This document shows positions 1-64,000 of a stretch of DNA of 64,000 nt, one piece after another (positions within the stretch are counted from its first letter, which is position 1; each line of letters starts with the position of its first letter). The DNA is from Hyphomicrobiaceae bacterium (lineage in GTDB: Bacteria; Pseudomonadota; Alphaproteobacteria; Rhizobiales; Ancalomicrobiaceae). The notes under the pieces are model-generated. The model saw only the letters and a list, made by a program, of their open reading frames with translations, was not told the origin of the DNA and did no database searches. The position numbers and the translations under genes were made by a program. Location: the NCBI GenBank assembly GCA_016793065.1, contig JAEULV010000034.1, positions 1-64,000 on the forward strand, given 5' to 3'.

Positions 1-1356
1 AAGTATGGCGTCAATCATAACCTGACGGTGGCGCTGCTGATCGGCGGCGTTTCGTTCAACGATCAGGAAAAGAAGCTGGATCGGGGCGCCGACGTGCTGA
101 TCGCGACGCCGGGCCGGCTGCTCGACCACTTCGAGCGCGGCAAGCTGCTGCTGACCGCCGTCGAGATCCTGGTCATCGACGAATCCGACCGCATGCTCGA
201 CATGGGCTTCATCCCGGACATCGAGCGCATCTGCAAGCTGATCCCCGGCAACCGCCAGACGCTGATGTTCTCGGCGACGATGCCGCCGGAAATCCAGCGC
301 CTCGCCGAGGCCTTCCTCAAGGACCCGGTGCGGGTCGAGGTCGCCAAGCCGGCGACCACCGCCAAGACCGTCACCCAGCAGCTCGCCGCCGCCGGCGCCG
401 ACGACTGGGAGAAGCGCGAAGTGCTGCGGTCGCTGATCAAGAGCGCCCAGGACCTGAAGAACGCCATCGTCTTCTGCAATCGCAAGCGCGATGTCGCCAC
501 GCTCTACAAGAGCCTGGAGAAGCACGGCTTCAATGTCGGCGCGCTGCATGGCGACATGGACCAGCGGGCGCGTATGGCGACGCTGGAGGCGTTCCGCACC
601 AACAAGCTGACGCTGCTGGTCGCTTCCGACGTCGCGGCGCGCGGTCTCGACATCCCGGATGTGTCGCATGTCTATAATTTCGACGTGCCGATCCATGCGG
701 AGGACTATGTTCACCGCATCGGCCGCACCGGCCGGGCCGGCCGGTCGGGCACGGCGATCACCATTGTCGGCGGGCGCGATGAGAAGCACCTGGCGGCGAT
801 CCGCAAGCTGATCGGCGAGGAGCCGGAGTGGATCGGCACGCCGGTCGACTTCACGGCCAGCGCCGGCGAGGCGCGCGGTCGCGGCGGGCGCAAGCCGGCC
901 GAGGGCGGTCGTCGCGGCGGACGCCCGGAACGGGGTGAACGGCCCGAGCGGGGCGAGCGTCGTCCGAGCGCCGATCGGGTTCCCCGGCATATCCATGCGC
1001 TGGATGCGGACGAAGAGGCGGCGCCGCGCGTGGCCGGCGGCCGCGGTCAGCCGGTGCGCGAGGCCGCCGAGCCGGCGATTGAGCGGACCGCCCAGCCCGA
1101 GCGGGCTGAACGGGCAGAGCGTCCGGCGCGCGGCGAACGGCCGCCGCGGACGGAGCGTCCCGAGCGGGCGCCGCGGCAGGACCGGCCGGAAAAGGCCAGC
1201 GCGCGGGCGCGGGTGGCGGAGTCGTCGCCGGTGCAGTTCGGCTCGGCGCGGCCGCGTCGCGAGGAGCGGGATTCCGACGGCGACAGCAAGATTGTCGGCA
1301 TGGGCGACCATGTGCCGGCGTTCCTGTTGCGGCCGGTGAAGATCGCCAAGTCCTGA
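1..1356 (+). CDS. rhlE: DEAD-box ATP-dependent RNA helicase, RhlE-like (5' partial)
   Basis: The reading frame is open from base 1, so the N-terminus (Q motif, Walker A) lies outside the window. What remains has the TPGR segment, motif II, motif III (SAT), a helicase C domain with the arginine-finger motif HRIGRTGRAGR near base 715, and a tail of about 165 residues rich in Arg, Gly, Glu and Pro (ERPERGER-type repeats). Such basic tails in RhlE/DeaD proteins are known to add RNA affinity. The family unwinds short RNA duplexes in ribosome assembly and mRNA decay. Motif II reads DESD instead of DEAD (bases 178-189), an uncommon change at the third position. A Rho-independent terminator follows. 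The subfamily call rests on the retained core only. Confidence 0.9.
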   Translation, partial: KYGVNHNLTVALLIGGVSFNDQEKKLDRGADVLIATPGRLLDHFERGKLLLTAVEILVIDESDRMLDMGFIPDIERICKLIPGNRQTLMFSATMPPEIQRLAEAFLKDPVRVEVAKPATTAKTVTQQLAAAGADDWEKREVLRSLIKSAQDLKNAIVFCNRKRDVATLYKSLEKHGFNVGALHGDMDQRARMATLEAFRTNKLTLLVASDVAARGLDIPDVSHVYNFDVPIHAEDYVHRIGRTGRAGRSGTAITIVGGRDEKHLAAIRKLIGEEPEWIGTPVDFTASAGEARGRGGRKPAEGGRRGGRPERGERPERGERRPSADRVPRHIHALDADEEAAPRVAGGRGQPVREAAEPAIERTAQPERAERAERPARGERPPRTERPERAPRQDRPEKASARARVAESSPVQFGSARPRREERDSDGDSKIVGMGDHVPAFLLRPVKIAKS

Positions 1357-1364
1357 TCCCGGGT

Positions 1365-1384
1365 CCCGGCCGTCATCGGCCGGG
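1365..1384. other. Perfect 8-bp hairpin just after the helicase gene
   Basis: CCCGGCCG and CGGCCGGG flank a TCAT loop eight bases after the helicase stop codon. No T-tract follows, so it is more likely a 3'-end stabilising hairpin than a terminator. The terminator proper is 30 bases further on. Confidence 0.4.
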
Positions 1385-1412
1385 CGGATCCAGCCTCGAT
1401 ATCCAGTCACAA

Positions 1413-1437
1413 GGTCGGGCTCGTTCCGGCCTTTTTT
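1413..1437 (+). terminator. Rho-independent terminator of the helicase gene
   Basis: GGTCGG pairs with CCGGCC (one G-U pair) around a 7-nt loop and is followed directly by six Ts. It separates the helicase transcript from the hydrogenase operon. Confidence 0.65.
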
Positions 1438-1527
1438 GTTGCGCGGGCGCCGGTGAGGCTGATTGGGACATGTCGCTCGACCTGGCGACGACGATCGCCG
1501 GCGGGGCGCGCGAGCGGTGGCGGCGAG

Positions 1528-1557
1528 GGTGGAAACGGGCTTTCCGGGCTTTCCACC
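1528..1557. promoter_or_regulatory. Candidate upstream activator site for hupSLC
   Basis: GGTGGAAA (1528-1535) and TTTCCACC (1550-1557) form a perfect 8-bp inverted repeat with a 14-bp spacer. A shorter dyad, GGAAA-N5-TTTCC, lies inside it, and GGGCTTTCC occurs twice in tandem (1537-1554). It lies about 100-130 bp upstream of the predicted hupS transcription start, where NtrC-type enhancer-binding proteins (HoxA/HupR for hup operons) usually bind. The binding protein is unknown. I found no HupR TTG-N5-CAA or NifA TGT-N10-ACA motif here. Confidence 0.35.
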
Positions 1558-1600
1558 GAATCGATCATCCTGCGTCCGCCTTTAATCCTTTGAAATTCTG

Positions 1601-1613
1601 TAACCCATTGATT
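1601..1613 (-). promoter_or_regulatory. Putative IHF binding site upstream of hupS
   Basis: Read on the minus strand, this is AATCAATGGGTTA, a full match to the IHF consensus WATCAANNNNTTR, inside a locally AT-rich stretch. It lies between the upstream dyad and the -24/-12 element, so DNA bending here could bring an activator to sigma-54 polymerase. IHF is known to bind hupSL promoters of Rhodobacter capsulatus and rhizobia. Confidence 0.5.
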
Positions 1614-1631
1614 TAGAATAGCTCCAGCATC

Positions 1632-1647
1632 TGGCACGCGGCCTGCA
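1632..1647 (+). promoter_or_regulatory. Putative sigma-54 (-24/-12) promoter of hupSLC
   Basis: The sequence TGGCACGCGGCCTGCA has GG at 1633-1634 and GC at 1645-1646 with the obligatory 10-bp gap. It matches TGGCACG-N4-TTGCA except for one T to C change. Transcription would start near 1658, about 60 bases before the hupS ATG. Several rhizobial hup operons use sigma-54, so this fits, but no activator gene is in the window. Confidence 0.55.
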
Positions 1648-1719
1648 AACGGCTCCCCCAAGACGTCGCGACATCAGCGACGACAACAACGCCAACGCGG
1701 CGATGGAGGGTGCCCGGAC

Positions 1720-2790
1720 ATGGCCATGACAGAAACCTTTTATGACGTGATGCGTCGACAGGGGATCACGCGTCGCAGTCTGCTCAAATTCTGCTCGCTC
1801 ACCGCGACGGCGCTTGGCCTCGGGCCGTCCTATGTGCCGCAGATCGCCCACGCGATGGAGACCAAGCCGCGCACCCCGGTGCTGTGGCTGCACGGGCTGG
1901 AGTGCACCTGCTGCTCGGAGAGCTTCATCCGCTCGGCCCACCCGCTGGCCAAGGATGTCGTGCTGTCGATGATCTCGCTCGACTATGACGACACGCTGAT
2001 GGCGTCGGCCGGGCATCAGGCCGAGGCGATCCTCGACGAGGTGATGACCAAGTACAAGGGCAACTACATCCTGGCGGTGGAGGGCAATCCGCCGCTCAAT
2101 CAGGATGGCATGAGCTGCATCATCGGCGGCAAGCCGTTCGTCGACCAGCTGAGGAAGGTCGCCAAGGACGCCAAGGCGATCATTTCCTGGGGCTCGTGCG
2201 CCTCGTTCGGCTGCGTCCAGGCGGCGCGACCCAATCCGACGCGCGCCACGCCGGTGCATGAGGTGATCACCGACAAACCGATCATCCGCGTGCCCGGCTG
2301 TCCGCCGATCGCCGAGGTGATGACCGGCGTCATCACCTACATGCTCACCTTCGACCGCATTCCGCCGCTCGACCGCATGGGCCGGCCGCTGATGTTCTAT
2401 TCGCAGCGCATCCACGACAAGTGCTATCGCCGGCCGCATTTCGATGCCGGGCAATTCGTCGAGGCCTTCGACGACGAGAGCGCGCGCAAGGGCTACTGCC
2501 TCTACAAGGTCGGCTGCAAGGGTCCGACCACCTACAATGCCTGCTCGACCGTGCGCTGGAACGAGGGCACGTCGTTCCCGATCCAGTCGGGGCATGGCTG
2601 CATCGGCTGCTCGGAAGAGGGCTTCTGGGACAAGGGCTCCTGGTATGCGCGCCTGACCGACATCCACCAGTTCGGAATTGAAGCCAACGCGGACAAGATC
2701 GGCGGCGTCGCAGCCGCCGCCGTCGGCGGCGCCGTCGCCGTCCACGCCGCCGTCAGCGCGCTGAAGCGCGCGCAGCAAAAGGGAGAGTGA
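1720..2790 (+). CDS. hupS: Uptake [NiFe]-hydrogenase small subunit
   Basis: This is the iron-sulfur electron-transfer subunit of a membrane-bound group 1 hydrogenase, passing electrons from H2 to the quinone pool through the cytochrome b subunit. The 356-residue length is normal. It starts with a twin-arginine signal (TRRSLLK, residues 17-23) and a hydrophobic stretch ending near AHA, so the folded heterodimer is Tat-exported. The proximal cluster motif LECTCCSES is near residues 60-68; further Cys clusters follow ([17 protein letters not shown] and [11 protein letters not shown]). A C-terminal Ala/Val-rich segment is the usual membrane anchor. GGAGGG lies nine bases before the ATG. hupL starts three bases after its stop codon. 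Confidence 0.97.
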
Positions 2791-2793
2791 CCC

Positions 2794-4608
2794 ATGGCGG
2801 TTCTGCAAACCCCGACCGGGTTCAAGATGGACAATTCCGGTCGCCGCGTCGTCGTCGATCCGGTCACCCGCATCGAAGGTCACATGCGCGTCGAGGTCAA
2901 TGTCGACGCCGGCAACGTCATCCGCAACGCCGTCTCGACCGGAACCATGTGGCGCGGGCTGGAGGTGATCCTCAAGGGTCGCGATCCGCGCGATGCGTGG
3001 GCGTTCGTTGAGCGCATCTGCGGTGTCTGCACCGGCTGTCACGCGCTGACGTCGGTGCGGGCGGTCGAGGATGCGCTCAACATCCGCATCCCGAAGAACG
3101 CGCACTACATCCGCGAGATCATGGCCAAGGTGCTGCAGGTGCATGATCACATCGTCCACTTCTATCACCTGCACGCGCTCGACTGGGTCAACCCGGTCAA
3201 CGCGCTGAAGGCGGACCCGAAGGCGACGAGCGAATTGCAGCAGATGGTGTCGCCGTCGCATCCGAATGCCTCGGCCGGCTATTTCCGCGACGTGCAGACG
3301 CGGCTGAAGAAGTTCGTCGAATCCGGCCAGCTCGGCATCTTCAAGAACGGCTACTGGTCGAACCCGGCCTACAAGCTGCCGCCGGAAGCCGACCTGATGG
3401 CGGTGACGCATTACCTGGAAGCGCTCGACTTCCAGAAGGAAATCGTCAAGGTCCACACCATCCTCGGCGGCAAGAACCCGCATCCGAACTATCTGGTCGG
3501 CGGCGTGCCCTGCGCCATCAACATCGACGGCGTCGGCGCCGCCGGCGCGCCGCTCAACTGGGAGCGGCTGCAGTTCATCTATGCCCGACTGCAGGAAGCC
3601 TATGACTTCACGGTGAACGTCTATATCCCGGACGTGCTGGCGGTCGCCTCGTTCTACAAGAACTGGCTGCATGGCGGCGGGCTTTCGGCGCTCAACGTCA
3701 TGGACTACGGCGACTACGAGGAAGTGCCCTACGACAAGAAGACCCAGCGCCTGCCGGGCGGCGTGATCCTCAACGGCAATTGGGACGAAGTGCATCCGAT
3801 CGATCCGCGCGATCCGGAGCAGGTGCAGGAGTTCGTCGGGCATTCCTGGTACAAGTATGCCGATGAATCGAAGGGCCTGCATCCGTGGGACGGCGTCACC
3901 GAGCCGAATTATGTGCTCGGCCCCGGCACCAAGGGCAGCCGCACCGACATCAAGGAACTGGACGAAAGCGCCAAGTATTCCTGGATCAAGTCGCCGCGCT
4001 GGCGCGGGCATGCCTGCGAGGTCGGGCCGCTGTCGCGCTATATCCTGGCCTATGCCCAGAAGGTCGACTATGTGCGCGGCCAGATCGACGACTCGCTCGG
4101 GCGCTTCAACTCGCTCGCCGGCACCAGCCTCACCGCCAAGCAGGCGTTGCCGACCACCATCGGTCGGACGCTGGCGCGGGCGCTGGAATGCCAGTACTGC
4201 GCCAAGCAGGCGCTCGACGACTTCGACATGCTGGTGAAGAACATCAAGAATGGCGACACCGCCACCGCCAATGTCGAGAAGTGGGACCCGTCGACCTGGC
4301 CGAAGGAAGCCAAGGGCGTCGGCACCGTGGCGGCGCCGCGCGGCGGGCTGGGCCACTGGATCCGCATCAAGGACGGCAAGATCGACAACTACCAGTGCGT
4401 CGTGCCGACCACCTGGAACGGTTCGCCGCGCGATCCCAAGGGCGGCATCGGGGCGTTCGAGGCGTCGTTGATGAACACGCCGATGGAACGGCCGGACGAG
4501 CCGGTCGAGATCCTGCGGACGCTGCATTCGTTCGATCCGTGCCTTGCCTGCTCGACCCATGTGATGGGGCCGGAAGGCGAGGAAATGACGCGCGTGACCG
4601 TGCGCTGA
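2794..4608 (+). CDS. hupL: Uptake [NiFe]-hydrogenase large subunit
   Basis: This subunit carries the Ni-Fe active site that oxidises H2. The N-terminal nickel-ligand motif is [10 protein letters not shown] (about residues 74-83) and the C-terminal one DPCLACSTH (about 580-588). The tail after the final His ([15 protein letters not shown]) is the peptide that a HupD-type endopeptidase removes after nickel insertion, so the gene encodes the normal precursor. The 604-residue length fits group 1 enzymes. It has no signal peptide and would be carried through the Tat system with HupS. No hupD, hypA-F or nickel transporter gene is in the window, so maturation must come from elsewhere. Confidence 0.97.
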
Positions 4609-4675
4609 TGCACCGCCGGCGGCGCGGTCGACGCGTCGCCGGCCTCCATCCGGCAGAATTCCCAGGGAGGGAGTC

Positions 4676-5398
4676 ATGACGTCAATTTCCGAAGAGGAAT
4701 TGGCCGAACTCAGGGAGCGCGGCAAGCGCCTCAGCGCGGTCTATGTCTACGAGGCCCCGCTCAGGGCCTGGCACTGGTTGAACGCATTGGCGATCGTCTG
4801 TCTGTGCCTGACCGGCTATTTCATCGGTCAGCCGCTGCCGACGATGCCGGGCGAGGCGAGCGCCAACTTCCTGATGGGCTATATCCGCTTTGTCCACTTC
4901 ACCGCGGCGCTGCTGTTCGTCGTCGGCTTCATCGGCCGGATGTACTGGGCTCTGGTGGGCAATCATCACGCCAGCCAGCTGTTCATCCTGCCGTTCTGGA
5001 AGGGCGTCTGGTGGGTCGAGGTGTGGGAGGAGATCCGCTGGTATCTGTTCCTGAAGCGGGAGCCGCGCAAGTATGTCGGCCATAACCCGTTGGCGCAGCT
5101 GGCGATGTTCTTCTTCATCGTGCTCGGCAGCCTGTTCATGATCTTCACCGGGCTGGCACTCTACAGCGAGGGGCTGATGCAGGGTAGCTGGGCCGACAAG
5201 ATCGCCGGCTGGGTGCTGCCGATGCTCGGCGGCTCGGCCGACGTGCACGCCTATCACCGGCTCGGCATGTGGATCTTCGTGGTGTTCATCATCATCCACG
5301 TCTATGTGGCGATCCGCGAGGATATCATGTCGCGGCAGTCGATCGTCTCGACGATGATCTCGGGCGTGCGGACGTTCAAGGACGACCGGGCGGAGTGA
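4676..5398 (+). CDS. hupC: Ni/Fe-hydrogenase b-type cytochrome subunit
   Basis: Integral membrane dihaem cytochrome b (HyaC/HupC family, 240 residues) that anchors HupSL and transfers electrons to quinone. Four hydrophobic segments are visible, with candidate haem-ligand His in RAWHWLNAL (segment 1), RFVHFTAAL (segment 2) and DVHAYHRLGMW plus IIIHVYVAI near the C-terminus. The start has a very strong ribosome binding site (GGGAGGGAG). It is the last gene of the hupSLC operon; a 67-base gap separates it from hupL. Downstream genes are on the other strand, so the operon lacks hupD and later accessory genes here. Confidence 0.95.
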   Translation: MTSISEEELAELRERGKRLSAVYVYEAPLRAWHWLNALAIVCLCLTGYFIGQPLPTMPGEASANFLMGYIRFVHFTAALLFVVGFIGRMYWALVGNHHASQLFILPFWKGVWWVEVWEEIRWYLFLKREPRKYVGHNPLAQLAMFFFIVLGSLFMIFTGLALYSEGLMQGSWADKIAGWVLPMLGGSADVHAYHRLGMWIFVVFIIIHVYVAIREDIMSRQSIVSTMISGVRTFKDDRAE

Positions 5399-5557
5399 CG
5401 GCGCGGGCATCGGCGCGGGTGCGCCCGAATGCCTGCCCAACCGCTTCCGGCCGGCGCCGCAAGGGTTCGCGACCGGTGCCGTTCGGGCCGGGCGATCCCG
5501 GCGGCGCCCGGCGGGGCCGGCGATGCCGCCGCAAGGCCGGCCCCGTTTCCGACCTCT

Positions 5558-5738
5558 ACCGTCACCTCCAGCGACCCCCTTCGCTGGCGGTGATCCGCTC
5601 CCGCCGGTTGGCCCCAAGGCAACCTGGCGGGAGAGGTGACGGTGAGCCTTGCCATCGGGGCAACCCGGGGAACACCTGGGGGGCGACCAAGCCAAAACAA
5701 AGCGCGCTGCAATCCGGCAAGATTGCAGCGCGCTTTTT
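5558..5738 (+). ncRNA. Candidate structured RNA / small RNA in the hupC-rne intergenic region
   Basis: An 11-bp outer stem, ACCGTCACCTC (5558-5568) with GAGGTGACGGT (5633-5643), encloses two hairpins: CCAGCGA/TCGCTGG (5568-5587) and CTCCCGCCGGTTG/CAACCTGGCGGGAG (5598-5633). Together they make a three-way junction. A small TTGCC/GGCAA hairpin (5649-5663) and then a terminator follow. That is how a discrete sRNA ending at a terminator looks. It could equally be the hupC 3' UTR, and the complementary strand can fold too. I found no clear promoter and do not recognise an RNA family. Confidence 0.35.
5699..5738. terminator. Strong bidirectional terminator between hupC and rne
   Basis: A perfect 16-bp stem (5699-5714 with 5721-5736) closes a 6-nt loop, followed by a T-run on the plus strand. 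On the minus strand the trailing bases are T-rich but interrupted. It would end the rightward hup or sRNA transcript and the leftward rne transcript. Confidence 0.85.
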
Positions 5739-5819
5739 GTTGTCTGTTGCCTCGCGGCTCGGAGCCGGTCCGTTCAGGGCGGTTGCCGCCGAACGGACCG
5801 ATCTTGCCGGGCTACCGGC

Positions 5820-8711
5820 TCACTTGCGGAACTTCGACCACCAGCCGAGGCGGCGGGAGCCGCTGTCGCCATCGCCGCTGACCTCGATCACCACGGCTTC
5901 CGGCGGCGGCGGCGCGATCTGGGCCTCGAGCGGCTGCGACTTCGGCGCTTCCACCTCGGCCTCGACGACCGGAGCCGGCGCCGGGGCGGCGACGGGTTCG
6001 GGGGCCGGGGCGACGACAGTCGTCTCGACCGGGGCCGCGACCGGAGCTTCGGTCACTGCTTCCTCGACGGCGGTCTCAGCGACGGCGGCCTCGGTTGCCT
6101 TCGGCGTGCGCTTGCGCGGGGCGCGGCGCGGCTTGGCGGCGGGTTCGACCGCCTCGGCCTCGCCACCTTCGACGGCGGCTTCCGCCACCGTTTCCGGCTT
6201 CGGCTTGGCGCGCGACTTGCGCGGCTTCTTCGCCGGCTTTTCGGCGACCGGCTCGGCGAGTTCGGCCTCGAGCGAGGCACGGTCGACGACGATCACCTGC
6301 GGCTCCTCGACCGGAGCGGTCGCGGCAACCGGCCGATCGTCATCGTCACGCTCGCCCTGGGCGCCATCGTCGTCATAGTCCTGATCGCCGGCGTCGCCAG
6401 CGTCGCCGCCGTCCTCGCCATTGGTGATCTGGCCGTCCTCATCGCGACCGCGCCGGCCGCGCCGGCCGCCACGACGACCGCGACGCCGCTTCTTGCGGGC
6501 CTCGCCGTTCTGTTCCTGGGCGGCGGCATTGGCGTTCGGCTGATCGTCGCCGCCGTCCTCGTCGTCGCCACCGTCCTCGTAGTCGCCTTCGCTGTCGTCG
6601 CCGTTCTGGGCGCGGGCGGTCTCCGGATCGAACTCGTCACGCGGGGCGCCGCCATTGGCTTCGCCACGGGTGCCTTCGCCGCCCCGCCGACGCCGCCGAC
6701 GCCGACGCTTGCGGCGCTGCTCGCGCTCGGCGGCGGTGCCGCCCTCGCCATCGTCGCCTTCGCCGGCCTCGCGCGGCTCGCGAGCCTCGCGCGGTTCGCG
6801 GGGTTCACGCGGTTCACGGGCCTCGCGCCGGTCGCGACGCGGTTCACGCTCGCGCTCGCCACGGCCTTCGGCTTCCGCCTCGCGGTCGTCCTCTTCCTCC
6901 TCGTCGACGTCGACCTCGTCCTCGACCAAGGTGTCGAGATAGTCGTCCTCGTCGAGTTCGATGGTCACCGGAGCGGTGCTGAGCGCCGGAATGATGGTGC
7001 CCGGCTCGCGGATGACCAGTTCGCCGCGCTCGATAACGTAGAGCTGGCTGCCGGACACGGCATGCTCGTCGGCAACGACGCTGATCGACAGGACGAAGCG
7101 GTTCTCGATGTCGATGAGGTGCGGACGCTTCTGGTTGAGGATGTAGAGCGCCACCTGGGCCCGGGTCTTGACGATCAGGTGATGCGACGAGTTGCGGATC
7201 AGCTGTTCCTCAAGGGCGCGCAGGATGTGCAGCGCCACCGACTCGGTCGAGCGGACATGGCCGGCGCCGCCGCAATGCGGGCAGGTGACCATGGAGCTCT
7301 CGACGACGCCGGTGCGCAGGCGCTGGCGCGACATTTCCAAAAGGCCGAAATGCGAGATGCGGCCGACCTGGATGCGGGCGCGGTCGTTCTTCAGGCATTC
7401 CTTGATCTTGCGCTCGACCGCACGGTTGTTGCGGTTCTCCTCCATGTCGATGAAGTCGATCACGATCAGGCCGGCAAGGTCGCGCAGGCGCAGCTGGCGC
7501 GACACTTCCTCGGCCGCTTCCAGATTGGTCTGGAGCGCGGTGTCCTCGATATTGTGCTCGCGGGTCGACTTGCCGGAGTTGACGTCGATCGACACCAGCG
7601 CCTCGGTCTGGTTGATGACGATGTAGCCGCCGGAACGCAGGGTGACCTGGGGCGAGAACATCGCGTCGAGCTGGCTTTCGACGCCGGAGCGGGTGAACAG
7701 CGGCACCAGTTCCTTGTAGGGCTGGACGTTCTTGGCATGGCTCGGCATGAGCATGCGCATGAAGTCCTTGGCCTCGCGATAGCCCTCGTCGCCGGCGACG
7801 GTGACCGCGTCGATGTCCTTGTTGTAGAGGTCGCGGATGGAGCGCTTGATCAGCGAGCCTTCCTCGTAGACCAGCGTCGGCGCCGAGGAATTCAGCGTCA
7901 GGTCGCGGACGTTCTCCCACAGGCGCAGCAGGTATTCGAAGTCGCGCTTGACCTCGACCTTGGTGCGCGCGGCGCCGGCGGTGCGCAGGATCACGCCCAT
8001 GCCTTCCGGCACCTCGAGCTCCTGGGCGATCTTCTTCAGGCGCTTGCGGTCGGTGACGTTGGTGATCTTGCGGGAAATGCCGCCGCCGCGGGCGGTGTTC
8101 GGCATCAGCACCGAGTAGCGGCCGGCGAGCGACAGGTAGGTCGTCAACGCGGCGCCCTTGTTGCCGCGCTCTTCCTTGACCACCTGCACCAGCAGCACCT
8201 GACGGCGCTTGATGACTTCCTGGATCTTGTACTGGCGACGATAGCGCGGGCCGGCGCGACGCTCGGGCAGTTCCTCGAGCGCGTCCTCGGCACCGACCGA
8301 TTCGACCTGATCCTCCTCATCGCCCTCGTCGTCGCCGTCCTCGGCCTCGGTGTCCTCGCCGGATTCGGCATTCGACTTGGACGGGCGGGCGCGGCGCGGC
8401 TCCTCGCGGTCGAAGTCGGCCTGCGCGCGCAGTTCGTCCTCGATCAGCGCGGCGCGGTCGGCGTGCGGGATCTGGTAGTAGTCCGGGTGGATTTCCGAGA
8501 AGGCGAGGAAGCCGTGGCGATTGCCGCCGTAATCGACGAAGGCGGCCTGGAGCGAGGGCTCCACGCGCGTCACCTTCGCCAGATAGATATTGCCCCTCAG
8601 TTGCTTCTTGGCTGCGGATTCAAAGTCGAATTCTTCTACGCGGTTGCCGCGCACCACCACGACCCGGGTCTCCTCCGGGTGGGTGGCGTCGATGAGCATC
8701 TTGTTGGCCAT
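5820..8711 (-). CDS. rne: Ribonuclease E
   Basis: Essential single-strand endoribonuclease of mRNA decay and rRNA/tRNA processing, and degradosome scaffold. The N-terminal half has the S1 domain (GNIYLAKVTRVEPSLQAAF, about residues 40-60 onward), the DNase I-like catalytic segment with Asp in SIDVNSGK and IVIDFIDMEE, and the zinc-link CPHCGGAGH (near residue 480) that holds the tetramer together. The rest (about 600-963) is low-complexity: Asp/Glu-rich blocks, Arg-rich RNA-binding blocks, then Pro/Ala/Lys-rich sequence, as in alphaproteobacterial RNase E scaffolds. An acidic insertion interrupts the S1 region (near residues 100-150). I chose the ATG at 8711 (MANKML) because homologous N-termini begin there; an upstream extension has no support. 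Confidence 0.97.
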   Translation of the reverse strand: MANKMLIDATHPEETRVVVVRGNRVEEFDFESAAKKQLRGNIYLAKVTRVEPSLQAAFVDYGGNRHGFLAFSEIHPDYYQIPHADRAALIEDELRAQADFDREEPRRARPSKSNAESGEDTEAEDGDDEGDEEDQVESVGAEDALEELPERRAGPRYRRQYKIQEVIKRRQVLLVQVVKEERGNKGAALTTYLSLAGRYSVLMPNTARGGGISRKITNVTDRKRLKKIAQELEVPEGMGVILRTAGAARTKVEVKRDFEYLLRLWENVRDLTLNSSAPTLVYEEGSLIKRSIRDLYNKDIDAVTVAGDEGYREAKDFMRMLMPSHAKNVQPYKELVPLFTRSGVESQLDAMFSPQVTLRSGGYIVINQTEALVSIDVNSGKSTREHNIEDTALQTNLEAAEEVSRQLRLRDLAGLIVIDFIDMEENRNNRAVERKIKECLKNDRARIQVGRISHFGLLEMSRQRLRTGVVESSMVTCPHCGGAGHVRSTESVALHILRALEEQLIRNSSHHLIVKTRAQVALYILNQKRPHLIDIENRFVLSISVVADEHAVSGSQLYVIERGELVIREPGTIIPALSTAPVTIELDEDDYLDTLVEDEVDVDEEEEDDREAEAEGRGEREREPRRDRREAREPREPREPREAREPREAGEGDDGEGGTAAEREQRRKRRRRRRRRGGEGTRGEANGGAPRDEFDPETARAQNGDDSEGDYEDGGDDEDGGDDQPNANAAAQEQNGEARKKRRRGRRGGRRGRRGRDEDGQITNGEDGGDAGDAGDQDYDDDGAQGERDDDDRPVAATAPVEEPQVIVVDRASLEAELAEPVAEKPAKKPRKSRAKPKPETVAEAAVEGGEAEAVEPAAKPRRAPRKRTPKATEAAVAETAVEEAVTEAPVAAPVETTVVAPAPEPVAAPAPAPVVEAEVEAPKSQPLEAQIAPPPPEAVVIEVSGDGDSGSRRLGWWSKFRK

Positions 8712-9550
8712 GGCCGAATATCTCCGCGACCGCGCGCGCGTCCGCTTGCGCAGCGTTGCGCAAAGGAGGAGGGCAGGCGGCCGGCTTGTCTGGATGTCGG
8801 TGAAAGGATCGGGAAACGGCCCGAGCCGATGCGGGACGACCCGGCGATCCCCGGACGCGTGGTCCGCGGGCCTCCTGTCTGCCGTCCCTGCTCGTCTCGT
8901 GTCATGGCCGTCGGGCCCGGTTGTTGATCGGCGCCGCGAGAGCGCCGGAGCTGATGGCGCGGGGGACGCGCCGGAGGGGTGGCGGTCGGCCCCGGCTCCG
9001 AATGAACAGCGAGCCTGAACGACCGTACGCGAAACGACGTTGCCGGATCGGCCAAGAGAGCCGGGTCTGGCTGCGTCCGGATGAAAACCCAAACATACGC
9101 GTGGGATTTCCAACGCCGCAGGCGGGGCCGGAGCGGGCAGGGCCGTCTTCGTCGCCGCGATTCGGGTCGCTTCCCACCCTGGTAAGGGCGGGGAACCGGA
9201 ACCGGCGCGCCGGAATCGCGGGATGGTCCGTCGCGGACAGCTCCCGAGAGGCGCATGCGAGGCCGGATCGCGGCCGCGCGCTGAAAGACGTAACGCCGTC
9301 CGGACATTCGCCGCCTGTGGCGAATTCCGTATCTTGTGTTGTACGGGTCGCGTGGCGGATTGGCAAGCGATGCCGTTGCGTCCTTGCGGCAAACAATCCC
9401 GTGAGCGCCGTCGGGGCAGGTCTTGGTCAACGACCGATTAACCGCCATCCCGCATGTTGAGGCGTGAAATTCGTCTTGGGATCGCCTATAAGAACGTCGG
9501 TTTCGCGCGTTCCTCGCCATCGTTGTTGAATCGGGACCCGGATCGATCGC
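8712..9550. other. Long rne-amiC divergent intergenic region with probable rne leader
   Basis: There is no credible gene in these 839 bases. Several hairpins are visible, such as TTGCGCA-GCGT-TGCGCAA at 8746-8763 and CCC/GGG stems near 9169-9196. In other bacteria rne mRNA has a long structured 5' leader through which RNase E controls its own level, and this gap has the right place and length. The right-hand part must also hold the amiC promoter. Confidence 0.45.
9338..9366 (-). promoter_or_regulatory. Candidate sigma-70 promoter for rne
   Basis: On the minus strand TTGCCA (9361-9366) and TACAAC (9338-9343) are separated by 17 bp. Transcription would start near 9331 and give a leader of about 620 nt. 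The match to consensus is only moderate. Confidence 0.3.
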
Positions 9551-10954
9551 ATGCAGCAGCCGTCCAGCCATGTCCTGACCGGGGTTCACGCCGAGCGCCA
9601 GCGCGGTGTGCTGGCACTCGTCGTGCTGCTCGCCGGGCTGATCCTGGCGGTTCTCGCCGGCTCGGCAGCGATTCCGGCGCGGGCACAGGGTGCCACCGAC
9701 ACCGTGGCGCAAGGGGCGGGCGGCGGCGCCGCGACCGCCCGGCCGGTTCAACCCGGCTCGCAGGTGCTGGCGTTCAATCCGGAACTCGGCGTCGACAACC
9801 AGGGTACTTCGTTCCGCATGCGCCTCAATGCGCTGATCCAGCCGCGCGCCTTCGTGCTGAGCGAGCCGGACCGGCTGGTGGTGGAAATGCCGGAAGTGAC
9901 GTTTCGCATGCCGGCGCGGGTTGGAGCGACGGGCAAGGGGCTGATTGCCGGCTGGCGCGGCGGGCTGTTCGCGCCCGGGCGCTCGCGGCTGGTGTTCGAC
10001 CTTTCGGCGCCGGCGCAGGTGGTCCGCCTGTCGGTGACGCCGGATCCGACGACGGGCGTGGCGACGTTCGATCTCGAGTTGGCGCCGACGAGCCGCGAGA
10101 GCTTTCGGGCCGAGGCGGCGCGGGCGAAGGCCAAGATCGAAGCCTTGCCGGTCGCGACCGCCCCGGTCGAGCGCGGGCCGGCCGGCAAGGGCGACCGCGA
10201 GATGCCGGCCGGGGCTGGAAGCGAGACGGTGCCGGTCGTCGTCATCGACCCCGGTCATGGCGGCGTCGATTTCGGCACCTGGAGCCGGTTCAGCGAGATG
10301 CAGGAAAAGGAACTGGTGCTGGCCGTCGGCCACCTCTTGCGCGACCGCCTCGTCGCCACCAAGCGCTTCAAGGTGGTGATGACTCGCAACACCGATGTGT
10401 TCGTGCCGCTGGAGGAACGGGTGCGGATCGCGCGCGCGGCCAAGGCGGACCTTTTCGTGTCGCTGCATGCCGATGCCGAGGAAACGCCCGGGGTTCATGG
10501 CGCGACGATCTACACGCTTTCGGAAAGCGCATCCGACCAGCGCGCCGCTGACCTCGCCGCCAAGGAGAACCGCGCCGACACGCTCGCCGGGCTCGACGTG
10601 CCGGAGATCACCGACGAGGTCACCGACATCCTGATCGACCTCACCCGGCGCGAGACCATGCAGCTGTCGCATCTGGTGGCGCGCGGGATGGTCGACGAGC
10701 TGAAGAAGTCCGACCGGGCGATCCGGACCAATCCGCACCGTTCGGCTGGCTTCAAGGTGCTGAAGGCGCACGATATTCCGTCGGTGCTGATCGAGCTCGG
10801 CTTCATGACCAACCGCGAGGACGTCGAGCGGATGGCGTCGGCGGAGGGGCGCAAGACCATCGCCGAGACATTGCAGCGGACGATCGAGGGCTACTTCGCC
10901 CGGCAAATGGCGACGGCGGCGGCGCCGGTGCGGGCGGGAACGGCGCAGCGCTGA
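9551..10954 (+). CDS. amiC: N-acetylmuramoyl-L-alanine amidase (AMIN + Amidase_3)
   Basis: Periplasmic zinc amidase that cleaves the stem peptide from muramic acid, mainly for daughter-cell separation. A hydrophobic N-terminal segment (about residues 20-45, ending near ARAQG) is an export signal. An AMIN domain, which targets septal peptidoglycan, occupies about 75-185. A low-complexity linker leads to the Amidase_3 domain (about 230-455) with zinc-ligand motifs DPGHGG, the Glu in EMQEKEL, and SLHAD, and the catalytic Glu in VLIELGFMTN. It is divergent from rne. In Rhizobium and Brucella mrcA and prfB follow directly; here they lie 23.6 kb away. Confidence 0.95.
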   Translation: MQQPSSHVLTGVHAERQRGVLALVVLLAGLILAVLAGSAAIPARAQGATDTVAQGAGGGAATARPVQPGSQVLAFNPELGVDNQGTSFRMRLNALIQPRAFVLSEPDRLVVEMPEVTFRMPARVGATGKGLIAGWRGGLFAPGRSRLVFDLSAPAQVVRLSVTPDPTTGVATFDLELAPTSRESFRAEAARAKAKIEALPVATAPVERGPAGKGDREMPAGAGSETVPVVVIDPGHGGVDFGTWSRFSEMQEKELVLAVGHLLRDRLVATKRFKVVMTRNTDVFVPLEERVRIARAAKADLFVSLHADAEETPGVHGATIYTLSESASDQRAADLAAKENRADTLAGLDVPEITDEVTDILIDLTRRETMQLSHLVARGMVDELKKSDRAIRTNPHRSAGFKVLKAHDIPSVLIELGFMTNREDVERMASAEGRKTIAETLQRTIEGYFARQMATAAAPVRAGTAQR

Positions 10955-10977
10955 ACGCGGTCCGCTTTACGAATCGC

Positions 10978-11724
10978 TCAAGGCGTGCGGGTCCAGCCGT
11001 GCGGGCCGAGGTGTTCCTGCGGCTGATAGCGGGCCTTGTAGTCCATCTTGGACGACCCATCGACCCAGTAGCCGAGATAGAGATAGGGCAGGGCGCGTTG
11101 CCGGGCGCGGCGGATGTGGTCGAGAATCATGAAGGTCCCGAGGCCGCGATAGGTCAGATCGGGATCGTAGAACGAGTAGACCATCGACAGGCCGTCGCCG
11201 AGCACGTCGGTCAGCGCCACGCCGATCAGTTCGCCCTCGCCGCGCTGGGTGATGAAGCTGTCGGGGCCGCGGCGGCGGTATTCCACCAGCATGGTGTCGA
11301 CGTGGGTGTCCTCGACCATCATGGCGTAGTCGAGTACCGTCATGTCGGCCATGCCGCCGTCGCCGTGGCGGGCGTCGAGATAGCGGCGAAACAGGGAATA
11401 TTGCTCGGCCGAGGGCGCGGGCGAGGTTTCCTCGCCGATCAGGTCGGCGTTGTCGCGGACGTTGCGGCGGAAGGTCTTCGACGGCTTGAACTCGTCGACG
11501 ACGACCCGCACCGAGACGCAGGAGCGGCAGGCCTCGCAGGCCGGGCGATAGGCGATGTTCTGGCTGCGGCGGAAGCCGCCTTGGGTCAGGATGTCGTTGA
11601 GGGCGCTGGCGCGGTCGCCGACGAGGTGCGTGAACACCTTGCGCTCCTGCCGGCCGGCAAGATACGGGCACGGCGCGGGAGCCGTCAGGTAGAACTGCGG
11701 GTTTTCGACCGTGATGCGGGTCAT
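10978..11724 (-). CDS. bpt: Leucyl/arginyl-tRNA--protein transferase (Bpt/ATE family)
   Basis: N-end rule enzyme that moves an amino acid from aminoacyl-tRNA to the N-terminus of proteins starting with Asp or Glu, marking them for ClpS/ClpAP; clpS and clpA are also in this window. Both family domains are present: the N-terminal ATE domain with C19 and CEACRSC (63-69), and the C-terminal domain with YSFYDPD, RGLGTF and YLYLGYWV. The 248-residue length is usual. It is the last gene of a minus-strand series running from 13716. Its stop lies 24 bases from the end of convergent amiC, with no room for a separate terminator. Confidence 0.93.
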
Positions 11725-11913
11725 GCCTCGAAATTCGCCTCGATAATCGCGTCAACGCGCCGCCGGGTTGCGTCGGACGGAATAGAGGATAGCAGCCGGC
11801 GGCTTGAAGAAAAGATCCCGAAAAGGCGAAAAACGGTGCGGCGGGAGCAGGCGTTTGCGCGACCAGTGCTTTGGGTGAAATGCCGGTCGCGCCGTGTCGC
11901 GGCTCGGCGCGGC

Positions 11914-12411
11914 TCAGAACTCGGGTCGGGCGACCATCGCGCGGCCCGGCTCGTTGATCACCACGACGCCGAGCACGATGTCGTGCAAGAGGCGCTTGTG
12001 GCTGGAGAACAGCGACACGAGCACGATCAGCGGCGTCAGCAGATAGAACGAACCGTAGAAGGCAAGGCCGTGCAACACCGCGACGAGGCCGTCGGGGCGG
12101 CCGCCGTGCCACATGCGCATGGTGACGCCCATCGCCGCCATACCCGGCGTGGCCGAGCGCGGGCCGCCGAGCGTCGCGCCGACATAGATCAGCGCCACCG
12201 CCTGCCACAGGATGGCGTAGAGCGCCCAGGCGAGCGAAAGCGTGACGATGCCGAGGAAGAAGACGATCGTCGAGGCGATCAGCCAGATGATGAAGATTGC
12301 GATCAGGTCCATGAAGAAGGCCATGACGCGCCGGCGCCGGACATTGGCGTAGAACTCGGGCTGCGCGACCGGGTCGAAGGCCCATTGGCGGGTATCGGCG
12401 GCGGATGTCAT
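11914..12411 (-). CDS. RDD family membrane protein
   Basis: A small integral membrane protein of about 165 residues. The RDD hallmark is at its start (FYANVRRRRVMAFFMDLIAI: Arg, then Phe-Met-Asp in the first membrane helix), followed by further hydrophobic segments and a Gly-rich ATLGG...ATPG turn. The ATG at 12411 is chosen because AAGGAG lies seven bases upstream; a longer frame exists without a ribosome site. RDD proteins have been linked to ion or small-molecule transport, but no role is established for this type. It is probably cotranscribed with the GDPD and RidA genes upstream. Confidence 0.88.
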   Translation of the reverse strand: MTSAADTRQWAFDPVAQPEFYANVRRRRVMAFFMDLIAIFIIWLIASTIVFFLGIVTLSLAWALYAILWQAVALIYVGATLGGPRSATPGMAAMGVTMRMWHGGRPDGLVAVLHGLAFYGSFYLLTPLIVLVSLFSSHKRLLHDIVLGVVVINEPGRAMVARPEF

Positions 12412-12490
12412 GGCGCGCTCCTTTTCACACGAGATGCGCAGGTGGTCGCGCAATTCCGGCATTGCAAGAGCGCGGCGCAAACAAATGCCG

Positions 12491-13246
12491 TCACGCGTCC
12501 GGATCGAAGCCCTCGAAGACGATCTGGTCGGCGAAGACGCGGGCGCGCTCGCGCTGTTCCGGCCGGCGCACCGTCCAGGAGATGATCGGGCAGCCCCACA
12601 GCTTCTTCAGGAGCGACGGCCCCGGCGCCGGCAGGTGATCGATGCAATAGGAGACGAAATGCGGCCGGGTGCGCGGGGCGTGCAGCAGGTGGCGCAGGGC
12701 GAAGCGCTCGATCGAGCCGAATTGCGGGAAATGCGACTTGTCGCGCCAGTCGTCGGAGACGATGCCGCGCGGCAGATCCGGGGCGATCTGGCGCAGGAAG
12801 GCGACGATTTCCGGATCGAACGACTTGCAGACGAACGGGCCGGAATAGCCGGCGAGCACCTCGACGGTGCGTCGGGTGAGGGCCTCGTCGATGGCGCGGC
12901 GGGCGTGGCTCTTGATCTCGATGACCAGCGGAACCCGGCCTTGAACGGTGTCGAGCAGCTGTTGCAGCCGGGGAATCCGCGCCTGGGTGCCCTTGAACGG
13001 GATCTCGGCCAGTTCGGCGGCGGTGCGGTCCTTGACCAGGCCCTCGCCGGAGGTCAGCCGTTCCAGCCGCTCGTCGTGGAACACCACCGCCTCGCCATCG
13101 GCGGTCAGCTGCAGGTCGACCTCGATGCCGAATCCCCTGGCGACGGCGGCCTCGACCGCCGGCAGGGTGTTTTCGATGACGCCGTTGGCGGCGCTGTGAT
13201 AGCCGCGATGGGCGATCGGGCGGGCGGTCAGCCAGTCGAGTTGCAT
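12491..13246 (-). CDS. Glycerophosphodiester phosphodiesterase family protein
   Basis: A TIM-barrel phosphodiesterase, UgpQ-like, of 251 residues without a signal peptide, so probably cytoplasmic; the family splits glycerophosphodiesters into sn-glycerol 3-phosphate and an alcohol. Catalytic and metal motifs are present: HRG near residue 14, EN (ENTLPA), EVDLQLTADG and the second catalytic His in VVFHDERL. Further conserved pieces are IEIKS and the C-terminal SWTVRRPE. The start eight bases after the ridA stop indicates an operon. Phospholipid headgroup recycling is an inference from the family. Confidence 0.93.
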   Translation of the reverse strand: MQLDWLTARPIAHRGYHSAANGVIENTLPAVEAAVARGFGIEVDLQLTADGEAVVFHDERLERLTSGEGLVKDRTAAELAEIPFKGTQARIPRLQQLLDTVQGRVPLVIEIKSHARRAIDEALTRRTVEVLAGYSGPFVCKSFDPEIVAFLRQIAPDLPRGIVSDDWRDKSHFPQFGSIERFALRHLLHAPRTRPHFVSYCIDHLPAPGPSLLKKLWGCPIISWTVRRPEQRERARVFADQIVFEGFDPDA

Positions 13247-13254
13247 CGGATGCC

Positions 13255-13716
13255 TCACGCGATCTCGAAAATCGCCTCGACCTCGACCGAGACCTTGAAC
13301 GGCAGGCCGGCGACGCCGACGGCCGAGCGGGAATGCCGGCCATTGTCGCCAAGGGCAGCGACGATGAAGTCGGAGGCGCCGTTGATCACCTTGGGCTGGT
13401 CGCCGAAATCCGGGGCGGAGTTGACGAAGCCGGTGAGCTTGACGCAGCGCTTGATCTTGTCGAGATCGCCGATGGCAGCCTTGACCTGGGCCAGGACGTT
13501 GATGGCGCAAAGGCGGGCGGCGGCGGCGCCGGTCTCGACGTCCATGTCGGCGCCGAGCTTGCCGACGAACTCGATGCCGTTCGGACCCATCGGGATCTGC
13601 CCGGAAATGAACAGGAGATTGCCGGTGACGACGGCCGGGATGTAGTTGGCGGCCGGCTTGGCCGGGTTCGGCAGGGTGACGCCAAGGGTGGCGAGGCGGG
13701 CTTCGACGGTGCTCAT
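13255..13716 (-). CDS. RidA family protein (enamine/imine deaminase-like)
   Basis: A 153-residue YjgF/YER057c/UK114-type protein of the longer subgroup related to Pseudomonas and rhizobial RidA homologues. Visible motifs are the N-terminal VTLPNPAKPAANYIPAV, LFISGQIPM and the C-terminal VEVEAIFEIA. RidA proper hydrolyses reactive 2-aminoacrylate released by PLP enzymes and needs an Arg near the C-terminus (E. coli Arg105). Here the matching region reads NGRHSRSAVGVAGLPF, typical of the subgroup, so the substrate may differ. The ATG at 13716 follows GGAGCC. It is the first gene of the ridA-GDPD-RDD-bpt series. Confidence 0.9.
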   Translation of the reverse strand: MSTVEARLATLGVTLPNPAKPAANYIPAVVTGNLLFISGQIPMGPNGIEFVGKLGADMDVETGAAAARLCAINVLAQVKAAIGDLDKIKRCVKLTGFVNSAPDFGDQPKVINGASDFIVAALGDNGRHSRSAVGVAGLPFKVSVEVEAIFEIA

Positions 13717-13956
13717 GGGGGGCTCCTGCAAGGGTTGACTGCTTGTGCCCGAATTCGGCGAAAGTCGCAATCATCGCCGCGCCGGCGCGGGGCAGGTCTT
13801 CGCGGCGGCGCGGGGGTCGGGTTGTGAGAAAAGCCGGCATGGACGGGCGAAATCCCGGTTGCGGCATTGACCTCGATGCGATCATGGTCACGATGTCAGC
13901 GCAATTGCCGTGTCGGGTAGAGGCTCGATCGGCCCAATCGGTTTTCCGGGGAAAAG

Positions 13957-14802
13957 ATGCAACGCTTCGCCGCCACCGCCGCCCTTGCCCTGTTCGCGCT
14001 CGTCGCCGGCCCCGTCCGCGCCGAGGATGCCGGAGCCGCCAAGGGCTTTCTGTCGCATCGGGCGATCTATGAGCTGAAGCTCGACGACAGTTCGCCGCGC
14101 AAGCAGATCTCGGCGGTGCAGGGGCGCATGGTCTACGAGTTCCTCGGCTCGAGCTGCGACGGGTGGACGACGCAGTTCCGATTCGTCACCCAGATGCTCG
14201 ATGCCGACGGCGGCAATGCCCGCGTCACCGACCTGCGCACCACCACCTTCGAGGACGGCGAGGCCAAGCTGTTCGACTTCCTCAACCAGTCCTACGTCAA
14301 CCAGACCGTCACCGACGACAGCAAGGGCACGGCGCGGCGCGACGGCAAGGACGTGGCGATCGCACTGGAGCGGCCGGGGAAGAAGGATCTGAAGATCGCC
14401 GACGGCGCGATGTTCCCGACGCAGCACCTCGCCCGCGTCATCGACAAGGCCAAAGCGGGCGAACGGGTGTTCGAGGCGCGGGTCTATGACGGGTCGGAGA
14501 CCGGCGAGCGGGTGTTCACCGCCACCGCCATCATCGGCAGCGAGCTGACCGGCGCCGACAAGGTCGGCGAGGAAACCGCCGCCGACGTGCCGGTGCTGGC
14601 GAGCCTGCGGCGCTGGCCGGTGACCGTCAGCTATTTCGACACCAAGAAGAAGGGCGGCGAGGACACGCCCGACTACCAGATCTCGTTCGTGCTCTACGAA
14701 AACGGCGTCACCCGCAAGCTGACGCTGGACTATGGCGACCTGGTGATCTCGGCCAGGATGTCGAAGTTCGAGGCCCTGCCGCAATCGGTCTGCAAGCCGT
14801 GA
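13957..14802 (+). CDS. eipB: Cell envelope integrity protein EipB (DUF1849)
   Basis: A periplasmic beta-spiral protein known from Brucella, where it supports envelope integrity. A signal peptide with cleavage near VRAED (residues 20-24) precedes one DUF1849 domain. Two Cys, C67 (GSSCDGW) and C279 (QSVCKP), match the conserved disulfide pair of Brucella EipB. The 281-residue length is normal. The gene stands alone on the plus strand, divergent from ridA, and a strong terminator follows. Confidence 0.92.
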   Translation: MQRFAATAALALFALVAGPVRAEDAGAAKGFLSHRAIYELKLDDSSPRKQISAVQGRMVYEFLGSSCDGWTTQFRFVTQMLDADGGNARVTDLRTTTFEDGEAKLFDFLNQSYVNQTVTDDSKGTARRDGKDVAIALERPGKKDLKIADGAMFPTQHLARVIDKAKAGERVFEARVYDGSETGERVFTATAIIGSELTGADKVGEETAADVPVLASLRRWPVTVSYFDTKKKGGEDTPDYQISFVLYENGVTRKLTLDYGDLVISARMSKFEALPQSVCKP

Positions 14803-14886
14803 GGGTTCGGCGCCGGCGCGGCGTGCCAGCGCGGCGCGCATAGCCGGGTCGACGTGACGCCGTCATCAATTCCGGATACAAAATCC

Positions 14887-14916
14887 CCCCGGCTGGATCG
14901 CTCCGCCGGGGTTTTT
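14887..14916 (+). terminator. Rho-independent terminator of eipB
   Basis: CCCCGGC (14887-14893) pairs with GCCGGGG (14905-14911), extended inward by GGA/TCC past a bulged T, and five Ts follow. It isolates eipB from the MFS gene. Confidence 0.85.
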
Positions 14917-14979
14917 CGTCGTTTTGCTGCCTCTGACTGCGCGGTTCCTCCGCGCGGGCCCCTTGTCGAGTGCCGTTCC

Positions 14980-16161
14980 ATGTCCGTCGCCGCCCCGAGC
15001 CTGCCCGATGATGATCGCCTGACGCCGGCGCGGTTGCGGGCGTTGGTGGCGGTTATCTCGATGACGGCTTCGGTCGGCACCGGGTTGTCGCTCGGGTTGC
15101 CGCTGTTGTCGCTGGTGGCGGAGGCGCGGGGCGTTTCCTCGACGATGATCGGCCTCAACAATGCCGTCGCCGGCCTGGTGATCCTGCTGATCGGCCCGTG
15201 GGTGACGCCGCTGGCGCGGCGGTTCGGCGCGGTGCCGCTGCTGATCGTGGCGGTGATCGTCGCCTCGCTCAGCCTGCCGCTGTTCTATTTGTTCGAGGAC
15301 TTCTCGACCTGGTTCGGGCTCCGGGTGATCTTCCACGGCGCGCTGACGGTGATGTTCGTCCTCACCGAGTTCTGGATCAACACGCTGGCGCCGCGGGCGA
15401 AGCGCGGGTTGGTGATGGGGATCTATGCGACGATCCTGTCGATCGGCTTTGCCGCCGGGCCGAAGATCCTCGGCCTGGTCGGCAGCCAGGGGTTCCTGCC
15501 GTTCGGCATCGGCATGACGATCCTGTTCCTTGCCGGCGTGCCGATCCTGTTCGCGCTCGGGCAGAGCCCCGATCTGGAGGACGAGGCCTCGCGCGGCACG
15601 CTCGGGTTCATTCTGGCGGTGCCGGTGGCGACGTTCGGCGTGCTGGCCTTCGGAGCGATCGAATCCGGCGGCATGGCGTTCCTGCCGCTTTACGGGCTGC
15701 GGCTCGGCATGCCGGAGGCACAGGCGACGGCACTGGTTTCGATGATGGCGATGGGCAATGTGGTGCTGCAGATTCCGCTCGGGCTGCTGGCGGACCGGGT
15801 CAACCGGGTGGCGTTGCTGGCGCTGTGCGCGGCGATCGGGTTGGCGGGCGCGCTGCTGATGCCGCTGGTGTCGGGATCGGTGCTGATGCTGTCGATCGTG
15901 CTGTTCGTCTGGGGCGGATTCGTCGCCGGGCTCTATACCGTCGGCATCGTGCATCTCGGCAGCCGATTCTCCGGAACCGACCTGGCGGCGGCCAACGCGG
16001 CGTTCGTGATGATGTATGCCTGCGGCATGACGATTGGCCTGCCGGGCCTCGGCGCGGCGATGGATGTGTGGAGCCCGCATGGGCTGACGGGCAGTATCGC
16101 GCTGTTCTGCGCGGCGTATCTGGTGCTGGTGGCGTTCACCGCGCGGCGCGGGCGGGGCTGA
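14980..16161 (+). CDS. MFS transporter (YcaD-like)
   Basis: A 12-helix major facilitator transporter of 393 residues. The loop after helix 2 reads WVTPLARRFGAVP, a degenerate form of the MFS signature, and a second such loop is LLADRVNRVA in the middle. The overall pattern resembles YcaD/YfkF drug/metabolite families common in Alphaproteobacteria; substrate unknown. I start at ATG 14980; a frame extending further upstream would run through the eipB terminator. No partner gene is nearby, so context gives no substrate clue. Confidence 0.85.
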   Translation: MSVAAPSLPDDDRLTPARLRALVAVISMTASVGTGLSLGLPLLSLVAEARGVSSTMIGLNNAVAGLVILLIGPWVTPLARRFGAVPLLIVAVIVASLSLPLFYLFEDFSTWFGLRVIFHGALTVMFVLTEFWINTLAPRAKRGLVMGIYATILSIGFAAGPKILGLVGSQGFLPFGIGMTILFLAGVPILFALGQSPDLEDEASRGTLGFILAVPVATFGVLAFGAIESGGMAFLPLYGLRLGMPEAQATALVSMMAMGNVVLQIPLGLLADRVNRVALLALCAAIGLAGALLMPLVSGSVLMLSIVLFVWGGFVAGLYTVGIVHLGSRFSGTDLAAANAAFVMMYACGMTIGLPGLGAAMDVWSPHGLTGSIALFCAAYLVLVAFTARRGRG

Positions 16162-16182
16162 AACCGGCGGCGGACCTGTAAA

Positions 16183-16201
16183 AAGCCGGTGCGACCGGCT
16201 T
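16183..16201. terminator. Hairpin after the MFS gene
   Basis: AAGCCGGT-GCG-ACCGGCTT is a perfect 8-bp stem 22 bases after the MFS stop. The T-run lies on the minus strand, so it may stop antisense transcription better than it stops the MFS transcript. Confidence 0.4.
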
Positions 16202-16283
16202 GACTTCGCCGGCTTCATCGGTCACTTGTCCGTTTCGAATTTTGAAGACGTCGGTGGTACGAGCCGCCGCGAGTGAGGATAGC

Positions 16284-16451
16284 ATGGCCAAGGCCACCAC
16301 CATCAAGATCAAGCTCGTCTCGACCGCCGACACGGGCTATTTCTACGTCACCAAGAAGAACTCCCGGACGATGACCGAAAAGATGTCGGTCAACAAGTAC
16401 GATCCGGTCGCGCGCAAGCACGTCGAATTCAAGGAAGCCAAGATCAAGTGA
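16284..16451 (+). CDS. rpmG: 50S ribosomal protein L33
   Basis: A 55-residue large-subunit ribosomal protein; [20 protein letters not shown] and the C-terminal [12 protein letters not shown] are diagnostic. It lacks the CxxC pairs of the zinc-binding form, so it is the C-minus type usual in Alphaproteobacteria. The ATG at 16284 is preceded by GAGGA. It is monocistronic, with a terminator 47 bases after the stop. Confidence 0.97.
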
Positions 16452-16497
16452 GGCCCTGCCCGCGCCACGCGCGGGTGCCTCGCCGATCGCTCCCACG

Positions 16498-16519
16498 AAG
16501 CGCCCTCCGGGGCGCTTTT
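16498..16519 (+). terminator. Rho-independent terminator of rpmG
   Basis: AAGCGCCC-TCCG-GGGCGCTT is a perfect 8-bp stem with a tetraloop, running into a T-rich tail. Confidence 0.85.
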
Positions 16520-16704
16520 GTCGTTTTGGCGGGTTGATCTGGCGGCCGGCTGGCGGACTACTGACGTGTTCGGCCTGTGGCAATGGACAGGCCCGCCGGA
16601 CAGGCGGGGCCGGCCCAGCAGGCTGGGTCCGGCTCCGACCGTACGGCGGGCGGGTCCACGCGGGTGCGCGCGGGCAGGCAAGGGGGGCGAGGGCGTGACG
16701 GCGA

Positions 16705-18273
16705 TCAGCCGTGGCGGGCGAGGGCGAAGGCGGTGGCGGGCGCCACGGCCGGCTGGGTGGCGGCGATGGCGGCCATCAGGTCGTGGGCGCAGCGGGCGGC
16801 GTGGCGGGCGTTGATCTCCAGCACGCTGGTGAAGAAGTAGACGCCGCTGGTCAGCTCGCCGATGACGCGGATGTTCGGCACGGTCCAGCCGTGGGCATCG
16901 ATCAGCCGATTGGTGTCGCCGTCGACATCGATGCCGCCGTGGCGATGGGCGCGGGCGAGGCCGGAGCCGAGCAGGTTGCCGACGAGGCGGGAGTCGAGCA
17001 GGGCCGGATCGCGCGGCGAGCCGAAGGCGCCGATGACGGCGTCGAAGCCATGGTCGGCGCGGCCGGCCGGCCCGGAGAGGGCGACGTCGAAGCCGCCGCC
17101 GGCGCGGGTGGCCACCTCGGCGGTGCCATTGGCGAAGCGGAGCCGTCCGGCCTTGGCCAGCGCCACCAGCTTTTCGGCGTTCTCGACCGGGATCGAGACG
17201 CGATAGGCCATCCAGGCGGCCTGATAGTGCTTGAGGAACAGCACCTTGTCGGCCTCGTCGAGATATTGCCAGGCGTAGTCGACGAAGCTGTTGGTGGCGT
17301 AGAGCACCGCCTGCCACGGTCGCGGCCGGGTGGCGGCGGCGATCTCGGCCTCGAACCAGGCGAGGGGATCGCGCGGCGGCGCCGGCGGCAACATCAGGGT
17401 GGAGACGTCGCCGCAGCCGGCGTGGGCGCATTCCTCGACGGCGAGACCGACCAGCGTCGCAAGCGCCAGCCGGCCGCCGGCCTTGCGGACTTCCTGACGG
17501 ATGCGCTCCAGCGTCAGCACCCGCGGCACATAACGGCCCTGGGTGCCGCGCACGCTGGGATAATAGCCGCTGCGCGAGACCATCGTCATCGGGCCGCGAT
17601 GGCCGGCGCCGGCGAGGCCGAGGGCGATGTCGATGGCGCTGAGCCGGGCGCCGAGGATGGCGACGCCGGCGTCCTTGTCGATCGTCCGCGTCAGCCGCTT
17701 GATCGGATAGGGCGAACTGTGGAAGCCGGGATGGGCGTCGAGCGCGCTGTATTCGCGCGACTGAAGATTGCCGCAGGACAGGATCACCTGGTCGGCGCGG
17801 ATGGTCAGCGAGGTGTCGGTGCGCAGGATGACGTCGCCGTCATTGGTGCGATGCATGTCGAGCACCTCGGCGCGCAACTGCACCAGATTGATGCCGAGCT
17901 GCGCCAGCCGGCCGGAGAGCTCGCTCATCATGTATTCGAGGTAGAGCCCGAACAGCGGGCGCGGCACGAACGTCTGTTCGTCGACGGCGAGGCCGGGAAA
18001 GTCTTCTTCCCACTGATGCCGGTTGGCCGTCAGCCAGCCGTAGAAGTGTCCCGGCTTGTCGGGGAACGGCGTGATGTAGCCGGCGCGGGTGTTGAGCAGA
18101 TTGGTCGACAGATCGGCGTCGTAGGCGAGGCCGCGACCGGTGAAGCGGCGTTTCTCGACCAGGAAGAGGGTGAGCGGACGACGCGCCGTGTCGCGATACT
18201 CGCGCGCCAGGCTATCGAGGAAAGACACGGCGCTGGCGCCACCACCGACGACTGCAATGACATTCGATTTCAT
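16705..18273 (-). CDS. FAD/NAD(P)-binding protein (NAD_binding_9 family)
   Basis: A 522-residue flavoprotein-like protein. The N-terminal dinucleotide-binding loop is VGGGASAVSF (about residues 9-18), followed by the family features VEKRRFTGRGLAY and TNLLNTRAGYITPFPDKPGH. A second Rossmann segment is GVAILGARLSAIDIALGLAG (about 200-220), and the C-terminus reads VIGELTSGVYFFTS. The family is annotated FAD-NAD(P)-binding with no firm reaction; some members act with siderophore or amino-acid hydroxylation systems. GGAGGAA lies well placed before the ATG, and an AT-rich promoter is directly upstream. It shares direction with the CoA-transferase operon but is separated by 301 bases. Confidence 0.8.
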   Translation of the reverse strand: MKSNVIAVVGGGASAVSFLDSLAREYRDTARRPLTLFLVEKRRFTGRGLAYDADLSTNLLNTRAGYITPFPDKPGHFYGWLTANRHQWEEDFPGLAVDEQTFVPRPLFGLYLEYMMSELSGRLAQLGINLVQLRAEVLDMHRTNDGDVILRTDTSLTIRADQVILSCGNLQSREYSALDAHPGFHSSPYPIKRLTRTIDKDAGVAILGARLSAIDIALGLAGAGHRGPMTMVSRSGYYPSVRGTQGRYVPRVLTLERIRQEVRKAGGRLALATLVGLAVEECAHAGCGDVSTLMLPPAPPRDPLAWFEAEIAAATRPRPWQAVLYATNSFVDYAWQYLDEADKVLFLKHYQAAWMAYRVSIPVENAEKLVALAKAGRLRFANGTAEVATRAGGGFDVALSGPAGRADHGFDAVIGAFGSPRDPALLDSRLVGNLLGSGLARAHRHGGIDVDGDTNRLIDAHGWTVPNIRVIGELTSGVYFFTSVLEINARHAARCAHDLMAAIAATQPAVAPATAFALARHG

Positions 18274-18296
18274 CTGTAGTTCCTCCGTATTTGGTG

Positions 18297-18326
18297 TCTA
18301 TAAATTTAAATGATCAGCGCTATCAA
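18297..18326 (-). promoter_or_regulatory. Candidate sigma-70 promoter of the FAD/NAD(P)-binding gene
   Basis: On the minus strand TTGATA (18321-18326) and TATAGA (18297-18302) are 18 bp apart, so transcription would start about 17 bases before the ATG. The surrounding 18274-18440 is far more AT-rich than the genes on either side. The rest of the gap, to 18574, holds no gene I can support. Confidence 0.45.
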
Positions 18327-18574
18327 ACAAGGAAATAAGACTTAAATCATAATTGCTTGCTGCTTATGAATGTAAACAGAAGCTATAAGCGATATTTAAT
18401 TGGTGGATGCGGCGACGTTATACTTGATTTTCTGAAAAAGAGCGACCCGAACCGGAGAACCGATCCAGGCCGCCGAGTGCGCTCCACGGGGCGGAGCGTT
18501 CGCAGGTTCGGGAAGGGCTGCTACCCGGGGTGAATGGAAGGTCGTCGCCGGCCGAGGCGGCCGACCGGCCGGGG

Positions 18575-20095
18575 TCATTCGAACAGATGCCGGTCCATTT
18601 CCCGGACGTTGTTGCCGATCAGGATCGAGGCGCCCATCTGGCCGACGATGTCGCGGTCGATGTCGATGCCGGGCGCGACTTCCTTCAGCTTCAGGCAGTT
18701 GTTGTTGAGCTCGAACACCGCGCGCTCGGTGATGTAGGTCACCGGCTGGCCGGACCGCGCCGCCATGCCGCCGTTGAACGAGATCTTCGGCACGTGCGGC
18801 ACGAATTTGCGTTCGCGGCCCTCGCGGCGGATCCGGAGCGCGCCGTCGGCGAAGTCGACATCGAGGCCGCCGGCGGTGAAGGTGCCGCAGAACACCTGGC
18901 GCTTGGCGGCGCGGGAGATGTTGGCGAAGCCGCCGATGCCCGGCGTCTTGCCGGGGAAATGGCTGACATTGACATTGCCGGCGCTGTCGACCTGAGCGAA
19001 GCCGAGGAAGGCGATGTCGATGCCGCCGCCGTCATAGAGATCGAACATCGCCGATTGCTCGATCAGCGCCTGGGAATGGGCGGAGGCGCCGAACGACAGG
19101 CCGCTGGCGGGAATGCCGCCGAACTGGCCGGATTCGACCGTCAGGGTGAAGTCGTCATAGCCGGCCTGATGGGCGACAAGGCCGATTTCGGAGGGAATGC
19201 CGATGCCGAGATTGACCAGGGCGCCGGGATGCTTGCGCATTTCCTCCAGCGCGCGGCGGGCGACGACACGGCGCTCCAGCGGGATCGGCCGGGCGCGCGG
19301 CGCGCCGGCAAGGCCGGCCTCGACATAGGCCGGATTGAAGGCCTCGGCATAGGTCTGGGGATGGTCGGCTTCATCGGCGACGACGACATAGTCGATCAGT
19401 GAGCCGGGAACGCGCACATCCTGGGGGCGCAGGCTGCCGCGGGCGACCACTTCGGCCACCTGGGCAATGACGATGCCGCCGCAATTGCGCGCCGCCTGGG
19501 CCTGGGCCAGGCCATCCTGATAAGACACTTCGTGCTCCATCGTCAGGTTGCCGGCCTCGTCGACGTGGGTGCCGCGGATCAGGGCGCAGTTGATGCTCGA
19601 GGTCGGGTAGAACAGCAGGCTGGCGCCGTCGATTTCCATCCGCCGGATCAATCCGGGCTGCGACGTGGCATTGAGGCAGCCGCCGTCCTGATCGGGGTCG
19701 ATGAAGGTGCCGATGCCGACCCGCGACAGCACGCCGGGCAGGCGCGCGGCGGTGGCGCGGAACAGCTGGCTGATGACGCCTTGCGGCCAGTTGTGGGCGT
19801 CGATCTTGCCGGCAACCGCCATGGCGCCGAGGCGCGGGGTGAAGCCCCAGAAGCCGCCGATGGCGCGGCGGACCAGCCCGTCCTGGGCCAGATGGTCGAG
19901 GCCGCGCCCGCAGCGATCGCCCGAACCGGCGGCGAACAGGAGCGACAGATTGCGCGGGCGGCCCTCGGCGCGGAACCGCCGGCCGAGGGCGGCGGTGATC
20001 GCTTCCGGGTGGCCGCAGCAGCCGAACCCGCCGGGGATGATCGTCCAGCTGTCCTCGATCAGGCGGGCGGCGGCATCGGCCGAGATGATCTGCAT
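18575..20095 (-). CDS. Family I acyl-CoA/acetate CoA-transferase
   Basis: A 506-residue fused alpha-beta CoA-transferase of the propionate CoA-transferase/YdiF type; the family moves CoA between carboxylates through a glutamyl-CoA intermediate. The N-terminal half has GFGCCGHPEAITAALG and the C-terminal half NLGIGIPSEIG. The likely catalytic Glu is E321 in VESGQFGG. The ATG at 20095 has GAGGAA upstream. It follows the cupin gene by 136 bases and is probably in the same operon as eamA and the cupin gene. Short-chain acid activation is a family-level inference; the substrate is unknown. Confidence 0.9.
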   Translation of the reverse strand: MQIISADAAARLIEDSWTIIPGGFGCCGHPEAITAALGRRFRAEGRPRNLSLLFAAGSGDRCGRGLDHLAQDGLVRRAIGGFWGFTPRLGAMAVAGKIDAHNWPQGVISQLFRATAARLPGVLSRVGIGTFIDPDQDGGCLNATSQPGLIRRMEIDGASLLFYPTSSINCALIRGTHVDEAGNLTMEHEVSYQDGLAQAQAARNCGGIVIAQVAEVVARGSLRPQDVRVPGSLIDYVVVADEADHPQTYAEAFNPAYVEAGLAGAPRARPIPLERRVVARRALEEMRKHPGALVNLGIGIPSEIGLVAHQAGYDDFTLTVESGQFGGIPASGLSFGASAHSQALIEQSAMFDLYDGGGIDIAFLGFAQVDSAGNVNVSHFPGKTPGIGGFANISRAAKRQVFCGTFTAGGLDVDFADGALRIRREGRERKFVPHVPKISFNGGMAARSGQPVTYITERAVFELNNNCLKLKEVAPGIDIDRDIVGQMGASILIGNNVREMDRHLFE

Positions 20096-20231
20096 GATGG
20101 GTTCCTCGTCGAAGGCGTGTCGCGTCGGGGTGGGGCGGCGACGGGAAGGGTGGGGTCCGAGACCAGGATGCGAGAGCCGGGGAGGGGTGAGCTTCCATCC
20201 CCGGCTCCCGCGTGCTGCCCTCGGCGGGCGG

Positions 20232-20630
20232 TCAGGCGGCGGCGCGGGCGTCGCCGGCTTCGGCGGCAAGGCGGACGGGCTGTTCCCAGACGACGAGGAA
20301 GGTGCAGCCGGTTTCGGAGCCGAGGGCATGGCCGGAGCCGGGCGGGCAGACCTCCAGCGTGCCGGGGCCGTGGCGGCCGGCGTCGTTGATCAGCTCGCCC
20401 TCGAGCACGAAGATCAGCTCGTAGCCCGGGTGGATGTGGCGCTGGACCTTGGCGCCGGGGAGGTAGCGCACCAGGGCGGCGGCCGGCCCCTTCTCGCCGG
20501 TGTCGGCGGTGTCGTAGAGCTTGTGGATGCGGACGCCCTCGCGGCCGGGCTGGGCGTAGGTCTCCCAGGGCAGTTCGTCGAGAACCGGCTTGCTGGTGAG
20601 GAGGTTGGAGAGGATCTGGGCACCGCGCAT
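20232..20630 (-). CDS. Cupin domain protein
   Basis: A single-domain cupin of 132 residues. The metal-site motif HIHPGYELIFVLEGELIND (about residues 65-85) and the second motif CPPGSGHALG are both present, as in ChrR-type/AraC-like small cupins. The final 15 residues are Ala-rich. Cupins range from dioxygenases to sugar isomerases and binding proteins, so no reaction can be named. Its position between an EamA exporter and a CoA-transferase suggests a part in metabolising the same unknown compound. Confidence 0.88.
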   Translation of the reverse strand: MRGAQILSNLLTSKPVLDELPWETYAQPGREGVRIHKLYDTADTGEKGPAAALVRYLPGAKVQRHIHPGYELIFVLEGELINDAGRHGPGTLEVCPPGSGHALGSETGCTFLVVWEQPVRLAAEAGDARAAA

Positions 20631-20774
20631 CGGATGTCTCCTTGAGCTTGCTGATGGGGGAGGTGACTGGGAGGTGAAGGGGGGAATTCGGAACGAGCGA
20701 AAGGGGTGCGGCGGGCGGACCCGCCACCGGATGGCGTATCGGGAATTCGGGAGAGGGAATTCGGGCGGGTCTGC

Positions 20775-21659
20775 TCAGCGCTTGTTGGCGATGTAGACGC
20801 CGGTGGCGGCAAGACCGAAGCCGACGAGGTCGATGGCGCCGGGGATTTCGCCGAGGGTGGCGGAGGCCATGACCTGGGTGACCGGCGGGATCAGGTAGAA
20901 CAGGCTGGTGACCTTGGTCGCCTCGCCGCGACGGATCATGACGTAGAGCAGCATCAGGGCGCCGATCGAGTTGGCGAGCGCCAGCCAGATCACCGAGCCG
21001 ACGAACATCGGCGTCCAGTTGATGGTCATGCTCTCGGTGAACCAGGCGACGGCGAGCATGATCGTGGCGCCGACCAGCATCTGGACGCAGCCGGCGATGC
21101 GCAGGTCGAGGCCGGCGCAGAACTTCTTCTGATACAGCGTGCCGGCGGTGATGCCGGTCAGGGCGAGGCCGGTGAAGGCATAGCCGGCCATGGCGGCAAA
21201 GCCGGAGCCGATGCGGTCGGCGACGACGAAGGTGACGCCGGCAAGGCCGAGGCCGAGGCCGATCCAGTGCTTCCAGGTGACCTTCTCGCCCAGCACCGAG
21301 CCGGCGAACAGGGCGACGAATACCGGCATCAGGCCGACGATCAGGGCCGACTGGCCGGCCGGCACGCCGTTCTTCATGCCGGCATAGAGGCCGCCGAATT
21401 GCATCGCCTGCATGAAGAAGCCGACGACGGCCATGTGCAGGATCGGAGCCCAGCGGGTCGGGAACGGCGCCTTGGTGGCGACGGCGAAGCCGAAGACAAG
21501 TAGCCCGGCCAGCGTAAAGCGCAGGAACGTCATGGTGAACGGTTCCGCGTACTGAATTCCGATGGCGCCGCCAATGTAACCAGAGCTCCACAATACAATA
21601 AAGCTCAATGGAAGTGACATGGTTACTGATGGCGATGGTGTCGTTGTCGCTATGCTCAT
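20775..21659 (-). CDS. EamA/DMT family transporter
   Basis: A drug/metabolite transporter of 294 residues with ten predicted hydrophobic helices in two EamA repeats (first LPLSFIVLWSSGYIGG, second AGCVQMLVGATIMLAV). Members mostly export amino acids or metabolites. I start at ATG 21659 because GGAGG stands seven bases before it. It is the first gene of a minus-strand operon divergent from a LysR regulator across a 222-bp AT-rich intergenic region, the usual layout for LysR control of an exporter. Confidence 0.9.
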   Translation of the reverse strand: MSIATTTPSPSVTMSLPLSFIVLWSSGYIGGAIGIQYAEPFTMTFLRFTLAGLLVFGFAVATKAPFPTRWAPILHMAVVGFFMQAMQFGGLYAGMKNGVPAGQSALIVGLMPVFVALFAGSVLGEKVTWKHWIGLGLGLAGVTFVVADRIGSGFAAMAGYAFTGLALTGITAGTLYQKKFCAGLDLRIAGCVQMLVGATIMLAVAWFTESMTINWTPMFVGSVIWLALANSIGALMLLYVMIRRGEATKVTSLFYLIPPVTQVMASATLGEIPGAIDLVGFGLAATGVYIANKR

Positions 21660-21745
21660 GGTTAGCCTCCAGTGCTTTTCCACGGACACACTCTCATGCC
21701 GCCGCCGTTGCAAAAAGGAAATTTAATGAAATCGAAACATGCGCA

Positions 21746-21759
21746 TTTCTTATGTGAAA
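21746..21759. promoter_or_regulatory. LysR-type dyad between eamA and the lysR-type gene
   Basis: TTTC-TTATGT-GAAA fits the loose T-N11-A pattern of LysR-regulator sites. Two copies of GCAAAAAGG (21710-21718 and 21764-21772) flank it 54 bp apart, about five helical turns. This is a candidate only: the T-N11-A rule is weak in AT-rich DNA. Confidence 0.3.
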
Positions 21760-21881
21760 ATCCGCAAAAAGGTTGCACCCCCACGAAATCTACCAGTTCA
21801 GGTAAATTAAATCGTTTGCTAGGCTGTGCTAACAATGACAGGCAGCCGGTTGCGGACCGGCGTTGCGGGAGCCGGGCGCCC

Positions 21882-22751
21882 ATGCGGACGATCAATTTCG
21901 ATACCCAGCTGCTGCGCAGCTTCGTCACGGCGGTCGACACCGGCAGTTTCGTTGCCGCCGCCGACCAGTTGAACATGACGCAGCCGGCGATGAGCCAGCA
22001 GATGCGGCGACTGGAGGATCTGGTCGGTCAGCCGCTGTTTCGTCGTGACGGCCGCAAGCTGGCGGTGACCAATGCCGGCGACATGCTGATCGGCTATGCC
22101 CGTCAGATCATTGCCATCAACGACCAGATCCCCGAGGGGCTCGGCCTCGGCAGCCGCACCGAGGTGGTGCATATCGGCATGCCGGAGCACTTTTCCGAAT
22201 CGCTGCTGCCAATCCTGATCGCCCGGGCGCACGAGCATTTTCCCAATGTCCAGTTGGTGGTGAAGGTGGCGCGCAGCGGCGCGCTGGCCGAGGGTCTGGC
22301 GGAGGGGCGGCTGCAACTGGCGTTGATGCTCGGCGGCTCGCCCAGCGCCGACGACGTCGCCGCCCAGGCGATGCCGCTGCAATGGATCCGGGCCGAATCG
22401 TTTGATCCGACCCGCACCGGCGACGTGGTGCCTTTGGTTTTGTTCCGCGCGCCCTGCGAGTTCCGCCAGCACGCCACCAAGGCGCTGGAACAGGCCGGGC
22501 AGCGCTGGCATTGCGTGCATGAGGGCGACGACCTGACGACGCTGCGCGCCGCCGTGCGCGCCAATATCGGCGTGACGGCGCTGCCGGTGATCCAGGACTA
22601 TACCGGGCTGAAGCGCTACAGCGACAATGACGGCCTGCCGCGTCTGCCGGATATCCATGTCCGGCTGAAGCGGCACGAGGCGTGGAAGTCGCGTTCGGCC
22701 AATGCGTTGTGCGGGCTGGTCGAGCAGGTGTGGAAGTCGTTCCGCCATTGA
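21882..22751 (+). CDS. LysR family transcriptional regulator
   Basis: A 289-residue LTTR. The N-terminal winged helix-turn-helix (DTGSFVAAADQLNMTQPAMSQ, about residues 15-34, then LEDLVGQPLFRRDGR) is followed by a LysR substrate-binding domain in which VVHIGMPEHFSESLLP begins the ligand fold. I start at ATG 21882, 11 residues before the HTH alignment usually begins; an upstream in-frame extension into the AT-rich gap is not supported. It is divergent from eamA and most likely regulates that operon. Confidence 0.9.
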   Translation: MRTINFDTQLLRSFVTAVDTGSFVAAADQLNMTQPAMSQQMRRLEDLVGQPLFRRDGRKLAVTNAGDMLIGYARQIIAINDQIPEGLGLGSRTEVVHIGMPEHFSESLLPILIARAHEHFPNVQLVVKVARSGALAEGLAEGRLQLALMLGGSPSADDVAAQAMPLQWIRAESFDPTRTGDVVPLVLFRAPCEFRQHATKALEQAGQRWHCVHEGDDLTTLRAAVRANIGVTALPVIQDYTGLKRYSDNDGLPRLPDIHVRLKRHEAWKSRSANALCGLVEQVWKSFRH

Positions 22752-22790
22752 GCCGCCGCGATCGGGTCGGCGAATTGGCCCCCGCCATGG

Positions 22791-22830
22791 CGCCCCGGCC
22801 ATCGGTGTGCGGGACGATGGCGGGGCGTTT
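22791..22830 (+). terminator. Terminator-like hairpin between lysR-type gene and metC
   Basis: CGCCCC-G-GCCATC pairs with GATGGC-GGGGCG (12 bp, one bulge) and ends in TTT, in the gap between convergent genes. Confidence 0.5.
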
Positions 22831-22853
22831 GGCTCAGATGGTCGCGGCCGGCG

Positions 22854-24041
22854 TCAGCCGGCGGCGTTGAGGCGGGCCAGCCCCTTGTCGAGGTCGGCGA
22901 TCAGGTCGGCCGGGTCCTCGAGGCCGATCTGCAGGCGGACGAGCGGTCCCTCGGCGGCCCAGGTGGTGGCGGTGCGGATGCCGGTCAATTCGCACGGGAT
23001 CGCCAGGCTCTCGTAGCCGCCCCAGGAATAGCCGAGGCCGAACAGCTGCAGCCCGTCGAGCATCGCCGCCACCGCCTCGTCGGACGACGGCTTGAGGATG
23101 ATGCCGAACAGGCCGGCGGAACCGTTGAAGTCGCGCTTCCAGATGGCGTGGCCGGGGTCTTGCGGCAGGCCGGGGTGCAGAACCTGCGCCACTTCCGGGC
23201 GGGTCTGCAGCCAACGGGCGATTTCGAGCGCGCTTTGCTCCTGATGGCGCATGCGCACCGACAGGGTGCGCAGCCCGCGCAGCGCCAGCCACATGTCGTC
23301 GGGGCCGGTGAACATGCCCATGGCGCCGTGGGTGTGCTTCAGCCGCTTCCAAGTCGCCTCATTGGCCGAAACGGTGCCGAGCATGGCGTCGGAATGGCCG
23401 ACGATATACTTGGTCGCCGCCATCAGCGTCACGTCGACGCCGAAATCCAGCGCCCGGAACATCAGCGGCGTCGCCCAGGTGTTGTCGATGATGGTGACGG
23501 CGCCGATCGCCCGGGCATGGGCGACGATGGCCGGGGTGTCCTGGATCTCGAAGGTGAGCGAGCCGGGCGATTCCAGATAGATCACCTTGGTGTTCGCCCT
23601 GGTCAGCGCGGCGATGCCGGCGCCGATGGTCGGGTCGTAGTAGCTGACCTCGACGCCGAGGCGCGGAATGAGCGAATCGCACAGTTCCCGCACCGGCCGG
23701 TAGGCGCAGTCGGGAATCAGCACATGATCGCCGGCGCCGAGGAACGACAGCAGCGCTACCGAGATCGCCGCCAGGCCCGACGGGGTCAGCACGGTGCCGG
23801 CGCAGGCGGGGCCCTCGAGTTCGGTCAGGGCGTCGGCGAGAGCGTTCGAGGTGGGAGTGCCGCGACGGCCATAGACATATTTTGACGCAGGATCGTGCAT
23901 GGCGTGCACATCCTCGAACAGAACGGTCGAGGCGCGCACCACCGGCGGATTGACGAACGGCATGTCGGGCGACCACGGACGGCCCATGTGGGCGAGGCGG
24001 GTGGCGACGGAATGGGCGTTGCTGGTCTCTGACTTCGACAT
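22854..24041 (-). CDS. metC: Cystathionine beta-lyase (PLP-dependent Cys/Met enzyme)
   Basis: A fold-type I PLP enzyme of 395 residues; MetC converts cystathionine to homocysteine, ammonia and pyruvate. Diagnostic pieces are KYVYGRRGTPT, the substrate/PLP segment LTPSGLAAIS, IIDNTWATP, and the Schiff-base Lys near residue 211 in MAATKYIVGHSD. The C-terminal SWGGYESL is typical of beta-lyases. I start at ATG 24041. The gene is divergent from aapJ, the same pairing as in Rhizobium leguminosarum, where metC adjoins the aap operon. Confidence 0.92.
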   Translation of the reverse strand: MSKSETSNAHSVATRLAHMGRPWSPDMPFVNPPVVRASTVLFEDVHAMHDPASKYVYGRRGTPTSNALADALTELEGPACAGTVLTPSGLAAISVALLSFLGAGDHVLIPDCAYRPVRELCDSLIPRLGVEVSYYDPTIGAGIAALTRANTKVIYLESPGSLTFEIQDTPAIVAHARAIGAVTIIDNTWATPLMFRALDFGVDVTLMAATKYIVGHSDAMLGTVSANEATWKRLKHTHGAMGMFTGPDDMWLALRGLRTLSVRMRHQEQSALEIARWLQTRPEVAQVLHPGLPQDPGHAIWKRDFNGSAGLFGIILKPSSDEAVAAMLDGLQLFGLGYSWGGYESLAIPCELTGIRTATTWAAEGPLVRLQIGLEDPADLIADLDKGLARLNAAG

Positions 24042-24265
24042 TTCGGGGGGCTCTCGCTGGCATCTGGCGGTTCGGTCCGCCACGAACTTCGACGAAAGCC
24101 TTAGCGTATCGGCATCGAAACGTCATCTGCCCCTTGACCGCGACGGTAGATCGCCGTTTGATGGCAGAGACGGGGGGCGGATAGCCCTCTTTCGCCAGAA
24201 CAATATCAGGCGCCACGACGGCTTAACCCCGCGATGGCGTTGTCCGGCAGAGAGAGGAATTGGAC

Positions 24266-24352
24266 ATGCGCCGACACGCGAGCGCGTGCGCTATGCCGTT
24301 CCCGAGTCATGGGTATTTCCCCACGATGCAAGGGAAAAGGCAGCCACTATGA
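24266..24352 (+). CDS. Possible leader peptide (uORF) overlapping the aapJ start
   Basis: A 28-codon reading frame begins with MRRHASACAM, 6-7 bases after a good ribosome site (AGAGGAA). Its TGA stop overlaps the aapJ ATG as ATGA, so translation of the two would be coupled. aapJ also has its own ribosome site (AAAAGG) inside the uORF. Neither homology nor codon bias can be judged at this length. It may be chance, but the strong SD and exact stop-start overlap make it worth recording. Confidence 0.35.
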   Translation: MRRHASACAMPFPSHGYFPTMQGKRQPL

Positions 24353-25371
24353 TCAAGAAGTTCTCCACCGCGCTCCTCGGCGCCGTCGCCGCCGTCGGGC
24401 TGGCCTCGGCCGCTTCCGCCGGCACGCTTGACGATGTCAAGGCCAAGGGTTTCGTGCAGTGCGGCTCCAACACCGGCCTCGCCGGCTTCGCTATTCCGGA
24501 TGCCTCGGGCAACTGGACCGGTCTCGACGTCGATTTCTGCCGCGCTGTCGCGGCGGCGATCTTCAACGACGCCACCAAGGTCAAGTTCACGCCGCTCTCG
24601 GCCAAGGACCGTTTCACCGCGCTGCAGTCCGGCGAGATCGACCTTCTGTCGCGCAACACCACCTGGACGATGTCGCGCGATACCTCGCTCGGCCTGAAGT
24701 TCGCCGGCGTCAACTACTATGACGGCCAGGGCTTCATGATCCGCAAGTCGCTCGGCGTGACGTCGGCGCTGCAACTGGCCGGCGCCTCGGTCTGCACCCA
24801 GACCGGCACCACCACCGAACTGAACGTCGCCGACTTCTTCCGCGCCAACAACCTCAAGTACGAGGTCGTGACCTTCGAAAAGTCCGACGAAGTGGTGAAA
24901 GCCTATGACGCCGGGCGTTGCGACGTGTTCACCACCGATGCCTCGGGCCTCTATGCCGAGCGCCTGAAGCTCACCAACCCGGACGACCACGTCGTTCTCC
25001 CGGAGATCATCTCGAAGGAGCCGCTGGGCCCGCTGGTTCGCCAGGGTGACGATTCCTGGTTCAACGTGGTGAAGTGGGTGCATTACGCCATGATCAACGC
25101 CGAGGAACTCGGCCTGACCAAGGCGAATGTCGACGAGAAGATGAAGTCGACCACCAACCCGGAAATCAAGCGCTTCGTCGGCGCCGAGGGCAAGTTTGGC
25201 GAAGGCATCGGCCTCAGCAACGCCTGGGCCTACCAGATCGTCAAGCTGGTCGGCAATTACGGCGAGTCGTTCGAAGCCAATGTCGGCGTCAACACCCGCC
25301 TGAAAATCGCCCGCGGCCAGAACGCGCTGTGGACCAAGGGCGGCCTGCAGTACGCCCCGCCGATCCGTTGA
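24349..25371 (+). CDS. aapJ: General L-amino acid ABC transporter, periplasmic binding protein
   Basis: Solute-binding protein of the broad-specificity amino-acid importer AapJQMP (340 residues). A Sec signal peptide ends at ASA-GTLDD (about residue 24). The mature part has the SBP family 3 signature GLDVDFCRAVAAAIF and ligand-binding segments such as GEIDLLSRNTTWT. In rhizobia Aap imports many amino acids and affects efflux and nitrogen exchange in nodules. The ATG at 24349 is backed by AAAAGG eight bases upstream. A large hairpin follows the gene, which would favour accumulation of the binding-protein message. Confidence 0.96.
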   Translation: MIKKFSTALLGAVAAVGLASAASAGTLDDVKAKGFVQCGSNTGLAGFAIPDASGNWTGLDVDFCRAVAAAIFNDATKVKFTPLSAKDRFTALQSGEIDLLSRNTTWTMSRDTSLGLKFAGVNYYDGQGFMIRKSLGVTSALQLAGASVCTQTGTTTELNVADFFRANNLKYEVVTFEKSDEVVKAYDAGRCDVFTTDASGLYAERLKLTNPDDHVVLPEIISKEPLGPLVRQGDDSWFNVVKWVHYAMINAEELGLTKANVDEKMKSTTNPEIKRFVGAEGKFGEGIGLSNAWAYQIVKLVGNYGESFEANVGVNTRLKIARGQNALWTKGGLQYAPPIR

Positions 25372-25388
25372 TCGGTCGCTGATCCAGT

Positions 25389-25422
25389 CCTCCCGGGCGG
25401 CCGGCCGAGGTCGTCCGGGGGG
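25389..25422 (+). other. mRNA-stabilising hairpin between aapJ and aapQ
   Basis: A stem of about 14 bp (25389-25402 with 25409-25422, three G-U pairs, 6-nt loop) begins 17 bases after the aapJ stop and has no T-tract. In ABC operons such hairpins protect the binding-protein mRNA, which is needed in excess over the permeases. The rest of the 278-base gap shows no gene. Confidence 0.6.
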
Positions 25423-25649
25423 CTATCTTCAAAGCAATGACAAGGCCGCGTCGCCAGAGGATGGATGAACCATCCCGGCCAAAAGCGCGGCCGGCAGAGA
25501 TTACCGAGACCGGACGTCGGCCCCGCACGCTTTTGGGGGAGTGTGCTGGCGCAATGGCGTCCTGGGGACAGCCGCGCTCGCGCTCTTTTCAGCCCCCGGT
25601 CCCGGAGGGCGGGCCGATGCGGCTTGGTCGAGGCCGGAGGGGCGGACTA

Positions 25650-26852
25650 ATGGCGTCAGACGCAAGCGGATCGCGACGATCCGACGATTTAGCGCCGAAA
25701 GCGGCGTTCTACAACGACCCGAAGATACGCGGGTACTTCTATCAAGCGGTCGTCGTGCTGCTGCTCGCTTGGGGCATCTGGTCGATCGTCTCCAACACGA
25801 TCGAGAACCTGCAGACCCGCAATATCGCTCAGGGGTTTGGATTCCTTGATGTTACCGCCGGGTTCGACCTGTCGGTGGCGTTGATCGACTATCCCAAGAA
25901 CGCCACCTATGGCCGCGCGATCCTGGTCGGCATCGTCAATACGCTGGTCGTCGCCGTCATCGGCATCTTCTTCGCCACGCTGCTCGGCTTCATCATCGGT
26001 GTCGCCCGGTTGTCGAAGAATTTCGTGATCCAGCGGCTGGCGACCGGCTATGTCGAGACGATCCGCAACCTGCCGTTGCTGCTGCAGCTGTTCTTCTGGT
26101 ATTTCGGCGTCCTGTCGTTCCTGCCGAACCCGCGCGACTCGCTGAAGCCGATGGGCGAGGCGATCTTCATCAACAACCGCGGCTTCTTTGTGCCGGAGAT
26201 CGTGCTGGCGCCGGGCATTGCCCAGGGGATGCTGATCGCGGCGGCGATCGCCGTCGCGGCGGCCGTGCTGGTGCGCAACTGGGCGAAGCGGCGCCAGGAC
26301 CTGACCGGTAAGCCGTTTCCGGTCGGCCTGACGGCCGCCGGGCTGGTCCTCGGGCTGCCGCTTCTGGTGTTCGTCGTCAGCGGGGCGGCGATCCAGCTCG
26401 TGTATCCGGTCAAGGGGGCGTTCAACGTCACCGGGGCGCGGGTGGTGCCGGAATTCATCGCGCTGCTGCTGGCGTTGACCAGCTACACCGCCGCCTTCAT
26501 CGCCGAGATCGTGCGCGCCGGCATCATGGCGGTGTCGCACGGTCAGACCGAGGCGGCTCGATCGCTGGGGTTGTCGCCGTCGCATACGTTGCGGCTGGTG
26601 GTGATCCCGCAGGCGATGCGGGTGATCATTCCGCCGCTGACGTCGCAATATCTCAACCTCACCAAGAACTCGTCGCTGGCGGTCGCGGTCGGCTATCCCG
26701 ACCTCGTCTATATCGGCGGAACGGTGCTGAACCAGACCGGTCAATCGGTCGAGGTGGTGGCGATCTGGATGTTGATCTATCTCACCATTTCGGTCGCGAC
26801 CTCGGCTTTCATGAACTGGTACAATCGCCGCGTGGCGATCGTCGAGCGGTGA
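25650..26852 (+). CDS. aapQ: General L-amino acid ABC transporter, permease
   Basis: Inner-membrane permease of 400 residues, longer than most HisMQ-type permeases because of inserted N-terminal and central hydrophobic segments, which is characteristic of AapQ. The EAA loop that docks to the ATPase is EAARSLGLSPSHTLRLVVIP in the C-terminal third. I start at ATG 25650 (MASDASG); longer in-frame extensions run through the hairpin region. aapM follows after ten bases. Confidence 0.95.
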   Translation: MASDASGSRRSDDLAPKAAFYNDPKIRGYFYQAVVVLLLAWGIWSIVSNTIENLQTRNIAQGFGFLDVTAGFDLSVALIDYPKNATYGRAILVGIVNTLVVAVIGIFFATLLGFIIGVARLSKNFVIQRLATGYVETIRNLPLLLQLFFWYFGVLSFLPNPRDSLKPMGEAIFINNRGFFVPEIVLAPGIAQGMLIAAAIAVAAAVLVRNWAKRRQDLTGKPFPVGLTAAGLVLGLPLLVFVVSGAAIQLVYPVKGAFNVTGARVVPEFIALLLALTSYTAAFIAEIVRAGIMAVSHGQTEAARSLGLSPSHTLRLVVIPQAMRVIIPPLTSQYLNLTKNSSLAVAVGYPDLVYIGGTVLNQTGQSVEVVAIWMLIYLTISVATSAFMNWYNRRVAIVER

Positions 26853-26862
26853 GGGCAGAGCC

Positions 26863-28008
26863 ATGAGCGACACATCCGTCGACCCGAACCGCGCCTTCGT
26901 CCGCGCCGAGATGCTCACCGCCCGACCGGCGCCGGGACTGACCGTCGGCCCGATCGCCTGGATGCGCGAGAACCTTGCGTCCAGTCCCGGCAATTTCCTG
27001 CTGACGCTGGTCGGTATCCTGATTCTCTACAAGCTGATCCCGCCGGTGATCGAGTTCGCCTTCATCAAGGCGACCTGGACCGGCACCAACGGCGCCGATT
27101 GCCGCATCGCCGGATTCGGCGCGTGCTGGCCCTATGTCGTCGATTATCTCGACGAGTTCGCCTATGGCCGCTACCCGTTCGCCGAGCGCTGGCGGGTCAA
27201 CACCGTCTTCGTGCTGTTCTTCGCGCTGATGGTGCCGTTGATGATCCCGAAGCTGCCGCACAAGGGCTGGAATGCCCTGGCGTTCTTCGGAATCTTCCCG
27301 GTGGTGGCGTTCTTCCTGCTGGTCGGGTCGCCGACGCTCGGCCTGCCGATTGTCGAAACCCGCAACTGGGGCGGACTACTGGTGACGCTGGTGGTGGCGG
27401 TGACGGGCATCGTCGCGTCGCTGCCGATGGGCATCCTGCTGGCGCTCGGGCGGCGCTCGAAGATGCCGATCATCCGGCTTTTGTCGGTCGTCTACATCGA
27501 GGTGTGGCGCGGCGTGCCGCTGATCACCGTGCTGTTCATGGCCAACACCATGCTGCCGCTGTTCGTGCATGAGGGCCAGTCGATCGACAATCTGCTCAGG
27601 GCGTTGATCGGCGTGGCGTTCTTCTCGGCAGCCTACATGGCCGAGGTGGTGCGCGGCGGGTTGCAGGCGATCCCCAAGGGCCAGTACGAGGGCGCCATGG
27701 CGCTCGGTCTCAGCTACTGGAAGATGATGCTGCTGATTATCCTGCCGCAGGCGCTGAAACTGGTCATTCCGGGCATTGTCAACACCTTCATCGGCCTGTT
27801 CAAGGACACGACGCTGGTGGCGATCGTCGGTCTGTTCGACCTTCTGGGCATGATCCAGGCGACCCGCGCCAACCCGGTCTGGGCGGCGCCGACGACGATG
27901 CTGACCGGCTATCTGGTGGCAGCGATCGTCTACTTCACCTTCTGCTACGGCATGAGCCGATACTCGCAATATATGGAACGTCGCCTCGCGACCGGCCATA
28001 AGCGCTGA
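26863..28008 (+). CDS. aapM: General L-amino acid ABC transporter, permease
   Basis: Second permease of the Aap importer, 381 residues. It has the long AapM-type N-terminal region with a Cys-containing periplasmic loop (ADCRIAGFGACWPY), then a core with the EAA loop EGAMALGLSYWKMMLLIILP. The start is 10 bases after the aapQ stop with GAGGG upstream. Together with AapQ it forms the transmembrane channel. Confidence 0.95.
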   Translation: MSDTSVDPNRAFVRAEMLTARPAPGLTVGPIAWMRENLASSPGNFLLTLVGILILYKLIPPVIEFAFIKATWTGTNGADCRIAGFGACWPYVVDYLDEFAYGRYPFAERWRVNTVFVLFFALMVPLMIPKLPHKGWNALAFFGIFPVVAFFLLVGSPTLGLPIVETRNWGGLLVTLVVAVTGIVASLPMGILLALGRRSKMPIIRLLSVVYIEVWRGVPLITVLFMANTMLPLFVHEGQSIDNLLRALIGVAFFSAAYMAEVVRGGLQAIPKGQYEGAMALGLSYWKMMLLIILPQALKLVIPGIVNTFIGLFKDTTLVAIVGLFDLLGMIQATRANPVWAAPTTMLTGYLVAAIVYFTFCYGMSRYSQYMERRLATGHKR

Positions 28009-28025
28009 CATGATCGAGGAAACCG

Positions 28026-28814
28026 ATGTCAATGACCGAAGACACCGTGACTGCCGCCAAGCCCGCGACGATCTCCGCCAACGAGGTCGCCGTGCAGATG
28101 ACCGGCGTCAACAAGTGGTACGGCGACTTTCATGTGCTGAAGGATATCAATCTGAAGGTGATGAAGGGCGAGCGCATCGTCATCTGCGGCCCGTCCGGCT
28201 CCGGCAAGTCGACGATGATCCGCTGCATCAACCGGCTGGAGGAACACCAGCAGGGGTCGATCGTGGTCGACAATGTCGAGCTGACCAACGACCTGAAGCG
28301 GATCGACGAGATCCGCCGCGATGTCGGCATGGTGTTCCAGCACTTCAACCTGTTCCCGCATCTGACGGTGCTGGAAAACTGCACCCTGGCGCCGATCTGG
28401 GTGAAGAAGATGCCGAAGAAGGAGGCCGAGGAGGTGGCGATGCACTTCCTCAAGCGGGTGCGCATTCCCGAGCAGGCGGCGAAGTATCCCGGTCAGCTTT
28501 CGGGCGGACAGCAGCAGCGCGTGGCGATCGCGCGGTCGCTGTGCATGAGCCCTAAGATCATGCTGTTCGACGAGCCGACCTCGGCGCTTGATCCGGAAAT
28601 GGTGAAGGAGGTGCTCGACACCATGGTGTCGCTCGCCAACGAGGGCATGACCATGCTGTGCGTTACCCACGAAATGGGCTTTGCCCGTCAGGTGGCGAAC
28701 CGGGTGATCTTCATGGACGCGGGGCAGATCATCGAGCAGAACGAGCCGCTGGCGTTCTTCTCCAACCCACAGCACGAACGCACCAAGCTGTTCCTCAGCC
28801 AGATCCTGCATTGA
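28026..28814 (+). CDS. aapP: General L-amino acid ABC transporter, ATP-binding protein
   Basis: ATPase of 262 residues, last gene of aapJQMP. Walker A is GPSGSGKST (55-63), the Q-loop lies in [11 protein letters not shown], the signature is LSGGQQQR, Walker B is IMLFDEP, and the H-loop His lies in CVTHEMGFA. The ATG at 28026 lies 17 bases after the aapM stop with GAGGAAA in the gap. Confidence 0.96.
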
Positions 28815-29027
28815 TGCCGATCACGCCGGGCGGGTTTCGGTCCAAGGGGATCGAGGTCGCGCCGGCGGTCCGGCGTGATTCCGGGACGGCGGTCACCGCC
28901 GAACTTGCGGCCGGCGCGGTTGCGGCGGACGCAGCGGGAGACCATCGGGAATTTGACGCGAGCGACGGTGTTGACGACGCGAACGTCGCATGGTTCCAGA
29001 TCGGGATATAGATTTCGCGTGTCCCTC

Positions 29028-29055
29028 GAGGCCGGAGCTTCGGCGCTTCGGCCTC
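29028..29055. terminator. Hairpin between convergent aapP and the hydrolase gene
   Basis: GAGGCCG (29028-29034) pairs with CGGCCTC (29049-29055), with TTCG at the loop centre. There is no clear T-run; it may end either transcript. Confidence 0.3.
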
Positions 29056-29060
29056 AAGCG

Positions 29061-30170
29061 TTACTGGCTGTTCTGATTGCTCAGGCCAAGCATGCGCACC
29101 GGCAATGTCAGCACGCCGCCGACGGCGTGAACGAGGTTCGGGCTATCCTCGGTGCGATCGGCGACCATCTGGCCGATGCTGGCGATGGTGTTGGGATCGC
29201 CGAAGGCCTTGCCGTGCTTCTCGAATGCGCCGCTTTCGACGGCGCTGAGATCGTGGGCCTCGATCCCCAACTTCTTGAATTCACTCAGGTCGCCGGTGTT
29301 GCCGACACGGGCCTTGCCGCCGAACAGGAACTGCGACAGCGCCAGCGCCCGGTCGTCGGTGGAGGCGTAGATCACCAGCTTCGACTTCAGCGGGCCGATG
29401 CGGCCGGTCTGGGTCTTGAACACGTCCATGTCGATGTCGGGTGCGGCCATGACCACGGTGCCGATCTTGGGGCGGACGACCTTTTCGTCCTGGATCGACA
29501 TCTGCCGCAGGGTTTCCATGGTCAGCCAGTTGCCCATGGAGTGGGCGAAGATGTCGAGGCCGGAGATCGCCTTGTCCTCGGCGACGGTGGTCATGGTGAA
29601 CTGCTGGGCGTCGCGGCTGTAGGCGACCGAGTCGCGATCGTAGCCATAGTCGCGGATGATGCCTCGCGAGGGCCAACTGAAAAGAACCGGCACGCCCTTG
29701 AAGTCCATGTCGGCGGCGATCTGGGCGAAGCGGAACACGGCGGCATCGAATTTGGTATTGTAGCCGTGGGTGAACACCAGCGCCCGGCGCGGCAAGCCGC
29801 CATAGCGGCTCGGGTCATGCAGCGCCGCCTTGAACTGTTCGAGGGTGATCGGGCGCGAAGCGACCAGGGCGAAATGAATGCGCGGGTCCGGCTCGCCCTC
29901 GGCGATCTCGAGCTTGCCCTTCTCGCGGTCGAGCGGGATGTTGATTTCCAGCTCGGCGAAGGTCAGCGCATCGCCGCGCTCGCCGTTGTAGATGGCGCCC
30001 GGCTCCTCCGGCGTTGCCGGCGCGCGGGTGGTCGCGGCGAGGATGGTGATGGTCTTCATCAACCCGGCGGGATGCTTCATCGGCCTGAGCAGCCCGCCCT
30101 GCGGACCGCTGGCACAGCCGCCGAGGGGAATGCCGATCAGAAGGCAGGCGGCGATAAGGGCAATTCGCAT
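29061..30170 (-). CDS. Alpha/beta hydrolase lipoprotein (DUF900 family)
   Basis: A 369-residue envelope protein. A lipobox LGGC (about residues 16-19) after a short hydrophobic segment predicts a lipoprotein. The domain is the DUF900 alpha/beta hydrolase: VFTHGYNT (oxyanion region), PVLFSWPSRG and the nucleophile elbow FAHSMGNW with Ser, later an AAPDIDMDVF motif. Family members are uncharacterised esterase-like proteins frequent in Hyphomicrobiales. It appears monocistronic; a direct GTTTAC repeat stands upstream. Confidence 0.88.
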   Translation of the reverse strand: MRIALIAACLLIGIPLGGCASGPQGGLLRPMKHPAGLMKTITILAATTRAPATPEEPGAIYNGERGDALTFAELEINIPLDREKGKLEIAEGEPDPRIHFALVASRPITLEQFKAALHDPSRYGGLPRRALVFTHGYNTKFDAAVFRFAQIAADMDFKGVPVLFSWPSRGIIRDYGYDRDSVAYSRDAQQFTMTTVAEDKAISGLDIFAHSMGNWLTMETLRQMSIQDEKVVRPKIGTVVMAAPDIDMDVFKTQTGRIGPLKSKLVIYASTDDRALALSQFLFGGKARVGNTGDLSEFKKLGIEAHDLSAVESGAFEKHGKAFGDPNTIASIGQMVADRTEDSPNLVHAVGGVLTLPVRMLGLSNQNSQ

Positions 30171-30620
30171 TGGTCGACAATCCCGAATTGAGCAATGGGC
30201 GGTATCGCAGGCGCAGTCCTGCGTTTACATCTTGTTTACCTGAAGGCAGGCGCGACGAATAGCCCCTCGCCAGCGTTGACACGGAACTTGGTTGATGGCG
30301 CCCAAAGCCGGCCGCGGAAAATTTTGGAAAAAGATCGAGCCGGCTTGAACCCGGAGGACTGCCGCCGCGACCAATGGTCAAGAACGCCGAGACGCGGCGT
30401 TCGATCCGGGTTTCCAGCAACGCATTCGTTGAGGGAGTTTCAGAACGCCGGTGCGCTTCCGTTCCGCGCCGGAATTCCTCGATCGATTTGATAAGTCGCG
30501 ACCGACGCCCCGGCCGGTGCCCCCCGGTCCCGCCCCCGGTCGCAAGACATGAAAACGGCGCTTCGGTCCATTCAGACCGAGGCGCCGTTTGCGTTCGGGC
30601 TGCGGGCCGGCGGGTTTCGA
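30171..30620. other. Intergenic region with direct repeat and terminator
   Basis: No gene is credible in these 450 bases. GTTTAC occurs twice, 11 bp apart (30223-30228 and 30234-30239), 53-69 bases upstream of the hydrolase start, so it may be an operator. The right end holds the terminator of the hydroxylase gene. Confidence 0.4.
30551..30590 (-). terminator. Rho-independent terminator of the UbiH/COQ6-family gene
   Basis: A 16-bp stem (30553-30568 with 30575-30590, one G-U pair) closes a 6-nt loop and runs into TTTT on the minus strand, 30 bases beyond the gene's stop codon. Confidence 0.8.
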
Positions 30621-31883
30621 TCAGCGCGGAACCGTGCCGCGCATCAGCCTTGGCGTGGCGAAAGTCGGCACCATGCCCTCGCGCATCATCAGCCGGCGCA
30701 GCGGCGGAATCGATTTCGCCGCCCACAGCCCGAAGCCGCGCGCCACCTGGGCCGGCAGATGCTCGGACAGCAGGGCGCGATTGACGGTGTCGACGGTGGC
30801 GGTGCGGCTGTTGATGTCGATGGCGCGGGCGCGGTCATAGGCGGCAAGCATGGCGCCGCCGCCGGGGTCCTCGCCGGCCTTGCCTGCCTTATCGAGCAGG
30901 TCGCCGAGGGTGGCGCCGTCGCGCAGGCCGAGGTTGAGGCCCTGGGCGCCGATCGGCGGAAAGACGTGCGCGGCCTCGCCGACCAGCGCGACGCGGTTGC
31001 GGCCGAAGGTCCTGGCGGTCATCGCCGACAGTGGATAGACCTGCCGGCGGCCCTCGATGGTGAAGCGGCCGAGCAGGGAATGGGCGCGGGTCTCGAGCTC
31101 GCGGGCAAGGGCGGCATCGTCGAGGCCGTTGAGGCGCTCGATGGTGGCCGGCGCCTCGACCAGCACGATCGAGATGCGGTTGCCGGGCAGCGGCACCAGC
31201 ACGAACGGGCCGTTGCGGCCGTGGAACTCGGTAGAAATGTCGTCGTGGGGGGCGGCGCAGGCGAGGTTCATCACCATGGCGGCCTGGGGATAGGTCCACT
31301 GGCGCACGTCGATGCCGGCGGCGTCGCGGCATTTCGACTTGCGGCCGTCGGCGCCGACGATCAGGCGGGCAGTCAGCACCCGGCCGTCGTCGAGGGTCAG
31401 GGTGGTGGCCGCTTCGCCGGTCGAGGCCTGGTCGAGCTTGGCGTCGATCAGCGTCAGGCCGGCGGTGGCGCGGGCGGCGTCGAGCAGGATGGTGTTGAGG
31501 TCGATATTGGCGATGTTGTAGCCGAAGGTCGGCAGGCCGATCTCGGACGACTCGAACGCCACTTCCGGGGCGCGGATCAGCCGGCCGGTGTCGTCGACGA
31601 GCCGCATCACCCGCAGCATCTGACCCTTGGCGGCGACGGCTTCGGCGAGGCCCATGCGTTCCAGCATGGTCATCGAGCCGGCGAGCAAGGCGGTGGTGCG
31701 GGCATCGTCCCATTGGCCGAGGGGGGCGACGAGGGCGGTGGAGAAACCGGCGCGGGCGGCGAGGATCGCGGATGCGAGGCCGCTCGGCCCGCCGCCGACG
31801 ACGGCCACATCGAACCGGGCGGCGACCTGCGGCCGCGGCGACGGCGCGGCGGCGGATTGACCCTGGGCTTCGATGGACGACAT
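30621..31883 (-). CDS. UbiH/UbiF/COQ6-family FAD-dependent hydroxylase
   Basis: A 420-residue flavoprotein monooxygenase of the ubiquinone-ring hydroxylase family. The FAD-binding GxGxxG is VVGGGPSGLASAI (about residues 28-40), the middle DG motif is LIVGADGRKSKCR, and the third FAD motif is LVGEAAHVFPPIGAQGLNLG. Alphaproteobacteria use one or more such proteins (UbiL, UbiH and others) to hydroxylate C1, C5 or C6, and sequence alone does not say which position here. It sits near the SulP gene in the same direction, with a gap of 229 bases. Confidence 0.88.
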   Translation of the reverse strand: MSSIEAQGQSAAAPSPRPQVAARFDVAVVGGGPSGLASAILAARAGFSTALVAPLGQWDDARTTALLAGSMTMLERMGLAEAVAAKGQMLRVMRLVDDTGRLIRAPEVAFESSEIGLPTFGYNIANIDLNTILLDAARATAGLTLIDAKLDQASTGEAATTLTLDDGRVLTARLIVGADGRKSKCRDAAGIDVRQWTYPQAAMVMNLACAAPHDDISTEFHGRNGPFVLVPLPGNRISIVLVEAPATIERLNGLDDAALARELETRAHSLLGRFTIEGRRQVYPLSAMTARTFGRNRVALVGEAAHVFPPIGAQGLNLGLRDGATLGDLLDKAGKAGEDPGGGAMLAAYDRARAIDINSRTATVDTVNRALLSEHLPAQVARGFGLWAAKSIPPLRRLMMREGMVPTFATPRLMRGTVPR

Positions 31884-32112
31884 GGGCGGGCTCTCCTCTG
31901 GGCGGCAGGCGGGTGCTGCGGCGGCGATCCGGCGCGAGGGACGAGCCGGCCGCGCATTGCCGAAGCCGCCGCTGTCGCGCCCGGTGTTGCGCGGATGATG
32001 GCAGGTTTAGCGCGCCGATGCGGCGCGGGCCAGTCGCAAACCCGCTTATTTCAGGTGGGATGAGGGCGCCGCGACCTTGCGGCGCGGCGCGGGCAGGGCG
32101 TCGGCCGCGGCG

Positions 32113-33840
32113 TCAATCCGCCAACTCACCAGTGGCGTCGTTGCGCGACAGTGCCGCTTCGACGCTCGGCGCGGTGAAGACATTGACGTGGGGGCGGTGA
32201 ATGCCGAAGCGCACGAGGCTGCGGCGGACCGGATAAGACATGCCGGCCAGCACGACGCGGGTGTCGCGCTTCTGGGCATCCTCGATGATGCCGCGCAGGG
32301 TGGCGGCGCCGGTCGAATCCATCAGCGGAACGCCGGAGAAATCGAAGATCAGCAGGCGCGGCCGGCCGGTGGTGCGGGCCATGGCGGTGGAGACCTGACT
32401 GGCGGCGCCGAAGAAGAACGGCCCGGAAATGCGATAGACCAGCACGTCGTCGGGGATTGTCGGCTTGGCAAACGGGTGGGCGGTGTCGTCGGGTTGATCG
32501 CGATCGATCAGCGTCGCGTGGCCGGGGGACTGGACCTCGACCGCCTCCGCCATGTGATGCATGAACAGGAACGCCGCCATCACCACGCCGACCTCGATGC
32601 CGAGCATCAGATCGAAGAACACGGTGACGCCGAGGGTGGCGAGCAGCACCAGCCGGTCGCCCCAGCTCGAAAACCGAAGAAACCGGACGATGACGTGCAT
32701 TTCCATCATGTTCCAGGCGACGATCACCAGGATGGCGGCGAGGACCGCCAGCGGCACATAGACCACCCAGGGGGCAAACAGCAGCATCATCAACGCCACG
32801 AACACCGCATGCAGGATGCCGGACATCGGCCCGGTCGAGCCGGAGCGGATGTTGGTGGCGGTGCGGGCGATGGTGCCGGTGACCGGGATGCCGCCGAACA
32901 GCGGCGAGGCCATGTTGGCGAAACCCTGGGCGACCAGTTCGCAGTTTGAGCGGTGGCGGCGGCCGGTCATGCCGTCGGCGACGACGGCGGACAACAGCGA
33001 CTCGATGCCGGCCAGCAGGGCGATGGTGACGGCGGACGGGAACACCGCCTGGATCTTGGCGAGACTGAGGTCGGGCAGGGACGGGGAGGGCAGGGCGCGC
33101 GGGATCGAGCCGAAGCGGGAGCCGACGGTGGTGACATCGAGGTGAAATGCCGCCGCGATCACGGCACCGAGGATGACGGCGAACAGCAGGCCGGGCCAGC
33201 GCGGGCGGACCTTGCGCAGGGTCAGGATGAAGCCGATCGCGGCGAGCGACAGTACCAGGGTCTGGAGGTTGACCGAGGGCGCGGCATGCCACAGCGTCTC
33301 GATCTTCTCGATGAACTCGCCCGGCATCTTGGCGACGGTCAGGCCGAAGATCTCGGCGATCTGCGAGACGAAGATGGTGACGCCGATGCCGGCGGTGAAA
33401 CCGATCGTCACGGGATAGGGGATGTACTTGATATAGGTGCCGAGGCGCAGATAGCCGATGGCGACCAGCATGGCGCCGGCCATGAAGGTGGCGAGCGCCA
33501 GGCCGTCATAGCCGTGCTTGTCGACGATGCCGTAGACGATGACGATGAACGCCGCCGCCGGGCCGCCGATCTGGAAGCGGCTGCCGCCGAGGGCGGAAAT
33601 GATGATGCCGCCGACAATGGCGGTGAACAGGCCGCGCTCCGGGCCGACGCCGGCGGCGATGGAAATGCCCATGGACAGCGGCAGGGCGACGATGGCGACG
33701 GTCAGGCCGGCAATCAGGTCGGCGACGAGGCGCCGCAGGTCATAGCCCTCGCGCAGGGACGTCACCAGCTTGGGCGTGAACAGTTCGGCGAAGCTCGGCT
33801 CGTCCGGGCTGGCGCCACGATGCGCGGTGTGCGATTGCAT
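32113..33840 (-). CDS. SulP family anion transporter with STAS domain
   Basis: A membrane permease of 575 residues. About 12 hydrophobic segments include the SulP signatures DLIAGLTVAIVALPLSMG and GGPAAAFIVIVYGIV. A C-terminal cytoplasmic STAS domain (about 440-565) includes FDFSGVPLMDSTG. Family members carry sulfate, bicarbonate or dicarboxylates, often with sodium or protons; no carbonic anhydrase or sulfur gene adjoins, so the anion is unknown. I start at ATG 33840; the longer upstream frame lacks a membrane-protein pattern. Confidence 0.92.
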   Translation of the reverse strand: MQSHTAHRGASPDEPSFAELFTPKLVTSLREGYDLRRLVADLIAGLTVAIVALPLSMGISIAAGVGPERGLFTAIVGGIIISALGGSRFQIGGPAAAFIVIVYGIVDKHGYDGLALATFMAGAMLVAIGYLRLGTYIKYIPYPVTIGFTAGIGVTIFVSQIAEIFGLTVAKMPGEFIEKIETLWHAAPSVNLQTLVLSLAAIGFILTLRKVRPRWPGLLFAVILGAVIAAAFHLDVTTVGSRFGSIPRALPSPSLPDLSLAKIQAVFPSAVTIALLAGIESLLSAVVADGMTGRRHRSNCELVAQGFANMASPLFGGIPVTGTIARTATNIRSGSTGPMSGILHAVFVALMMLLFAPWVVYVPLAVLAAILVIVAWNMMEMHVIVRFLRFSSWGDRLVLLATLGVTVFFDLMLGIEVGVVMAAFLFMHHMAEAVEVQSPGHATLIDRDQPDDTAHPFAKPTIPDDVLVYRISGPFFFGAASQVSTAMARTTGRPRLLIFDFSGVPLMDSTGAATLRGIIEDAQKRDTRVVLAGMSYPVRRSLVRFGIHRPHVNVFTAPSVEAALSRNDATGELAD

Positions 33841-34535
33841 GGTGACTGCCACTCCCCCCGAGGGATCGTCCCGCGAGAGCCCGCCGGGCCCGTTTACCGG
33901 GTCTTTGCGGGCGGGAGGGCGCCGATTGCGGCGCGGTCCGGGCGAGCCGATCCATGAGTCCGTCAAGCGGCGGGCTCTTGCTGCGGCGAACGCTAGCACG
34001 GCGACGGGATGGGGATGCAAGCGGATAATCCGACTGATTGCGCAAAGAATTCGGCCGGGCGGCGCGGCATGGCGAGCGATATCGGCGCGGCGCCGGCGGC
34101 GGCTGATTCGGGGCAGGGGAACCGGAGCCGGAACGGTTCGAATGGCGAACAGGCGCGCCGGCCGTGTCGAGTTGCATTTTACCGTGTGATTGTAAAAGTT
34201 TAGGCTTGAGTGAGGGCTAAATCCAGGCGTGCCGGCCTTGTTGGGTCGCTTGGCGCCGATATCAGCACATTGTCGATATCGGTGTGGCGAAAGCCGTGGC
34301 GCTTTGCCTCGGGGGGGCGTCTGAGCTACATCGGCAGCCGATGCAGGCGGAAACCCGGCTCTCGCCGCACCAACGCCACAAATAAGCTGGATGTAACCCT
34401 TGGCGGCGCCTTGGCCGTGCGGGTGGCGTTTAGTATCTTGTCACATCGTCTCTCGTTACATGGGCGGGCGTCCGGGTTTCGGGCGTCCATAAGACCGCGA
34501 CCGCTTCGACGGCGCGGGAATGGTGGGAAGCAGGC
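33841..34535. other. SulP-mrcA divergent intergenic region
   Basis: I find no supportable gene in these 695 bases. One clear element is a perfect inverted repeat, CCGATATC-N11-GATATCGG (34256-34282), about 255 bases before mrcA. Otherwise I see only moderately AT-rich stretches (34170-34230) that may hold promoters. Confidence 0.4.
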
Positions 34536-37031
34536 ATGTTCCTGATTCGATTCCTTGGCTACCTTTTCGGCATCGGATCGGTGGTGGTGCTGGCGGTGGC
34601 CGGCGCTGTCTGGCTCGGCTATCGCCATGTCTCGGCCGATCTGCCGAGCTATGAAGGATTGAAGAAGTACGAGCCGCCGGTGATGACGCGCATCCACGCC
34701 TCGGACGGAGCGCTGATCACCGAATTCGCCCATGAACGCCGGATGTTCCTGCCGATCCAGGCGGTGCCGCCGCTGGTGCGCAACGCGTTTCTCGCCGCCG
34801 AGGACAAGAATTTCTACGACCACGCCGGCGTCGACCTGATGTCGATCGGACGGGCCGTCTACACCAACCTGCAGGGTTACCTGAAGGGCGGCAGCCGGCG
34901 GCCGCAGGGCGCGTCGACGATCACCCAGCAGGTCGCCAAGAACTTCCTGCTCTCGTCGGAGCAGACCGTCGACCGCAAGGTGAAGGAAGCGATCCTGGCG
35001 CGGCGAATCGAGCAGTCGTTCACCAAGGACCAGATCCTCGAACTCTATCTGAACGAGATTTTCCTCGGCCTCGGCTCCTATGGAATCGCGGCGGCGTCGC
35101 TGGTGTATTTCGACAAGTCGGTGCACGAGCTGACCATCGCCGAGGCCGCCTATATGGCGGCGCTGCCGAAGGGGCCGAACAACTACCATCCGTTCCGCTA
35201 TCCCGAGCGGGCGATCGAGCGTCGCAACTGGGTGATCGACCAGATGGTCGAGAACAAATTTATCGAGCCCGATGCCGGCGCCAAGGCCAAGGCCGAAGGC
35301 CTGAAGGTGCAGCAGCGCCAGACCGGGCCGCAGGTGGCGGCTTCGGACTATTTCGCCGAGGAGGTTCGCCGCGAACTGGGCGAAATGTACGGCGAGAAGG
35401 GCCTCTACGAGGGCGGCCTGAGCGTGCGCACGACGCTCGACCCGAAGATGCAGGTGTTTGCCCGCAAGGCGCTGATGGACGGCCTGATGGAATACGACGT
35501 CGACCAGGGCTTCCGCGGGCCGGTCACCAAGATCGATCTCTATGCCGGCGACTGGGGGCCGAAGCTGGCCGAGGTCAAGGGATTGTCAGACGTGCCGGAA
35601 TGGCAGCTGGCGGTGGTGCTGGCCGTGACGCCGCAATATGCCGACATCGGCCTGCAGCCGGCCAAGCTGTCCGGCGGTGCCGTCAGCACCGAACGGGCGC
35701 GCGGCATCATCAATTTTGCGGACATGAAGTGGGCTCGGCGCTACGATCCCGAGACCAACCGGCGCGGCAACAGCCCGAAGACCGCCGTCGACGTGGTGCA
35801 GGCCGGCGACGTGGTGTTCGTGCAGAAGCTGCCGGCGCAGGCGGGCGACCGGATTGCCTATCGGTTGCGGCAGATCCCGGAAGTGGGCGGCGCGCTGATC
35901 GTGATGGACCCGCATACCGGACGCGTGCTGGCGGTGTCGGGTGGCTTCTCCTACGCCCAGTCCGAGTTCAACCGGGCGACGCAGGCGAAGCGCCAGCCGG
36001 GCTCGTCGTTCAAGCCTTTCATCTATGCCGCCGCGCTCGACAATGGTTATACGCCGTCGAGCGTGGTGCTTGACGCGCCGATCGAACTGCCGCAGGGGCC
36101 GGGCCTGCCGCCGTGGCGACCGGAGAACTATTCCGGCAAGTTCTATGGCCCGTCGACGCTGCGCGTCGGCATCGAGCAGTCGCGCAACACCATGACGGTG
36201 CGGCTGGCCAAGGACATGGGCATGCCGCTGGTGGCGGAATATTCCAAGCGCTTCGGCATCTACGACAAGCTGCCGCCGTTCCTTGCCAATTCGCTCGGCG
36301 CCTATGAAACCACGCTGCTGCGGATGACCACCGCCTATGCGACGATCGCCAATGGCGGGCGCTATGTGAAGGCGTCGTTCATCGACCGCATTCAGGATCG
36401 CTACGGCCGCACGATCTTCAAGCACGACAAGCGCGAGTGTCAGGGGTGCGAGGCGCGCACCTGGGCGCAGCAGGCGGAGCCGACGCTGGTCGACAATTCC
36501 GACCAGGTGCTCGATCCGATGACCGCCTACCAGATCACCTCAATGATGGAAGGCGTGGTGCAGCGCGGCACGGCGACGATCATGAAGAGCCTCGGGCGGC
36601 CGCTCGCCGGCAAGACCGGCACGACCAATGACGAGCGCGACGCCTGGTTCATCGGCTATACGCCGGATCTGGTCGCCGGCGCCTATATCGGCTTCGACAA
36701 TCCGCGGCCGATGGGCAAGGGCCAGACCGGCGGCCATCTGGCGGCGCCGATCGTCAAGGAGTTCTTCGAGAACGCGCTGAAGAACGCGCCGCCGGTGGAG
36801 TTCCGCGTGCCGGAAGGCCTGCGGCTGGTGGCGATCAACCGCAAGACCGGGTTGCGCTCGGGCGCGGGCGACGATGCGACGATCATGGAAGGCTTCAAGC
36901 CGGGTACGGCGCCGCCGGACTACTTCTCGGTGATCGGCATGGACGGCACGGAATATGGCGAGGCGCCGTCTTCCGGCAACAAGGTGACGCCCCAGCTGGA
37001 GAAGCAGCTGGCGCCGGGCGGGCTCTACTGA
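34536..37031 (+). CDS. mrcA: Penicillin-binding protein 1A
   Basis: Bifunctional class A PBP of 831 residues that polymerises and crosslinks peptidoglycan in the periplasm. One N-terminal membrane anchor (about residues 3-30) is followed by the glycosyltransferase domain, with catalytic Glu near residue 89 (AAEDKNFYDH) and the second motif GASTITQQVAKN. An OB-like insert precedes the transpeptidase with SSFK (near 490), SRN (SRNTMT) and KTG (near 693, KTGTTNDERDAW). In other Hyphomicrobiales mrcA follows amiC directly. prfB lies 152 bases downstream, as is usual. Confidence 0.97.
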   Translation: MFLIRFLGYLFGIGSVVVLAVAGAVWLGYRHVSADLPSYEGLKKYEPPVMTRIHASDGALITEFAHERRMFLPIQAVPPLVRNAFLAAEDKNFYDHAGVDLMSIGRAVYTNLQGYLKGGSRRPQGASTITQQVAKNFLLSSEQTVDRKVKEAILARRIEQSFTKDQILELYLNEIFLGLGSYGIAAASLVYFDKSVHELTIAEAAYMAALPKGPNNYHPFRYPERAIERRNWVIDQMVENKFIEPDAGAKAKAEGLKVQQRQTGPQVAASDYFAEEVRRELGEMYGEKGLYEGGLSVRTTLDPKMQVFARKALMDGLMEYDVDQGFRGPVTKIDLYAGDWGPKLAEVKGLSDVPEWQLAVVLAVTPQYADIGLQPAKLSGGAVSTERARGIINFADMKWARRYDPETNRRGNSPKTAVDVVQAGDVVFVQKLPAQAGDRIAYRLRQIPEVGGALIVMDPHTGRVLAVSGGFSYAQSEFNRATQAKRQPGSSFKPFIYAAALDNGYTPSSVVLDAPIELPQGPGLPPWRPENYSGKFYGPSTLRVGIEQSRNTMTVRLAKDMGMPLVAEYSKRFGIYDKLPPFLANSLGAYETTLLRMTTAYATIANGGRYVKASFIDRIQDRYGRTIFKHDKRECQGCEARTWAQQAEPTLVDNSDQVLDPMTAYQITSMMEGVVQRGTATIMKSLGRPLAGKTGTTNDERDAWFIGYTPDLVAGAYIGFDNPRPMGKGQTGGHLAAPIVKEFFENALKNAPPVEFRVPEGLRLVAINRKTGLRSGAGDDATIMEGFKPGTAPPDYFSVIGMDGTEYGEAPSSGNKVTPQLEKQLAPGGLY

Positions 37032-37152
37032 GCCTCGACCGGGACGACCGGGAGGCACAGCCGCGATTGCTGTTGTTTACGGGCGGTTTGATGTTTTTGC
37101 GATTGCGGCGCGACCGGCCCTGACATAGGGTCCGCCGCGTTTTTGATTTTAC

Positions 37153-37169
37153 CGGGTTTGCCAAACCCG
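37153..37169 (+). other. Short hairpin before the prfB start
   Basis: CGGGTTT-GCC-AAACCCG ends 14 bases before the prfB ATG. It could shape translation initiation. It lacks a T-tail, so it is not an mrcA terminator. Confidence 0.35.
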
Positions 37170-37183
37170 CCGCGAGGCACGTG

Positions 37184-38315
37184 ATGAAAGCAGAGATCCA
37201 GTCCGTCGTGGACTCGATCCAGCAGGCCCTCAGCCTGCTGAGGAGGCATCTTTGACTGGGATGTCGCGCTGAAACGGCTCGATGAGCTGAATGCCCTGTC
37301 GGAAGACCCCGACCTGTGGAACGACCCGACCAATGCGCAGAAGCTGATGCGCGAGCGCAACGGGCTCGATGCGTCGATCAAGACGGTCAGGGAGATCGCG
37401 CGCGATCTCGACGACAATCTGACGCTGATGGAACTTGGTGAGATGGAAGGCGACGAAGCCACCATCGCCGAGGCCGAGGCCGGGCTGGTGCAGCTGAAGG
37501 CGGATGTCGCCAAGCGGCAGATCGCGGCGTTGCTGTCGGGCGAGGCCGACGGCAACGACACCTATATCGAGCTGCATCCCGGCGCTGGCGGCACCGAAAG
37601 CCAGGACTGGGCCGAGATGTTGCAGCGGATGTACCGGCGCTGGGCCGAGCGGCGCGGCTTCAAGGTCGAGCTGATCGAGGAGCTGCCGGGCGAACAGGCC
37701 GGCATCAAGTCGGCGACGATGCTGATCAAGGGCGAGAACGCCTATGGCTGGCTGAAGACCGAATCGGGCGTGCATCGCCTGGTGCGGATTTCGCCGTTCG
37801 ACGCCAATGCACGGCGGCAGACGTCGTTTGCCTCGGTGTGGGTCTATCCGGTGATCGACGATTCGATCGACATCCAGATCAACGAGTCCGAATGCCGGAT
37901 CGACACCTACCGCTCGTCCGGCGCCGGCGGCCAGCACGTCAACACCACCGATTCGGCGGTGCGCATCACCCATATTCCGACCGGCATCGCGGTTGCCTGC
38001 CAGAACGGTCGTTCGCAGCACCAGAACCGGGCGACGGCGTGGCAGATGCTGAAGGCGCGCCTGTACGAACAGGAAATGAAGAAGCGCGAAGAGAAGGCGA
38101 TGGCGGAAGCGGCGTCGAAGTCCGACATCGGCTGGGGCCACCAGATTCGTTCCTATGTGCTGCAGCCCTACCAGATGGTGAAGGACCTGCGCACCGGCGT
38201 CACCTCGACGGCGCCGTCGGACATCCTCGACGGCGACCTCGACGCGTTCATGGCGGCATCACTGGCGCAGCGCGTCGCCGGCGGGGCCGACGTGGTGGTC
38301 GACGACGTCGAATGA
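37184..38315 (+). CDS. prfB: Peptide chain release factor 2, with programmed +1 frameshift
   Basis: RF2 terminates translation at UGA and UAA. The first 23 codons (ATG 37184) end at an in-frame TGA (37253-37255). Ribosomes must slip +1 on CTT TGA C, after which translation continues in the frame of GAC at 37254, giving joined segments 37184..37252 and 37254..38315 (376 residues). The internal Shine-Dalgarno AGGAGG lies just before the slippery CTT, as in E. coli. The product has the stop-codon recognition tripeptide SPF (about residue 203) and the catalytic GGQ (about 248, [11 protein letters not shown]). Automatic calling would wrongly truncate this gene at its 5' end. Confidence 0.97.
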
Positions 38316-38342
38316 GACTGGGGCCACCACCGACCGGAATCG

Positions 38343-38376
38343 AAACGGGCCGCGCGATGCGGCCTGTTTGCGTTTT
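38343..38376 (+). terminator. Rho-independent terminator of prfB
   Basis: An 11-bp stem (38343-38353 with 38359-38369, one G-U pair) with a 5-nt loop is followed by a T-rich tail, 28 bases after the prfB stop. Confidence 0.75.
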
Positions 38377-38580
38377 GGCGGGTGGGGCGGGGAGGGTGAG
38401 GCGGCGACCGGTAGCCTTGCCGACAATTTCCTCGCCTTTTTGGGAGAAGTGACGGCTGATGCCGCCGGAGGGGGGGCGCCTGCCCGGGGCGCGGACTCAA
38501 GTCCACCCTCGGTGCAAACCATCCAACCCGGCGCCTTCGGCGCCACCCGCCCCGTAACGGGGAGGGGAAACGAGGCAGTT

Positions 38581-40128
38581 TCAGCCGCCCCAGGCGGTGA
38601 TTGCGTCGTTGACGGCGCGTTCGCCTGCGGTTCCCTTCTCGATGGTCAGGATGGCGCGACGGCCGGTTTCGTAAATGATCGGCAGGTCGATCCAGCCGCG
38701 CTCGCGCAGCAGCGACAGATTGCGGTTCTTGTCGGCCTCGGGCGACGACAGCGCGATCCAGAAAAGGCCGTTGCCGATCGGCACGGCGGCGCCGGACAAG
38801 GGATCGCCGCGGCCGCTTTCGGTCGGCTTCATGATGACGCCGGGGAGGTTGCGGATGGCCTTGCCGGGGAAGTTCGGGCCGGTCTCGAACTTGACCTCGA
38901 CCATGTGGCTGGCCGGCAGGGCGGGATCGGAGTTGGGACGGATGGTCAGCAACGCCACGAGGCTGCGCTCGGTGATCTCGACACGGGCCTTGAGGGTCGT
39001 CTGCTGGGCGCCATTGGCCGCTGGCTCTCGGGTGACCTGCCAGACGACCGTGCCGTTGGCGACGCTGCCCTGGTTGGAGCCGATGACGCCTTCCTCGTAG
39101 AGGATGACGCGGTGGGCGACCAGCGGACCCGGCGTCGAGATGGCCGGGGTTGCGGGAGTGGCGGCGGCCGAAGGCGGTGTCGTCGGAGCGGCGGCGGTCG
39201 CGGCCGGGTTGGTCACCGGCGCGGGGGCCGGGGCAGGGGTGCCGTCGGGGGTGATGGTCTGCACCGGCACGGTGCGCACGCCCTGCGGCTGCGGCAGCGG
39301 CTGGCCGTCGTCACCCAGCAGACGATCGGTGTTCTTCGGCGCCAGGTTGGCGGCGGCGGTGGGCTTGGAGGCCTCCATCGGCGCGCTCTTCGGCGCGAAC
39401 AGGGCGCTCAGGGCGGTGCGCTGCGAATAGATGCCGATACCGGCCGCGACGATGCCGAGCAGAACGACAGCGGCGACCAGCACGGCGCTGCGCTTGTTGA
39501 CGTGGCGCTCTTCCAGCGGAGCGAAAGCCGGCTCGGCGACGATGGCCGGCGTCGGCGCGGTCTGGACCGGGGCCGGCTTCGGCGGCTCGACCGGCGGCGG
39601 CGTCGGCTGATCGGTGGCGGGCGCCTGCGACGGCGCAGGTTCGGTCATGGTCGGTTCGCGGCGGACCGGCTCGGCCTGGGGCGTCATGCCGAGCGCCTCG
39701 CGGGCGGCGCGGGCAGTCTCGTGGGTGGCGGTGCCGAGGCCCTGGGCCTGCTTCACCGCGTCCTTCAGCACCTGGGTATTGGTGGCGATGTCCTCGGGCC
39801 GGCGCAGCGTGGCGTCGCGCGGCAGCGGCGGCGCGTTGGCGGCCGGCGGCGGAACCGTGGCGGCGGGCGGCGCCGGTGCCGGGGTGGCGGGGCGGGGCGG
39901 ACCGCCGGCCAGATGGCCGCGGGCGGCCTCGCCCTCGACCTTGCGGATGTTGTCTTCCAGCGCCAGGCGCTGCTTGGTGATCTCGGAAGCGGGGAGCGGC
40001 GGGTCGAACGACTTCAGCTGATTGACCAGCGCGGCGCGCGCCTTTTCATAGATGGCGCGGCGCGCTTCGCCCGTCGGCTCGGGCAGGGCCGAAATCGCGC
40101 GCTTCAATACGGCATAGTAGTCCGCCAT
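38581..40128 (-). CDS. Conserved hypothetical protein with one transmembrane segment
   Basis: I do not recognise a characterised family. The 515-residue protein starts MADYYAVLKRAISALPEPTG, a charged helical N-terminal module (about 1-75) that I believe recurs at the start of hypothetical proteins in Hyphomicrobiales. Pro/Ala-rich disorder follows, then one transmembrane helix (about 214-236, SAVLVAAVVLLGIVAAGIGI), a second Pro/Ala/Thr-rich linker and a C-terminal domain of about 190 residues (from VAHRVILYEEG) rich in beta-type sequence. The layout suggests a cytoplasmic N-terminus and a periplasmic C-terminal domain. The ATG at 40128 follows GGGGAAAAG. It is convergent with prfB. Confidence 0.8.
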   Translation of the reverse strand: MADYYAVLKRAISALPEPTGEARRAIYEKARAALVNQLKSFDPPLPASEITKQRLALEDNIRKVEGEAARGHLAGGPPRPATPAPAPPAATVPPPAANAPPLPRDATLRRPEDIATNTQVLKDAVKQAQGLGTATHETARAAREALGMTPQAEPVRREPTMTEPAPSQAPATDQPTPPPVEPPKPAPVQTAPTPAIVAEPAFAPLEERHVNKRSAVLVAAVVLLGIVAAGIGIYSQRTALSALFAPKSAPMEASKPTAAANLAPKNTDRLLGDDGQPLPQPQGVRTVPVQTITPDGTPAPAPAPVTNPAATAAAPTTPPSAAATPATPAISTPGPLVAHRVILYEEGVIGSNQGSVANGTVVWQVTREPAANGAQQTTLKARVEITERSLVALLTIRPNSDPALPASHMVEVKFETGPNFPGKAIRNLPGVIMKPTESGRGDPLSGAAVPIGNGLFWIALSSPEADKNRNLSLLRERGWIDLPIIYETGRRAILTIEKGTAGERAVNDAITAWGG

Positions 40129-40528
40129 CTTTTCCCCTCGAGTCCGCGGGCCCGGTCCGGTGCGCAACGCGCCCCGGGATCAAGCCCCTCATGACGGTTT
40201 GGGATCTCGTCGACCGACTGTCAACCGTCCGCACCGGATCGACCAACCCAATCCCGCGTTCCGCCAACACCCAGCGATGCCGACGGATGACGGAGACGCT
40301 CACTGCCGCGACGGGACCAATGCGCCTGTCTCCGGCAAATGCCATCAGGTCGAAACCTGCTCGCCCGACAAGATGCCCGTTTCAAGGCATGGCTTGCAAT
40401 GAGGGCGGGCGACATCGGAAAATTAAGTCATTCCTGTCGGAAAATAGTCACAGCAACAGCGGCATGGATGTCGATGCGGGGCATTCGCGGCGAGCGGGCG
40501 GCCGGGCGCGCTCGCCGCATGCGTCAAT
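40129..40528. other. Intergenic region with purA 3' hairpin and spaced direct repeats
   Basis: No gene is credible in these 400 bases. TCGGAAAAT occurs twice, 22 bp apart (40415-40423 and 40437-40445), exactly two helical turns. GCGGCGAGCG (40487-40496) pairs perfectly with CGCTCGCCGC (40509-40518), a hairpin ten bases past the purA stop without a T-run. Confidence 0.45.
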
Positions 40529-41821
40529 TCAGTCCTGGAACGGGTCCTGGACGAGAATCGTGTCGTCGCGCTCGGGGCTGGTGGACAGCAGCGCCACCGG
40601 GGCGCCGATCAGTTCCTCGATTCGGCGGACATACTTGATCGCCTGGGCCGGCAGCTCGGACCAGCTGCGGGCGCCGGCGGTGGTGCCCTCCCAGCCCTCG
40701 AAGCGCTCGTAGACCGGGGTCAGGCGGGTCTGTTCGTGGTGGCCGGCGGGCAGGTAGTCGTAGGCGACGCCGTCGAGCTCGTAGCCGACGCAGATCAGGA
40801 TTTCCTTCATGCCGTCGAGCACGTCGAGCTTGGTCAGGGCGATGCCGTTGATGCCGCTGACGCGGACGGTCTGGCGCACCAGCACGGCGTCGAACCAGCC
40901 GCAGCGGCGCTTGCGGCCGGTGACGGTGCCGAACTCATGGCCGCGCGTGCCGAGGAAATCGCCGACCTCGCCGGTCTGCTCGGTGGGGAAGGCACCCTCG
41001 CCGACGCGCGTGGTGTAGGCCTTGGTGATGCCGAGGACGTAGCCGATGGCGCCCGGGCCGAGGCCGGCGCCGGTGGCGGCGTTGCCGGCGACGGTGTTGG
41101 ATGAGGTCACATAGGGATAGGTGCCGTGATCGACATCGAGGAGCGCGCCCTGGGCGCCCTCGAACAGGATACGGTCGCCGGCGCGGCGACGCTCGTCGAG
41201 CAGGCGCCAGGTGACGTCCATGTAGGGCAGGACCTGATCGGCGACGGCCATCAGTTCGTCGAACACCGCCTCGGCGGCGATCTCGGCGACGCCGAGGCCG
41301 CGACGCAGCGGATTGTGATGGGCGAGCAGGCGGTCGATCTTGGTCCGAAGGGTGTCGCGGTTCTTCAGGTCCATCAACCGGATGGCGCGGCGTCCGACCT
41401 TGTCCTCATAGGCCGGGCCGATGCCGCGGCCGGTGGTGCCGATCTTGGCGGCGGCGCTGGCGCTTTCGCGCAGCTGGTCGAGTTCGCGGTGCAGGGCGAG
41501 GATCAGCGGCACGTTCTCGGCGATCTTGAGGGTCGCCGGCGAAACGGCGACGCCCTGACCGGCGAGCTTGGCGATCTCGGCGACGAGGTGATGCGGGTCG
41601 AGGACGACGCCGTTGCCGATGACGCCGAGCTTGCCGGGGCGGACGACGCCGGAGGGCAGCAGCGACAGCTTGTAGGAGACGCCGTCGATGACCAGCGTGT
41701 GGCCGGCATTGTGGCCGCCCTGAAAGCGCACGACCACGTCGGCGCGTTCCGACAGCCAGTCGACGATCTTGCCCTTGCCTTCATCGCCCCATTGCGACCC
41801 GACGACGACCACATTCGCCAT
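40529..41821 (-). CDS. purA: Adenylosuccinate synthetase
   Basis: Catalyses the GTP-dependent joining of IMP and aspartate, the first committed step to AMP. The 430-residue length is normal. Motifs: N-terminal [16 protein letters not shown] with the catalytic Asp and P-loop-like GDEGKGK, HNAGHT, the IMP-binding [14 protein letters not shown], and the GTP-specificity segment TKLDVLD. I start at ATG 41821 (MANVVVVG); the upstream extension is not conserved. It is divergent from ftsH. Confidence 0.97.
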
Positions 41822-42271
41822 GATGAACTTGACCCCGATGTGTTTTTCTAAAGCCCGCGCCCGCGCCACCACGCCGGCGTTGGTGAAACGCCGGGTCTGG
41901 ACGAAAACAGCGATGACCCCGGGCAGGTAGGCGACCGGGGCGACGACGGGGCGGGACACTAGCAGCATCGTCGCCGCGAAGCGAGTGCGCACAAGGCAGG
42001 ATTCGTGCGGGTTCGACCCGACTGATGCCGCGCGCGGCGGATTCCTTTGCGGTACGGGGGGAAATGACAGGGCCGTGACGCCCGCGAGGCCGCGGGAACG
42101 GCAAAAAGCCGGCTGTTTTAATTAACTCTGATCGCTCTTGTTCATTCGCGTCCTTCCCTTTCGACCCCCGCGACCTTACATTGGCTGCAACACTCCGACG
42201 GGTCGCTTCGAGATGACGCAGCGAGCGCCCCGTCCGACGGCCAGAGGCCGGCCGTAGTCCAAGGAACTCCG
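41822..42271. other. purA-ftsH divergent promoter region
   Basis: There is no credible gene in these 450 bases. The AT-rich centre (42115-42130) and the element at 42137-42162 are the likely promoter zone. Confidence 0.4.
42137..42162 (+). promoter_or_regulatory. Possible heat-shock (RpoH) promoter of ftsH
   Basis: CTTGTT and CCCTTTC are 13 bp apart, a partial match to the sigma-32 pattern (CTTGAA and CCCCAT), 110 bases before ftsH. ftsH is an RpoH target in several bacteria; the -10 match here is weak. Confidence 0.3.
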
Positions 42272-44194
<1,923 letters not shown>

Positions 44195-44372
44195 CCGGCG
44201 ACGGTTGGAGCGGGGCGGACGACGGCAGGATCGCCGCGCCCCGGAACGACGTTTCCAGTCTCCCGCGGCCGATGGGTTGCGGGGGACTTTTTCGTTTTTT
44301 CGGGGGGAGGGGGCGCGGTCCGGCGGATGCGATGGCTGTCGTTGGCGATGGTCGATGTGCCGTTCCGCCCCC

Positions 44373-44569
44373 CCCTCATCCGCCCCTTCGGGGCACCTTC
44401 TCCTGCTCTTGGAGTCAACCGCCTCCAAGAGGCACCTACGGTGCGGGGAGAAGGGAAAAGAGGAAAGGGATATGGGAATAGGGCGGATCACACCTGCTAC
44501 CCGCTTGAAAGCGCAGGCGTTTTTTCTTCTCCCGAGATCGGGAGAAGGTGCCAGAAGGGCGGATGAGGG
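44373..44569. repeat. Intergenic palindromic repeat element after ftsH
   Basis: CCCTCATCCGCCC (44373-44385) and GCACCTTCTCC (44393-44403) on the left recur inverted on the right as GGAGAAGGTGC (44541-44551) and GGGCGGATGAGGG (44557-44569). Between them lie GGAGAAGG again (44447-44454), a GCACC/GGTGC hairpin and a perfect 10-bp hairpin CTTCTCCCGA-GA-TCGGGAGAAG (44526-44547). This resembles the REP-like CTCATCCGCCC...CTTCTCC repeats seen between genes in many alphaproteobacterial genomes. The rest of 44195-44646 has no gene. Confidence 0.7.
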
Positions 44570-44646
44570 TTGATGGCGGGCGGTTCCGGATGACCAAGGC
44601 CGGCGAGAACCAGCGCCGCCCTACCGGCCCTCGTCCGGGCGCCGCT

Positions 44647-45393
44647 TCAGCCTGTCGGCATGAAGCCGTGGCGAAGGGCGTAGGCCCATTCGGGCCGGCC
44701 GTTGGCTTCGGCGCGGTGGGCGGCCGTTTCGTGATCGTATGGCACGGCCAGCAGGTCGACGCCGAGGCGCGGGCCGTCGATGTCGACCAGGGCATAGCGG
44801 GCAAACGGCGCGCCTGATTCCGACACGTGGGCCGGCGGCGTATCGTCGTCATAGCCGGGGCAGCCGACGCTGCCCGGGTTGAGGATCAGCGTATCGGCAT
44901 CGAGCTGCACGAGATCCGGGCGGTGGCTGTGGCCGCACAGGATCAGTCGCGCCGAACGACCCGCGAGCTTGTCGCGGATCGAGGCGCGGTCATCGCGGCG
45001 CAATCCGCCGGCCTCGACCCGGTCGAGCAGGTAGTGGGTGTCGTTGTCCGGCGTCGCATGAAACATCAGCACATCGGCCAGAGGGCGCAGTTCACCCGGA
45101 AGCAGACCAAGACGCCGGCGTTGCGCCTCGCTCAGTTCGTCATGGGCAAACGCATCGGACGCGCCCATGCGGTCGCGTGGCCGGCTGGCAACCCAGCGAT
45201 CGTGATTGCCGCGCACGGTCGGCAGCTTCAGCCGATCCAGCAGGTCCATGGTTTCGCGCGGCCAAAGCGGCCCGGAGACGCAATCGCCGAGATCGACGGT
45301 CAGATCCGCCCCGCCTCGACGTGCCAGATCCGCCAGGACGGCCTCAAGGGCAAGCACGTTCCCATGAATGTCGGCAAGGACGGCAAGACGCAT
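44647..45393 (-). CDS. Metallophosphoesterase (YfcE/MJ0936-like)
   Basis: A calcineurin-like phosphoesterase of 248 residues. All dimetal motifs are present: DIHGN (about residues 8-12), GDCVSG, GNHD (VRGNHDRW), and GHSHRPD with NPGSVG near the C-terminus. The YfcE-like branch acts as a phosphodiesterase on small substrates in vitro; the natural substrate is unknown. I prefer ATG 45393 over a TTG two codons upstream. It lies downstream of glnA but beyond its terminator. Confidence 0.9.
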   Translation of the reverse strand: MRLAVLADIHGNVLALEAVLADLARRGGADLTVDLGDCVSGPLWPRETMDLLDRLKLPTVRGNHDRWVASRPRDRMGASDAFAHDELSEAQRRRLGLLPGELRPLADVLMFHATPDNDTHYLLDRVEAGGLRRDDRASIRDKLAGRSARLILCGHSHRPDLVQLDADTLILNPGSVGCPGYDDDTPPAHVSESGAPFARYALVDIDGPRLGVDLLAVPYDHETAAHRAEANGRPEWAYALRHGFMPTG

Positions 45394-45433
45394 GGACAAA
45401 GCCTAGCAGCGCCTGTTGAGGCGAACAAGCGAC

Positions 45434-45461
45434 AAAAAACGGGGCGCCCGAAGGCGCCCCG
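45434..45461 (-). terminator. Rho-independent terminator of glnA
   Basis: CGGGGCGCC and GGCGCCCCG form a perfect 9-bp stem with a 4-nt loop, followed by six Ts on the minus strand, 31 bases past the glnA stop. Confidence 0.92.
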
Positions 45462-45491
45462 CGAGATGATCGGCTGACGACGCGTGGTCGA

Positions 45492-46904
45492 TCAGCAGGA
45501 ATAGTACATTTCGAACTCGACCGGGTGCGGGGTCATTTCGAAGCGCATGACTTCGGCCATCTTGAGCTCGATGAAGCTCTCGATGAAGTCCGGCTCGAAG
45601 ACGCCGCCGGCGGTGAGGAAGGCGCTGTCCTTCTTGAGGGAGTCGAGCGCCTCACGCAGCGAACCGCAGACCGTCGGGATCTTCTTGAGTTCCTTCGGCG
45701 GCAGGTCGTAGAGGTTCTTGTCCATCGCCTCGCCGGGATGGATCTTGTTCTTGATGCCGTCGAGGCCGGCCATCAGCAGCGCCGCGAAGGCGAGGTACGG
45801 GTTGGCGGTCGGATCCGGGAAGCGGACTTCGACGCGCTTGGCCTTCGGCGAGGTCGTCCACGGAATACGGCACGAGGCCGAGCGGTTGCGCGCCGAATAG
45901 GCGAGCAGCACCGGCGCTTCATAGCCCGGGACCAGGCGCTTGTAGGAGTTGGTCGACGGGTTGGTGAAGGCGTTCAGCGCCTTGGCGTGCTTGAGGACGC
46001 CGCCGATGAAGTACAGGCAGGTCTCCGACAGGTCGGCGTACTTGTTGCCGGCGAACACCGGCTGGCCTTCCTTCCAGATCGACAGGTGGACGTGCATGCC
46101 CGAGCCGTTGTCGCCGAACACCGGCTTCGGCATGAAGGTTGCGGTCTTGCCGTAGGCCTGGGCCACCTGATGGATGCAGTACTTGTAGATCTGCATCTGG
46201 TCGGCCATGAAGGTCAGCGACGAGAACTTCATGCCGAGCTCGTGCTGGGCCGACGCCACTTCGTGGTGGTGCTTCTCGACGGTGACGCCCATCTTGGCCA
46301 TCATCGCCAGCATTTCGCCGCGGATGTCCTGGCAGCTGTCGACCGGCGGAACCGGGAAGTAGCCGCCCTTGGTCGCCACGTGGTGACCGAGGTTGCCGCC
46401 TTCGTATTCGGTGTCGGTGTTGATCGGCAGTTCCGGATCGTCAAGCTTGAAGCCGGTGTTGTACGGGTCGGTGGCGTACTTGACGTCGGAGAAGATGAAG
46501 AACTCGGCTTCCGGGCCGACGAAGACGGTGTCGCCGACGCCGAGCGTCTTGACGTACTCTTCGGCCTTCTTGGCGATGCCGCGCGGGTCACGGCCATAGG
46601 GCTGGCCGGTGACCGGCTCGAGAACGTCGCAGAAGATGGCGAGCGTGGTCTGGGCGAAGAACGGGTCGATTGCGCAAGCCGAGCAATCCGGCTTCAGCAG
46701 CATGTCGGACTCGTTGATGGCCTTCCAACCGGCGATCGACGAACCGTCGAACATCAGGCCGTCCTCGAGGGTTTCCTCGTCGACGAAGGTGATGTCGAAC
46801 GTCACGTGCTGCATCTTGCCGCGCGGATCGGTGAAGCGGAAGTCGATGTACTTGACGTCCTGCTCCTTGCAAAGCTTCAGGACGTCCTTGGCGGTCTTGG
46901 TCAT
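45492..46904 (-). CDS. glnA: Glutamine synthetase type I
   Basis: Makes glutamine from glutamate, ammonia and ATP in a cytoplasmic dodecamer. The 470-residue length and motifs are standard: [11 protein letters not shown], the Asp-50-type [12 protein letters not shown], the metal-site GPEAEFFIF, the ATP region [14 protein letters not shown], and the adenylylation loop with Tyr near residue 399 (NLYDLPPKE), so adenylylation by GlnE is expected. I start at ATG 46904, preceded by GAGGACC. It follows glnB by 132 bases, the conserved rhizobial glnBA arrangement. Confidence 0.98.
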
Positions 46905-47036
46905 CGTGGTCCTCTGAGTGGTTGAGGAGTTTAAAAACCGACGCTGCATCAAGCCGCTTCATGCGGACTCTGGCAACGGCGGGCATGGAACGGACCCAAG
47001 CGGAGCCACGTCGTGGCCCCGTTGCGGACCGGTGGA

Positions 47037-47498
<462 letters not shown>

Positions 47499-47564
47499 TC
47501 AGGCAGTTTGCGGCGCTCCCCCATGGTCATCGCTCAGCTTGCGGTCATCGAACAGTCTAGTTTG

Positions 47565-47578
47565 TGTGCAATTGCACA
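47565..47578. promoter_or_regulatory. 14-bp perfect palindrome upstream of glnB
   Basis: TGTGCAATTGCACA is fully self-complementary and centred about 140 bp upstream of the predicted glnB start, where enhancer-binding proteins act. It is not a standard NtrC site, because its half-sites face the opposite way. Confidence 0.4.
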
Positions 47579-47860
47579 ATAAATAGACCATTGCAATGAG
47601 TCGCTGCCGAGCGACGGTTGCTGATTTGCGCGGCAATTGCCCCAGGGAATGCAGCGAAATCAAGCCTTCGCCGGCGAGCCGGCCCCGGTTCGACCGCTCC
47701 TCGCGGGCTTCCGGGCGGCGACGTCTTGCGCCGCGGCAGAATGGCGCGCGCCGCCGGCAAAGGCAATCGGTCGCGAGGCCGGATCGCGCCACCGCGTCCG
47801 AATTGCCCATGCGCCGCGCCGATGCCCGCCAGGCCGGGGAGGGGGCTCCAATCGGCATTG

Positions 47861-47889
47861 CGCCCGCGAGGCGGGTGGCCTCGCGGGCG
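47861..47889 (-). terminator. Strong hairpin downstream of clpA
   Basis: A perfect 12-bp stem (47861-47872 with 47878-47889, 5-nt loop) lies 25 bases past the clpA stop. It has no T-run, so it may mark a processed or Rho-dependent 3' end. Confidence 0.45.
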
Positions 47890-47914
47890 AAATCAGGGAT
47901 CGCTGCCGGTCGGA

Positions 47915-50347
47915 TCAGCCTTCGTCGGCTTCGACCTTGGGCGACGGCTTGCCGCTGCCCTTCGGCTTTGCCGCGGCCTTGCCGGTGGCCTTCGCCGCCC
48001 GCTTCTTTGCCTTCACTTCCGGCTCCGGCTGCGGCGGCAGCAGCTTCGGCAGGTCGGCGAGCGCGTCGAGCTTCAGCCCGGTCGAGCCGTCCTCGCGCGT
48101 CTCCACCGTCACCTTCACCGTGCCGCCCTTGCGCAGCACGCCGAACAAGATGTCGTCGGCGAGCGGTTTCTTGATGTGCTCCTGAATGACCCGGCCGAGC
48201 GGCCGCGCGCCCATCTGGTTGTCGTAACCCTTCTCGGCCAGCCACTTGATCGCGTCCGGCGACAGCTGGAACGTCACGCCGCGATCGGCGAGCTGCGCCT
48301 CCAGCTGCATGACGAACTTGACCACCACCTGATTGACCACTTCCATCGGCAGATTGCCGAAGGTGATCGTCGCGTCGAGGCGGTTGCGGAATTCCGGCGT
48401 GAACAGCTTGTTGATCGCCTCGTGGTCGTCGCCCTCGCGTCGCAGCCGGTTAAAGCCCATCGGCGCCTTGGCGAGATCGGCCGCGCCGGCATTGGTGGTC
48501 ATGATCAGGATGACGTTCCTGAAGTCCACATGCTTGCCGTTGTGGTCGGTCAAGCGCCCGTGGTCCATCACCTGCAGCAGGATGTTGTAGAGGTCCGGAT
48601 GCGCCTTCTCGATCTCGTCCAGCAGCAGCACGCAATGCGGATGCTGGTCGATGCCGTCGGTCAGCAGTCCGCCCTGGTCGAAGCCGACATAGCCGGGAGG
48701 CGCGCCGATCAGGCGCGACACCGTGTGCCGCTCCATGTATTCCGACATGTCGAACCGCAGCATCTCCACCCCGAGGATCGCGGCGAGCTGCTTGGCCACC
48801 TCGGTCTTGCCGACGCCGGTCGGGCCGGCAAACAGATACGAGCCGATCGGCTTTTCCGGCTCGCGCAATCCGGCGCGGGCGAGCTTGATCGCCGAGGCGA
48901 GCGCCTCGATCGCCTTGTCCTGGCCGTACACAACCCGCTTCAGCCCGGCCTCCAGGTTGGCCAGCACCTCGGCATCGTCCTTCGACACCGACTTCGGCGG
49001 GATGCGGGCCATGGTGGCGATGGTCTCCTCGACCTCCTTCAGGCCGATGACCTTCTTGCGCTTGTTCTCCGGCACCAGCATCTGCGCCGCGCCGGATTCG
49101 TCGATGACGTCGATCGCCTTGTCCGGCAGCTTGCGGTCGTTGATGTAGCGCGCCGACAGTTCCACCGCCGCCTTGATCGCCTCGGCGGTGTAGCGCACCT
49201 GATGGTGCTTCTCGAAATAGGGCTTGATGCCCTTCATGATCTCGATCGCGTCCGGGATCGACGGCTCGTTGACGTCGATCTTCTGGAAGCGGCGCACCAG
49301 CGCCCGGTCCTTTTCGAAGAACTGGCGGAATTCCTTGTAGGTGGTCGAGCCGATGCAGCGGATCGCGCCCGACGACAGCGCCGGCTTCAGCAGATTCGAG
49401 GCATCCATCGACCCGCCCGAGGTCGCCCCCGCGCCGATCACCGTGTGGATCTCGTCGATGAACATGATGGCGCCGGGATAGTCCTCGATCTCCTTCACCA
49501 CCTGCTTCAGCCGCTCCTCGAAATCGCCGCGATAGCGCGTTCCGGCGAGCAGCGAGCCCATGTCGAGCGCGAAGATCGTCGCCCCGCGCAGCACGTCCGG
49601 CACCTGACCGTTGACGATGCGCCGCGCCAGGCCCTCGGCGATGGCGGTCTTGCCGACGCCGGGATCGCCGACATAGAGCGGATTGTTCTTGGAGCGCCGG
49701 CACAGCACCTGAATGGTGCGGTTGACCTCGCTGTCGCGGCCAATCAGCGGGTCGATCTTGCCCTTCTTGGCCTTGTCGTTGAGGTTGACGCAATAGGCGG
49801 TGAGGGCGTCGGTCTTCTTCTTGCCGTCGTCCGGATTGCCCGGCTCCTCCGGCTTGGCGGCTTCCTCCTCGGGCACGCCGCGCGCCGGTCGGGTTTCCGA
49901 CATGCCGGCCCGCTTGGCGATGCCGTGCGAGATGTAGTTGACCGCGTCGTAGCGGGTCATGTCCTGCTCTTGCAGGAAATAGGCGGCATGGCTCTCGCGC
50001 TCGGCGAAGATCGCCACCAGCACGTTGGCGCCGGTGACTTCCTCGCGGCCCGACGACTGCACATGGATCACCGCGCGCTGGATCACGCGCTGGAACCCGG
50101 CGGTCGGCTTGGAATCCTCGCCCGACTCGGTGACGAGGTTCTCCAGCTCGGTGTCGAGGTATTCGGTCAGGTCGCGGCGCAGCTTTTCAAGGTTGACGTT
50201 GCACGCCTTCATCACGGCGCTGGCATCCTGATCGTCGATCAGCGCCAGCAGCAGGTGTTCAAGGGTGGCGTATTCCTGCCGGCGCTCGTTGGCATACATC
50301 AGCGCCTGGTGCAGGGCCTTTTCGAGAGTGCGGGAGAAAGAAGGCAC
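47915..50347 (-). CDS. clpA: ATP-dependent Clp protease ATP-binding subunit ClpA
   Basis: AAA+ unfoldase of 810 residues that feeds ClpP. The double Clp-N domain (about 1-145) starts [20 protein letters not shown]. The first AAA module has Walker [10 protein letters not shown] and the second GPTGVGKTE (near residue 500). Conserved D2 and C-terminal parts follow. The last 35 or so residues are an unusual Lys/Ala/Pro-rich tail ([19 protein letters not shown]) that the E. coli protein lacks. It lies 11 bases after clpS and is translated from the same mRNA; ClpS steers it toward N-end rule substrates. Confidence 0.97.
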
Positions 50348-50358
50348 GGGTGGCTACC

Positions 50359-50697
50359 TCACTTCTTTTCCATCACGCATTGCAGCGGATGCTGATGTTT
50401 GCGGGCAAAATCCATGACCTGGGTCACCTTGGTCTCGGCGACCTCGTATGTGTAGACACCGCACTCTCCCACCCCGTGATGGTGGACATGCAGCATGATG
50501 CGCGTCGCCTGATCGCGGTTCTTCTGGAAAAAACGCTCCAGCACCAGCACCACGAATTCCATCGGCGTATAGTCGTCGTTGAGCAACAGGACGCGATAGA
50601 GGCTCGGCCGCTTGGCTTTCGGCTTCACCTTGGTCGCAATGCCGGTCCCGGTATCGCCGGTGTCGTCATTGTCGTTGCTGTCGTTCTTGCTGCTCAT
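50359..50697 (-). CDS. clpS: ATP-dependent Clp protease adaptor ClpS
   Basis: Adaptor that delivers N-degron proteins to ClpAP; with bpt it forms the N-end rule pathway. The 112 residues comprise a disordered Asp/Asn/Thr-rich N-terminal extension (about 1-30), which acts on ClpA, then the folded domain with [17 protein letters not shown] and [19 protein letters not shown]. The Asn-Asp-Asp and His residues that bind the substrate N-terminus are present. I start at ATG 50697; a long open frame upstream of it is not conserved sequence. Confidence 0.96.
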
Positions 50698-50981
50698 TGC
50701 TTCACGGGCTTCGTCTGCTGGGGTGGCGAGCCGCGCGCGACCCGAAACCGGCATCGCGAAAGACCCCCGCTCAAGGGTTACGTCGGAACCGGATGACTGG
50801 TTTGCGACACGTCCGAAGAGCCCCATGATCCATGCAGCCTTCGTGCCGGTCCGCCGTTCACCCGACGCATGGGATTCCATGTAGGTGCGTCGCGGATCGA
50901 TTGTAAGGGCAGATCCCCCGAGCGCAATGGCCGCGCAACGCCGACCCGTCAATTCGCGGGGAGAGGCCGGCGCCGCCGCCG

Positions 50982-51725
50982 TCACAGCCGGCCGAACCGG
51001 CCCGAGAGCGGCCAGGTGATCCGCCGCCGAATTGTCCCGTCGCCCCAGCTTTGCGAGAGTTCCGTGCCGAATCGCATGAGCGGCGCCTCGCCCTCGGCGG
51101 CCCGCAACGGCTTCAGCGCCGACCATGTGCCGACATAGCCGAGCAGTTCCGGGAGCGTCCATTCGGCGGTCATCCCGGTCGCCGGCAGGCTGAGTTCGTC
51201 GAACGGGAACGGCAAGGTGCGATAGCCCGCCTCGACATGCGCCCGCTCCGGCGGCCAGTGCGGCCCGGCGACATCGTGATAGAACCGCGCCAGCACCGGC
51301 CCCGGCGGGCCCTCGACCGAGAGAATGCCGTAGGTGATCAGCGCCAGCACGCCGCCCGGCCGCGCGATCCGTCGGCACTCGGCATAAAAACGCGGCAGGT
51401 CGAGCCAGTGCGCCGCCTGCGCCACGCTGATCAGATCGGCCGTGCCGTCGCCGACCGGCAGCGCCTCCGCCGGCGCCGCCCGGTAGCGCACGCGCGGATG
51501 CGGCGTCGCCTTGGCGACCTGCTCGGCCGACGCATCGCTCGCCTCGACCCGCGCGAAATGCTCGCCGAGCGACACCGACAGCTGCCCGGTGCCGCAGCCG
51601 ACATCGACGGCCAGCTCATGCCGCCCGCACATCGCCGCCAGCCGTTCCGCCAGCGCGGCCGGATAACTCGGCCGATACGCCGCATATCCGGCGGCAACCC
51701 CGGAAAAATGATCCTTGAAGCTCAT
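50982..51725 (-). CDS. Class I SAM-dependent methyltransferase
   Basis: A 247-residue Methyltransf_11-type enzyme. Motif I is [11 protein letters not shown] (about residues 41-51), the acidic strand-2 end is EASDAS, and [13 protein letters not shown] follows as the post-I/motif II region. This HWLD-type family resembles putative trans-aconitate or small-acid methyltransferases in fungi and bacteria, but no substrate is known. The start at 51725 is the first ATG matching the family. It appears monocistronic, downstream of hss. Confidence 0.88.
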
Positions 51726-51842
51726 CCGAAGCCCCCCATCGCCTGGCGTTTCGCCCGATCTTCCCGCATGCGGGGGTGCGGAACAAGGCGTGGTCGTGCC
51801 GGGCTCGTCCATCCGGCTCGGGCGGCGGGGTGGGGCGCGGCA

Positions 51843-51887
51843 ATCGGGGGGAGGCGAGGGGATCGGGGGGAGGCGAGAGGATCGGGA
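51843..51887. repeat. Short 19-bp tandem repeat
   Basis: Two adjacent copies of a 19-bp unit beginning ATCGGGGGGAGGCGAG (51843-51861 and 51862-51880) and a partial third copy lie in the gap between the methyltransferase and hss genes. Confidence 0.6.
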
Positions 51888-51982
51888 CGGGCGGCGGCGA
51901 AAGGCGTTCGCCCGTCCGGTTTTCAAGGCCGCGCGCGGCGGGGCGCGGCCCTTCCCCGGCTTGGCCGGAGAAGGGGAAGCGT

Positions 51983-53416
51983 TCAGCGGACCAGCACGTT
52001 GCGGAACTGCCACGGATCGGACGTGTCGATATCTTCCGGGAACAGCCCGGGGCGATGATCGAGCGGCGTCCAGTCGGTGTAGTAGCCGTTGACCGGGCCG
52101 AGATAGGGCATCTGCACCTCGAGGCAGCGGCGCCAGTCCATTTCGTCGGCTTCGACGATGCCGGCATTGGGGTTTTCCAGCGCCCAGACCATGCCGGCGA
52201 GCACGGCGGAGGACACCTGCAGGCCGGTGGCGTTCTGGTAGGGCGCCAGCTTGCGGGCTTCCTCGATCGACAGCTGCGAGCCGTACCAATAGGCGTTCTT
52301 GCCGTGGCCGTAGACCAGCACGCCGAGCTCGTCGATGCCGTCGACGATTTCGGTCTCGTCGAGCACGTGGATGGCGGCCTGGCGCTGGCCGGCGCGGCCG
52401 AACATTTCGTGCAGGCTGAGCACCGCGTCATTGGCCGGGTGATAGGCATAGTGGCAGGTCGGCCGATACACCGCCTTGCCGGCCGCGTCGCGGACGGTGA
52501 AATAGTCGGCGATCGAGATCGACTCGTTATGCGTCACCAGGAAGCCGTACTGCGCCCCCGGCGTCGGACACCAGGTCCGCACCCGGGTATTGGCGCCCGG
52601 CTGCAGCAGGTAGATCGCCGCGCCGCAGCCCTGCTCGTGGGTGCGGCCATTGTCCGGCATCCACGTCTCGTGCGTGCCCCAGCCGAGCTCGGCCGGCTGC
52701 AGCCCTTCCGAAATGAACCCCTCGACCGACCATGTGTTCCAGAACACGTCCATCGGCTTTGGCTTCTTGGTGCGCTGGGTGTCGCGCTCGGCGATGTGGA
52801 CGCCCTTGACGCCGAGCGTCTGGGCCAGCGCCGCCCAGCCCTCGCGGTCGGTCGGCTCCGGCGTCGTCACGCCGGTATCGCGGGCGATATCGAGCAGCGC
52901 CTTCTTGACGAACCACGACACCATGCCCGGATTGGCGCCGCAGCATGAAACGGCGGTGGTCCCGCCCGGATTGGCGGCTGCCTCGGCCCGCGCCGTCTCG
53001 CGCAGCGCATAGTTCGAGCGCGCCGCCGGCCCGGCGGTGTCGTCGAAATAGAACCCGAGCCACGGCTCGACCACGGTGTCGATATAGAGCGCGCCGAGCT
53101 CGCGCGTCAGCTTCATCAGGTCGACCGACGAGGTGTCCACCGACAGGTTGACGCAGAAGCCCTGGCCGCCGCCGGCGGTCAGCAGCGGCGTCAGCAGTTC
53201 GCGATAGTTCTCGCGGGTGACGGCGGTCTGGATGAAGCGGATGCCGCGTTCGTCCAGCAGCTTGCGATCGGCGTCGGACGGATCGATCACCACCATGCGC
53301 GCCTTGTCGTAGTTGAAGTGGCGCTCGATCAGCGGCAGCGTGCCGCGGCCGATGGAACCGAAGCCGATCATCACGATCGGGCCGGTAATGGTCGCGTAGA
53401 CGGGCCAGTTGGCCAT
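51983..53416 (-). CDS. hss: Homospermidine synthase
   Basis: NAD-dependent enzyme that makes sym-homospermidine from two putrescines (or spermidine plus putrescine), the main long polyamine of many Alphaproteobacteria; the Blastochloris viridis enzyme is the type example. The protein of 477 residues has the Rossmann motif GFGSIGRGTLPLI (about 18-30), CGANPGMVSWFVKKAL, and the family signatures THEQGCGAAIYLLQPG and NAYWYGSQLS. GGAGAT precedes the ATG. It belongs with odc (55055-56185), which supplies putrescine from ornithine. Confidence 0.95.
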   Translation of the reverse strand: MANWPVYATITGPIVMIGFGSIGRGTLPLIERHFNYDKARMVVIDPSDADRKLLDERGIRFIQTAVTRENYRELLTPLLTAGGGQGFCVNLSVDTSSVDLMKLTRELGALYIDTVVEPWLGFYFDDTAGPAARSNYALRETARAEAAANPGGTTAVSCCGANPGMVSWFVKKALLDIARDTGVTTPEPTDREGWAALAQTLGVKGVHIAERDTQRTKKPKPMDVFWNTWSVEGFISEGLQPAELGWGTHETWMPDNGRTHEQGCGAAIYLLQPGANTRVRTWCPTPGAQYGFLVTHNESISIADYFTVRDAAGKAVYRPTCHYAYHPANDAVLSLHEMFGRAGQRQAAIHVLDETEIVDGIDELGVLVYGHGKNAYWYGSQLSIEEARKLAPYQNATGLQVSSAVLAGMVWALENPNAGIVEADEMDWRRCLEVQMPYLGPVNGYYTDWTPLDHRPGLFPEDIDTSDPWQFRNVLVR

Positions 53417-53565
53417 GGTGATCTCCTTAATCCCGGGTATTTCGCGGCGAAACTGCCGAATGGCGCGGAAAATCCGCTCGCACAGCCTCGGTCGAGGTTC
53501 GCGTTTAGGGTTCTATCGACCGGAACGCAACAGCCGTTTGACGGGCGGGCATCCCAAATTTGTGA

Positions 53566-54078
53566 TCACAAAGCCGGTGTGTCCGCAAAGCCATATTCAG
53601 GCGCGTCGGCGACCACGCCGGTGGTGACGATCTCGATCAGCCGGGCGGCGCCGAAGCGGTCCTTCGGATCGAGTTCGGCGACCTTGCCGAGCAGCGCCCT
53701 GGCCTCACTCTCGTGGCCGAGCCGGGCATGGACATAGCCGAGCGCCACGAGGCATTGCAGATAGAGCCGCGGCGGCTTCTCCAGCGTGTCGAAGGCGGCA
53801 TCGCCCGGCCGAACCACCCGCCAGTCCGGCGCAACCCCCAGATCGGTCGCCGCCAGCCGCAGGCAGACGCCGGCATGGGGCAGCGCTTCCTCCAGTCGGT
53901 GATTGTAGAAATAGAACTTGTAGGCCCCCATCCGCACCGCCAGGTCGTCGGGCGCCTGTTCGACCGCGGCCCGCACGGCGATTTCGGCCGTCGCCATGTC
54001 GGAGCGGGCGGCGCGGGCTCCCTCCAGCGTCTGCATGGCCAGCGTCCTCTGGGCTTGGTCGGCGGCGGTCTGCGGCAT
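53566..54078 (-). CDS. TPR-like hypothetical protein
   Basis: I do not recognise a named family. The 170-residue protein is largely helical, with two or three tetratricopeptide-like repeats; the clearest is YLQCLVALGYVHARLGHESE followed by ALLGKVAELDPKD. It has no signal peptide or membrane segment. It lies between hss and a GNAT gene on the same strand and probably in one transcription unit with them, which points to a link with polyamine metabolism or to a passenger role. The start at 54078 (MPQTAAD) is the most upstream ATG and fits neighbouring spacing. Confidence 0.72.
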   Translation of the reverse strand: MPQTAADQAQRTLAMQTLEGARAARSDMATAEIAVRAAVEQAPDDLAVRMGAYKFYFYNHRLEEALPHAGVCLRLAATDLGVAPDWRVVRPGDAAFDTLEKPPRLYLQCLVALGYVHARLGHESEARALLGKVAELDPKDRFGAARLIEIVTTGVVADAPEYGFADTPAL

Positions 54079-54208
54079 GATGTCGGGTTCCAGACAGGAG
54101 GGGAGGGATGGCCTCGCTCATGCAAGCCGGGGGCCGTCCCTCGCCTCGAAAACGCGCCGCTTTCCGGCGGCTGAGCCGGAAAGCGGCGAAGCGGGGGAGA
54201 AGCGCGCC

Positions 54209-54778
54209 TCACGCCGCGCGGCGCAGCTCCTCCACCACGCGGGTCCACACCGGCTCGCTCGCCGCGTCGGCGGCCGGATCGACGGCGCCAGTGGCGCTGA
54301 CCATGCCGCGCGCGCCGTCGAGCGCGCCGTCGCGCAGCTCCAGCGCCTGGAAGCGGTGCCGCTCATACGGCCCCGGTAGCCACAGCCGCTCGGTCAGCGC
54401 CGCGTCGAAGCTGAAGCGCTGGTAATAGGCCGGATCGCCGACCAGCAGCACGGCGCCATGGCCGAGCGTCGCCGCCCGGTTCAGCGCCGCCCGCATCAGT
54501 TTGCCGCCGACGCCGGCGCCCTGCATCTCCGGCGCCACGGCCAGCGGCCCGAGCAGCAGCGCCGCCCGGTTCGGCCCGGCCGCGACGTGCCACAGCCGCA
54601 CCGTGCCGACGACGCCGCCGTCGTCATGGGCAACCAGCGCCAGGCCGTCGGCCGGCAGGCGGCCTTCGCGCAGCCGCTCGGAGGTCTTGGCGAAACGAGC
54701 CTCGCCGAAGACCCGGTCGAGCAGCGCTTCGCGCGCGGCGATGTCGGCGGTGGTTTCGGCGGAAATCTGGACAGCCAT
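54209..54778 (-). CDS. GNAT family N-acetyltransferase
   Basis: A 189-residue acetyl-CoA-dependent acetyltransferase. The acetyl-CoA loop is LAVAPEMQGAGVGGKLM (about residues 80-96), followed by VLLVGDPAYYQRFSF, a YhbS-type signature. Such GNATs often accompany odc in Hyphomicrobiales; acetylation of a polyamine is possible but not shown. It is the third gene of the odc-GNAT-TPR-hss series. AGAAAGGGG precedes its ATG. Confidence 0.9.
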   Translation of the reverse strand: MAVQISAETTADIAAREALLDRVFGEARFAKTSERLREGRLPADGLALVAHDDGGVVGTVRLWHVAAGPNRAALLLGPLAVAPEMQGAGVGGKLMRAALNRAATLGHGAVLLVGDPAYYQRFSFDAALTERLWLPGPYERHRFQALELRDGALDGARGMVSATGAVDPAADAASEPVWTRVVEELRRAA

Positions 54779-55054
54779 GAGCTAACCCCTTTCTCAGGAG
54801 AGAGGTTTGGTCACGAGGACGGATGAAGGGACAAGGCGGGGGCAACAGCCGGCATCGACCGCCTGTGCCAGCCGCGGGCTTGCCGGAGGGACGATCGGCG
54901 CCGCCGTCGATCCCGCTCCGGCCCCGCGGGCCACCGCCTCCCGATCGCGGGAGGCGGGATTGCGCGACCGCCGCGTCGCCAGGCTCAGCTTTTCCTCACC
55001 TTGACGGCAGGAGGGCGGAGCCCGGCGCGCGAGGCCGGCGCGATTGCCTCGGCC

Positions 55055-56185
55055 TCAGATCACGTAGGCCTTCAGCGGCGGGAAGCCATTGAAGGCCACC
55101 GACGCATAGGTCGTGGTGTAGGCGCCCGTGCCTTCGATCAGCACGTCGTCGCCGATCGACAGCGAAACCGGCAGCATGTACGGGGTCTTCTCGTACATCA
55201 CGTCGGCGGAATCGCAGGTCGGGCCGGCCAGCACGCATGGCACCAGGTGCTCGTCGCCATGCTCGGTGCTGATCGGGTAGCGGATCGCCTCGTCCATCGT
55301 CTCGGCGAGACCGCCGAACTTGCCGATGTCGAGATAGACCCAGCGGACGTCGTCGTCATCATGCTTCTTCGAGATCAGCACGACTTCCGACTTGATGACG
55401 CCGGCATTGCCGACCATGCCGCGACCCGGCTCGATGATGGTCTCGGGAACCTGATTGCCGAAGTGCTTCAGCAGCGAGTCCCAGATGGCGTTGCCGTAGG
55501 TTTCGACTTTCGGCACGTCCTTCAGGTACTTGGTCGGGAAGCCGCCGCCGAGGTTGACCATCTTCAGTTGGATGCCGCGCTCGGCCATCTCGCGGAAGAT
55601 ATGCGAGGCGGAGGCGAGCGCGCCGTCCCAGGCGCCGGTGTTGCCCTGCTGCGAGCCGACATGGAACGACACGCCATAGGCCTCGAGACCGACCCGGTGC
55701 GCATGTTCCAGCACCATCGGCGCCATGTCCGGATCGCAGCCGAACTTGCGCGACAGCGGCCATTCGGCGCCGGCGCCGTCCGACAGGATGCGGCAGAACA
55801 CCCGCGAACCCGGGGCCGAACGGGCGATCTTGTCAACTTCGGCGACGCAATCGACCGCATAGAGCCGCACGCCCAGCTCGAAGGCCCGCGCCACGTCGCG
55901 CTCCTTCTTGATGGTGTTGCCATAGGAGATGCGGTCGGCCTTGGCGCCGGTCGCCAGCACCATCTCGATTTCGCCGACCGAGGCGCAATCGAACGACGAG
56001 CCCATCTCGGCGAGAAGGGTCAGGATCTCCGGCGCCGGATTGGCCTTCACCGCGTAATAGACGCGGGTGTCCGGCAGCGAGCGGGCGAAGGTGGTGTAGT
56101 TGTCGCGCACGACATCGAGGTCCATGACGAGGCAGGGGCCTTCCGGACGGCGGGTGCGCAGGAATTCGCGAATACGGTCAGTCAT
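55055..56185 (-). CDS. odc: Ornithine/lysine decarboxylase, PLP fold type III
   Basis: A eukaryote-like decarboxylase of 376 residues giving putrescine (or cadaverine). The PLP Lys is K47 in YYAVKANP. The phosphate-binding GGGFPTKY and EPGRGMVG are present, as is the catalytic Cys near residue 324 in GPTCDSADVM, contributed across the dimer. Rhizobial enzymes of this type accept ornithine and sometimes lysine. A 5' leader of about 490 nt precedes it. It heads the odc-GNAT-TPR-hss series. Confidence 0.94.
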   Translation of the reverse strand: MTDRIREFLRTRRPEGPCLVMDLDVVRDNYTTFARSLPDTRVYYAVKANPAPEILTLLAEMGSSFDCASVGEIEMVLATGAKADRISYGNTIKKERDVARAFELGVRLYAVDCVAEVDKIARSAPGSRVFCRILSDGAGAEWPLSRKFGCDPDMAPMVLEHAHRVGLEAYGVSFHVGSQQGNTGAWDGALASASHIFREMAERGIQLKMVNLGGGFPTKYLKDVPKVETYGNAIWDSLLKHFGNQVPETIIEPGRGMVGNAGVIKSEVVLISKKHDDDDVRWVYLDIGKFGGLAETMDEAIRYPISTEHGDEHLVPCVLAGPTCDSADVMYEKTPYMLPVSLSIGDDVLIEGTGAYTTTYASVAFNGFPPLKAYVI

Positions 56186-56673
56186 GGTCGGGTCCCCCGA
56201 TAAGTTCCGCGGTTGTCACCAAATTCCGGGCTCTTTCCGGTCGCGCACCGCGATGGAGACGGTGTCGCGCCCGCGAAGGCGCCTCGGATGACCGATCGCA
56301 ATGGAAGAGACGCTTTCGTCCCGGAAACCGCTTGACACGGCGACCAGGGGAATGCGGCCTTCACGCGACCGGTACGCAAACGCGCTGCCTCGGCGGACCG
56401 ACACGAGGAAATCGACGGAAAAGGCCGCGCGAGCGGACAAGGCCATACGATTTCGAACGCGCAAGCGCCGAAACTGCCGATTGGGCCGTCGAACCAGAGC
56501 TTGGACCCCAGGAGCGACGGTTGGTGCCATGGATTGGAACGGGATTCCCGAACCGCACTGCCGGCAAGAGTAGTTGCCTCTTCAGTAACCCCGGGCGATG
56601 GAGACCCGGCAGAGACCAAAAAAGCCCGCTACGTCGTTGCTTCAAGCCACGTCCCCCGCTTGAGAGCGAGGTG
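56186..56673 (-). ncRNA. Long odc 5' leader; possible speF-type regulatory RNA
   Basis: The leader between the -10 element at 56680-56685 and odc has no conserved gene. On the transcript, CTGCCGG (56606-56612) can pair with CCGGCAG (56558-56564) around an inner AAGAG/CTCTT hairpin. The overlapping CCGGG (56605-56609) can instead pair with CCCGG (56591-56595). These alternatives exclude each other, as in attenuators. An Arg-rich open frame (56216-56530 on the minus strand) runs through it to within 30 bases of odc. The alphaproteobacterial speF motif is known from this position, but I cannot confirm a match by eye. Confidence 0.4.
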
Positions 56674-56679
56674 CGCCGG

Positions 56680-56685
56680 TTTATA
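56680..56685 (-). promoter_or_regulatory. Candidate -10 element of the odc transcript
   Basis: TATAAA on the minus strand, in the most AT-rich spot of the region; no convincing -35 is seen 17-18 bp upstream. Transcription would start near 56673. Confidence 0.3.
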
Positions 56686-56689
56686 ATCT

Positions 56690-57435
56690 CCGGCTGCCGG
56701 TTGCCCTGACGAAACTTCCGGGCCTCTTGTCCCGGTCCGGTCGCTGCGGGGGTGTCTCGCTTCCGGTCGCGCTTGACGCTTCGACCATCGGCGGCCCCTG
56801 GGACCGGATTGTTCGCCAACCGGCACGCGGCCACAGGCACGTGCGAAATTGGGCAAGCGGTGATGTATGGATTATCGGGGTCATATTCAAGCGTTTTTTT
56901 GAGGTTCGGCGCGATTTTTCCCCACAGCCGCCATTGGCGCGATCCCACGGGATTTCAACGGTTTTCGCGCCCGGTCGCACAAGGTCCGCGAAACCGATTT
57001 TGCGGCGTGATCCATATTTGTCGGGGTGCCGGATCTGGGAGGGGACGAAGCAGTCCTCATCCTGCCTTGCGACGCTGTGGCGAACGCGCGCCGGGCTGGA
57101 GCCGGCTTTGCCCACACGGTCGCGTCGGTCTTCGCTCGGCCATCCGAAGCTCTCGTGAGCGATCCTGCCTCCGGCCCGTCGCACCACCGCTCGGGACACG
57201 ATCGGCCGGGGCGTGAATCAGTGCCTTGGGTCAGTCGCATATATGACTGACGCACGCGTTCAGGACTCGCGCGGCCATCGCCCGCGAAGGCGTTGTTTCG
57301 CTTGCCGTTTGTTTTTCGGTGCCTTGCGGGTTTTCGGTCGCTGCCCTGTGTCGCGGTTCCGTCCCGGGGGAGGGATGGCGGACAAGAAAGCAGGGAGTCA
57401 GGCTGTCAGTGATTTAAAGTATTGAAAAAGCAAGG
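56690..57435. other. Noncoding region between odc leader and tRNA-Cys
   Basis: I see no supportable gene here. One clear element is GTCAGTC-N8-GACTGAC (57230-57251), a perfect operator-like dyad. Confidence 0.4.
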
Positions 57436-57509
57436 TGGAGGCCTCGTCCGGATTCGAACCGGAGTACACGGATTTGCAGTCCGCTGCGTAACCACTCCGC
57501 CACGAGGCC
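57436..57509 (-). tRNA. tRNA-Cys (GCA)
   Basis: Read on the minus strand, the 74-nt sequence folds as a cloverleaf: acceptor GGCCTCG with CGAGGCC, anticodon loop CTGCAAA with anticodon GCA, T-loop GGTTCGAATCC, discriminator T and an encoded CCA end. Confidence 0.95.
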
Positions 57510-57825
57510 AACGCTGAGGGAGGTAGCCGATTGGAAACGGCGGCGCAAGTGCTGTTTCACTTTCTCGTGACGCTTGTTGTGGATGCGGTAAACGTGCCGG
57601 CGCCGGGGCGCGTCCGCCGTTTCGATTGCCGCACGCAACACAAGTCTAGTGAGCGACGCCGAACGGCCTCTTGTCAGGTCGCCGCCTCGACGGTACACCG
57701 AAGCGCGCGGCACCCTTGGGCGACAAGGGCGGACGCGCGCGCCGTGGCGCCGGCGGCTTGAACATGGCGCGATTTGCCCAGGCGCGGCCGCGCTGGCGGG
57801 CAGGCCCGGCAAGGAGTGAGCGAAC
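57510..57825. other. Noncoding region between tRNA-Cys and the PIMT-like gene
   Basis: Nothing clear is seen in these 316 bases; the tRNA promoter (minus strand) and the PIMT promoter (plus strand) must lie here. Confidence 0.35.
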
Positions 57826-58482
57826 ATGGTCGATTACGCGATTGCGCGCACCAAGATGGTCGACAACCAACTGCGCACCAACGACGTTACCGACCACGCG
57901 ATCATCGACGCGCTGCTCGAAGTGCCGCGCGAACTGTTCGTCCCCGAGGCCCAGAAGCCGCTCGCCTATATCGACGAGGATCTGCCGCTCGGGTCCGGCG
58001 ACCGCTATCTGATGAAGCCGCACGTGTTCGGCAAGCTGATGCAGGCGGCCGAGATCAAGCCGACCGACCGGGTGCTGATCGTCGGCGCCGGCACCGGCTA
58101 TTCCGCCGCCGTGATGTCGCGCTTCACCACCAATGTCGTCGCGCTCGAATCGGATGCGACCCTCGCCGCCACCGCCCGCGCCCTGCTGGCGAATGTCGCC
58201 GCCGCCAACATCGCCGTCGAGACCGGCTCGCTGCTGGCCGGCTGCCCGGCCAAGGGGCCCTATGACGTCATTCTGGTCGAGGGCGCGATCGAATCGATCC
58301 CGCCGTCGCTGACCGCCCAGCTGCGCGAGGGCGGCCGCCTGATCGCCATCGAGGGCACCGGCCGCGCCGGCCGCGCCATGATCCTCAATCGCGTCGGCGC
58401 CGATGTCTCCGGCCGCCTTGCCTTCAATGCCGCCGCCAAGCCGCTGCCGGGCTTCGCCAAGCCGCGCGAGTTCGTTTTCTGA
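57826..58482 (+). CDS. Protein-L-isoaspartate O-methyltransferase family protein
   Basis: A 218-residue SAM-dependent methyltransferase of the PIMT fold; classical PIMT repairs isoaspartyl residues. The N-terminal MVDYAIARTKMVDNQLRTND and PRELFVP, and motif I VLIVGAGTGYSAAV (about residues 83-96), fit the family. The LMKPHVFGKLMQ segment replaces the SqP(y/h)iva motif of true Pcm, so this is the alphaproteobacterial paralogue found next to tolC, and its substrate may differ. GGAGTGAG precedes the ATG. A terminator follows. Confidence 0.9.
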   Translation: MVDYAIARTKMVDNQLRTNDVTDHAIIDALLEVPRELFVPEAQKPLAYIDEDLPLGSGDRYLMKPHVFGKLMQAAEIKPTDRVLIVGAGTGYSAAVMSRFTTNVVALESDATLAATARALLANVAAANIAVETGSLLAGCPAKGPYDVILVEGAIESIPPSLTAQLREGGRLIAIEGTGRAGRAMILNRVGADVSGRLAFNAAAKPLPGFAKPREFVF

Positions 58483-58519
58483 GGCCGAATTCGACCGCAA
58501 CCAAAATTTGATCCGAAGG

Positions 58520-58546
58520 CGACCGCGCAAACGTGCGGTCGTTTTT
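58520..58546 (+). terminator. Rho-independent terminator of the PIMT-like gene
   Basis: CGACCGC and GCGGTCG (extended by GC/GT) close a small loop and are followed by five Ts. Confidence 0.85.
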
Positions 58547-58832
58547 GTTTCCCCGGACACTCTTGCGCGCCCGATTTGCACGATTCGTGGTAAATAATTG
58601 AAAAATTGTACCTTTCCAAAAGTTAATTTAGTGTTGCATCAAAGCCGCAACGATTGGATTTAGCCGCCGACGCGGTTCGGACGGGGTGCGCAACGCCGGC
58701 GCGGTGCGTATAACCATCGGATCGAGTCTGGAGATCCGACGCTATCGCGCGGTAGGTCCCGGCTTCGGGAATGGCCGCATGGCGAGGGGCTTGCGCGCGG
58801 CTCTGATGTCAATCATTGGAGAGGTGTCTCAC
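58547..58832 (+). promoter_or_regulatory. tolC upstream region
   Basis: An AT-rich patch (58585-58640) includes TTGAAA and, 18 bp later, GTTAAT, a moderate sigma-70 candidate. The rest, about 190 bases to the tolC start, would be a long leader; I see no gene in it. Confidence 0.35.
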
Positions 58833-60275
58833 GTGTCCCCTGTTCGGCGTAGTTCCCTTGATCCTGTCGGTCGCGCGGGACGGATGGCCCGTTGCGCTTT
58901 CGGGCTTGGTCTCGCGTTCGTCGCGCTTGGCGCCTTTCCGTCGACGGCCTCGGCCCAGACCCTGCTGGACGCCCTTTCGTCCGCCTACACCAACAACCCG
59001 TCGCTGAATGCCGCCCGCGCCCAGCTGCGCTCCACCGACGAATCCGTCGGCATCGCCAAGTCGCAGGGCCGGCCGCAGATCAGCGCCTCGGTTTCGGCCT
59101 CCAGCGGCGGCACCGATTTCCGCTCGGCCTTCACCCGGCCGACCCGCTCGGTGTTCGCCGATTCGCACTCGACCAACCTGTCGCTTGAGATCGTCCAGCC
59201 GCTCTATGCCGGCGGCCGCATTTCCAACGGCATCGGCCGGGCCGAGGCCTTCGTCCGCGCCAAGCGCGAGGTGCTGCGCAACACCGAGCAGGACGTGCTG
59301 TTCGACGCCTCGCAGGCCTTCATGGAAGTGATCCGCGACAGCGCCCTCGTGTCGCTGCGCGAATCCAACCAGCGCTTCCTCTCCGAGCAGGTGCGCGCCG
59401 CCCGCGACCGGTTCCAGGTCGGCGAGGGCACCCGCACCGACGTCGCCCAGGCGGAAGCCCGCCTGCAGGAGGCCGTTGCCCAGGTCAACGCCGCCCGCGC
59501 CAACCTCAACACCAGCCGCGCCATCTACCGGCAGGTGATCGGTTCCGACCCGAAGAAGCTCAACCCGGCCTCGCCGGTCGAGAAGCTGATTCCGAAGTCG
59601 CTGGACGACGCCATGGGCCGGGCGCAGCGCGAGCATCCGGGTATCCTCGCCTCGATTCACAACGTCGACGCCGCCATGCTCAACGTGAAGATCGCCGAGG
59701 GCGCGCTGCTGCCGACCGTCAGCCTTTCCGGCTCGGTGACGCAGAGCTGGACCGGCGGCGAGAGTGCCACCTCGACCAATTTCTCCACCAACCGTCAGGT
59801 CGGCGTGCGCGCCTCGATCCCGCTCTATCAGGGCGGTGGCGAATATGCCGAGATCCGCAAGGCCAAGGAAGATCTGGGCGATGCCCGCATCCAGGTCGAC
59901 GTGGTGCGCGACCGTGTCCGCGCCGGCGTCGTCACCGCCTGGGGCCAGCTCCAGTCGGCAACGGCGTCGATCGCCGCCGCCCGGGCCCAGGTCGAGGCCT
60001 CGCAACTGGCGCTGAACGGCGTCATCGAGGAGCAGCGCGTCGGCCAGCGCACCACGCTCGATGTGCTCAATGCCCAGAGCGAGCTGGTCAATGCCCGCGT
60101 CCAGCTGGTGCAGGCCGAAACAAACCGGGTCATTGCCGCCTTCGGCGTCGTCTCCGCCACTGGCCGCCTCAACAGCGAGGCGATGACGCTGAAGGTCGCC
60201 CACTACAATCCGGTCGAGCACTACGAGGCCGTCACCGACAAGTGGATCGGCCTGCGCACGCCCGACGGCCGCTGA
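58833..60275 (+). CDS. tolC: TolC family outer membrane efflux protein
   Basis: Outer-membrane channel for type I secretion and RND/MFP efflux. After a signal peptide (ending near ASAQTLLDALS) come two OEP repeats of long coiled coils (e.g. QVRAARDRFQVGEGTRTDVAQ and GVIEEQRVGQRTTLDVLNAQ) and beta-strand pieces with LSLEIVQPLYAGGR. I choose GTG 58833 because GGAGAGG lies eight bases upstream, giving 480 residues; ATG 58806 is an in-frame alternative. No inner-membrane pump adjoins, as is usual for the general-purpose TolC. The PIMT-tolC-popZ order is common in the order. Confidence 0.93.
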   Translation: MSPVRRSSLDPVGRAGRMARCAFGLGLAFVALGAFPSTASAQTLLDALSSAYTNNPSLNAARAQLRSTDESVGIAKSQGRPQISASVSASSGGTDFRSAFTRPTRSVFADSHSTNLSLEIVQPLYAGGRISNGIGRAEAFVRAKREVLRNTEQDVLFDASQAFMEVIRDSALVSLRESNQRFLSEQVRAARDRFQVGEGTRTDVAQAEARLQEAVAQVNAARANLNTSRAIYRQVIGSDPKKLNPASPVEKLIPKSLDDAMGRAQREHPGILASIHNVDAAMLNVKIAEGALLPTVSLSGSVTQSWTGGESATSTNFSTNRQVGVRASIPLYQGGGEYAEIRKAKEDLGDARIQVDVVRDRVRAGVVTAWGQLQSATASIAAARAQVEASQLALNGVIEEQRVGQRTTLDVLNAQSELVNARVQLVQAETNRVIAAFGVVSATGRLNSEAMTLKVAHYNPVEHYEAVTDKWIGLRTPDGR

Positions 60276-60304
60276 CCGTCCCCGACCCTTGCCCCCTCGC
60301 TTTC

Positions 60305-60328
60305 GGCCCGCCTCGCGCGGGCCTTTTT
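60305..60328 (+). terminator. Rho-independent terminator of tolC
   Basis: GGCCCGC-CTCGC-GCGGGCC followed by five Ts, 30 bases past the stop. Confidence 0.88.
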
Positions 60329-60505
60329 GCGTCGGCCGCGCCCGCCGTGACAAAAACCTGTTCGTCCGCCCCGCCGGCCTTGCGGGCCGCGAGCAAAATC
60401 GCTGTCTTGCGTTATAGTTGGATCGCTCGAATCGGTCGGACTGCGCCGATTCGGATCAATGCGCGTGGTGATGTCGCCATCCGCGACCGGTACGAGGAAG
60501 ATCCA

Positions 60506-61147
60506 ATGGCGAAGGCGCAGGCGCAGGAACCGTCGATGGAGGAAATCCTCGCTTCGATTCGGCGCATCATTGCCGATGACGAGCCCAAGCCCGCGCCGAA
60601 GGCGGCTCTGGTCGAGGCTGCCGCCGAAACCGTCTCCGAGGATGATCTCGACCGGCTGTTTTCCAAGGCGGAGGCCGATCCCGAGCCGGACATGGCCGAC
60701 GAGGAGGAGCCGCTGGAGCTTGGCGACGAATTCGCCGATGCTCCGGATCTGATCGAGGCGCTGGCGCCCGAGGAGGAGGACATCACCTTCTCCGATCCGC
60801 CGCCGCCACCGCCGCCGCCACGCATGGCCGAGCCGAAGCCCGAGCCCCGTCCCGAACCGCGCGTCGAACCGCGCGTCGAGCCCAGGGCCGAATATGTCCG
60901 CCAGCCGCCGCCGCTTGCCGACGTGCCGGCCGATGATCCGCTGCTGTCGCGGACGACCGACACCGCCGTCCAGAGCGCCTTCAACAACCTCGCGCTCACC
61001 ATCATGTCCAATCAGGCGCGCACGCTCGAGGACCTGGTCAAGGAGATGCTGCGGCCGATGCTGAAGTCGTGGCTCGACGACAACCTGCCGACGCTGGTCG
61101 AGCGGCTGGTCCGCGCCGAAATCGAACGCGTGTCGCGCGGCCGCTGA
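60506..61147 (+). CDS. popZ: Polar organising protein PopZ (DUF2497)
   Basis: Self-assembling polar scaffold; in Caulobacter it anchors ParB-parS and recruits cell-cycle kinases, and in Agrobacterium it marks the growing pole. The 213 residues have the three-part PopZ design: a short N-terminal helix (EPSMEEILASIRRIIADDEP), a long acidic and Pro-rich disordered middle (PPPPPPPP and PEPRPEPRVEPR tracts), and a C-terminal helical oligomerisation module (LEDLVKEMLRPMLKSWLDDN). ATG 60506 follows GAGGAAG. In many relatives valS comes next; here a convergent ParA-type gene does. Confidence 0.93.
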   Translation: MAKAQAQEPSMEEILASIRRIIADDEPKPAPKAALVEAAAETVSEDDLDRLFSKAEADPEPDMADEEEPLELGDEFADAPDLIEALAPEEEDITFSDPPPPPPPPRMAEPKPEPRPEPRVEPRVEPRAEYVRQPPPLADVPADDPLLSRTTDTAVQSAFNNLALTIMSNQARTLEDLVKEMLRPMLKSWLDDNLPTLVERLVRAEIERVSRGR

Positions 61148-61263
61148 ATCGCGCGCGCCCCGAGGGTCCGGCTCTGGCCGGCGTCCCCTGTGCGGCGGCG
61201 CGGCAGGGCAACGTTTCCGGACCTACCCGCGCCGGGCGTCCCGCCGGCATCGACACCTGGCAA

Positions 61264-61887
61264 TCAGAGCGCGTCGATCATCGCCAAGAGCGGCTGCCAT
61301 TGCGCCTTCATCGGCTCGAACGCCTTGCCCTTGACGTCGAACAGCCCGCGCCCCTCGCGCGCCAGCTCGGCATAGAGGCCGCGATCGGTGATGGTCGCGC
61401 TTGCCGGCCGGCCGAGCTCGCCCAGCGCTACTTCCACCTCGTTCAGCGCCTTGGTGCGCGGCCGCGCCCGGTTGACCACCAGCGCAATCGTGGTGCGGCC
61501 CTTGCGGATCGCCTTCAGGTCCTCGATCCGCTCCAGGAATTTGCCGGTCGAGTGGGTGTCGAACACCGACGGCAGCACCGGCACCACCACCATGTCGGCG
61601 ATCTCGACCAGATCCTCGGCCTTGTCGCCCTTCAACCCGCCCGGCGCGTCGATCACCAGATGGGACAGTCCCTTCGGCTCGGCTTCGATGCCCTTGGTCC
61701 AGTCGGCGGCGGCGATCAGCGGCAGCGCCTCGGAGCGGGCCTTCAACCAGCGCAACGCCGATTTCTGCCGGTCGGCGTCGACGAGCCCTACCAGGTCGCC
61801 CCGCGCCGCCAGCGCCGAGGCCAGCGTCGTCGCCAGCGTGGTCTTGCCGCAGCCACCCTTCAGATTCGCGACCAGAATTCGGCGCAT
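61264..61887 (-). CDS. ParA/MinD-type ATPase (orphan)
   Basis: A 207-residue deviant-Walker ATPase. The deviant P-loop is LKGGCGKTT (about residues 9-17), with the signature Lys of the ParA group. DADRQKSALRWLKAR follows as switch I and VIDAPGG as the Walker B/A' region. It lacks the N-terminal extension of chromosomal ParA and has no parB beside it, so it is one of the orphan ParA-like positioning proteins (compare PpfA, ParC or MipZ). Its cargo is unknown. It is convergent with popZ, 116 bases away. Confidence 0.9.
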   Translation of the reverse strand: MRRILVANLKGGCGKTTLATTLASALAARGDLVGLVDADRQKSALRWLKARSEALPLIAAADWTKGIEAEPKGLSHLVIDAPGGLKGDKAEDLVEIADMVVVPVLPSVFDTHSTGKFLERIEDLKAIRKGRTTIALVVNRARPRTKALNEVEVALGELGRPASATITDRGLYAELAREGRGLFDVKGKAFEPMKAQWQPLLAMIDAL

Positions 61888-62053
61888 CCCGTTCTCTCCC
61901 CAGCGTGTTTTCGTGCGTCACTGTCAGCCAGCCCAGTGTCGCATGCAATGGGGCAAGGCCGCCCGCGACGCAAAAAACACACAACGCGCTCATTCGCTTA
62001 GACTTCGACGGCAACTGACCTTTGGCGGGATTTAAACTCCGGTTGATCCGCGC

Positions 62054-62059
62054 TATAGA
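62054..62059 (+). promoter_or_regulatory. -10-like element next to the rnd start
   Basis: TATAGA lies nine bases before the rnd ATG, so transcription would start at or just before the start codon. No ribosome binding site is seen, which would fit a leaderless mRNA. The -35 region is weak. Confidence 0.3.
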
Positions 62060-62067
62060 GCCCGTCC

Positions 62068-63216
62068 ATGCACATGATCACCAAGACGGCGGAACTTGCC
62101 GCCATTTGCCAACGCCTCGCCCAGTTCGCCTATGTCGCGGTCGACACCGAGTTTCTCCGCGAGACGACCTATTGGCCGAAGCTCTGCGTCATCCAGCTTG
62201 CCGGGCCGGAGGAAGCCGCCGTCATTGACGCGCTTGCCGACGGGCTGGATCTTGCTCCGCTCCTTGAGCTGATGCGCGACGAGGCGGTGGTCAAGGTGTT
62301 CCACGCAGGCCGGCAGGATATCGAGATCATCTTCAACAAGGGCGGGTTCATTCCCTCGCCGGTGTTCGACACCCAGGTCGCGGCGATGGTCTGCGGCTTT
62401 GGCGATTCGATCTCCTACGACCAGTTGGTCCAGCGCGTCACCGGTCACCACATCGACAAGTCGTCGCGCTTCACCGACTGGAGCCGCCGGCCTCTGACCG
62501 AGAAGCAGCTGACCTACGCCGTCTCCGACGTCACCTTCCTGCGCGACGTCTACCACTATCTCAACGCCTCGCTCGCCGAACAGGGGCGCACCGACTGGGT
62601 GGCCGAGGAGATGGCGGTGCTGACATCGGTCGGCACCTACGATCTGCGCCCGGAGAACGCCTGGGAACGGCTGAAGATGCGGGTCAAGAAGCCGATCGAA
62701 CTGGCGATCCTCAAGGAACTCGCCGCCTGGCGCGAACGCGAGGCCCAGAGCCGCGACGTGCCGCGCTCGCGCATCGTCAAGGACGAGACCATCTACGAGA
62801 TCGCCTCCGGCCAGCCGTCGACGCCCGAGGCGCTCGGCCAATTGCGCACGCTCTCCAAGGGCTATGAGCGCTCCCGCGCCGGCGAGGAAATCCTCAATTG
62901 CGTCCGCCGCGCCCTGGAAATCCCGCGCGGCCTGCTGCCGGTGATCCCCAAGGGCAAGCCGACGCCGGAGGGCCTCGGCGCCGCCGTCGACCTGCTGAAG
63001 GTGCTGCTGAAGCTGGTGTCGGAGCAGAATGGCGTCGCCGTCAAGGTGATCGCCACCGTCGACGAACTCGAGGCCATCGCCGCCGACGACAATGCCGACG
63101 TCCCGGCGTTGAAGGGCTGGCGGCGCGAGCTGTTTGGCGAGGCGGCGCTGCGCCTGAAGCGCGGCGAACTCGGCCTCGCCTTCGACGGCCGCCGCGTCAC
63201 CTCGTTCCCGCGCTGA
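62068..63216 (+). CDS. rnd: Ribonuclease D
   Basis: A 3'-5' exoribonuclease of tRNA and stable-RNA maturation, 382 residues. The DEDDy exonuclease domain (about 1-175) shows [13 protein letters not shown] (Exo I), [11 protein letters not shown] (Exo II) and YAVSDVTFL (Exo III with the Tyr). One HRDC domain follows (about 200-290, [12 protein letters not shown] onward) and then a C-terminal HRDC-like region with [14 protein letters not shown]. The start used is ATG 62068; a second Met two codons on is possible. Confidence 0.95.
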
Positions 63217-63238
63217 AGCCCGTCGCGCCTGCCTCACG

Positions 63239-63272
63239 AAAAAAGCCGCTCCGGTATCCCGCGAGCGGCTTT
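63239..63272. terminator. Bidirectional terminator between rnd and the cytochrome gene
   Basis: AAAGCCGCTC (63242-63251) pairs perfectly with GAGCGGCTTT (63263-63272). The minus-strand side ends in six Ts, so it serves mainly the cytochrome gene. Confidence 0.8.
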
Positions 63273-63303
63273 GTCGTCTCGATGCGTTGCGTCCCGCCAC
63301 ACG

Positions 63304-64000
63304 TCACCGGAACGGCGACGTGCCGAACAGCGCCAGGCCGCCCCAGACGATCGCCGCGGCGATGGCAAGGCAGATGGCGGCCGTCAGCCACGAGCCGGCT
63401 TCGGCCTCGCTGGCGTCCTCGTAGGCGCCTTCCGGCTTCCAGCCGGTGACCATCGGCCGGATCAGATTGTCCTTCTTGACGAAGGTGTAGGCGAAATTCG
63501 CCAGGATGTGCAGCGCCGACAGGATCAGCACCAGCTTGAAGCCGGTGTGGTGGAAGACGCTTGCCGTCTTCACCCAGGCGCTTGACGCGAGCGGCACCAG
63601 AGGTCCCTCGACGATGATGTCGTCGGTGGTGAACAGGCCGGTCAGCCCTTGCGCCGCCGCGACCGCCAGCAGCGCCAGCACCATCAGCGCACCGAGCGGA
63701 TTGTGGCCGAGAAACCGCCGCTTGACCCCGCGCACGCTGTCGAGGCCATAGCCGAGAATCGTCGCCGGCGAGCGGATGAAGCTCGAAAACCGCGCCGTCG
63801 TGCCGCCGGCAAAGCCCCACAACAGCCGGAACAGCACCAGCGTCAGGATCGCGTAGCCGTTGAGTTTGTGCCACAGCAGGGTGGAATCGCCGAACTTGTT
63901 CGACAGCGGCGCCATCACAATCAGCGCGACGAATGCCCACTTGAACAGGCGGGTCGGGCCATCCCAGGCGAGGACGCGGCGTTGCGGGCTAAGGGTATCG
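63304..64000 (-). CDS. Cytochrome b561/b-type membrane protein (5' partial)
   Basis: The frame stays open to the window edge (DTLSPQRRVLAWDGPTRLFKW...), so the true start lies beyond base 64000. The protein has four or more hydrophobic segments and candidate haem-ligand His in STLLWHKLNG, and in VFHHTGFKLVL and ALHILANF. The WD-P-R-L-F segment at the visible N-terminus is typical of bacterial di-haem b-type cytochromes (Cytochrom_B561 family), but the position usually read as HW is KW here. Family members pass electrons between quinone and a periplasmic or cytoplasmic partner. The partner, often a small cytochrome c next door, would lie outside the window. Confidence 0.85.
   Translation of the reverse strand, partial: DTLSPQRRVLAWDGPTRLFKWAFVALIVMAPLSNKFGDSTLLWHKLNGYAILTLVLFRLLWGFAGGTTARFSSFIRSPATILGYGLDSVRGVKRRFLGHNPLGALMVLALLAVAAAQGLTGLFTTDDIIVEGPLVPLASSAWVKTASVFHHTGFKLVLILSALHILANFAYTFVKKDNLIRPMVTGWKPEGAYEDASEAEAGSWLTAAICLAIAAAIVWGGLALFGTSPFR

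Follow-up and report, generated by a model that had tools for sequence, protein, structure and literature searches.

We report that the leader of the ornithine decarboxylase gene odc in the window (the whole stretch of 64,000 nucleotides that was analysed, from a Hyphomicrobiaceae bacterium) carries, in addition to the speF element as defined in Rfam, a second hairpin, HII, whose loop region has the same nine letters, UCUCCAUCG, as that of the first hairpin of the element, P1. Comparison of related leaders makes it very probable that the leader is built of P1, a core of P2 to P4, and HII, and we tentatively propose that a single trans-acting factor would bind both of these similar hairpins. 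The features on which this reading is based are the following:

55055..56185, minus strand: odc, ornithine decarboxylase-type PLP enzyme of 376 aa (Pfam PF02784 and PF00278, both above cut-off)
56193..56198, minus strand: Shine-Dalgarno-like GGGGGA, 7 nt 5' of the odc start codon (read in the sequence)
56216..56530, minus strand: Arg-rich open frame of 104 aa, judged not to be a gene (open reading frame list and comparison with relatives)
56246..56264, minus strand: HII, second hairpin, stem CACCG/CGGUG, loop region UCUCCAUCG at 56259-56251 (model R1, covariation and fold)
56436..56611, minus strand: RF00518 match along the whole model (1-153), the speF leader element (E 8.1e-10; 51.6 bits against a gathering score of 37)
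56526..56537, minus strand: conserved block CCAAUCCAUGGC, in which the AUG at 56530-56528 begins the 104-aa frame (alignment A1)
56536..56554, minus strand: P4, core hairpin GG..CGGG / CCCG..CC (pairing compared with shuffled sequences)
56563..56578, minus strand: P2, GGC(AA) with (UU)GCC (alignment and fold; GGC/GCC invariant)
56591..56609, minus strand: P1, first hairpin, stem CCGGG/CCCGG, loop region UCUCCAUCG at 56604-56596 (RF00518 alignment and covariation)
56620..56854, minus strand: RF02347 match, the alphar45 sRNA, with a U-run at its end (50 bits against a gathering score of 40)

The nearest solved relatives of the odc product in a PDB comparison are lysine/ornithine decarboxylases, e.g. 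5gjm. A sequence-only reading of this DNA had described a long leader in front of the gene and suggested that it might hold the speF motif, and both points are borne out: the speF element begins at 56611 and odc at 56185 on the minus strand, which gives a leader of about 430 nt, and the RF00518 covariance model, the search proposed there as a check, matches well above its gathering score. That the mechanism of speF is unsettled, as the same reading had remarked, agrees with the passages available from PMC1273637 and PMC11477304. The gene downstream of the match is an ornithine decarboxylase of the COG0019 type (Pfam and PDB matches), and an odc relative adjoins speF in all 22 genomes with a match among the 41 searched, the genome of the window included. 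Within the family of the window 14 of 15 genomes have a speF match; under filters stricter than those of the family search, as also applied to the 41 genomes, speF was found in 145 of 297 genomes drawn evenly from the order (118 over the cut-off) and in 15 of 385 drawn from the class (13 over the cut-off). The odc leader is a member of the speF family, and we infer that it acts in cis to regulate odc. As in the Rfam element (RF00518; Corbino et al. 2005), it lies upstream of odc and has P1, P2 and the core letters, the P1 stem and the invariant core letters being present in alignment A1 (31 leaders, with the window first). It differs in the place of HII, which in the window is some 170 nt past the end of the RF00518 match; the printed consensus, from which a few positions are missing in print, shows no UCCA-loop hairpin like HII downstream of P1, and where the leader is short, e.g. 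in L145, the match extends across HII. Upstream of the unit formed by alphar45, speF and odc there is a tRNA gene (57439-57509, minus strand), which we read as Cys from its GCA anticodon.

Leaders were fetched from 199 loci (L001-L199), 119 of them chosen by a match to RF00518 and 80 by the odc protein alone. An odc start was present in 196 (L128, L198 and L199 were dropped), and after removal of L046, which was too short, and of six exact repeats 189 leaders remained; counts among them come from related sequences that are not independent, and the statistics ignore phylogeny. HII, which goes beyond the features listed in the sequence-only reading, has a stem probability of 1.0 in the fold of the window. 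It was selected without regard to pairing, by the motif [TC][CT][TC]CCA at 55-96 nt before the odc start, which occurs exactly once in 114 of the 189 leaders, several times in 4 and not at all in 71. Among the 108 distinct sequences, pairs 1 to 5 of the flanks are formed in 94, 96, 96, 83 and 71% compared with 94, 88, 52, 42 and 43% after shuffling (pair 1 hardly varies and is hence uninformative), and the nine-nucleotide loop region is the best choice, since the mean over the five pairs, 88% with this loop, is only 56, 26, 31 and 46% with loops of 7, 8, 10 and 11 nucleotides, respectively. With at least three pairs required and a wider range allowed, this strict HII is present in 140 of the 189 leaders, 113 of which have it 56-95 nt before the odc start, and in 52 of the 74 distinct loci that were chosen by the odc protein alone. 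Moreover, in alignment A2, i.e. 85 thinned sequences picked for at least three HII pairs, the covariation score was 0.698 versus 0.192 for shuffled and at most 0.205 for slid alignments; by the number of pairs with double changes the real and the shuffled alignments are not separated (7 versus 6.1, a count that 136 of 500 shuffles also attained). A relaxed hairpin with a YCCA loop was found in 29 of the 49 leaders that lack the strict HII, compared with 3.3 expected from mononucleotide shuffles, and the other 20, including all seven of L121-L127, have no HII even under these relaxed rules.

Corbino et al. (2005), in the part of the paper available, noted that the start codon is preceded by other conserved blocks, to which no structure could be assigned, and the main-text passages of open-licence papers on the speF element describe no HII-like structure; as far as this literature shows, HII and the shared loop appear to be undescribed. 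In L007, L009, L013, L014, L015, L016 and L019 (family-1) an extra block that is missing in the window and ends in CGGGGAUGACCGAACGCCG lies between HII and odc, with HII 155-233 nt from odc. The block holds GGAGGAAACGCCCG, or a sequence close to it, in all of these except L019, and the three scanned (L013, L016 and L019) gave no Rfam match up to E 0.5.

Covariation of the stems had likewise been proposed as a check in the sequence-only reading, and covarying stems were found, namely P1, P4 and HII; two of the grounds for refutation named there, a missing covariance-model match and missing covariation, therefore do not apply. Specifically, P1 has six pairs in A1 that are each changed on both sides, and 82% of the 102 distinct sequences compared for P4 form its fifth pair, mostly as C-G or G-C, versus 45% after shuffling, pairs 3 and 4 reaching 64% and 44% only. 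The stems of P1 and HII are unrelated, and the 7-nt loops that they present read N-U-C-C-A-N-N in P1 and N-Y-C-C-A-N-N in HII; in the HII loop region of the window a U.G would close the 7-nt loop CUCCAUC. Positions 1 and 9 of the loop region covary as well, being paired in 93% versus 84% in HII and in 83% versus 62% in P1 (0 of 2000 shuffles in each case). Both loop searches required CCA as well as three outer pairs. The preceding base is U in all 92 P1 loops, where the search left it free, and in 98 of 104 HII loops, where the search was limited to Y.

The likeness of the two hairpins was also recovered with a covariance model, R1, that was built from 85 HII rows, the window's own row among them, and no P1 rows. 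An unfiltered scan of the window with R1 gave HII as the first match (28.9 bits, 56242-56268) and P1 as the second (23.9 bits), and the same two hairpins are the top two G000 rows in the genome search, in which 150 of 1979 candidates were scored there. A further search with R1 covered 68 of the 199 loci and gave 63 matches with E no higher than 0.3; by the coordinates, as we read them, 49 of these lie at HII (many of the loci having given rows to the model), 12 at P1 and 2 elsewhere. The loops of P1 and HII are no more alike within than between species over the nine positions (112 loci, p 0.33), and a weak likeness within species is seen at positions 7-8 (112 loci, p 0.03). The third-best R1 match in the window (22 bits, 25780-25806, plus strand) lies in a coding frame that by eye looks permease-like, and is taken as chance.

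P1 and HII thus flank the conserved core and repeat one loop on unrelated stems, an arrangement that points to two sites for one reader. As the likeliest explanation we suggest that a single trans-acting factor, most probably an RNA-binding protein, would read the loop at both hairpins, that its binding might change the translation or the decay of the odc mRNA, and that the core P2-P4 could serve as a further contact or as a folding module. As to the mechanism, binding of such a factor, its being a protein and the step that it controls are possible rather than probable, and we put them forward with more reserve than the two hairpins themselves.

Other readings have to be weighed against this one. 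P2 pairs GGCAA (56578-56574) with UUGCC (56567-56563) and overlaps the AAGAG/CUCUU register, and the GGC at 56528-56526, in the block CCAAUCCAUGGC, is a possible alternative partner for the GCC in P2. The probability of P2 when folding is left unconstrained is 0.55-0.73, compared with 0 for the AUGGCA/UUGCC alternative and 0.01 for the P3 pairing. Among the 31 aligned leaders no change is seen in the P2 segments or in either GGC, and the AAGAG register is nearly invariant; AAGAG forms four or five pairs with the five bases 5' of GCC in 44 of 58 distinct sequences, and RNAalifold adds UGC/GCA instead (columns 77-79 with 110-112). Mutually exclusive pairings, as claimed in the sequence-only reading, can therefore be drawn in the window, but their letters are nearly fixed, so the comparison cannot choose between them and covariation neither supports nor rejects a switch. 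A metabolite riboswitch, in which the core P2-P4 would bind a small molecule, e.g. homospermidine or norspermidine, and the P2 alternatives together with HII would form the expression platform, is consistent with the dense invariant positions of the core, with the covarying pairs of P4 and with the alternative partners of the P2 segments. We nevertheless consider it somewhat unlikely, given that these alternatives are beyond the reach of covariation and that six compounds tested in 2005 showed no binding (homospermidine is not named among them in the passages available from PMC1273637). The loop of HII might also act directly on the ribosome site, CUCCA pairing as an anti-Shine-Dalgarno sequence with the odc site (U-GGAG) and P1 competing for it. 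By its letters the loop consensus could pair with sites of the GGAG type, and the Shine-Dalgarno core has a U in front of it in 88 of 184 odc leaders versus 45 of 187 other open frames at the same loci (related sequences, not independent) and in all 7 leaders with a CCCCA loop. However, the base in question is U in 48% only, and the pairing of loop and site is no better within species than between permuted species (p 0.53 and 0.18 for the loop and 0.05 for stem plus loop; 0.70 and 0.39, respectively, after thinning of relatives), so that the loop-to-Shine-Dalgarno pairing, for which no species-matched signal was seen, is quite improbable. A control stretch in this comparison, the 12 nt after HII (+17 to +29 from the loop start), gave a matched pairing with the ribosome site at p 0.002, or 0.02 after thinning (112 loci), hinting that this stretch may form a closing stem with the ribosome site.

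Hairpins that resemble tRNA are known from the thrS leader of E. coli, in which arms are bound by the dimeric ThrRS. The present leader is similar in having more than one tRNA-like hairpin, and differs in the synthetase binding, which is a known property of the thrS leader. P1 and HII could both imitate the anticodon arm of tRNA-Trp and be recognised by tryptophanyl-tRNA synthetase or by a tRNA-modifying enzyme: the geometry agrees (a 7-nt loop with C-C-A at positions 3-5 and U before it), and some loops read CUCCAAA, which is also the loop sequence in tRNA-Trp genes from five relatives (the tRNA-Trp pattern had no match in the genome of the window, which is incomplete). Of the anticodon-arm features, U33 (92 of 92 P1, 98 of 104 HII) and the closing pair (83% in P1, 93% in HII) are common, CCA was required by the search, and A37 is found in 63 of 92 P1 loops but in only 22 of 104 HII loops. 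Such a variable position 37 speaks against true mimicry, as do the C at position 33 in 6 of 104 HII loops and the want of an evident metabolic reason, and we regard mimicry as very improbable; the same holds for the idea that a protein which normally reads tRNA-Trp, or another dimeric reader of anticodon loops, would bind both hairpins and couple putrescine synthesis to the state of translation. A different kind of control is suggested by alphar45, which lies 8 nt upstream of the speF match. We take S. meliloti SmrC45 to be alphar45; according to the available parts of PMC2780559 and PMC2848018 it is a 181 nt RNA with a mapped start and an assigned terminator that binds Hfq, and its locus is labelled speF in the parts seen of PMC2573895 and PMC7143759. 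In the window alphar45, a member of RF02347 at 50 versus 40 bits, is directly upstream of speF, as it is in Bartonella according to the passages available from PMC7717549, but it is a separate element, its match ending before speF. The odc mRNA might then arise by read-through of the alphar45 terminator, with alphar45 as the terminated product and speF acting on the read-through RNA only. In favour of such attenuation, 180 of the 189 leaders have CGCACGTGCC of the alphar45 5' part no more than 900 nt upstream, most of the 12 leaders inspected showing letters that look promoter-like by eye, and AAGCAACGA near the alphar45 3' end is present in 182, a U-run being found in 150 and GGTCTC then in 134 of these 150. 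The only promoter comparison made across leaders, that of the -35-like hexamer before speF, showed no conserved separate speF promoter, the hexamer varying among 182 leaders (CTTAAA in 96, CTTGAA in 67). The independent expression reported for Bartonella and S. meliloti (PMC7717549, in the same passages) argues against attenuation, which we judge unlikely. On the other strand, within alphar45, there is a promoter-like TTGAGA-16-TATAAT (56660-56687, plus strand; 11 of 12 letters, where 0.1 such sites are expected), the TATAAT of which is absent in L015.

The sequence-only reading had itself proposed a hybrid of an RNA switch and an Arg-rich leader peptide. In enterobacteria the speF leader peptide senses ornithine, and it resembles the present leader in that it controls an ornithine decarboxylase gene; it differs in its conserved reading frame, which this leader lacks, and the enterobacterial enzyme is of another fold family than the PF02784 enzyme here. 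An ATG frame of 104 codons with many Arg does exist at 56216-56530, but not beyond what chance would give: this GC-rich stretch is also overlapped, on either strand, by other frames of 125-195 aa. The position of its ATG in the block (CCAAUC....GGC) reads AAG in 58, ACG in 28 and ATG in 27 of the 125 leaders, among the 189, in which the pattern finds the block. The 27 leaders with ATG have a median open length of 57 codons, and the two remaining frames have medians of 44 and 55 (frames running off the locus being coded as -1), five of the 27 frames stop after 2-17 codons, and the translations have little in common beyond MA, save among close relatives. Neither of the two frames tested, of 104 and 145 aa, has a Pfam match. 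The ATG belongs to a landmark of the RNA and the frame is not conserved; the peptide is therefore best taken as a by-product of the GC-rich sequence. On these grounds, i.e. an ATG in 27 of 125 leaders, an unconserved sequence and frame and open lengths like those of other frames, we rejected the leader peptide, and the hybrid, whose start codon is unconserved and whose frame is lost in relatives, is hardly credible. The words 'speF' and 'SMc02983' are likewise absent from the main text, as searched by word, of a paper on ribosome profiling in S. meliloti (PMC10117765); PMC6386406, in the part available, concerns Salmonella speF.

Returning to one factor with two sites at P1 and HII, the genomes were searched with R1 (E up to 1, at most 150 scored candidates per genome), which gave 3-12 matches in each of 13 family genomes, with 21 searched, and at least 111 rows in total; the 22-bit match at 25780 of the window is absent from this search. 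No regulon of HII-like hairpins emerged from the 26 of 111 rows that were inspected, and any factor would therefore serve odc alone or read the motif more loosely. Twenty of the inspected rows lie each within a stop-free frame of 341-808 codons and the remaining six, all of them G000 rows, overlap open frames of at least 120 codons, which, given the GC-rich DNA, suggests that the inspected matches elsewhere would be coding sequence.

Since 2005 the speF element has counted as an orphan among regulatory RNAs, with tested metabolites that did not bind and downstream blocks to which no structure was given. HII, with its P1-like loop, offers a defined target for mutation and pull-down, and constructs that end at the RF00518 boundary would omit it in species such as this bacterium. 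The leader with HII is relevant to how rhizobia and their relatives control the synthesis of putrescine and homospermidine. Finally, an identical HII-like 27-mer is present in L217 and L218 (G002 and G008, which belong to one genus), and in L218 a frame of 226 aa starts 172 nt downstream of it.
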